DNA from: a virus
Strand: one strand, 5' to 3'
Length of the DNA: 27,583 bases
IMG/VR virus record: IMGVR_UViG_3300032249_000878
Span: 1-27,583 of that record
Below the pieces are notes generated by a model, which worked only from the letters and a program-made list of their open reading frames with translations, had not been told where the DNA came from and made no database searches. The first letter of the stretch is position 1, and the number at the start of each line of letters is the position of its first letter. A program made the position numbers and the translations under genes. Positions 1 to 27,583 of this stretch are shown here, in pieces.

Positions 1-235
1 CGCACCTGAAAGCCAAGGCGGCGTGGCCGGGGCGTTCTATCCGCCTGCGGCTACTGTTCGCGATCTTGAAGCGGAGGGCATTCTACCGATCTCCGTCTCG
101 CAATCCTACGGATCGGCACAGCTCTCGCAGACAACTGCTTTAATCGATCTGCAGACCAAGTACCGCAAGCTGCGTAATGACCTAGACGGCATTCAAGAGG
201 TGGTCGCAAGCCTACTAAAGAGGGCGCAATCGTGA
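1..235 (+). CDS. Lipoprotein, C-terminal part (gene cut by window edge)
   Basis: The frame is open from base 2 to the TGA at 233-235 with no stop before it, so this is the 3' end of a gene whose start lies outside the left edge. The visible 77 residues have a Pro/Gly/Ala-rich stretch followed by a helical, charged C-terminus. If the window is circular, the codon split between 27582-27583 and base 1 joins this frame exactly to the lipoprotein starting at 27498, giving one 106-residue protein with an N-terminal lipobox. A GTG at 23 could start a 70-residue ORF, but nothing supports it. The stop overlaps the next gene by GTGA. The function is inferred as an outer-membrane spanin-like lipoprotein because it follows small membrane genes of a lysis cassette. 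The lipoprotein assignment depends on the circular join. Confidence 0.6.
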   Translation, partial: APESQGGVAGAFYPPAATVRDLEAEGILPISVSQSYGSAQLSQTTALIDLQTKYRKLRNDLDGIQEVVASLLKRAQS

Positions 236-564
236 GCGCACTGGCAAAAAAGTTTATCGTGCTTTGGACTGTGGCTGGCGGCCCGGAGCTGGTGGCCGAG
301 CACACGTTCCACCCCACCCGCAAATGGCGTTTCGACTTTGCCTGTAAATCCGCCCGCTGTGCGATCGAGCTGGACGGTGGGGCGTTCCTACCGTTTGGCG
401 GCCGGCACGGGCGAGGCATGGGGATGGTGAAAGATTGCGAAAAGTATCGTGCAGCAGCCGACCTGGGCTGGCGCATCTGGCGTTTCACAACCAAGTGCCT
501 GACGGCTGAAGCAGTGGCGATGACTGCCAAGTCATTCCGCCTGTCGATGAAGGAAAAAAAATGA
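232..564 (+). CDS. PD-(D/E)XK-type phage endonuclease (Vsr/DUF559-like)
   Basis: A 110-residue protein resembling small Vsr/DUF559-like nucleases of the PD-(D/E)XK superfamily. The core reads WRFDF (Asp35) followed by an E-L-D-G-G strand (Glu46, Asp48). Next come a G-R-H-G-R-G loop (His59), a KDCEKY helix and a final GWRIWRFT strand. Together these are the usual order of catalytic acids, loop and C-terminal strand in this family. Such proteins are common in phage early regions and are thought to cut or resolve DNA during recombination or packaging. The substrate here is not known. The GTG start overlaps the upstream stop, and the stop overlaps the next ATG as ATGA, so it is translationally coupled on both sides. 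The fold assignment is fairly safe; the biological role is inference. Confidence 0.72.
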   Translation: MSALAKKFIVLWTVAGGPELVAEHTFHPTRKWRFDFACKSARCAIELDGGAFLPFGGRHGRGMGMVKDCEKYRAAADLGWRIWRFTTKCLTAEAVAMTAKSFRLSMKEKK

Positions 565-701
565 GCGAACCAAAAGAGCAAGCCGAATTTAACAACGAAA
601 AGCCGGACTACGAGTACGACGTCTATGAGCGGGAGAGGGCTGACTCTGAATATGAGAATCAGCGTTTCGCGGATTACTACGGCAACAATCGTCGGGGCTG
701 A
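561..701 (+). CDS. Small acidic/charged protein, 46 aa
   Basis: A 46-codon ORF whose ATG overlaps the nuclease stop (ATGA at 561). It is rich in Glu, Asp, Tyr and Arg with no hydrophobic segment, so it should be soluble and probably disordered or helical. I do not recognise a family. Support comes from the exact 4-base overlap upstream and the next gene beginning two bases after its stop, which fits the close packing around it. Confidence 0.5.
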   Translation: MSEPKEQAEFNNEKPDYEYDVYERERADSEYENQRFADYYGNNRRG

Positions 702-703
702 TT

Positions 704-919
704 ATGACCGACCTGACGAAATTCCGCCTAATCGAGAACATCGAAGTGATGGCCTGTCGCAACTCAGCCGAGCGAGTTGTGAAAGCAGTGAATCGTGGCG
801 ATCTGGCACAAGCCAAAGACTTGGCCCGCAAACATGAAATCGCGTGGCACTTGGCCGACCGTGAGTTCCAAGACCTTAATCAACCGCACCGAAACAACGA
901 CTTTTGCGATGACGAATAA
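704..919 (+). CDS. Hypothetical helical protein, 71 aa
   Basis: A 71-residue ORF starting two bases after the preceding stop. It appears helical, with a repeated pattern of Ala, Arg and Leu and an acidic end. No known motif is visible. It closes the first small-gene block. The 57 bases after it are A-rich and carry no clear promoter. The gene call is supported by its tight position on the same strand as its neighbours and by the lack of a competing frame of similar quality. Its function is unknown. Confidence 0.5.
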   Translation: MTDLTKFRLIENIEVMACRNSAERVVKAVNRGDLAQAKDLARKHEIAWHLADREFQDLNQPHRNNDFCDDE

Positions 920-976
920 TCGCAAATTCAAGAAACAAAAACAAAGAAACAATAAACAAGAAAGGGAAATCCTAAT

Positions 977-1459
977 ATGCCAATAGTAGCAAGCAGAGGG
1001 GGAACATACACCCCCGCACCGGAAGGGAATCACGACGCAGTGTTCTGCGACGTTGAGGATCTCGGCGTCGTGGAAACGCAGTACGGAAAGAAGCATCAGA
1101 TCCGCCTGGTATGGCAGATCGCTGAGAAGATGGAGGACGGGCGGCCGTTCACCATCGGCCGGCGTTACGGACTGAGCCTGCATGAGAAGGCGGCTCTGTT
1201 TAAAGATCTGAAATCCTACGCCAAAAAGGCGCCACCGCAGAATCTGGATCTGGAAACCTTAATCGGTAAGCCGTGCCAGATCCTCGTGACACATGCGGAG
1301 CGTGATGGCTCTACATACGCCAATGTGCAGGCGGTACTGCCTGCTGGAGCGAACAAAGTGAAAGTCGACAAAGACTTCGTCAGGAAATGCAATCGCCCTG
1401 GCGCACCGAAACCAGCCGTCGTCGAGTTAGATGCCGACGGGACTCCCGTGCCGTTCTGA
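977..1459 (+). CDS. Phage single-stranded DNA-binding-like protein
   Basis: A 160-residue protein resembling a phage family found in recombination and replication modules. It has a beta-rich core (VEDLGVVETQYGKKHQIRLV near residues 26-45), a conserved 'GRPFTIGRRYGLSLHEKA' segment and a later 'LIGKPCQILVTHAERDGSTYANV' region (two pieces, residues about 95-118). The C-terminus ends DADGTPVPF, an acidic tail finishing in Pro-Phe, like the protein-interaction tip of bacterial SSB (DDIPF). It would coat single-stranded DNA and recruit partners such as the exonuclease encoded next. A purine-rich ribosome site (AAAGGGAAA) precedes the ATG. A hairpin follows the stop. The SSB-like role rests on the tail, family resemblance and neighbourhood; I did not confirm the OB fold. 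Confidence 0.68.
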   Translation: MPIVASRGGTYTPAPEGNHDAVFCDVEDLGVVETQYGKKHQIRLVWQIAEKMEDGRPFTIGRRYGLSLHEKAALFKDLKSYAKKAPPQNLDLETLIGKPCQILVTHAERDGSTYANVQAVLPAGANKVKVDKDFVRKCNRPGAPKPAVVELDADGTPVPF

Positions 1460-1463
1460 GCAC

Positions 1464-1496
1464 TTGGCCGGGGTGGGCAATCCCCACCTCGGCCAG
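1464..1496 (+). other. Strong RNA hairpin after SSB-like gene
   Basis: Arms 1464-1477 and 1483-1496 form a 14-bp stem, mostly G-C with two G-U pairs, around a 5-base loop. It lies just after the SSB-like stop and before the next small gene. No run of T follows, so it is not a typical intrinsic terminator. It may instead protect the 3' end of the upstream transcript or slow transcription. Confidence 0.55.
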
Positions 1497-1507
1497 AAAG
1501 ACCCCCT

Positions 1508-1603
1508 ATGGAAATCCTAACATTGATAGTTCAAATCGTATTCCCAACCACAGCAGTCGTGCTGGCTCTTATGACCATGCGATTGATTAAGGACTGGCAG
1601 TAA
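1508..1603 (+). CDS. Single-span membrane micro-protein, 31 aa
   Basis: A 31-residue ORF with one hydrophobic segment (about residues 3-23) followed by a short positively charged tail (RLIKDWQ). The TAA stop shares its last base with the ATG of the exonuclease gene (TAATG), an arrangement that suggests coupling. No family is recognised. It could be a small inner-membrane protein of the early region, or a leader peptide that opens translation of the exonuclease. Confidence 0.42.
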   Translation: MEILTLIVQIVFPTTAVVLALMTMRLIKDWQ

Positions 1604-2391
1604 TGGCTGCGCTTATTGCCACGGCGCAGGCCGAAAACTCGCACTACTACACCCGCTTGGGTGAGCCGGTTCACGGCACACTGCGAGAGGCTAGAAAGGT
1701 TAACGCTTTGCCGAGCGTGACTAACGGCATGAGCATTCTTGCAAAGCCTGGGCTAATTTATTATTTACAAGAAACCGCCATTCTTTCAGCTATTTCTTTG
1801 CCTAAACTAGAAGATGAAATCGAGAGTGATTTTGTTAAAAGGGTAGTGCTAGACACACGCAAAGAAGTTGAAGCAGCAGCACAGCGGGGAACATACACAC
1901 ACAGCCTTTGCGAAATCCTTGCAGACGGAGGAGACAGGCCATCGGATCTTCGCAAGGGATTTGAGCCACATTGGGAAAGCCTCAAGAACTGGTTTTCAAA
2001 GGTTCACAAAATTCACTCATCCGAACAGGTGCTAGTAAATGAAGAGGTTGGATACGCAGGGCGAGTGGATCTGATCGCGGAGATTGTAACTACAGACGGG
2101 CCACGGGTTGAGGTGATCGATTTTAAGACGCGGAAATTTAAGAAGGACAAAAAGGGCAACGCAAAGGCGGATAGTTACAGCACAGATCTTTACCAGTTAG
2201 CGGCCTACTGCTTTGCACACTTCGACGAGCCGACATGGTGCCGGAACGTATATATCGAGCCGGTTACGGGAGAGATTGGCGAGAAAGAGTGGAGTCCAGA
2301 GGAAGTCGAGGCCGCGTTTGAAGTGTTCAAGGCCATCTGCGTCATCTGGCAGGCCGAGAAAAAATACAACCCAACGGGAGAGACAAAATGA
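1603..2391 (+). CDS. PD-(D/E)XK exonuclease (RecB/Cas4-like), recombination
   Basis: A 262-residue nuclease of the RecB/Cas4-like PD-(D/E)XK group. The ordered motifs are His100 in GTYTH, the segment GYAGRVDLIAE with Asp156, VIDFKTRK with Asp173 and Lys175, and YQLAAY (Gln198, Tyr201). These match the metal-binding acids, catalytic lysine and motif III of phage exonucleases. It probably chews one strand of double-stranded DNA ends so that the SSB-like protein encoded just upstream can act in annealing or replication repair. I see no separate annealing (Beta/Erf-type) protein; the SSB-like protein or a small unknown may fill that role. Its ATG overlaps the stop of a membrane micro-protein, and its stop overlaps the next ATG. 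Confidence 0.8.
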   Translation: MAALIATAQAENSHYYTRLGEPVHGTLREARKVNALPSVTNGMSILAKPGLIYYLQETAILSAISLPKLEDEIESDFVKRVVLDTRKEVEAAAQRGTYTHSLCEILADGGDRPSDLRKGFEPHWESLKNWFSKVHKIHSSEQVLVNEEVGYAGRVDLIAEIVTTDGPRVEVIDFKTRKFKKDKKGNAKADSYSTDLYQLAAYCFAHFDEPTWCRNVYIEPVTGEIGEKEWSPEEVEAAFEVFKAICVIWQAEKKYNPTGETK

Positions 2392-2540
2392 TCGAGATCC
2401 TACCCGAACAATCAACCCACGAGCAGTTGCTGAACCGCGTGCGTTCGTTGGCCCGTGAGCTGGCGGAGGCAAAGGCTGCGCTGGCGGCTGCTGAAGGACG
2501 CGAGAACGATCTGATTGATCGGATGAGGCCGGGGCTATGA
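2388..2540 (+). CDS. Small coiled-coil protein, 50 aa
   Basis: A 50-residue ORF joined by ATGA overlaps to the exonuclease upstream and the 3D-domain gene downstream. Residues about 12-46 form a heptad-like Leu/Ala-rich helix with many Glu and Arg, typical of a short coiled coil. No family is recognised. The double overlap makes it likely to be translated. Confidence 0.5.
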   Translation: MIEILPEQSTHEQLLNRVRSLARELAEAKAALAAAEGRENDLIDRMRPGL

Positions 2541-2953
2541 GGACGCTGCTTTCGTTCATCGCCCTGCTTGGCTTTACAACCACAAAGCTGAGTAACGCTC
2601 TCATCGACTTGCGCCCGATCGCCAAAAAGATCGACGTTAAGAAAATCAAGGTGCGTATCACTGGCTATTGGCCCGGAGAGGATGAGTGGAGCAGCCGCTA
2701 TCAATCGAGCACTGGCACTAGGTTGCGTGCTGGCCGTCACTGCGCCGTCGATCCCGACATCATTCCGCTGTGGTCAAAGATCCGCGTGATGGGCGGGAAG
2801 CGGGAGTGGGTGGCCGTAGATACTGGTACTGCCGTTAAGAGCAAAAAGGCGAGCGGCGGAAAGTTGCCCGTTGTGGACGTGTTTGCCGCAAGTGAGAAGC
2901 AGTTTAACGCGATGCGATTACCAAAAGTCGCGATGGTGGAGGTGATGAAGTGA
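2537..2953 (+). CDS. 3D-domain protein, likely cell-wall lytic enzyme
   Basis: A 138-residue protein with a short hydrophobic N-terminus (residues about 3-14), then a 3D domain, the double-psi beta-barrel found in MltA and YabE/YocH-type wall enzymes. The three namesake aspartates are visible: Asp72 in AVDPDIIPL, Asp95 in VAVDTGTAV and Asp114 in VVDVFAAS. In MltA-like enzymes the last aspartate is the catalytic acid of lytic transglycosylation of peptidoglycan. The N-terminal segment could act as a signal or membrane anchor for export. The gene sits among early genes, far from the membrane-protein cluster, yet it is the only recognisable wall-degrading candidate in the window. It could be the phage lysin or a wall-remodelling factor. 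The domain call is good; the role is inferred. Confidence 0.72.
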   Translation: MRTLLSFIALLGFTTTKLSNALIDLRPIAKKIDVKKIKVRITGYWPGEDEWSSRYQSSTGTRLRAGRHCAVDPDIIPLWSKIRVMGGKREWVAVDTGTAVKSKKASGGKLPVVDVFAASEKQFNAMRLPKVAMVEVMK

Positions 2954-3231
2954 GTACGACAGCCGCTAGGCACGCATCAAAACGTAATCGGGCTGCGGGC
3001 CTTGGCGACACACGGCCGACGTTCCGCCGCCTAGGCGTGATCGCTGGAATGCTGCGCCGAGATCTGACGCTGCCGAGCTGTGCCAGGTTGGGCGTGAAAC
3101 TGGAATGCAGTTACAAAACCATTCAGCGGGACATCGATCTGCTGCGTGACTTCTTTGGTTATCCCCTGCAATACGACGCCAGCAAGTACCACTACAAACT
3201 GGCAGGGCCGCTGCCTAAGGCGGTACTGTGA
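2950..3231 (+). CDS. Winged helix-turn-helix regulator (WYL/DeoR-type N-domain)
   Basis: A 93-residue protein whose residues about 25-85 resemble the N-terminal winged HTH of WYL/DeoR-type regulators. RLGVIAGMLRR is the first helix, SYKTIQRDIDLLRDFFG is the recognition helix region, and a wing reads YPLQYDASKYHYKL. The 'TIQRDIDLL' signature is typical of that family. No WYL sensor domain follows, so it is a bare DNA-binding unit. It starts with GTG overlapping the 3D-domain stop and ends by GTGA overlap. It is a likely phage transcription regulator; its targets are unknown. Confidence 0.65.
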   Translation: MSTTAARHASKRNRAAGLGDTRPTFRRLGVIAGMLRRDLTLPSCARLGVKLECSYKTIQRDIDLLRDFFGYPLQYDASKYHYKLAGPLPKAVL

Positions 3232-3356
3232 GCTTGCAGGATCTTCTGGCCATGTTCTCCGCTCGCGTCATCGGGACTTACACGCCGGAGCAGTACGCCG
3301 ACTGTGTGCGAGAGGCTCGTGCCAATCGCCACAGGTGGGGAATGGGGCAGTGGTGA
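3228..3356 (+). CDS. Hypothetical protein, 42 aa
   Basis: A 42-residue ORF with GTG start overlapping the regulator stop and TGA overlapping the next GTG (GTGA both sides). It is Arg- and Trp-containing with a possible amphipathic helix (LLAMFSARVIG) near its start. No family is recognised. The paired overlaps are the main evidence that it is a gene. Confidence 0.45.
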   Translation: MSLQDLLAMFSARVIGTYTPEQYADCVREARANRHRWGMGQW

Positions 3357-3652
3357 ATATGTCTTTAGCTTATGTGTATGGCACAAATCATTCCTGCGTA
3401 TTTAAATCTGGCGACGGATCTTTGGATGTTTTCGAGGATGAACATGGATTTGCCATGACTGTATGTTCAAATGAAACCGAAAAGATTAAGGCAATGGGTG
3501 CAGGTCTTTTCTGGATGGTTGCTTTTCATCACGCAGTTATCAGGGACAAGGTCGATGCACAGAGTTTGCATAAAACCATGATGCAAATTCCTGAATTTAG
3601 AAATCATTGCGCTTGCGACATCCCTTTTATGGAGAAATACGAAAATTTATGA
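3353..3652 (+). CDS. Hypothetical protein, 99 aa, AT-richer than neighbours
   Basis: The frame is open further upstream, but the start that fits the local pattern is the GTG at 3353, overlapping the previous stop; an ATG lies at 3359. The 99-residue product has several His and Cys (HHAV, NHCACDIPF) but no recognised metal motif. Base use is visibly AT-richer than the flanking genes, with many TTT, AAA and CAT codons, which may mean a more recent arrival. The stop overlaps the next ATG. The function is unknown. Confidence 0.5.
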   Translation: MNMSLAYVYGTNHSCVFKSGDGSLDVFEDEHGFAMTVCSNETEKIKAMGAGLFWMVAFHHAVIRDKVDAQSLHKTMMQIPEFRNHCACDIPFMEKYENL

Positions 3653-3825
3653 GCGTTAAGCGTTTAACCTGGCATCTGGCCGTGCTCGAACGAGCGAAGA
3701 AGAATTTGCTGAAGAAGCAGTACGATGCAGTGAGCACCCGGCTGGATCTGGCCGTTCTTATGGCCACGGAAATGCTTAAGCAGGCCGAGGGCTATAAGGC
3801 CAAGGCGATGGAGGCCAAAAAATGA
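3649..3825 (+). CDS. Small helical basic protein, 58 aa
   Basis: A 58-residue Lys/Ala/Leu-rich helical protein. The ATG at 3649 overlaps the upstream stop as ATGA; the frame extends further upstream to 3607, but that start lies inside the previous gene. The heptad-like pattern suggests a coiled coil over most of its length. No family is recognised. Confidence 0.5.
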   Translation: MSVKRLTWHLAVLERAKKNLLKKQYDAVSTRLDLAVLMATEMLKQAEGYKAKAMEAKK

Positions 3826-4001
3826 AACTGCTTTCAATCTTGTTCTATTACTTGGGAGACATGGTCAGCCACACGATCGCCCGGTGGAGCTGGGGAGGGT
3901 GGCTGTATCAGCGGTTGATGCTGTTGTCTGTCGATTGCGACAAGAACTTTGAAATTTGGAAAGAAGTGAAGCCACTCAAAAAGAGGAGTAAACGCAAATG
4001 A
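3822..4001 (+). CDS. Small amphipathic/membrane-associated phage protein, 59 aa
   Basis: A 59-residue ORF with aromatic-rich N-terminal half (LFYYLGDMVSH, then WSWGGWLYQRLMLLSVD) and a basic C-terminus. It resembles small phage proteins with the pattern 'GD-x-SH/R...W-LY...LM-x-S-x-D', which occur widely in phage early regions without known function. It is joined by ATGA overlaps on both sides. The resemblance is from memory of the pattern and is moderate. Confidence 0.52.
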   Translation: MKLLSILFYYLGDMVSHTIARWSWGGWLYQRLMLLSVDCDKNFEIWKEVKPLKKRSKRK

Positions 4002-4189
4002 AGGATCTAGGCAAAATTACTTTTGGCAAAGCACGGCCTGCGCCCAAGCAAGTTTTAGTCGACGTAACCTATGATGCCAAGACGGCCAAGGCGTTGCACA
4101 CATTTGGGCTGAAGCAGCTAAAGAAAGACCCCGAAGCTGTGATTGAGTATGTGATCGTCAAGGCGCTGGGGGCATTTGCTAAAAAATGA
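3998..4189 (+). CDS. Hypothetical protein, 63 aa, upstream of primase-helicase
   Basis: A 63-residue protein with a basic N-terminus, a central beta-like stretch (KQVLVDVTYD) and two helices rich in Leu, Val and Lys. Its start and stop both use ATGA overlaps, the latter with the primase-helicase gene, so the two are probably coupled. The arrangement of a strand followed by two helices is compatible with a ribbon-helix-helix DNA-binding protein, but I cannot confirm that. Confidence 0.5.
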   Translation: MKDLGKITFGKARPAPKQVLVDVTYDAKTAKALHTFGLKQLKKDPEAVIEYVIVKALGAFAKK

Positions 4190-6153
4190 TCGCACCTTTA
4201 CCACCCGCAATCGAAGCCATCCATCGCAACGGAGCCGCTGAAGGCGAGCGCAACACGCAACTTTTCAAGCTGGCCTGCCAATGGCGTGATCAAGGGCTGA
4301 CTGAGTTCGATGCAACCACTAACGCAGAGGAGTGGGCGTTTAAAGTAGGGCTGTCGCAGAACGAGGCCGTCAGTGCGGTTAGATCCGCGTTTAGCAAGCC
4401 AGCTAGGGAGGCGTGGAGGCCGAAGGCCAAGTATGCTTATCAGAACGGGGCGATCGTGCGTGAGGATCTGCCGGTGCCGCCTATGCCCATCAGCGTGGAG
4501 AGTGGGCCGGTCGATAAGTTTCTGACTACCTGCTTTGACGTAGGCGATCAGATTAACATCTGCCGATCAATTAAGGATGGAGATCGCGAGCGGCCGGACG
4601 GAGCTGGCGAGACGCGAAGTCGTGAAGAATGGCTAGAGCTGTTTAAGGCCGACGGGTTGAAGGAATGGCAAGGGGATGCAGTAGGCGTGTATGTGTCGAT
4701 AAACGCTAACAACGGAAAGAATCGAAAAGCGGAGTCGATCGTGAAGTACCGCCACTGCCTAATTGAGTTTGATGAAAGCACTATGGCTGAACAGTGGGCG
4801 ATCATTAAGCGCAGTGGGTTGCCTACGTCGTCCATCATTAAGAGCGGATCGCGTAGCCTGCATGCATGGGTGGAGATTAGGGCAGCGAATGCCAAGGAAT
4901 TTGCTGAACGAGTGGACTTTATTTATAAGCATTTAGAGCACTCTAAACCCGATCCTGCCAACAAGGACGCAGGCCGGTTGTCGCGGTTGCCTGGTGCGAT
5001 GAGGACGGCCACAGGCTTACAGCAGGAGTTAGTCGAGTGTGGTGCACCCACGCTGACTTACATTGAATGGCAGGAGCGCACGATTTACGGAGATATTCCT
5101 GAGCCTTACAAGTGGAACGATTTGCTTAATTTTAAGGAAATTGAAGATCCTACCCAGCTACTAGGCAAACGCTGGATCTGCCGTGGCGGATCGGCGTTGT
5201 GGGTTGGCAGCAGTGGCCTTGGTAAGAGCGTGCTTTGTATGCAGGCCGCAATCACTTGGGCGATCGCTGAGTCGTTCTTTGGAATCAATCCGCACGGCAA
5301 CGGGCTGAAGTCGCTAATTATTCAGGCTGAGAACGACGAGGGAGACGTGGCGGAATCAATCCAAGGCGTGTTTAAAGCGATGAACCTTACCGAAAAGCAG
5401 AAGGCGTTAGTGATGGCTAACGTGACGATCGTTAGGGATTGCACATCTACCGGGGAGAAGTTTGTGGATCGCGTACGTCGCTTAGTAGAAAAGCATAAGC
5501 CTGACCTAGTGTGGATTGATCCCTTGTTGGCGTTTATTGGTGGCGATCTGTCTAGCCAGGAGACGGCAAGTGCGTTCCTACGCAATATGCTTAATCCGCT
5601 ATCCTTGTCGGCCGGGTTTGCCTGGATGCTCATCCACCATACCCCGAAGCCAGTACGTGAAGGAAACGGATATCAAGGTGCCGACAAGGCATACAGTGGT
5701 TTTGGCTCAAGCGAGCTGACGAATTGGGCGAGGAGCGTATTAACCCTAGCGCCATGTGGTGACGATGCCGATGGTAAGCGGATTTATAGGCTTGAGGTAA
5801 CCAAGCGCGGTAAACGGTCTAATCTCAATTCTAAAGGCATTATAGCGCAAAATTCTGTTCAGCCGCACGTTAACTTGCGTCACAGCGATGTAGGGCTGGC
5901 ATGGATTGAGGCTGATGAACCAGAACGAAAGACGGCTGGTAGGCCGGAGATTGTGGTTAATTTTGAGGATTACAAAAAGGCCATATCAAAAGGAATTAGT
6001 GCTGGCGATTTGCAAAGCTATATCCGCAACAAATCTAAGGTTGGGCATACAAAAAGCCGCGACTTGACGGCGGCTTGGGAGCAAGAGGGTCTGATTAAAA
6101 ATACAGGCACTGAAAAGGCTAAAAAATACGTACTAAATGAGGATCAAAAATGA
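4186..6153 (+). CDS. Primase-helicase fusion (AEP-like primase + RecA-like ATPase)
   Basis: A 655-residue replication protein. Residues 1 to about 80 look like a PriCT-type helical domain (GERNTQLFKLACQ...GL...SAF). Residues about 110-290 resemble an archaeo-eukaryotic primase-like domain: HCLIEFDES for the acidic motif, SGSRSLHAWVEI for the S-x-H-type motif, and KDAGRLSRLPGAMR. Residues about 320-560 form a RecA/RepA-like ATPase with Walker A G341-SSGLGKS-348 (Lys347) and Walker B LVWID445. An IHHTPK segment follows. The C-terminal 90 residues may form a winged helix (SAGDLQSYIRNKSKV). It would unwind and prime phage DNA. No DNA polymerase is encoded here, so host polymerase is probably recruited. 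The last gene of the early chain starts by overlap with its stop. Confidence 0.8.
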   Translation: MIAPLPPAIEAIHRNGAAEGERNTQLFKLACQWRDQGLTEFDATTNAEEWAFKVGLSQNEAVSAVRSAFSKPAREAWRPKAKYAYQNGAIVREDLPVPPMPISVESGPVDKFLTTCFDVGDQINICRSIKDGDRERPDGAGETRSREEWLELFKADGLKEWQGDAVGVYVSINANNGKNRKAESIVKYRHCLIEFDESTMAEQWAIIKRSGLPTSSIIKSGSRSLHAWVEIRAANAKEFAERVDFIYKHLEHSKPDPANKDAGRLSRLPGAMRTATGLQQELVECGAPTLTYIEWQERTIYGDIPEPYKWNDLLNFKEIEDPTQLLGKRWICRGGSALWVGSSGLGKSVLCMQAAITWAIAESFFGINPHGNGLKSLIIQAENDEGDVAESIQGVFKAMNLTEKQKALVMANVTIVRDCTSTGEKFVDRVRRLVEKHKPDLVWIDPLLAFIGGDLSSQETASAFLRNMLNPLSLSAGFAWMLIHHTPKPVREGNGYQGADKAYSGFGSSELTNWARSVLTLAPCGDDADGKRIYRLEVTKRGKRSNLNSKGIIAQNSVQPHVNLRHSDVGLAWIEADEPERKTAGRPEIVVNFEDYKKAISKGISAGDLQSYIRNKSKVGHTKSRDLTAAWEQEGLIKNTGTEKAKKYVLNEDQK

Positions 6154-6308
6154 GCCTAAAAAACCTATCACCACTTATTCATGTTCTATCACCGTTAATT
6201 GGTAGAACTCCTATTGATGGATATCCCCCCTTTAAGGGGATATCCATTGATAGGGTTCATAGTTTCCATCCATTGACCATCGATAGGGGCGATTTCCGTT
6301 CATTATGA
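6150..6308 (+). CDS. 52-aa ORF containing the hairpin region
   Basis: An ORF of 52 codons begins by ATGA overlap with the primase-helicase stop and ends by ATGA overlap with the next gene, exactly like its neighbours. The product is Pro/Ile/Leu-rich with no recognised motif. The DNA under it carries two strong hairpins (6183-6208 and 6210-6254), so the segment may be mainly a structured or origin sequence that happens to stay open. Either view is possible; the double overlap favours translation, and the low-complexity, hairpin-dictated peptide argues against a conserved function. Confidence 0.4.
   Translation: MSLKNLSPLIHVLSPLIGRTPIDGYPPFKGISIDRVHSFHPLTIDRGDFRSL
6183..6208 (+). other. Hairpin 1 downstream of primase-helicase
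   Basis: Arms 6183-6191 and 6200-6208 give a 9-bp stem with one U-G pair and an 8-base loop. It lies just upstream of a larger hairpin. There is no T run after it. It is a candidate structured mRNA or origin element. Confidence 0.5.
6210..6254 (+). repeat. Large hairpin 2: 19-bp stem, 7-base loop
   Basis: Arms 6210-6228 and 6236-6254 pair over 19 positions around loop CCTTTAA. Only two positions (6215-6216 against 6248-6249) are not Watson-Crick, and both are G-U pairs in RNA, so the structure is complete as RNA but imperfect as DNA. No U tract follows, so it is not a classic terminator. CATTGATAGG and CATCGATAGG repeats lie at 6245-6254 and 6278-6286. Candidate roles are replication origin, mRNA stability element or translational switch for the HTH gene. 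Confidence 0.65.
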
Positions 6309-6787
6309 TGGATCAAGAAATGATCGAAAAGATGCCGGGGAAAAACACTCACCCGGCGATGATGATCGATAGCCTGCGGGACTTGGTAAACGAAGCTTAT
6401 GCGACGATTACGGTAAGCACATGCGGGATCACCAATACGGTCAATGTGATCGAGTACCTAATGGCCAAGGCTCCAGAACATCCAGCAATGCAAAACATGA
6501 CCGATACGCTGGATCACAGCATTCTGGCGATCGTTTTGAACCGCTCTACCGAATCTATGACCAGCCTTGCCAAGCGGTTCAAGATAACCAAGCAGGCCGT
6601 TAGTAAAAAGGCTTTGGACGTATCGGACAGGCTTGGGATTAGGTTTAGGGCAGGCAAGAGCGAGTCGGCCAGAAAGTCTTACGAACAGCGGGCAAGGCGT
6701 CATCACGACAAGCGTCGACGTGAAACGCCTAAATTTAAAATCGGCGCACTAATGAAAGGGGTGAAATGCAAACACTCAAACAGATAG
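6305..6787 (+). CDS. Helix-turn-helix DNA-binding protein, 160 aa
   Basis: A 160-residue protein with a sigma-region-4-like HTH at residues about 83-112 (SMTSLAKRFKITKQAVSKKAL). A strongly basic, probably disordered C-terminus follows (many Arg, Lys and His). The first 75 residues are helical with no family I recognise. Its position between the primase-helicase with hairpins and the packaging genes would suit a late-gene activator or a replication factor binding the nearby hairpin region. Two ATGs stand at the start (6305 and 6308); the first makes the ATGA overlap. Its 3' end overlaps the next gene by 22 bases. Confidence 0.6.
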   Translation: MMDQEMIEKMPGKNTHPAMMIDSLRDLVNEAYATITVSTCGITNTVNVIEYLMAKAPEHPAMQNMTDTLDHSILAIVLNRSTESMTSLAKRFKITKQAVSKKALDVSDRLGIRFRAGKSESARKSYEQRARRHHDKRRRETPKFKIGALMKGVKCKHSNR

Positions 6788-7227
6788 TCAAGGAACTCAA
6801 TACAAGGCGCGAGGAAACGCTTACAGCCGTCGGCGAGGTGATCAGCCTAGCCGCAATGGCAGGCAGCGTAATAGCCAAAGCTAGGAGCAATGGTGATGAT
6901 CTAGGCAAGTTGCTGGAATCTGCCGGACTAACCGACGAGCAAGGCAAGCGGTTGGAACGTGTGGCCGCACATCAGCACAAGCTGGCGAGCGGCGAGCCAG
7001 GTGTGGTTAGGCAGATCATGCTGTGGGCTGAGATGCTGCCAGATCCAATCACGACCAGCACACCGACTGAGCCTAAGTCATTCCTGTGGCCAGTGATCAA
7101 AGTTAGTCAGTGGCTAACGAACAAGGGTATGCGGTACGTGAAGCAGAACGAGGGACTGCGCAGCCAGTTTCTGACCGAAGCGGAGCCTATTGTGCGGGCC
7201 TATAAGGAGCTTGGCGGGCGTGCATAA
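6766..7227 (+). CDS. Hypothetical protein, 153 aa (DUF3102-like in part)
   Basis: A 153-residue, largely helical protein. The N-terminal half has the look of phage proteins with long paired helices (EETLTAVGEVISLAAMAGSV, then LTDEQGKRLERVAAHQHKLA), loosely similar to DUF3102-type proteins. The C-terminal half contains Trp-rich segments (FLWPVIKVSQWL). AAAGGGG lies just upstream of the ATG as a ribosome site. The overlap with the HTH gene suggests co-expression. No function can be assigned. Confidence 0.55.
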   Translation: MQTLKQIVKELNTRREETLTAVGEVISLAAMAGSVIAKARSNGDDLGKLLESAGLTDEQGKRLERVAAHQHKLASGEPGVVRQIMLWAEMLPDPITTSTPTEPKSFLWPVIKVSQWLTNKGMRYVKQNEGLRSQFLTEAEPIVRAYKELGGRA

Positions 7228-7309
7228 GGAATCTTTTAGCTGGAAGCAAATCGGGGTGGCATCGACTGCCGTCGATTTCTTGAGTGTCGTCCCGTAGTAG
7301 TTATGTCTT
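7228..7309 (+). other. Short gap before terminase with small hairpin
   Basis: This 82-base gap separates early and packaging genes. A perfect 6-bp hairpin with 4-base loop (7261-7276) is followed by TTCTT, a weak terminator-like feature. A 25-codon GTG ORF (7220-7297) crosses it but has no support. No clear promoter or ribosome site is visible ahead of the small terminase. Confidence 0.3.
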
Positions 7310-7789
7310 ATGGCTAGACCAGTAAATCACGACGTGAAGAGGGCCATGGCGGCCACGGGCAAATCCCGTGCGACCGTCTACCTTCAGCGCAAGAAGGCGG
7401 AAGCGCAGCCGCTCGTGAAAGCCAAAGGCGGGGGATTGGACGTCGAGATCCAGAGGCTTGAGGATCTGGCGGCCAGCCTTGGGGAGTCAGCAAAGGACGA
7501 CACGCGGGCAGACCGCTCCGAGCTGATCAGTAACTACACGAAGCTGGTCGAGGCATTGCGCCGAATGAAGGGCGACCGGCCTGATATCGATCAAGCGGAG
7601 GGCACGATGGTGCCAGTAGATGAGGCCGATAAGATTTTGGCCGCAAGGGATAACGCACTAATCCCGCTACTCAAAGGAATGGCAAAGAGGTTGGCCCCGA
7701 TCTGCGCTAATAGGCCAGCGGTTGAGGTAGAGGCAGAGGTCGAGAACGAAGTGGGGCAGATCATGCGACAGGTAGAGGCGGCACTGTGA
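7310..7789 (+). CDS. terS: Terminase small subunit (probable)
   Basis: A 159-residue protein directly ahead of the large terminase and coupled to it by a GTGA overlap. The N-terminus has an HTH-like, basic segment (DVKRAMAATGKSRATVYLQRKK), as in small terminases that bind the packaging site. A central helical part (LEDLAASLGES..., LISNYTKLVEALRRMKGD) would form the oligomerisation core. The C-terminal acidic helix could contact the large subunit, as in lambda Nu1. Primary sequence of small terminases is poorly conserved, so the call depends on position and architecture. It would recognise phage DNA and start packaging. Confidence 0.65.
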   Translation: MARPVNHDVKRAMAATGKSRATVYLQRKKAEAQPLVKAKGGGLDVEIQRLEDLAASLGESAKDDTRADRSELISNYTKLVEALRRMKGDRPDIDQAEGTMVPVDEADKILAARDNALIPLLKGMAKRLAPICANRPAVEVEAEVENEVGQIMRQVEAAL

Positions 7790-9516
7790 CCAAAGCGCAG
7801 TCGGAGCTGCATCGAAGGGCGCGACTGCGTTGGCACTACGAAAAGCCGCCAGGGGTGATTGAGTGGGCGGAGAAAAACATTCAACTGGATAGCAGGCTTA
7901 CGGCTCGCCCCGGCCTTTACAGCACAACGTGGACGCCTTACGTGCGGGGCGTGCTGGAAGCATTGGCCGATCCTGGCGTGCATACCGTCACACTTTGCTG
8001 GGGATCACAAACAGGCAAGACGCTGACGCTTGCGGTATGGCTTGCGTACAGAATTGCAAACGATCCGGCCCCCGCGTTGCTGGTTATGCCAAACGCGGAT
8101 CTGGCTAGGTCGTACAGCGAGACGCGGCTGGCTCCACTGTTCCAGAAGTGCAAGCCAGTAAAGGCACTTTTCCCGGTAGATATGAACGATTTTAAGATCA
8201 TGGAAATGCAGTTTGCGACCTGCACGCTCTCTCTTGTTGGTTCAAATAGCCCAGCTAATCTTAGTTCACGCCCGATCTGCATTGCCGTTTTGGATGAGCT
8301 GGACTCTTTCGCCCCACCATCCGAAAAGGACGCGGCCGCTTACTCTCTGGCGTTGGAGCGAACAAAATCTTTTCCGCAACGTAAGCACGTTCTTACGAGC
8401 ACCCCGACGCTCTCTACCGGCGATATCTGGATTAACTATCAGGCAGGATCGCAAGAGACTTTCCACGTCCCGTGCCATGCGTGCGGAGAATTGCAAGCGA
8501 TGGAGTTCGGGCAGATAAGGTGGGATGAGACGGCACGATCAGAAGATGGCAAATGGGACATGCGCAAGGTTACCGAAACCGCTACTTACCATTGCACAAA
8601 GTGCGACGCCAAGTGGAGCGAGCGAAACCGCAGGCAATCGATAGAAAAGGGCAAGTGGGTTGCGGGCAATCCGAACGCTGAAATAGGGCGCAGATCTTTC
8701 CGCCTGCCTTCGTGGTACTCCAGCACGCTCGGATTTGCTGACGCAGCTAAAAAGTTCCTGACTGAAAAGCACTATCTGCACGGGTTGCAAGGGTTCGTGA
8801 ACGGGTGGAGTGCGATGCCGTGGGAGGATCAATTCGACGATGATGAGCTGAACAGCATCCCGCCCGGAGCGTTCGCAAAGAAGCAAGAGTGGGAGGCCGA
8901 CCACATCAAACTAGCGGCGATCGATAGACAGATCGACGGTTACTGGTTCGTGGTGCGGGCGTTTGGCAGGGATGGATCGAGCCGACTAATTGAGGAGGGG
9001 CACAGACGAACGATCGAGGATATCACTCAAAGCCTACAAGACTTAGGGGTTAAGCCTCGGCATACTTGTTGTGATAGCGGTTACGAATCAGCCGACACTT
9101 ACCGAATATGCGCTCGCTACGGTTTTATTGCGATTAAGGGTGAGGATCGACCACATTATCTAATCGAGAGCGGCGGGACTCGCATTAAAAGCGTACACAG
9201 TTCAGAGCAGTTAACAGACGCAGGCTGCCATCTGCTCCTACTCAGCTCGCCGGCGTGCCAGGATCTGCTCGCTTGGTTGCGACGCGGGCAGGGGCCGATG
9301 TGGGAAGTGGCGCACGACGTAAGCCCAGATTACCGGGAGCACATGGCCAGCCATAGAAAGGCCCATCGCATTAACCGCAAAACGGGCAAAGACGTGTATG
9401 AGTGGATTCGGATCAAAAGCCGTCAGGATCATTTATACGATTGCGAAACATACCTGGCTGGTCTTGCCGTTTATGGGAAGGTGATTGCCGCAGAGGCGAC
9501 GCTTACGCAGGTGTGA
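7786..9516 (+). CDS. terL: Terminase large subunit, lambda GpA family
   Basis: A 576-residue packaging motor and nuclease. The ATPase has Walker A in WGSQTGKT (residues 72-79) and Walker B IAVLDELD with Asp170 and Glu171. A CxxC...CxxC metal site (Cys230, 233, 270, 273) lies between the two domains, as in GpA-family proteins. The nuclease domain starts near HIKLAAIDRQIDG (Asp380), with CCDSGYESADTY and later segments typical of the family. Its length is somewhat below lambda gpA (641 residues). It would cut concatemers and pump DNA through the portal. Lambda-type enzymes make cohesive ends, so cos packaging is plausible, but I could not identify a cos site. The GTG start overlaps the small subunit stop. 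Confidence 0.9.
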   Translation: MTKAQSELHRRARLRWHYEKPPGVIEWAEKNIQLDSRLTARPGLYSTTWTPYVRGVLEALADPGVHTVTLCWGSQTGKTLTLAVWLAYRIANDPAPALLVMPNADLARSYSETRLAPLFQKCKPVKALFPVDMNDFKIMEMQFATCTLSLVGSNSPANLSSRPICIAVLDELDSFAPPSEKDAAAYSLALERTKSFPQRKHVLTSTPTLSTGDIWINYQAGSQETFHVPCHACGELQAMEFGQIRWDETARSEDGKWDMRKVTETATYHCTKCDAKWSERNRRQSIEKGKWVAGNPNAEIGRRSFRLPSWYSSTLGFADAAKKFLTEKHYLHGLQGFVNGWSAMPWEDQFDDDELNSIPPGAFAKKQEWEADHIKLAAIDRQIDGYWFVVRAFGRDGSSRLIEEGHRRTIEDITQSLQDLGVKPRHTCCDSGYESADTYRICARYGFIAIKGEDRPHYLIESGGTRIKSVHSSEQLTDAGCHLLLLSSPACQDLLAWLRRGQGPMWEVAHDVSPDYREHMASHRKAHRINRKTGKDVYEWIRIKSRQDHLYDCETYLAGLAVYGKVIAAEATLTQV

Positions 9517-9659
9517 TTGACACGATTTTGGCGATGTGGAGCGAGGTCTGCTTTTTTCCCTTTGGATACAGTCGGCAAAAGATCCGGTTGCGACACGTCT
9601 TGCACTTGAAGCAATCGCCGCAAATCAATACAGCACCTTTAATAACGGAGGTCGCGTGA
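9513..9659 (+). CDS. 48-aa ORF overlapping the connector gene (doubtful)
   Basis: A GTG at 9513 overlaps the terminase stop (GTGA), and the stop at 9657-9659 overlaps a GTG/ATG pair at 9656/9659 preceded by GGAGG. The chain fits the local packing, but the frame competes with the longer gpW-like frame that starts at 9536. The product is basic with no motif. It is more likely a shadow than a gene, or else the coupler to a short gpW form starting at 9656. Confidence 0.25.
   Translation: MIDTILAMWSEVCFFPFGYSRQKIRLRHVLHLKQSPQINTAPLITEVA
9517..9522 (+). promoter_or_regulatory. TTGACA start-associated motif, site 1
   Basis: TTGACA stands 19 bases before the GTG at 9536 of the gpW-like gene. No Shine-Dalgarno precedes that GTG. 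The spacer closely matches that of the site at 11475 (CG-TTT-G-CGAT pattern). Confidence 0.55.
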
Positions 9660-9865
9660 TGGTTAGCGCATCTGTTGCGGGCAAGTCTTTCAGCTATCAA
9701 ATGCAACCAGGCGTCAATCCGTCCAACATTGCCCAAGCGGCTTACGAGCTTTGGACAAAGGTCAAAGATTTCACCACCTCGGCCGAACTCGAAAACTTCC
9801 TTACAAAATCAAACGGGCAGATGAGCTACCCTAACTTTGGCGCTATGTCGCCCATCAATCCATGA
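9536..9865 (+). CDS. gpW-like head-tail joining protein
   Basis: Up to 109 residues between terminase and portal, the place of lambda gene W. The region ALEAIAANQYSTFNNGGRVMVSASVAGKS (residues 24-52) matches the gpW pattern of a helix, a beta-hairpin with GGR and a second helix (NIAQAAYELWTKV). gpW seals the filled head and links it to the tail. Two starts are possible. GTG 9536 has no ribosome site but carries a TTGACA motif 19 bases upstream and keeps the first helix. GTG 9656/ATG 9659 has a good GGAGG site and gives about 69 residues, close to lambda gpW (68), but loses the helix. I prefer 9536. The stop overlaps the portal ATG. Confidence 0.62.
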   Translation: MERGLLFSLWIQSAKDPVATRLALEAIAANQYSTFNNGGRVMVSASVAGKSFSYQMQPGVNPSNIAQAAYELWTKVKDFTTSAELENFLTKSNGQMSYPNFGAMSPINP

Positions 9866-11478
9866 GCTTGGGTTCTTGGTTTGGCCGCATCGTTCGGGCG
9901 GGTGCTGAGGACTACACAAAACGGCAGCACATCTACGTAACTCCGCAGGACACTCGCACCGACGTCTCTAATCAAAGCCGCAAGCAAGTTCTAGGGCTGG
10001 CGCGGTACTGGTTCTATAACAGCCCCGTAGTCCGTGGTGCGATCGATTGCATGGTTCGCAATTCGATTGGCCCTGGCATCAAAATGCAATCCCGCACAAG
10101 CGACGAGGGGTGGAACAAGGCGACCGAGGAATGGCTAGAAAATTGGGGCCGTGCTTGTGATATCCGTGGCCTTTTGGATTGGAGCACCATTCAGCAAATC
10201 GCCACCCGCACTTGCTTGCGTGATAACGAAGTCTTTATTTTGCTAACTGATAACGGCGACGGCTGGCCAATGCTTCAGATGGTCGAGGCGCACCGTTGCG
10301 AAACACCTGACTACCTCATGGGCGAAAAGCGGGTAATCGATGGAGTGCGGGTGAATGCGCAAGGCCGCCCGCTGTCCTACTACATCAACACCGGCGACGC
10401 GGATAAGTATTCAGAGATTCAAGCCCCCGATCTAATCGTACTGGCAGAACGCGATAGAGCTGACGAGCTGCGCAGCCTTTCACGGTTAGTCACATGCTTA
10501 AACCTAATCCAAGATCGCGAAGAGATTTTGAGCAACACGATGGTCAGCGTGAAACGATCGAGCGCGATTGGCTTGGCCTTGGAAGGCGAGGGCAGCGCGG
10601 GATTCTTTGGGCCTGAGTCAACAAACTCCGAAGGCATCACAACTGATCGCGTGTTTGGGTCGGGCGCAATCTGGAACGTTCCAAACGGTCGCAAGATTCG
10701 CGAGATTAAAGACGATCGGCCTAGCCCGAACTTGACCGAGTTTATGGATCAGTTTTTGCGAGCCGTGGCCTCTGGCCTTGGCTTGCCTTACGAGTATCTG
10801 TGGAAAGCTGACTTGTCTGGCCCATCGCAGAGATTCGTCCTGGCACAAGCCCAGCGCAGATTTGATGAGATTTCGCAAACCGTAATCAATCAGCTTGTCT
10901 CTAGGGTTCGCCTTTGGGCACTAGCCAAGGCAATCAAGCGCGGTGATCTGACTCCTCCGCGTGGGATGGATCAATGGTGGAAAGCTACCTACCACACGCC
11001 ACGGCAAACCACCATTGACGCAGGGAGAGATTCTGCGGCTGACCGGGAGGATTTGAAGCTTGGCCTAACCTCCTACGCATCCATATACGCCTCCAGAGGA
11101 GAGTTTTGGCAGGATGCGATTGATCAGAAGATTGCGGAGCAAGCCTACATCAGATCAAAGTGCGAAGCCGCCGGGATTCCCGTTAGCGAGGTGCAATTTA
11201 TTCCAAACCAACCGCAAGCCCAGCCAGCCGTGACTCCTCCCAGCGCAGCCCCGGCAGATGAAGTGCCAGCACAGGCTCCCGTGCCAGAACTTTCCGCGCC
11301 TTCTGAAACTGTAACTCTGGCTGCTCCAGTCGAGATTGCGCCCCAGCCTGTAGCCAAGACCGCAACCTTTACCATGAAGGACGACGCCGATTTTAACCTA
11401 TCCTCCAAAGAACTGGATATGGTGGCCAAAAGCCTTGGCCTCAAAGACAAAAAGCCTCGCAAAAAGAAATCGAGTTGA
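9862..11478 (+). CDS. Portal protein, lambda GpB family
   Basis: A 538-residue portal protein. Family features include the N-terminal 'ARYWFYNSPVVRGAIDCMVRN' region (in two parts, residues about 49-69), a NSIGPGIKMQ segment, and 'EAHRCETPDY' in the wing. The later 'ASGLGLPYEYLWKADLSGPSQRF' region is also present. It would form the dodecameric ring through which DNA enters and leaves the head. The last 120 residues are Pro/Ala-rich and end in a basic tail (KKPRKKKSS), probably flexible and in contact with scaffold or DNA. It overlaps the gpW-like stop by ATGA and is followed 15 bases later by the protease-scaffold start. Confidence 0.9.
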   Translation: MSLGSWFGRIVRAGAEDYTKRQHIYVTPQDTRTDVSNQSRKQVLGLARYWFYNSPVVRGAIDCMVRNSIGPGIKMQSRTSDEGWNKATEEWLENWGRACDIRGLLDWSTIQQIATRTCLRDNEVFILLTDNGDGWPMLQMVEAHRCETPDYLMGEKRVIDGVRVNAQGRPLSYYINTGDADKYSEIQAPDLIVLAERDRADELRSLSRLVTCLNLIQDREEILSNTMVSVKRSSAIGLALEGEGSAGFFGPESTNSEGITTDRVFGSGAIWNVPNGRKIREIKDDRPSPNLTEFMDQFLRAVASGLGLPYEYLWKADLSGPSQRFVLAQAQRRFDEISQTVINQLVSRVRLWALAKAIKRGDLTPPRGMDQWWKATYHTPRQTTIDAGRDSAADREDLKLGLTSYASIYASRGEFWQDAIDQKIAEQAYIRSKCEAAGIPVSEVQFIPNQPQAQPAVTPPSAAPADEVPAQAPVPELSAPSETVTLAAPVEIAPQPVAKTATFTMKDDADFNLSSKELDMVAKSLGLKDKKPRKKKSS

Positions 11479-11480
11479 CG
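11475..11480 (+). promoter_or_regulatory. TTGACG start-associated motif, site 2
   Basis: TTGACG overlaps the portal stop codon and stands 19 bases before the ATG at 11494. The one base change from TTGACA is the last position. There is no Shine-Dalgarno at this start. Confidence 0.5.
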
Positions 11481-11493
11481 CGGTTTGGCCGAT

Positions 11494-12456
11494 ATGGCCG
11501 AAAAGAAATTTAAAGGGATTAGCGTCATCACTGCTGGCCCAGCTTTAGGGCACGGAATGGTGATCGATGCGGAAACTCTCACTCAGGTAGTCGAGAGAGG
11601 TAACGAAGCAGGGCAGGTAAAGGTACTCAGCGACCACAGCTCCAGCATCTCAAACATTATCGGATACCTTGAAAACTTTAGCCTAGATGGCGGCCGTGTC
11701 CGTGCTGACTTAACCCTCTTTGAAAGCCACGACGGCTTTTCATACTTCAGCGAACTTATCAGCACCCTTCCTGGACAGATTGGGTTTTCCATTAGCTTTT
11801 CCGGCATACCACGAGAAGCGGCAGACGGAACGATGCTGGCCGATGTACAAAACCTATTCAGCGTTGACCTAGTTTTATCGCCCGCAGCGAACCCAACTGG
11901 AATTTTTCACGCACGGGTTGACAGCAATCAAAAAGCCATGGACAAAAACGTTCCGGCTCAAGAGGCCAAACTAGAAGCGTTGGCGGAAGCCGCGCCCGTT
12001 GCACCGGCGGCCCCGGTGGAAGAAGCGGTCAAAGCCGCTGAACCAACCCTCTCCGACATCAACAACAAGCTGGATGCCATCATGGCCATGCTGACGGCTA
12101 ACGCGTCGAGCGAAGTGGTCGAAGAACCCATGGCTGCCAAGGTTGAAGAAACCAATCTTTCCGAACCCGAAGTTAAAGCGGAAGAAGTCAAAGGTGAAGA
12201 GCCTGCAGAAAAAGTAGAGGCCGAAGCCAAGATTGAAGAAGTGAAGTCAGAAGAGCCTGTGGCCAACGAGGCCGCTGCTTTGAAGGCAGAACTTTCCGCA
12301 AAAGTCATCGAGCTAGAAGCCTCCCGCGGCATTAAGCCAATCGAAGTAGAAACTTCCAAACAACTTTCTCGCACTGAATTGCTGGCGCAGTTCAATGCAG
12401 AAAAGAATCCCCGTCGTGCGGCGGAGATTTTTAAACAAATCAAGTTCGCACGATAA
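11494..12456 (+). CDS. Prohead protease fused to scaffold (assemblin-like)
   Basis: A 320-residue protein with two parts. Residues 1 to about 145 look like an assemblin-type (HK97/herpes-like) prohead protease: VKVLSDHSS with His48, a GYLENFSLDGGRVRADL strand pair, and GQIGFSISFSG with candidate serine Ser99 or Ser101. Residues about 149-320 are an Ala/Glu/Lys-rich, mostly disordered and coiled-coil scaffold ending in a small basic domain (ELLAQFNAEKNPRRAAEIFK). This matches the lambda C/Nu3 plan, where the same frame also makes the free scaffold. The TTG at 11485 could start three residues earlier, but ATG 11494 has the TTGACG motif 19 bases upstream. It would guide capsid assembly and then be degraded. 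Confidence 0.8.
   Translation: MAEKKFKGISVITAGPALGHGMVIDAETLTQVVERGNEAGQVKVLSDHSSSISNIIGYLENFSLDGGRVRADLTLFESHDGFSYFSELISTLPGQIGFSISFSGIPREAADGTMLADVQNLFSVDLVLSPAANPTGIFHARVDSNQKAMDKNVPAQEAKLEALAEAAPVAPAAPVEEAVKAAEPTLSDINNKLDAIMAMLTANASSEVVEEPMAAKVEETNLSEPEVKAEEVKGEEPAEKVEAEAKIEEVKSEEPVANEAAALKAELSAKVIELEASRGIKPIEVETSKQLSRTELLAQFNAEKNPRRAAEIFKQIKFAR
11918..11923 (+). promoter_or_regulatory. TTGACA start-associated motif, site 3 (internal scaffold start)
   Basis: TTGACA stands 20 bases before an in-frame internal ATG at 11938, at the protease/scaffold boundary. The next bases (GCAA, then an A-rich run) are close to those following the site at 16853. Confidence 0.5.
11938..12456 (+). CDS. Nested scaffold protein from internal ATG (Nu3-like)
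   Basis: Met149 of the protease-scaffold begins a 172-residue product that contains all of the scaffold and none of the protease. The first residues are MDKNVPAQEAKLEALAEA. Lambda makes its scaffold Nu3 in just this way from inside gene C. The internal start has the same TTGACA motif at 20 bases as other gene starts in this phage and no Shine-Dalgarno. The product is inferred; the domain boundary, motif and established lambda precedent all point the same way. Confidence 0.5.
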   Translation: MDKNVPAQEAKLEALAEAAPVAPAAPVEEAVKAAEPTLSDINNKLDAIMAMLTANASSEVVEEPMAAKVEETNLSEPEVKAEEVKGEEPAEKVEAEAKIEEVKSEEPVANEAAALKAELSAKVIELEASRGIKPIEVETSKQLSRTELLAQFNAEKNPRRAAEIFKQIKFAR

Positions 12457-12480
12457 CCCACAACAGGAGACACAAACACC

Positions 12481-13353
12481 ATGGCTAACACACTCGGCAG
12501 CACGTCCAACGGCAAAGCCATTGCGCAACGCGCACTGACCACGCTGGTGGATTCCCTGCCTTTCCTAACCAAAGCGGTAACGGACTTCTCGGATGTCCCG
12601 GCCCGCATGAACGACACCATCACAACCCACCTCGTGACCGTAGGCACTGCTGGTGCTTATAGCGCGACGGCTGGCTACGTTGCCCAGGATCGCACTCAGA
12701 CTGATGCTACCATCAGCTTGAGCAACTTGATCCACAGCACGTATGCGATCACGGACGCTGAGAAATACAGCTCCTCGATCGACCTGATCAACCGCTTTGC
12801 TTCCTCGGCAGCTTATGCCTTGGGCAAGAGCATGGTCGACAGCTTGATGGGCTTGGTCACCACAGCTTACAGCTCCACCCTCTCCGTTTCCGCCGGTGCT
12901 CTTACGTACCGTGGCGTCGTGAGCTTGGGCTATAGCTTGGATAACAACAAAGTTCCGTCGAACGATCGTTATGCGATCGTTTCCCCGGACAACAAAGCCA
13001 GCTTGCTCAACGATTCCAACATCGTTGCCAACGCTCAGATCCAAGGCGAAGCGGTGAAAACCGGTTCGGTTGGATTGGTTAACGGCATTGAGGTGTTCTC
13101 CTACACCGCGCTTCCCTCGGCAGTGTCCAAGGGTTTTGCGGCTCAGAAAGAAGCCCTCATCGTGGCAGCTCGCGTGCCCGAAGCCCTCGACAACTATCCT
13201 GGCAGCCAGGACGTAGTGACTGATCCTGAGAGCGGATTGTCCCTCTCTGTTCGTGAGTGGGTGAACCCCACCCTCGGAACCACCAACCGCAGCTACATCT
13301 TGCTGTTCGGCGTGGGACGCGGATCGACCAGCTCACTAGTTCGCTTGGTCTAA
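12481..13353 (+). CDS. Major capsid protein (HK97 fold, probable)
   Basis: A 290-residue protein following protease/scaffold, with a good ribosome site (AGGAG) and a 24-base gap. The sequence is rich in Ala, Ser, Thr and Val with a P-domain-like middle. The segment DNNKVPSNDRYAIVSPDN is typical of HK97-fold coat proteins, where 'P-x-x-R-x-x-V(L)-x-P' precedes a loading helix (SLLNDSN). The C-terminal part (GIEVFSYTAL, then SLSVREWVNPT) fits the closing strands of the A-domain. It would form the icosahedral shell. A terminator-like hairpin follows the gene, as is common after this highly expressed gene. Confidence 0.82.
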   Translation: MANTLGSTSNGKAIAQRALTTLVDSLPFLTKAVTDFSDVPARMNDTITTHLVTVGTAGAYSATAGYVAQDRTQTDATISLSNLIHSTYAITDAEKYSSSIDLINRFASSAAYALGKSMVDSLMGLVTTAYSSTLSVSAGALTYRGVVSLGYSLDNNKVPSNDRYAIVSPDNKASLLNDSNIVANAQIQGEAVKTGSVGLVNGIEVFSYTALPSAVSKGFAAQKEALIVAARVPEALDNYPGSQDVVTDPESGLSLSVREWVNPTLGTTNRSYILLFGVGRGSTSSLVRLV

Positions 13354-13373
13354 GTTACAGAATCATCCGGGTG

Positions 13374-13406
13374 GCTCGGACGCATCGGGGGGTGCGTCCG
13401 AGCTTT
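13374..13406 (+). terminator. Terminator-like hairpin after capsid gene
   Basis: Arms 13374-13384 and 13393-13403 form a perfect 11-bp GC-rich stem with an 8-base loop, followed by a short TTT. It lies between the capsid gene and the glycosyltransferase gene, so it probably limits read-through from capsid mRNA. The short T run means termination may be partial. Confidence 0.7.
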
Positions 13407-13419
13407 CCCACTTAAAAAA

Positions 13420-15552
13420 ATGAAAACCCCCCTTGTCTCAATCGCCCTCATCGCCGGCCCCGGCGAGGGGGCGATTTTGCGTAGACTCATCGAGTCGTCC
13501 CGTGGCCTATGGGATCAGGTCGTAGTCGTGCCAGCAGTAGGCGCAAATGATGCGCACAGTGTGCGTCAATGCGCTCAGGAAGCCGCAGGAGAGGTTTTAG
13601 TGTGCGAGGAGTACCACAATAGCCCTGAGTTTAAGGATTGGCCTCATATCGATAATTTCGCAGCCGCTAGGAACAAGGCTTTCAACCTAGCCACGGGTAA
13701 GTATGTGATCTGGGCAGATTGCGACGACATCTTTGAAGCAGGTCAGGCAGCAGCCCATCGGCAAGCGATTATGGATAGGGAGGCGGGCAAGACTGAGTGG
13801 GATATTTTAGTAACCACCTACGACGTGCAGAACTCAGGAATGAGGAACAATCGCAGAGAGCGGATATTTCGCAGGATGAAAGACGGCAACCTCCCAGCCC
13901 ATTGGGAACGACAGATCCACGAACGAGTCACGCCCGCAAAAGACACAAAGATCGCAGTAGCAGAGCACTTAAAAATCCTGCATGCCCCTAATGGGCCAAA
14001 GATATCCAGCGCAGAGCGCAACAAACGAATCATCGCCAGCCGGATCAACGGCATCGGCATGGAGTGGTACTACTTGGCGCAAGAGCACTTTCTAAAGAAC
14101 GAATATCAGCAAGCCATCGGGCCTTGCCTGTTGGCGTTAGAGCATTCGGATCTCGGCCCAGCCGAGCGTTACCAGCTCCACACACAAGCCTCCATGATGC
14201 TTTCCGATCGTGCGAAGCGATTGGAGCATCTGGGCAAAGCCATTACACTTTCTCCGCTCCGCCGTGAGGCGCACGGTTTACTCGCGGCAGATCGAATGGA
14301 TCACGGAGATTTCACATCCGCCTACCATCTTTTGAGAATGGTGGATTCAATGCCGCACACGAGCGATTGGAACCAGGAGAATCGTTGGTACAAACACTTG
14401 CCCCGGCAGTTCATGGCGCAATGCTTGCGGGCAAATAAACAAAACCTAGAGGCCGACGTTTTGGTCAGGGAAGGATTCCGATCAGCCTGGGGAAGAATCA
14501 CCGTACTACACGTTGGCGAGCCAGAGGACTGCCTGCGCTCGCTCGCCCTCTACACAGACACGGCAGACGATCCTAACGCAATTCAGCACATGCTGATAAC
14601 TCAACGCGGAAACAAGCAGGCCGATCGCCATCGGATCGTCCACTCTGCTGATGAAGCGATGGGAGCAGCGGCCGGGGATATCCTGCTCACCGTTACTTCT
14701 AAAGATGCGAAGATGCCCGGACTACGCTGGGATTTGGATCTGATTGAAAACGGAACTATCCCGCCAGGGGCGGATCGGTTGCCCGATCCTGTCGATCGCT
14801 TAAACCGCGTCATCGTTGGCTTAACTACCACGCCGAAACGAATTGGCACAATTTTGCCAACAATAAAAAGTCTGCTCAATCAATCGCGTGCAGCGGATCA
14901 GATCATTCTATCCGTGCCCGAAAAACTGGCGCGAACAGGGGAACGCTTTGGGGATATTCCAAAAGAGATACAAGAGCTGGCTGAAGCTGGTAAATTACAA
15001 ATTCACCGCACGAAGGACTACGGGCCTGCGACCAAGTTTATCGGCCCGCTGGAAGTAGGCGGAAATCCTGACGATAAGATTTGCTGGCTGGATGACGACA
15101 TTCTTTACAGCCCACGACTTTTGCAGACCCTCGCTGAAGAACTACACAACAGACCAAAAACGGCGATTGGAGTCTGCGGATTTTTTATGACGGGATCTAC
15201 CGGCTACGCCATCGCCCCGGATCACGGCGGGAATGCGGAGATTCTGGAAGGATTCGGCGGCGTGATGTGCAGGCGTTCGGATATGCCGAAGGCCGACCTG
15301 TGGCCAGCCGTTGCGGCCAATGACTTTGCTGGGCTGACTCCCTTGGCTCGCGCCCGCTTCCTTGCGGATGATTACATGATCAGCACGGAACTGCGCAAGG
15401 CAGGCACTGCTACCATCGTCTGCAATACTTCAGATCTAAGTCGCACGAATGCCATAAAGATTCGCCAGGAGGGATTGGGGCCAGACGCACTACAAAACAA
15501 CAAAGGAACTGGCGGCAACCTAGCTGCCTACGCACTTCTTAAAAATGCGTGA
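13420..15552 (+). CDS. Two-domain glycosyltransferase with TPR-like middle
   Basis: A 710-residue protein with no structural role evident. Residues 1 to about 200 resemble a family-2 (GT-A) glycosyltransferase: VSIALIAGPGEG at the nucleotide-binding start, and a D100-C-D-D103 acidic motif in YVIWADCDDIF. Residues about 205-300 contain TPR-like helices (GMEWYYLAQEHFLKNEYQQA). A second glycosyltransferase-like domain starts near residue 464 (VIVGLTTTPKRIGTI) with CWLDDDILYS carrying Asp558-Asp560. These motifs would bind a sugar-nucleotide with a metal ion. The donor and acceptor are unknown. Placement between capsid and connector genes suggests it glycosylates virion proteins, or changes host surface glycans. 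The ATG lacks a Shine-Dalgarno; the methyltransferase gene overlaps its end by 8 bases. Confidence 0.8.
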   Translation: MKTPLVSIALIAGPGEGAILRRLIESSRGLWDQVVVVPAVGANDAHSVRQCAQEAAGEVLVCEEYHNSPEFKDWPHIDNFAAARNKAFNLATGKYVIWADCDDIFEAGQAAAHRQAIMDREAGKTEWDILVTTYDVQNSGMRNNRRERIFRRMKDGNLPAHWERQIHERVTPAKDTKIAVAEHLKILHAPNGPKISSAERNKRIIASRINGIGMEWYYLAQEHFLKNEYQQAIGPCLLALEHSDLGPAERYQLHTQASMMLSDRAKRLEHLGKAITLSPLRREAHGLLAADRMDHGDFTSAYHLLRMVDSMPHTSDWNQENRWYKHLPRQFMAQCLRANKQNLEADVLVREGFRSAWGRITVLHVGEPEDCLRSLALYTDTADDPNAIQHMLITQRGNKQADRHRIVHSADEAMGAAAGDILLTVTSKDAKMPGLRWDLDLIENGTIPPGADRLPDPVDRLNRVIVGLTTTPKRIGTILPTIKSLLNQSRAADQIILSVPEKLARTGERFGDIPKEIQELAEAGKLQIHRTKDYGPATKFIGPLEVGGNPDDKICWLDDDILYSPRLLQTLAEELHNRPKTAIGVCGFFMTGSTGYAIAPDHGGNAEILEGFGGVMCRRSDMPKADLWPAVAANDFAGLTPLARARFLADDYMISTELRKAGTATIVCNTSDLSRTNAIKIRQEGLGPDALQNNKGTGGNLAAYALLKNA

Positions 15553-16111
15553 CGAGGAGTGGCTAGATACGCACGTCCAACACTTGCTCGCCAAGTGCGG
15601 GCGCAGGCTTGCCGTCGATATCGGGGCAAACTTTGGAACTTGGTCAAATTTTCTAAAGCCTCTTTTCGATCGGGTGATTGCAGTCGAGCCAGACGATCGC
15701 TGCCCAGAGATTACGGGAACGGAATTTTATCGGATGGTAATTGGCAAAACGACAGGCGTTTGCACGCTATGGCTTTCGCACGAACCGCAACAGAATCACC
15801 TGGGCGAAACGCACCCGCTACACGGCACGGGAGGGCAACCGCTTGAAATTACCCAGCAAACCTTTGAGCAACTATGTGCGGGGCGAGTACCCGACTTTGT
15901 AAAAATAGACGTGGAAGGTGCGGAGGATTCTATTCTGGCGGGGATTGCAAATCCTGCCGCCTACTTAAAAACCTCATTCCTAATCGAAAGCCACGCCAAG
16001 GAAAGCGAGCTGGTTGCCATCCTTTCAAGATGGGGCAGGGAATACATAAAAATCCCGCATCCCGCACCATGCCCCGATCACTGCTGGATCGCTGTGCCTG
16101 CTTTGACATAA
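15545..16111 (+). CDS. FkbM-family methyltransferase
   Basis: A 188-residue SAM-dependent methyltransferase of the FkbM group. The SAM-binding motif I is AVDIGANFG (residues 23-31), followed by VIAVEPD (45-50) as motif II. The family signature FVKIDVEGAE lies at residues 118-127. It is shorter than many FkbM proteins (about 200-280), but all key motifs are present. FkbM-like enzymes often add O-methyl groups to sugars. Overlapping the glycosyltransferase gene by 8 bases, it probably caps or modifies the glycan that enzyme makes. A TTGACA motif sits within its last codons, ahead of the next gene. The enzyme class is secure; the substrate is inferred. Confidence 0.82.
   Translation: MRDEEWLDTHVQHLLAKCGRRLAVDIGANFGTWSNFLKPLFDRVIAVEPDDRCPEITGTEFYRMVIGKTTGVCTLWLSHEPQQNHLGETHPLHGTGGQPLEITQQTFEQLCAGRVPDFVKIDVEGAEDSILAGIANPAAYLKTSFLIESHAKESELVAILSRWGREYIKIPHPAPCPDHCWIAVPALT
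16103..16108 (+). promoter_or_regulatory. TTGACA start-associated motif, site 4
   Basis: TTGACA stands 19 bases before the GTG at 16122, inside the last codons of the methyltransferase gene. A weak AAAGG is the only ribosome-site-like sequence near this GTG. Confidence 0.55.
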
Positions 16112-16121
16112 AAGGTTCAGC

Positions 16122-16430
16122 GTGACCGAGCTGGAACAACTTATGACCAGCGGCCTTTCCGATGCGATTGCCGCCGCACCCGTTACCGCATCTATTGGCG
16201 GGACAGTCGTCACGGGTTTTTATTCGCCTAACGAGCAGACAAGCCAGCTTGGCTACGGTGGAATGGTCGATCCGCAAGGCAGTGAATTTGTCTATGTGAG
16301 CGCAGGCGTGACGGCTCCCAGCCTAATGACCGTCATTACGGTTGCAGGAGTTCGCAAGAGGGTGGCGGGGATCAATAGCGACAGCGGGACGACAAGCCTT
16401 ACGCTCATCACCCCGGAGGACGTGCGATGA
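16122..16430 (+). CDS. Head-tail joining protein (gpFII-like)
   Basis: A 102-residue beta-rich protein in the position of lambda FII or Gifsy-2-type joining proteins. The order is a helical start (LEQLMTSGLSDAIAAAP), then strands (ASIGGTVVTGFYSPNE; EFVYVSAGV; LMTVITVAGVRKRVAGI) and a C-terminal strand. The segment 'G-x-x-V-x-G-x-Y' matches the family. It would form the neck connector where the tail attaches. It starts with GTG 11 bases after the methyltransferase stop and overlaps the next gene by ATGA. Confidence 0.6.
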   Translation: MTELEQLMTSGLSDAIAAAPVTASIGGTVVTGFYSPNEQTSQLGYGGMVDPQGSEFVYVSAGVTAPSLMTVITVAGVRKRVAGINSDSGTTSLTLITPEDVR

Positions 16431-16846
16431 GCCTGCGCCTTTCGTTTGAAAATAAATTGGCGTCATACCTTACTACCGTTAGCCCGTCTAAGCCTGCTGG
16501 CCTAAACATTCAAGCTGGGCACAAGATCAGCGAGCTAGATCTACCCGCTTTAGTAATTCACGCTGAGAGTGCGGAATCGATCGAGGACGGCCTACAAGGC
16601 AACACACGCAAGATTACTGTTCAAGCAACCGTGATGACTCCCGTGGATGATTCGCAAACCGTAGTAAGCCATACGGCCAGCTTCTTGTGGGCGGAGGCTA
16701 GGTTAAAAGATCGCGCATCAATAATTTCTGGAGTCACGGCTGGGGTAAGCGTGTTGGGCAGCTACATACAGGCGGAACGGACTGAAACAAACGAGAGGGC
16801 AATGGCAGACAGCATTACCGCAGTATTCTTTGTCGATCCTGCGTAG
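16427..16846 (+). CDS. Tail terminator / minor tail protein (gpU-like, probable)
   Basis: A 139-residue protein after the joining protein, the usual place of the tail terminator (lambda gpU). It starts with a helix (FENKLASYLTTV), then strands with an ALVIHAESAESI pattern, KITVQATVMTP, a helical FLWAEARLKD and a final strand AMADSITAVFFV. These elements fit the fold of gpU/STF-like terminators, which cap the tail tube. Identity is by architecture and order. Its stop is followed by a TTGACA motif. Confidence 0.55.
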   Translation: MSLRLSFENKLASYLTTVSPSKPAGLNIQAGHKISELDLPALVIHAESAESIEDGLQGNTRKITVQATVMTPVDDSQTVVSHTASFLWAEARLKDRASIISGVTAGVSVLGSYIQAERTETNERAMADSITAVFFVDPA

Positions 16847-16852
16847 GATTGG

Positions 16853-16858
16853 TTGACA
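16853..16858 (+). promoter_or_regulatory. TTGACA start-associated motif, site 5
   Basis: TTGACA stands 22 bases before the ATG at 16875, with A-rich spacer and no Shine-Dalgarno. The first ten bases match those of the internal scaffold site at 11918 exactly. Confidence 0.55.
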
Positions 16859-16874
16859 GCAACTAAAACAGCGT

Positions 16875-17156
16875 ATGGCATATACCTACGGAACTCCGGC
16901 CAGCACTACTCTAAGCGAAACAGTCTCTACGACCTTTGAACGTGTATTCGTGCAAGGCGCAGACGGGAACGTGAAAAAAGGCTTCAAGAAATTCGCAGCG
17001 GGAGAAAAGAAGGTCGAAACCTACAGCACGACTCTCCCCACGCTTGCTTCTGGAACTATGGCGAACGGCGCTGTGGTGGCTTACGAATATCGCGAATCAA
17101 ACACAGATCAACCCAGAGTGACAGAGACGCAGGCGTCTTGGTCAACAATCCCATAA
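16875..17156 (+). CDS. Small tail protein, 93 aa (tail tube candidate A)
   Basis: A 93-residue Thr/Ser/Val-rich beta protein between the tail terminator and the chaperone/tape-measure region, where the tail tube gene normally lies. It has no recognised family motif. It is far smaller than lambda gpV (246 residues) but tubes of about 100-150 residues exist. Either this protein or the next one is likely the tube protein. It uses a TTGACA-preceded start without Shine-Dalgarno, and ends 9 bases before the next ATG. Confidence 0.5.
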   Translation: MAYTYGTPASTTLSETVSTTFERVFVQGADGNVKKGFKKFAAGEKKVETYSTTLPTLASGTMANGAVVAYEYRESNTDQPRVTETQASWSTIP

Positions 17157-17165
17157 GGAAATAAT

Positions 17166-17465
17166 ATGCCCATCGGAACAACAGTATCGGTTTCTGGATT
17201 AGTCGTGACGAATGCCACTCTTTCGGGATCTGTCGATCAAGTCATCACCGAAAGCGGCAGCGAGAACACCGTTCCTCCTGTAAAGGAAGCATACAACGGC
17301 CGTGTCGAAGCGAGTATTGAGGGGATTGATGATGGTTATACTGCCGCCGGCACCTTCAGCGCAAAAAGCCTAACCTTTCAAACTACTGCCGTGGAGCGTA
17401 AGCGTACCCTCGGCGACGTTGTTAAAGTTTCTTTGCGTGGCGTCTATTACCCGGATCTAAGCTGA
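17166..17465 (+). CDS. Small tail protein, 99 aa (tail tube candidate B)
   Basis: A 99-residue beta-rich protein with an AAGGA ribosome site. It opens with alternating hydrophobic strands (TVSVSGLVVTNATLSGSVDQ) and ends in DVVKVSLRGVYYPDLS, a strand-rich closing that fits a tube-type barrel. Two consecutive small beta proteins here are unusual. One may be the major tube and the other a decoration or second tube protein. No sequence family is recognised, so the call is positional. Confidence 0.5.
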   Translation: MPIGTTVSVSGLVVTNATLSGSVDQVITESGSENTVPPVKEAYNGRVEASIEGIDDGYTAAGTFSAKSLTFQTTAVERKRTLGDVVKVSLRGVYYPDLS

Positions 17466-17486
17466 TTTTGGGCACAGGGCGGCTCT

Positions 17487-18050
17487 ATGGCCCTGGATAA
17501 ACTATTTTCTGAATCAATCGTAAATCGGGAGGACCACGTCGTCCTCGGCTGTAAGTTGCGGCCGCTCTCGCTTTGGCACGCTACAGTTTTGGAGCTAATC
17601 AATAGCCCGCTTTGGCATGGCAATAGAGGCGTCACAATTACTGACTTGCGATTGGCCACAGCAATCTGCTCTGGATCTTGGCCCGAATATCGAATCCCCA
17701 GCGGGCTTGCGCTCGTGTGGTGGAGCCTAAAAACAAGAAAAGCAAATCTGGCATTAGAGGCGGCCAAGTTTTCTGCATATATCCGAGACTTTTATGCTCC
17801 GCCTATGCTATGGGAAAAAGAGCTAGAGAAGTCAAAGGGACCGCAGTTGTGCTCACTCCCGCAACCGTTAGACATGGTTGCCTGGCTTATTCGGAATGGA
17901 TTGAGCGAGGATAGAAGCTGGAGCATGCCGATCGGTATGGCCCATTGGTACTACGTTGCGTTCGCAAGGCATCGAGGGGCAGAGATCGATCTGGTCAGCC
18001 CTGGCGAACAAGAGGCGATCGAACAAGTAAAACAGAAAAGGCTCAAATAA
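17487..18050 (+). CDS. Probable tail assembly chaperone, 187 aa
   Basis: A 187-residue helical protein placed between the small tail proteins and the tape measure, the usual site for tail assembly chaperones. It contains helices with Trp and Leu (LSLWHATVLELINS; LALVWWSLKTRKANLALEAA). No lambda G/GT-type slippery site is evident, so a frameshifted form is not supported. The C-terminus runs into the next gene, which begins one base after the stop. The family is not recognised; the call is by position and helical character. Confidence 0.42.
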   Translation: MALDKLFSESIVNREDHVVLGCKLRPLSLWHATVLELINSPLWHGNRGVTITDLRLATAICSGSWPEYRIPSGLALVWWSLKTRKANLALEAAKFSAYIRDFYAPPMLWEKELEKSKGPQLCSLPQPLDMVAWLIRNGLSEDRSWSMPIGMAHWYYVAFARHRGAEIDLVSPGEQEAIEQVKQKRLK

Positions 18051-18845
18051 ATGTCAGCAGGCGTTAAGTTAGAAATTGACGACCGCGAATTTAAAGCGGC
18101 CCTGCTTCGCTACTACGCATCGCAACGCAAAACGTGGCCGCAAATCATTAGGCAGCAGGCGAGGTTAGTCGCCGTAAATCTATCCTATCAAACGCAGCCG
18201 TTTGGCGATTCTCAAGGCCGGATGCTTGGGGAAAACGCGGTTAAGCGTGACCTAAACTATATATTTAAACCACTTAACGAGCGCAGTCTGGCTTTCTTTA
18301 AAGAGGTGTTGGGTGGTCGTCAGATTAGGTTAAATCTACGCAGAAAAGATGGCACGGTCTGGATCACAGACATGGATGAATTTATGACTCGCGGCGGGAT
18401 GAAGCCATTTCATCAAAGCATGCGATCGCCATCGCGGGGCAACGTAAAGAATGCCAGTAGCAAAAGACAAACGATGGATATCGGCAGGCATCAAGGGCGA
18501 CCGCGTGGGATAGTCTCCCAATCGGATTACCAGGCTTACATTAACAAAACCGTTAAAAAAGTTGGCATAGCAAAGGCGGGCTGGGCTGCATGTGCAAAAC
18601 TATTGGGAGGCACAAGAGGTATTTCGCAATGGGTTACCCGTCACGCTGGCAAAAGATCCTCTGGATCTGTCTTAGACAACACTAGCCAACAAAACCCGTA
18701 TGTGATTATTGCAAATCACGTTCCGTGGATTGATAAGTGCTTGAACAGCGGGCAAATACAACGTGCCCTTGACATTCAAAAAGAGAAGATGATTCGTGCG
18801 ACTGATATAGCATTGCAGAAACAAGCCGTAGCAATGGGATTCTGA
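18051..18845 (+). CDS. Phage morphogenesis-like protein, 264 aa
   Basis: A 264-residue basic protein with a mixed N-terminal domain (VKLEIDDREFKAALLRYYAS), a central beta part and a conserved-looking C-terminus (NPYVIIANHVPWIDKCLNSG, then a long helix). The 'N-x-x-P-Y-x-x-x-x-N' pattern followed by a helix resembles phage proteins of the HK97 gp10/morphogenesis type, which help join head and tail. It sits directly ahead of the tape measure. A TTGACA at 18769 and an in-frame ATG at 18789 lie in its last codons; their meaning is unclear. Confidence 0.45.
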   Translation: MSAGVKLEIDDREFKAALLRYYASQRKTWPQIIRQQARLVAVNLSYQTQPFGDSQGRMLGENAVKRDLNYIFKPLNERSLAFFKEVLGGRQIRLNLRRKDGTVWITDMDEFMTRGGMKPFHQSMRSPSRGNVKNASSKRQTMDIGRHQGRPRGIVSQSDYQAYINKTVKKVGIAKAGWAACAKLLGGTRGISQWVTRHAGKRSSGSVLDNTSQQNPYVIIANHVPWIDKCLNSGQIQRALDIQKEKMIRATDIALQKQAVAMGF

Positions 18846-18848
18846 TTT

Positions 18849-20063
18849 ATGGCAGAGTTAAAAGCTAAAATCGGTCTTGAGACGTCGGCCTTTCAAACGG
18901 GACTAGCCAGACTTCAGGGAAGCGTAGCTGGGTTTGCTAAAGGATTGAGCGGCGTGCTACTTGGCGCATTTGCCCTGGATAAACTTATATCGGGCTTTTC
19001 TTCAGCTATTGAAAAGGGCGATCAGTTGCAGGACATTGCCGAGAAGTTCGGCCTTTCCGCAAGCAAACTGCAAATGCTTGGCAACGCCGCATCTGTTTAT
19101 GGCTCAAGCCTTGAAAACGTTTCGATGGGCTTAAACAAGTTGTCTTTAGCGCAACAAAAAGCGGTATCGGGCGACGAATCGCTACAAAAAACATTTCGCG
19201 AGGTTGGCATTTCAATGGACAAACTTAGAACGATGGGGCCAGAGGACGTTTTTCTGGCAATAGCGGATAGCTTTGCCAGTGGAGCCAACGACGGTCGCCA
19301 ATTCCTGATCACTAACGAGCTGCTCGGCAAGGCTCAAACCGATCTCATTAAAGTGATGAACCAAGGTTCTGCCGCGATTATTGAGCAGGGAACATCCATA
19401 GGAGTCTGGGGAGACGAAACCATTGCCCGGTTATCTGCGGCATCCGATGCCATTAAAACCTTGCAAAACTTATGGACGGTGGCGTTTGGGGCTATTGCAG
19501 GAAGTATTATCAAAGCGACGGCTGCGCTCTCTGGTTTTCTTGGCTTAACAAGCATTAGTCAGATTTTGACGCCTTCGCCTATCGCTAAAATTGAGGACGG
19601 AAAGCCAGGCGGCAAAACAGAAGAGATGGAAAAAACGCAGGACAAGATATACGAAAACCTAAAAAAGCAGTTAGACATCGAAAACAAGATTGCCGAAAAG
19701 GGAATGACGCAAGAGCAGATTGCGAAGCGATTGCTTACTACCTATGCCGCACTTTCCGCTCAAAAGAAAGAGGCGGAATCGTTTAAGACTGAGGGAGGCG
19801 ATCTGCTCGCAAGCCAGCTCGGAGTAGAGATGGCACAAGTTAAAGAACGCTTATCTGGGATGAGTGAAGGCTCTGCATCTATGCAAGTCTTGGCCGATTC
19901 TCTTCAGCAGGTCGGCGGTGGCGGAAACTTCGCCCAAGTGGGCAGCAGCCTGGCGAATGAGTATCTGCGAGCAATTAAGGACAGTTCAGCAATATCAGCC
20001 AGATCATTGCAAAACATGGTCGGGAATAACCGTGGATCAGTAACCCCAGTAGGAGCACAATAA
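18849..20063 (+). CDS. Tape measure protein (short, 404 aa)
   Basis: A 404-residue protein with a coiled-coil and hydrophobic pattern typical of tail tape measures. The start (ELKAKIGLETSAFQTGLARL) is the usual N-terminal pattern of TMPs. A hydrophobic stretch (LWTVAFGAIAGSIIKATAAL, residues about 215-234) could insert in the membrane during DNA entry. A Lys/Glu-rich helical C-terminus follows. At the accepted rule of about 1.5 angstroms per residue it predicts a tail of about 60 nm, short for a siphovirus. There is no Shine-Dalgarno before the ATG, which lies three bases after the upstream stop. The next gene begins by TAATG overlap. Confidence 0.82.
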   Translation: MAELKAKIGLETSAFQTGLARLQGSVAGFAKGLSGVLLGAFALDKLISGFSSAIEKGDQLQDIAEKFGLSASKLQMLGNAASVYGSSLENVSMGLNKLSLAQQKAVSGDESLQKTFREVGISMDKLRTMGPEDVFLAIADSFASGANDGRQFLITNELLGKAQTDLIKVMNQGSAAIIEQGTSIGVWGDETIARLSAASDAIKTLQNLWTVAFGAIAGSIIKATAALSGFLGLTSISQILTPSPIAKIEDGKPGGKTEEMEKTQDKIYENLKKQLDIENKIAEKGMTQEQIAKRLLTTYAALSAQKKEAESFKTEGGDLLASQLGVEMAQVKERLSGMSEGSASMQVLADSLQQVGGGGNFAQVGSSLANEYLRAIKDSSAISARSLQNMVGNNRGSVTPVGAQ

Positions 20064-20767
20064 TGCCATATTACGAACAGCCAGGCCGGACAACATCAAC
20101 CGATAAAGACGGCATAGCGACAGTAACCGTCATTTATGTTGGCACTGAAGAAGCTTCAGTTCCGTCAGATATATCTGGAACCGTAAAATCTAAGTCAGTC
20201 ACTAAATCTGAAGCTGGTCAAATACGCACGCAGTTTCAGATTGAAGCAGATCAGGCATCTGGCGGCGGTGGTGGTGGGACCGCTTCTCCCTTTAGCGGCG
20301 GTGGAGCTTTCGAGTTTGTTTCCGCTGTTCGCACTGTGCCCATTGAGGCGCATCCAAACTTCGGCGGCTCACAAATCTCTGCGGGTGGCTTTATTAAGCC
20401 AGAGGATATTAAACTTATTAAGGACACAGTCCAAACGCCCGGCAAAACGTTCGACGAAATATCGGATCAACTTATTTCTGGGGATCTTGGCAGATGCAGG
20501 AGTTTATACGGTTATCTGGCTTGCGGAGTTGAATCGTACTACGTGCCTTCCTTGGTTGTTCGCAAGACCTACCAAGCATCTAGCCCGCCTTCTACTGGTA
20601 AGGTCGGCAAGATTGGAAGCCCCGGCATAGGCGTTTCGGGTGCACCCAATGGGGCGACTTTTCTTTTGGTCAATGTGTCGGCAAGAGGCACGGGCGGATC
20701 TTATACGGTTACGGAAGAATATGAGATGAGCGGCGAAGGCGGCTGGGACACCTTCCTCTACACCTAA
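20063..20767 (+). CDS. Tail tip-region protein, 234 aa, Gly-rich
   Basis: A 234-residue protein with a good ribosome site (AGGAG) and TAATG overlap with the tape measure. It has an N-terminal beta domain, a Gly-rich linker (GGGGGG, then SGGG at residues about 68-80), and a C-terminal beta-rich part. It is the only protein between the tape measure and the fibre block, so it may be the tail tip or hub adaptor. I recognise no Dit, Tal or gpJ motif. Function by position only. Confidence 0.45.
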   Translation: MPYYEQPGRTTSTDKDGIATVTVIYVGTEEASVPSDISGTVKSKSVTKSEAGQIRTQFQIEADQASGGGGGGTASPFSGGGAFEFVSAVRTVPIEAHPNFGGSQISAGGFIKPEDIKLIKDTVQTPGKTFDEISDQLISGDLGRCRSLYGYLACGVESYYVPSLVVRKTYQASSPPSTGKVGKIGSPGIGVSGAPNGATFLLVNVSARGTGGSYTVTEEYEMSGEGGWDTFLYT

Positions 20768-20772
20768 AAACT

Positions 20773-20778
20773 TTGACA
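20773..20778 (+). promoter_or_regulatory. TTGACA start-associated motif, site 6
   Basis: TTGACA stands 23 bases before the ATG at 20796. It shares an 11-base run (CTTTGACAAGG) with the site at 24366. No well-placed Shine-Dalgarno precedes this ATG. Confidence 0.52.
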
Positions 20779-20795
20779 AGGCGTAACGATAAACT

Positions 20796-22871
20796 ATGAA
20801 GTCCCTTTACGTTGACCTAGACAACAACAAGCTGCTGGGCGGCCCGCTAACTACTCTTATCGCAAGCCGCGAGGTTTTCTACTCTGGCAACACGGAAACA
20901 ATCAATGTCGACCTAATCCAAAGGGATTCTAACTCAGCCTTACTTAACTACGCTCCCGCCACTGGCACGACTCTCTCAATGGTGGTAGGCATTCCCGGCA
21001 CCGTAATAAGCATCCCAGCTATGATTCGCACTACGCAGGCGGGGATTACGGCCACCGCCACCGCTTCGCTTTTTAGCGCGGTCACCGCCACCGCTACTGT
21101 TGCAAAATACAGCACTGTGACCGCAACGGTTACGGCCTCACTGTTTGGCAACATCACGGCACAGGCAACGGCCGTCGTGACTAGGGGAACGGCGTGCACG
21201 CTTTCAATGACTACAGTTACCGTTAGAACTCCATCCTTCCAAATTGGATTTGTGAGTCGGGGTAGTGCAGCTACGGCATCCATTTCAACGGCAAGCACAA
21301 CTAGCCAAGCTATTCCTGTTAAAAGCAATTTGCCGCAAGGGCCGGGTGACGCATTTATTGAGATTGTGGATGTAGGCACTGGTCTTTACGGTTCGCCACA
21401 AGTCTACTACGCCAATCCTTGGAATAATGGGGTAACGGCAGCTTTTGAGACGCAAAACATCACCAGCCAATGCATTTTTGAAAATGGAAAGCTAATTTCC
21501 ATAGATTCTTCCTTTATTAGTTCGTTAGTTAGTTTTGATAATCTAGACTTTGTTGGTCCACTTCCAGTCGGAGAAAACCCCGGAAATAATGTTTATACTG
21601 GAAACACCACAACGGTCAGCGCATCTGTAATTGTAGTTCCTGACCCAAACTATGTTTTTTCTGCCGGAACGGTAACTGTCGCATCTGCAGGTACCGGATT
21701 TCCCGATGGTGTAAACATTCCCTTTTCAATTCCTTCTGACGAACCAGACGGCCTGCCTTGCACTGGATTTATGCGTGCGGTAAATGGATCTGTCGTTTCG
21801 GTTGTCTCAATTTCTTCGCGTGGCAGCCGCTTTACGTCCTCCACTACATCCGGCAAAACGCACGGCGTTGTGCCGTCCTTTAAGTTGTCGAGCATTTCCG
21901 TTACTTGCGCCGGGGCTGGCTATTGGGATTCCGCCCCTAGCGTCGTGATTGATGACCTTTTCTATGATTCAACAGTTCCGGGGGCCACGTTTGCTGCGGC
22001 CTCTGCGGTTACCGCATCCGACGGATCGGTCAGCCTTCTGCTTTCCAACGCTGGCTACGGCTACACCACGGCTCCGAATATCCGTATCGCTGCCCCTCGC
22101 ATTTCTGACGGCCTGAGAACCGTTACTCTCACCAATACTCCTACTGGCTACGATGACGGCTTATATAGCTGCACAGTATCTGCCCCTACGGCTGGCACGA
22201 CCGCAGCCGTTACTATGAGAGTAAACAGCGGCGTCGTCTCGTTTTCTATTATCAATCCAGGCGCGGGCTACGTTAGCACTCCTTTGATTGCTTGCCCCGC
22301 CCCAAACTTGGGCAATTCAATCCAATCGATTACTATTACTTGCGCTGGGATTGGATACACAACCGCTCCAACTGTCACTGTTTTCGGTGCTGGATCGGGT
22401 GCTGTAGGCTCGGCAGTTTTAGGTGCCAATGGCTCGATTTCCTCTGTGCGGGTGGTTTCAGTAGGGACGGGATACACGGGCAGCGTGACAGTCGGTTTTG
22501 CCAGCCCGAACAATCTCGGCAAAGTGCAGTCAATTTCTATCGCAACTTCTGGCACAAACTACAATACCGCCCCGCTGGTTACATTCAGCGGGGGAGGCGG
22601 ATCTGGCGCAGCGGCTACCGCGTCTGTGTTAAATGGCGGCATTAGCACCATCAGCATAACAGACGCAGGATCTGGATATACTACCGCCCCGACAGTCACG
22701 ATTGATGCAAGCCCAAGCCGAACGATATTTGCTGGCGTGCTTACCGTTACCACTTCCTTCGTTTCCTCCATCCTTCCTTCCACGGCCGTTACCATTCAAA
22801 TAAACGCCGCCTCTACGATTGGAGTTAGCACGCTCCTGCAAGTGCAGGGAACCGTGGCGGCAACGCTCTAA
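20796..22871 (+). CDS. Repeat-rich tail fibre / adhesin, 691 aa
   Basis: A 691-residue beta-rich virion protein. Residues 1 to about 80 look like an attachment domain. Residues 84-131 are four 12-residue Thr/Ala repeats (DNA 21045-21188). From about residue 290 to 640 there are repeats of the type 'SxAGxGYTTAPTVTI' with intervening 'GxISxVxI' strands, a repeat class seen in tail proteins and expected to form a beta-solenoid or stacked sandwiches. The C-terminus is Ser/Thr/Val-rich. It probably binds host surface glycans. It starts with a TTGACA motif 23 bases upstream. The fibre role is a firm inference; the fold is not proven. Confidence 0.7.
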   Translation: MKSLYVDLDNNKLLGGPLTTLIASREVFYSGNTETINVDLIQRDSNSALLNYAPATGTTLSMVVGIPGTVISIPAMIRTTQAGITATATASLFSAVTATATVAKYSTVTATVTASLFGNITAQATAVVTRGTACTLSMTTVTVRTPSFQIGFVSRGSAATASISTASTTSQAIPVKSNLPQGPGDAFIEIVDVGTGLYGSPQVYYANPWNNGVTAAFETQNITSQCIFENGKLISIDSSFISSLVSFDNLDFVGPLPVGENPGNNVYTGNTTTVSASVIVVPDPNYVFSAGTVTVASAGTGFPDGVNIPFSIPSDEPDGLPCTGFMRAVNGSVVSVVSISSRGSRFTSSTTSGKTHGVVPSFKLSSISVTCAGAGYWDSAPSVVIDDLFYDSTVPGATFAAASAVTASDGSVSLLLSNAGYGYTTAPNIRIAAPRISDGLRTVTLTNTPTGYDDGLYSCTVSAPTAGTTAAVTMRVNSGVVSFSIINPGAGYVSTPLIACPAPNLGNSIQSITITCAGIGYTTAPTVTVFGAGSGAVGSAVLGANGSISSVRVVSVGTGYTGSVTVGFASPNNLGKVQSISIATSGTNYNTAPLVTFSGGGGSGAAATASVLNGGISTISITDAGSGYTTAPTVTIDASPSRTIFAGVLTVTTSFVSSILPSTAVTIQINAASTIGVSTLLQVQGTVAATL
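21045..21188 (+). repeat. Four 36-base repeats (12-residue Thr/Ala units)
   Basis: Units start at 21045, 21081, 21117 and 21153, each 36 bases and in frame. They encode patterns such as ITATATASLFSA, VTATATVAKYST, VTATVTASLFGN and ITAQATAVVTRG. The period is exact over four copies while the codons differ. Confidence 0.75.
21660..22720 (+). repeat. GYTTAP-type protein repeats
   Basis: About seven to nine imperfect repeats centred on G-x-G-Y-T-T-A-P or variants (GYWDSAP, GYGYTTAP, GYVSTP, GYTTAP, GTNYNTAP). Neighbouring units differ in DNA sequence, so the repeat is visible mainly in the protein. Confidence 0.7.
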
Positions 22872-22872
22872 A

Positions 22873-23469
22873 ATGCCATCAGAAAAGCCCGACAGCTTCC
22901 AGTGCGGGCCGTTTGAGGTAGCCAGCAATCCGAACGTATCGCAATTTGTAGAAAAGCTAAATCGCTTGCGTGAGGCGGTGGACGCATGCCGCATTCAGCC
23001 TGGCGTCGGCTACACATTGAATCGATCATCAGGTGGCACTACGTTAAGCATAAGCACAGGGCAGGGTGGGGTAGTCGCAATAGATCCGTATCCGTTTAAA
23101 ATATACGCCAGAAAGAAAAATAATCAGTGGGAGGCAAAAATTCAGAAAGAATCAGAGCTATATGCGCCATCCAAAAGGGACATATCTGGGCTTGATGAAT
23201 GGACTAGGATTGGGGACAAGGAAGTTTGCCAAATATACTTAGAGGCAAAAATATCTAATCTCAACATACAATCTGCAAAGATTGATTTTTCTGGAGAGAG
23301 CCAATCTCTTGTAGATCCATCCGAAGGGCAGGGGGTGCAAACCGCAACCAGGATTCCACTAGGGTCAATCGCAAGGGATGGCACAATAACGCAAAGCGTT
23401 AAAACCCATGTGAGAACAAATCTGGGCTGCCTAAACGGATTTGCGTATTTGCTAATTGTGCCGTTGTGA
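22873..23469 (+). CDS. Hypothetical protein, 198 aa, AT-rich island
   Basis: The most likely start is ATG 22873, one base after the fibre stop; an upstream start at 22819 in the same frame lies inside the fibre gene. The 198-residue product has a helical start (VSQFVEKLNRLREAVDACR), then a beta-rich remainder with several 'IYARKKN', 'VCQIYLEAKIS' strands. AT-rich codons contrast with the fibre gene. It is followed by GTGA overlap. No family is recognised; a virion-associated role is plausible from position. Confidence 0.5.
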   Translation: MPSEKPDSFQCGPFEVASNPNVSQFVEKLNRLREAVDACRIQPGVGYTLNRSSGGTTLSISTGQGGVVAIDPYPFKIYARKKNNQWEAKIQKESELYAPSKRDISGLDEWTRIGDKEVCQIYLEAKISNLNIQSAKIDFSGESQSLVDPSEGQGVQTATRIPLGSIARDGTITQSVKTHVRTNLGCLNGFAYLLIVPL

Positions 23470-24176
23470 GCACCCTTCAGTGCCCGATTGATGGGGTAAA
23501 GCATAGAGAGGAGTACCCTGGCGGCGAACAAGCATACTTAGCATCAATTCCGCAGAATCTATACCTTGCGGAAGTTCCAATCGATAACTCGATCTCGCTC
23601 ATGTCTGGTAAATACAAAACATTAAATACAAGGCTAAATTACAACGCAATAACCGCACAAATAAACGGACTGTTTTTAGATGAGATACAAGCTTGCGACG
23701 ACTGCGTGGGTAGCGTTACAAGACTCACTATTAACAAAACTGAAAAAAGGGAGATTGATTACAGTCCATGCCAAAAGCAGGGAATTTATGTTCCAAATAC
23801 ATCATTAGACTCAGAATTTTTATACGAAAGTAGCGAGAAAAACGTCGGCGGAAGCATCGCATGCCCAAATGGCGCCATTCAGATTGAAGAGATTATTCAA
23901 TCACTTCAAGAGGACAATCAGTCGTCATATTCCGTAGAAATGACAATTCGGCAGACAGGATACGCAAAAAAGCCTTTTTACCATGATTACATTTTGGGTG
24001 TAAATAGGCAGAAAGGATCTGGGGCAAGGGCCACTTTTAGAATCGGAGACTTTTCGTTTAAGTGCGATTACAAGCTAGAAAGCGAGAATATCAACGGATT
24101 TATCGGGCCGACGCAGTGCTTTTTAAGAATTGTTCAAGAGAATGCCTACGAATTTGATGCAATCTTTGAAAAATGA
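23466..24176 (+). CDS. Hypothetical protein, 236 aa, AT-rich island
   Basis: A 236-residue protein starting with GTG inside the previous stop (GTGA). It has scattered Cys residues (LQCPIDG, CDDC, SPCQ, ACPNG), possibly a metal site, and alternating beta segments. AT content is visibly higher than in the structural genes around it. It forms a coupled pair with the gene before it and is followed by ATGA overlap with a zinc-ribbon gene. No family is recognised. Confidence 0.5.
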   Translation: MSTLQCPIDGVKHREEYPGGEQAYLASIPQNLYLAEVPIDNSISLMSGKYKTLNTRLNYNAITAQINGLFLDEIQACDDCVGSVTRLTINKTEKREIDYSPCQKQGIYVPNTSLDSEFLYESSEKNVGGSIACPNGAIQIEEIIQSLQEDNQSSYSVEMTIRQTGYAKKPFYHDYILGVNRQKGSGARATFRIGDFSFKCDYKLESENINGFIGPTQCFLRIVQENAYEFDAIFEK

Positions 24177-24379
24177 CCACAACGGATGCTTCATCTATAG
24201 TCGCTCGCCTTGGATTGGCTGATGAAAAACTCGCACATAGCAGGCTAGAGATATGCGGGAAGTGTCAGCACTACAGCAATTATCGTTGCGGCAAGTGCGG
24301 CTGCTTTATGTTTATAAAAGCACGCATTAAAAGCTTGAGCTGTCCGATTGGCCTATGGGGCGTCTTTGACAAGGAATGA
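24173..24379 (+). CDS. Small zinc-ribbon protein, 68 aa
   Basis: A 68-residue protein with a clear metal-binding pattern: C28-x2-C31, then CGKCGC with Cys39, Cys42 and Cys44, and Cys57. It resembles small phage and bacterial zinc ribbons of the DUF6171-like type ('RC-x-x-CGCFM...CP-x-G-W'). Its role in phages is not known; it may help fold or join a nearby adhesin. The ATG overlaps the previous stop. A TTGACA motif lies in its last codons, ahead of the next gene. Confidence 0.65.
   Translation: MTTTDASSIVARLGLADEKLAHSRLEICGKCQHYSNYRCGKCGCFMFIKARIKSLSCPIGLWGVFDKE
24366..24371 (+). promoter_or_regulatory. TTGACA start-associated motif, site 7
   Basis: TTGACA stands 26 bases before the ATG at 24392, the longest spacing of the set. 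It is inside the last codons of the zinc-ribbon gene and shares 11 bases with site 6. Confidence 0.45.
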
Positions 24380-24391
24380 ACTGAGATCCAC

Positions 24392-24727
24392 ATGGCCGCC
24401 CCTTACAACATCACGATCGAGCAGGGAACAGACTGGACGCGCGATCTGTTCCTCACTACCGCCACCCAGGGGGCGATCAGCCTAGCTGGCCGGACGTTCA
24501 CCGCTCAGATCCGCCAGATGCCAGGAGGCACGGTGGTAACGCAGATTGCGACGAGCGTAGTGTCCGCGGCCGGTGGCCAGCTCCGCCTTTCCGTCACGTC
24601 AGCGGCCAGCCTGCTTGTGCCTACCAGCGGGGCGAAGTATGACCTAGTCCAAGTCACTAGCGCTGGGATTGCGACCAGGCTGCTGGAAGGCGCTGTGACA
24701 TTAAGCCCAAGGATAACCGTACCATGA
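24392..24727 (+). CDS. Virion structural protein (BppU N-domain-like), 111 aa
   Basis: A 111-residue beta-sandwich-like protein. The N-terminal 'YNITIEQGTDWTRDLFLTT' followed by 'DLTGxTFxAQIR'-type strand (here SLAGRTFTAQIRQMPGG) is a common phage pattern in baseplate or fibre-attachment domains of the BppU type. The middle and end alternate Val/Thr strands. It would act as a connector between the tail and the adhesin encoded next, which it overlaps by ATGA. The match is from pattern memory and moderate. Confidence 0.58.
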   Translation: MAAPYNITIEQGTDWTRDLFLTTATQGAISLAGRTFTAQIRQMPGGTVVTQIATSVVSAAGGQLRLSVTSAASLLVPTSGAKYDLVQVTSAGIATRLLEGAVTLSPRITVP

Positions 24728-25827
24728 GCGATATTTACCTACAGATTACCGAAACACCCACCGTAGTAACATTAAGTTCGCCTGTTATCTCTGGGGCACT
24801 TTCATCGACCGTCACCGTGGCCAACACCGTGACCGTGGCATTGGACGCAAGCAGCCTAAGTGCGTTAGAAAATGTGACTGTAACTGTCGGGGCGGCAATT
24901 ACCGGGACAGTGACAGTTAGCAACAGCGTGACCATTGGCTCACTCCCAGCCATCTCTGGCACGGTTACTGCAAACACATTTACTAACCTAGACTGGATTT
25001 ATGTATCTGGAAATTTCACCTATACCTCTGTTAACGGCACAACTCCAACCTTATACTTAAACACATATTTCAAAAGAACGGGGGCAACACAATGGAGCAG
25101 TTTTAATTACAATTCTACTGAAGAAAAATGCACAGCAACAATTACTCAAGCAGGGCAGGGACAACAAGATGGTTTTTGGGCTTTGAATGTAAGTTATGAT
25201 GGACTTTCTGGGGATGTTTCATCTGCGGGTGGAACTCTTGCAACTTATTCCTTTGCGCCACCGTCTATATACTCCGAAATCCCACCCAAAACTGGATGGT
25301 CAATAAACACGGCAGAAGGATTTTCTGGAAGTGTTACAGTTTTATACGAACAGCCTAATATCATTCCCATCTCTGGCACAGTCACCATTGGCTCTGCCAT
25401 CCCCGCAGGCACAAACCAAATCGGCTCTGTCACCGCATCTATCAGCGGAACGGTTCCCATCAGCATCTCCTCCGTCACGGTTGGTAATTCAGTCACCATC
25501 GGCTCGCTTCCTGCGATTAGTGGGACGGTCACCGCCAGCTCATCCAACGGATCTCTAACGACGAGATTTGGTTCTGTCACTACTGCAAACACGGCTTTTG
25601 CGACATCTGCTGTAACTAACGCAAATAGAAAATATCTTTTAATTCAGAATGTAACTACTGCTTCAAATGTAATTACAATCGGAATTGGCTTTACACCAAC
25701 CACCACCCAAGGCATTCAGCTTTCCTCTGGGGCAGGGCTAACCTTTGAAGGTAGCTACATCCCCACTGGTGCAGTTAATTTATTGTCTAGTGTAACAGCC
25801 TCTTGTTTCACCATCTTGGAGGCGTAA
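24724..25827 (+). CDS. Adhesin / tail fibre with swappable middle domain, 367 aa
   Basis: A 367-residue Thr/Val/Ser-rich protein. Repeats of the type 'ISGTVTxGS' lie on both sides of a compositionally different middle domain (residues about 85-213). A 17-residue repeat is present twice (24922-24972 and 25486-25536), identical in protein but different at most codons. The middle domain has Asn, Tyr and Trp and AT-rich codons, like a carbohydrate-binding insert. The C-terminus (VTNANRKYLLIQNVT..., SSGAGLTFEG) resembles stalk or trimerisation ends of fibres. It probably takes part in receptor binding. Confidence 0.6.
   Translation: MSDIYLQITETPTVVTLSSPVISGALSSTVTVANTVTVALDASSLSALENVTVTVGAAITGTVTVSNSVTIGSLPAISGTVTANTFTNLDWIYVSGNFTYTSVNGTTPTLYLNTYFKRTGATQWSSFNYNSTEEKCTATITQAGQGQQDGFWALNVSYDGLSGDVSSAGGTLATYSFAPPSIYSEIPPKTGWSINTAEGFSGSVTVLYEQPNIIPISGTVTIGSAIPAGTNQIGSVTASISGTVPISISSVTVGNSVTIGSLPAISGTVTASSSNGSLTTRFGSVTTANTAFATSAVTNANRKYLLIQNVTTASNVITIGIGFTPTTTQGIQLSSGAGLTFEGSYIPTGAVNLLSSVTASCFTILEA
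24922..24972 (+). repeat. Codon-diverged repeat, copy 1
   Basis: Encodes NSVTIGSLPAISGTVTA, identical to copy 2 at 25486-25536. Fourteen of 17 codons differ between copies, all synonymously. Confidence 0.8.
25486..25536 (+). repeat. Codon-diverged repeat, copy 2
   Basis: Second copy of the 17-residue unit; see 24922-24972. The reading frame is kept. Confidence 0.8.
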
Positions 25828-26625
25828 GTGGGGTTCTTCGCCACAAGCGGAATCCTTAATCGCAGGGGGGTCTTTGGTGGTGCTCAAGCTTTTAGCCCAT
25901 CCAGCATCGCTGGCCTTTCTTTTTGGCTAGACGCAACAACTGGATTATTTGACGCAACTAGCGGTGGAAATCCAGTTACTACGGATGGAAGCTCTGTCGC
26001 TAGATGGGAAGATCAAAGCGGGAACAGCCGTCACATTACTCAAACAACGGTGGGTGCGCGGCCAATCTTAAAAACAGCAATTCAAAACGGAAAGAACATC
26101 ATTCGTTTTGATGGAACAGATGACATTTTACGCCGATCAGGGGCTTTTGTTCACGCTCAAGGTGCGGCAACCATATTCGTTGTCGTGAGTGCAAATACGG
26201 CAGTTAATAATCGACGACTGATGAACGAGGGAAGGACGGCCAACACAACTTCTCTATATATGCCAATAATTTCTACTAATGCCACCTTGTTTCAAGTATT
26301 ATATCGACTTGATAATAACACAATCCCACTAAATAACGTAAGCTTTGGAACAGCCTTTAATGGAACAGGATTCAAGTTGGTCTGTGCATTAGACAGCGGA
26401 ACAAACTTTGCTGGTTTTATAAATAAGGTAACAACAAACAATCAAAACTATACAAGGGGTACAGTTACGCTAGATACTTTTGCGATTGGTGGTTGGGCAG
26501 CAAATGTCGAAAGAGATTTTTTCCCTGGCGATGTGGCAGAAGTTGTAATTTACAACACGGCACTAGGCACTACCGACAGACAATCAGTAGAAAATTATCT
26601 CTATTCAAAGTGGGGGATAGTCTAA
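25828..26625 (+). CDS. LamG/concanavalin-like lectin fibre protein, 265 aa
   Basis: A 265-residue protein of LamG/concanavalin-A-like type. The segments IAGLSFWLDATTGLFD, VARWEDQSGNSRHITQ, RPILKTAIQNGKNIIRFDG and a final GDVAEVVIYNTALGTTDRQS match the jelly-roll pattern of such domains, which bind sugars. The end 'VENYLYSKWGIV' is typical of this family. It would be the distal receptor-binding protein. It starts with GTG after a GGAGG ribosome site, directly after the fibre stop. The lipoprotein gene follows by TAATG overlap. Confidence 0.72.
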   Translation: MGFFATSGILNRRGVFGGAQAFSPSSIAGLSFWLDATTGLFDATSGGNPVTTDGSSVARWEDQSGNSRHITQTTVGARPILKTAIQNGKNIIRFDGTDDILRRSGAFVHAQGAATIFVVVSANTAVNNRRLMNEGRTANTTSLYMPIISTNATLFQVLYRLDNNTIPLNNVSFGTAFNGTGFKLVCALDSGTNFAGFINKVTTNNQNYTRGTVTLDTFAIGGWAANVERDFFPGDVAEVVIYNTALGTTDRQSVENYLYSKWGIV

Positions 26626-26759
26626 TGCCACTCCTTCTTATTGCTCTCTTGCTTTGTTCTTGCTCGCCCAAGCCAGTGGATAATAACGCCCTGCCATCCA
26701 CAAAATATCCCAACGTACCAACCATGGGAGCAGCCGCGGACGCGGGGAAGGCAAAGTGA
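26625..26759 (+). CDS. Small lipoprotein, 44 aa
   Basis: A 44-residue ORF starting by TAATG overlap with the lectin gene. Residues 3-13 form a hydrophobic signal ending in a lipobox-like L-C-S-C (Cys14), then a Pro/Asn/Ala-rich tail. It should be lipidated and sent to the inner or outer membrane. An o-spanin (Rz1-like) role is possible, but no matching inner-membrane partner overlaps it, so it could also be a superinfection-exclusion-type lipoprotein. The frame extends upstream within the lectin gene, but the ATG is the natural start. Confidence 0.58.
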   Translation: MPLLLIALLLCSCSPKPVDNNALPSTKYPNVPTMGAAADAGKAK

Positions 26760-26915
26760 ATGACTGCGCCCGACGATTGCAACACGCCCGGCTGGCGTGA
26801 ATTTACTGCCAGCCTGCGCTTTTTAGAGGCAGAGGGATTCATCGTTCGCTGGACTGACGCCCAGGGTAATGAGTGGGTTCGGATCGCGGACGGAGCTGAG
26901 AATGCCACGCTATGA
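26760..26915 (+). CDS. Hypothetical protein, 51 aa
   Basis: A 51-residue soluble protein starting right after the lipoprotein stop and ending by ATGA overlap with the next gene. It is mixed helix/strand (WREFTASLRFLEAEGF, then VRWTDAQGNEWVRI). No family is recognised. The overlap supports translation. Confidence 0.45.
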   Translation: MTAPDDCNTPGWREFTASLRFLEAEGFIVRWTDAQGNEWVRIADGAENATL

Positions 26916-27172
26916 GCACCGACCAAGTCGCTGAACTTTCTGAGCGGTTAAGCCTAGTCCGAGAATCTATAGCCCGGATCGAGACCCGCCAGTCGGTCAT
27001 TTTGGATTTATTAGAACGCTCCCAAGCCAGCCTAGGCGAGTACCACGGCCGTCTAACCAACATGGAACGCGACGCTCACACGATTAAAACAAAACTTTGG
27101 CTAGTGGCTCTCGTATCCGGGGCAGTAGTCAGCACCGCTTGGGAGCTGATCAAGCGTCGGTTCAGCCTTTGA
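26912..27172 (+). CDS. XhlA-like coiled-coil membrane protein, 86 aa
   Basis: An 86-residue protein with an N-terminal coiled coil (residues about 5-58, many Leu, Glu and Arg) and one C-terminal membrane segment (62-80, KLWLVALVSGAVVSTAWELI) followed by a basic tail. This plan matches hemolysin XhlA-like or DUF-type holin-associated phage proteins. It could help the holin or anchor lysis proteins. It is followed 15 bases later by a small membrane protein, a usual arrangement in lysis cassettes. Confidence 0.6.
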   Translation: MSTDQVAELSERLSLVRESIARIETRQSVILDLLERSQASLGEYHGRLTNMERDAHTIKTKLWLVALVSGAVVSTAWELIKRRFSL

Positions 27173-27174
27173 CA
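27169..27174 (+). promoter_or_regulatory. TTGACA start-associated motif, site 8
   Basis: TTGACA overlaps the XhlA-like stop codon and stands 19 bases before the ATG at 27188. An AGGGG lies very close to this ATG. Confidence 0.5.
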
Positions 27175-27187
27175 CCCCGCCAGGGGC

Positions 27188-27358
27188 ATGGAACAACTAA
27201 TCCCCACCTTACTTAGCGTCGATTGGCTTGGCGTGCTCGGAGCCGTTACCGCACTCCTGACAGCGGTTATCGCAGTAGCGTCCTTTATACCCGGCGACCA
27301 GCCTGAGAAAGCCCTGCAAGCCGTGGTGGACGTGCTTTCGCGATTCTCACGAAAATAG
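27188..27358 (+). CDS. Small single-span membrane protein, holin candidate, 56 aa
   Basis: A 56-residue protein with one strongly hydrophobic segment (residues about 13-34, WLGVLGAVTALLTAVIAVASF) and an amphipathic C-terminal helix (EKALQAVVDVLSRFSRK). Small holins of one membrane span have this look. Its position after an XhlA-like gene and before spanin-like genes supports the idea. The exact class is not known. Confidence 0.5.
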   Translation: MEQLIPTLLSVDWLGVLGAVTALLTAVIAVASFIPGDQPEKALQAVVDVLSRFSRK

Positions 27359-27364
27359 TCATAA

Positions 27365-27535
27365 ATGATCGCCGGCATATTAACGGCGTTAGGCGGGATT
27401 ATCGGGATCGTGCTCTGGTTCTTAAAACGCAAAACGCCGCTTCAGCGTAACTTTGAAGCAATCGAAAAAGAACGCCGCAACAGGCAAAGAGACATCAATG
27501 ACTGGTGGACGAAACGCCCTCCTACTGATTCTTAG
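27365..27535 (+). CDS. Small membrane protein, possible i-spanin, 56 aa
   Basis: A 56-residue protein with an N-terminal membrane segment (2-20, GILTALGGIIGIVLWFL) and a charged helix (QRNFEAIEKERRNRQRDIN). The downstream lipoprotein gene starts inside it in another frame, the overlapping plan of Rz/Rz1 spanins. Against this, basic KRK directly after the membrane segment would favour the C-terminus staying inside, the opposite of an i-spanin. So a spanin role is possible, not secure. Confidence 0.48.
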   Translation: MIAGILTALGGIIGIVLWFLKRKTPLQRNFEAIEKERRNRQRDINDWWTKRPPTDS

Positions 27536-27583
27536 CCTTGCGCTGTGCTCCTGTGCGACCACGTCCCAAACGCAAGACGGCCC
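27498..27583 (+). CDS. Lipoprotein, N-terminal part (cut by window edge)
   Basis: The ATG at 27498 lies within the preceding gene in a different frame. The product starts MTGGRNALLLILSLALCSCAT, with a hydrophobic signal and an L-C-S-C lipobox (Cys19), so it is an outer-membrane lipoprotein candidate (Rz1-like). The frame is open at the right edge, and its last two bases complete a codon with base 1 of the window to continue in the ORF of 2-235. This gives a 106-residue protein if the genome is circular. Confidence 0.6.
   Translation, partial: MTGGRNALLLILSLALCSCATTSQTQDG

Follow-up and report, generated by a model that had tools for sequence, protein, structure and literature searches.

A constant two-domain glycosyltransferase and an exchangeable gene slot behind the head gene of a group of environmental phages: a candidate virion glycosylation cassette

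The window analysed here is a complete IMG/VR virus record (IMGVR_UViG_3300032249_000878) of 27,583 bases. Its plus strand carries a late gene run composed of a terminase (7786), a portal (9862), a gene at 11485, the head gene, a glycosyltransferase and methyltransferase pair, and several small genes. The major head protein (12481..13353, plus strand; phrog_283 at 5.8e-23, phrog_267 at 3.8e-20) is the constant left neighbour of a 710-amino-acid glycosyltransferase (13420..15552, plus strand). The latter starts 66 bases 3' of the head gene, and its stop overlaps by 8 bases the start of a 188-amino-acid methyltransferase (15545..16111, plus strand), just as the first-pass annotation of this DNA had read the pair. 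The overlap probably couples the translation of the two genes. A hairpin (13374..13403, plus strand) occupies the gap between head gene and glycosyltransferase, and a TTTGACA motif (16102..16108, plus strand) stands 5' of the first small late gene to the right (16122..16430, plus strand). This gene, without a match in Pfam or PHROG, is a candidate connector by its position and size. The annotation had set the pair between capsid and head-tail joining genes; phrog_283 bears out the capsid side, and the head-tail joining side goes no further than the candidate's position and size. The 11485 gene likewise has no family match in Pfam or PHROG, and the small genes 3' of the pair gave no convincing one in either.

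The nearest cultured relative of the capsid protein is that of the Verrucomicrobia phage P8625 (27.6% identity), and the portal is nearest to those of P8625 (26.1%) and the Akkermansia phage Moulinsart (27.5%). The terminase is closer to other phages than to these two, with 31.6% identity to a Paenibacillus phage. A host in the Verrucomicrobiota is only hinted at by the likeness to P8625 and Moulinsart. Scans of bacterial genome contigs with the glycosyltransferase and capsid alignments gave 24 and 76 pattern stretches, among which there were no relatives. Near the capsid C-terminus lie conserved Ser/Thr residues that are absent from P8625; one relative, L168, is without the serine before LVR, and this is only a lead.

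Judged by its sequence, the 188-amino-acid protein is a methyltransferase of the FkbM family. It scores 34.1 bits against PF05050 (3.6e-8; cut-off 22.7) and 49.7 bits against the NCBIfam model TIGR01444 (4.9e-13; cut-off 37.7). The top Foldseek match of its model (pLDDT 73.5) is 2py6, an FkbM structure, at 2.6e-6, and its SAM motifs DIGAN, VEP and KIDVEGAED are identical in 8 aligned members.

The larger protein had been described as holding two glycosyltransferase-like domains, with the motifs D100-C-D-D103 and D558-D-D560. Both lie where they had been placed, and DCDD and DDD are invariant across 28 aligned relatives. The N-terminal half is a GT2 domain (PF00535 Glycos_transf_2, 2.6e-10, 40.9 bits versus a cut-off of 23.3); the C-terminal half stays below the family cut-off in Pfam (PF13506, 17.6 bits versus 21.7). 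The annotation had asked for structure predictions of both domains. An AF2 model made from the 28 relatives (mean pLDDT 80.1) gives each half a GT-A fold, with GT-A/GT2 at residues 1-190, TPR-like helices at 196-355, a Rossmann-like segment (no catalytic motif) at 360-454, and a second GT-A domain at 464-710. The two-domain description was thus right about both glycosyltransferase domains and incomplete, as the TPR region and the Rossmann-like segment are also present. With a pTM of 0.52, the arrangement of the domains in the model is, of course, uncertain.

Fold comparison places peptide S-glycosyltransferases first, with SunS and ThuS filling Foldseek ranks 1-6 (1.1e-12 to 3.5e-10). The SunS-like layout, in which a GT2 domain is followed by helical repeats, appears in the AF2 model and in the Foldseek and VIA-align matches. 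VIA-align fits ThuS to model residues 2-367 with a Z of 17.6 over 298 residues, at an rmsd of 16.1 A that apparently reflects a different domain angle in the model. It fits KfiA to the C-terminal domain with a Z of 16.7 and an rmsd of 2.6 over 179 residues. Single domains also match TarP, TarS, RmlT, and chondroitin and heparosan synthases (Foldseek, VIA-align). The fold by itself therefore leaves the acceptor unnamed.

A sequence-profile search found 13 PDB sequences, which include TPR proteins (best 5.6e-9), GmaR (9.6e-8) and heparosan synthase (0.0013). GmaR is the best enzyme match, and it is also matched (3.6e-5) by the enzyme of the second lineage described below. Against the SunS model TIGR04195 that second enzyme scores 18.1 bits, far under the cut-off of 350, and the 710-amino-acid protein has no NCBIfam match. 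A tblastn search of a phage collection (without the Corndog record) with the glycosyltransferase and the methyltransferase found no match at 1e-5. Hydropathy maxima over 19 residues are 1.21 and 1.15, respectively, with no strongly hydrophobic segment, and both enzymes look soluble.

Relatives were gathered from IMG/VR by a scan with the glycosyltransferase, which gave 45 contigs, and by further scans, two of which kept the best 80 of 215 and 505 relatives; another, with the second-lineage head protein as its query, kept the best 80 of 137. Loci from the scans before this last one were merged where the first 300 bases of the glycosyltransferase match were identical. This gave 82 groups and joined near-identical phages (L022 with L023, for instance). 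One contig, 3300042338_000941, was counted twice (L015, L050) because both of its ends fall inside the gene. Genes in these loci were called with our own codon-score caller, and alignment A4 was made without L014, L022 and the second lineage. Among the matches listed, 75 groups form a main lineage (55-97% identity) and 7 a second one (30%).

In the main lineage the place of the glycosyltransferase does not vary. Among the matches listed, it lies directly 3' of the head gene in 73 of the 73 loci that show both. The head gene is visible in 73 of the 75 groups, and the glycosyltransferase lies 60-119 bases past its stop, with no called gene between. To find a two-domain gene behind the head gene in every such locus is more than chance. 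When all 177 loci with a head-protein match are counted, duplicates included, 9 have no glycosyltransferase match, and these end no more than 115 bases from the head gene. PF00535 was searched for in 12 records, and in each of the 12 every match lies within the single long glycosyltransferase frame.

The second lineage has a shorter enzyme, of 550 amino acids and 30% identical, with the GT2 and TPR parts. It was found in 77 of 84 loci among the matches listed (the best 80 of 137 plus earlier ones, with L180/L263, L181/L241 and L182/L242 being the same contigs); in the other 7 the contig ends no more than 470 bases from the head gene. This enzyme aligns to window residues 10-443, which leaves the C-terminal glycosyltransferase domain unmatched. 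Its gene begins some 400 bases beyond the head gene, 3' of a 99-amino-acid gene that is a homologue of the 16122 gene (27% over 96 amino acids, E 9e-8). The second-lineage cassette therefore lies on the other side of that gene.

What follows the glycosyltransferase is, by its gene families, a slot in which finishing genes are exchanged while the core glycosyltransferase is constant. The slot is defined here as the interval between the glycosyltransferase and the 16122 homologue; among the matches listed, 48 main-lineage groups show both. Its genes were named by running Pfam on representatives of the slot families, except that the L082-type group and the 175-amino-acid group of L018, both methyltransferase-like, have no Pfam support and were named by eye. 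A GNT-I-like glycosyltransferase accompanies a Methyltransf_24 gene in 25 of the 48, with a further, doubtful ORF on the reverse strand in two of these; it accompanies a methyltransferase-like gene of no assigned family in 7, and a GT7 gene or GT7-epimerase fusion in 5. FkbM stands alone in 6, and a GT34-like gene is found in 2. Three slots are unique: glycosyltransferase-like, methyltransferase-like and epimerase genes in L018, a GNT-I-like glycosyltransferase with another FkbM in L106, and an array of five ORFs in L171. Gly_transf_sug is also among the slot families. Methyltransferases of a supported family occupy 33 of 48 slots, and none was recognised in 7. The slot of the second lineage comes in two types with variants. 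In one, a 254-amino-acid gene without a Pfam match is joined by a radical SAM gene and two pieces of a TPP enzyme; in the other, a Methyltransf_23 gene stands with a 223-amino-acid gene.

These counts bear on two points of the first-pass annotation. It had held that relatives with the pair in another part of the genome would tell against it; the FkbM gene sits in the slot behind the glycosyltransferase in all 8 two-gene contigs, including the window, and the one FkbM protein found in the 11 longer records (that of L044) is in its slot as well. The methyl cap, on the other hand, does not survive as a fixed part of the system, as FkbM fills just 7 of 49 slots when the window is included.

On either side the slot has a conserved cis signal: on its left, together with the glycosyltransferase, the covarying hairpin that follows the capsid gene, and on its right TTGACA. 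The hairpin had been called terminator-like. The hairpin itself is sound, with 11 perfect pairs; its perfect stem is followed by TTTCCCACTT rather than by a T tract, and a terminator scan omits 13374-13403, so that a classical intrinsic terminator is rejected for the window. Of 81 loci, the window among them, 72 have exactly ATCGGGGGGT at the tip, with variants in L014 and L022; the 7 second-lineage loci among the 81 have another hairpin. Fifteen distinct stems show compensatory changes at 9 of 13 pairs. Covariation is 0.528 versus 0.173 in shuffled alignments, with none of 500 shuffles as high and slid registers failing, although kinship among sequences can beat shuffles without any structure. 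One of five measures is not above the shuffles (further pair types, 13 versus 12.4, with 240 of 500 shuffles). In the second lineage a hairpin with another tip is present in 82 of 82 gaps (19 distinct), and a stem-loop also follows the capsid or putative capsid gene of P8625 and Moulinsart. The 16-base core of the hairpin recurs in 69 IMG/VR stretches, of which 63 are phages already in the sets (by contig name, matched by eye); in the other 6, none of the window's proteins has an encoded relative. Rfam at gathering thresholds found nothing in the window. Other phages have terminators behind their capsid genes, and by analogy with these the hairpin may be read as an attenuation, processing or stability element that would keep capsid mRNA above that of the downstream genes.

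The TTGACA that the annotation saw after the pair is indeed there (16103-16108), and in all 49 listed loci it occurs no more than 30 bases 5' of the 16122 homologue, whatever gene fills the slot. Among hexamers in the regions before genes of these phages it scores highest, with 53 of 377 upstream regions versus 2.6 expected, an enrichment inflated by the repeated counting of homologues (48 of 52 sites fall in six gene families). Mostly it begins 19-28 bases before the start codon. A sigma-70 promoter, which would have a -10 hexamer 16-18 bases downstream, is rejected: across 52 aligned sites there is no TATAAT-like partner, and a scan found no promoter-like site at 16103-16108. In the second lineage, taking distinct upstream regions, TTGACA precedes the 97-amino-acid gene in 27 of 27 and the 11485 homologue in 28 of 34; it precedes the 16122 homologue in 0 of 14 and the gene right of the slot in 0 of 34, where TGACA or TTGAC stands in its place. 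P8625 has it in 3 of 29, Moulinsart in 0 of 18. This distribution makes it a late-gene motif and not a mark of the cassette.

Do the capsid gene and the glycosyltransferase travel as one unit? They do not. Identity to the window breaks on both flanks of the glycosyltransferase (L022 has 98% in the capsid and 67% in the glycosyltransferase; L002 has 73% and 97%), and over 54 loci the pairwise Spearman correlation with the capsid is 0.36 for the GT2 domain, against 0.18 for the C-terminal glycosyltransferase.

In a domain-by-domain comparison (44 loci after dereplication of the 54, 200 bootstraps), the TPR part correlates at 0.66 with the portal, 0.58 with the head gene, 0.77 with the 16875 gene and 0.79 with the 17487 gene. 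The corresponding values are 0.49, 0.39, 0.60 and 0.57 for the GT2 domain, and 0.14, 0.17, 0.23 and 0.14 for the C-terminal glycosyltransferase. The bootstrap interval for TPR minus GT2 excludes zero for the portal, 16875 and 17487, touches it for the head gene, and includes it for 11485, 16122 and 16427; for TPR minus C-terminal glycosyltransferase, zero is excluded in six of seven genes, the exception being 16122. This fits a middle part that would recognise substrate and be adapted to the structural module, with a C-terminal glycosyltransferase that may be exchanged. The Rossmann-like segment resembles the TPR part (0.70, 0.50, 0.75 and 0.76, in the same order), and clade structure may contribute to the correlation.

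The genes, domains, active-site motifs, constant location and exchangeable slot can all be read from the sequence. From them we infer, as the fairly probable reading, a cassette that is expressed late and glycosylates a protein of the virion. A polypeptide is the most natural reading of the putative acceptor of the 710-amino-acid enzyme, and a protein is likelier than host lipopolysaccharide because the GT2 and TPR parts resemble SunS, ThuS and GmaR and because both enzymes look soluble. Here, the GT2 and TPR half would recognise a structural protein of the phage (capsid, tail-tube-like or another late protein) and attach the first sugar. The C-terminal GT-A domain would add a second. The product of the slot gene, in the window a SAM-dependent FkbM methyltransferase, would then O-methylate the end of the glycan. 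With the slot gene swapped among relatives, a single core enzyme would give rise to glycans with different finishes. The benefit might be shielding, adhesion or receptor contact.

The annotation had likewise suggested that the glycan may lie on the virion (capsid or fibres) rather than on host lipopolysaccharide. In favour stand the constant late position, the GT2 and TPR architecture, the sugar genes of the slot, the correlation of the TPR part with structural genes, the scarcity of membrane segments and the published mycobacteriophage precedent; against it stand the negative sequence search of the phage collection, the weak coupling of major capsid protein and glycosyltransferase, the pTM of 0.52 of the model, and the sharing of the TPR correlation by the Rossmann-like segment. 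The same preference meets its strongest competitor in modification of the host surface. In this alternative, the enzymes would remodel lipopolysaccharide or capsule of the host, excluding other phages or changing the surface of a lysogen, as serotype-converting prophages do. Surface-glycan loci usually hold glycosyltransferase, methyltransferase and epimerase genes, and fold matches include teichoic-acid glycosyltransferases (TarP, TarS, RmlT) and capsule synthases (KfiA, heparosan synthase). Further, a tyrosine-integrase domain is present in 11 of 11 longer relatives (31.5-36 kb), although none was found in the window's shorter record. These relatives may therefore be temperate, which leaves room for a lysogenic role and keeps this alternative alive. 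However, the cassette lies inside the structural module, its architecture is typical for polypeptide acceptors, and the glycosyltransferase, the methyltransferase and nearly all slot proteins are without membrane segments. Only 6 of 124 proteins exceed the hydropathy line, three of them doubtful reverse-strand ORFs and three TPP-enzyme pieces. In the scanned representatives of the slot, nothing was recognisable as a flippase or a polyprenyl-linked transferase. We regard modification of the host surface as unlikely, if worth keeping in mind.

The acceptor might also be a surface protein of the host (flagellin, pilin, or S-layer-like), glycosylated during infection so that receptors or motility are masked. 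GmaR, the best enzyme match by profile, acts so in bacteria, as does FlmG. This would, however, leave unexplained the location in the late module and the exchange with structural neighbours, and the bacterial genomes scanned held no relative; it seems quite improbable. Hypermodification of DNA, in which the glycosyltransferase would act on modified bases of the phage genome, is very improbable indeed: phage glycosyltransferases that act on DNA are known (PMC12619734), but the architecture is that of a peptide glycosyltransferase, its company is FkbM and epimerases, and no thymidylate-synthase-family gene, for that route to modified bases, was found in the 12 records searched.

Returning to virion glycosylation, a more tentative step, rather doubtful in our view, is to see in the locus a serotype-like system: a fixed GT2 and TPR primer, its TPR part adapted to its own structural module, feeding unrelated finishing genes that replace one another. 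If so, co-circulating phages would wear chemically different virion glycans. In the papers covered, virion glycosylation is described for mycobacteriophages and is seen as antibody evasion. For environmental phages antibodies are no obvious pressure, and a glycosylation cassette that is both constant and modular would suggest a more general purpose of virion glycans. It would also offer many natural sets of enzymes that build and methyl-cap sugars.

How does the cassette compare with known systems? The gtr-type operons of serotype conversion encode a membrane flippase and membrane glucosyltransferases; here the hydropathy maxima are those of soluble proteins (1.21 and 1.15). P8625 and Moulinsart share the stem-loop after the capsid, and the genes that follow their capsid genes carry no glycosyltransferase or methyltransferase annotation; the word "glycosyl" is absent from the P8625 paper. 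A search of open-licence papers found no description of this cassette, which does not imply that it is unpublished.

The nearest precedent is virion glycosylation in mycobacteriophages, reportedly described by Freeman et al. in 2023 for Che8, Corndog and Myrna. According to two papers, phage-encoded glycosyltransferases act on capsid and tail tube, and cluster O has an O-methyltransferase gene with three glycosyltransferase genes downstream (PMC11600133, PMC12363180). Phage glycosyltransferases and, in cluster O, a glycosyltransferase and methyltransferase neighbourhood are thus shared. The differences are that no sequence match to the window's glycosyltransferase was found in the phage collection (without the Corndog record), and that the passages covered report no exchange slot behind one constant GT2 and TPR enzyme. 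F1 mycobacteriophages encode their glycosyltransferases close to the 3' terminus of the genome (PMC11256854), and lying next to the capsid gene is therefore no diagnostic trait.

SunS and ThuS share with the window enzyme the GT2 domain followed by helical repeats, and are the best structural matches to its residues 2-367. They differ in being only 12-14% identical to it, and the window enzyme adds a Rossmann-like segment and a second glycosyltransferase. GmaR and FlmG likewise combine a glycosyltransferase with TPR, and it is the N-terminal glycosyltransferase domain of GmaR that the profile matches. That domain modifies flagellin, with TPR proposed to recognise it (PMC9638930), and the TPR part of FlmG binds flagellins (PMC7591256). 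Both are, of course, bacterial rather than viral, and FlmG is a GT-B enzyme with its TPR part first. A064R of the chlorovirus PBCV-1 has two glycosyltransferase domains and a methyltransferase and finishes a capsid glycan (PMC9614988). It belongs to a eukaryotic virus, and its methyltransferase is the third domain of a single chain. The likeness is one of function only, and as such A064R serves as a working analogy.

The packaging module appears to have been exchanged as well, because the terminase large subunit of six relatives (loci L013, L018, L020, L021, L025 and L040 on IMG/VR contigs) is only ~29% identical to that of the window, despite capsid and glycosyltransferase modules that are close to the window's. 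A tyrosine-integrase domain is encoded in all 11 of the longer records of relatives (G001-G011, being those of L007, L006, L044, L032, L046, L033, L021, L018, L038, L025 and L015, respectively); none was found in the window record, which is shorter than these. Judged from sequence, the phage group may be temperate.

The motif TTGACA occurs eight times on the + strand of the window and never on the - strand. Copies at 9517, 16103, 16853, 20773 and 24366 (+) lie ahead of several late genes, whose start codons follow the motif by 13-20 bases. Among hexamers upstream of the relatives' genes it is the most enriched, an enrichment inflated by homologous genes counted several times. A -10 partner was sought for the relatives' sites, and none was found. 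Ahead of late genes, TTGACA is possibly an unusual initiation signal. One late gene (25828-26625) has a weak match to the lectin-like Laminin_G_3 (0.0014, below threshold).

The slot of L183 (3438-5655), from the second lineage, holds two TPP-enzyme pieces flanking a radical SAM gene, a set unusual for a phage; from the gene content, these enzymes perhaps produce a capping group, such as a rare sugar. At the slot end of L095, L156 and L166, before the next gene, lies an 86-residue reverse-strand reading frame with a hydrophobic N-terminus, which may be a chance ORF.

A 12-pair perfect hairpin (6217-6247), the window's second long one, separates the primase-like gene from the following gene. 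In the hairpin 3' of the capsid gene (13374-13403), the stem covaries among relatives, while the tip ATCGGGGGGT is nearly invariant. With exceptions, the capsid C-terminus (13312-13350) in phages bearing the glycosyltransferase is GxGxxSSLVR-like and contains Ser/Thr; the capsid of Verrucomicrobia phage P8625, which lacks the cassette, does not end in this way. The second lineage, P8625 and the Akkermansia phage Moulinsart each have a hairpin at the equivalent post-capsid position, each unlike the window's.
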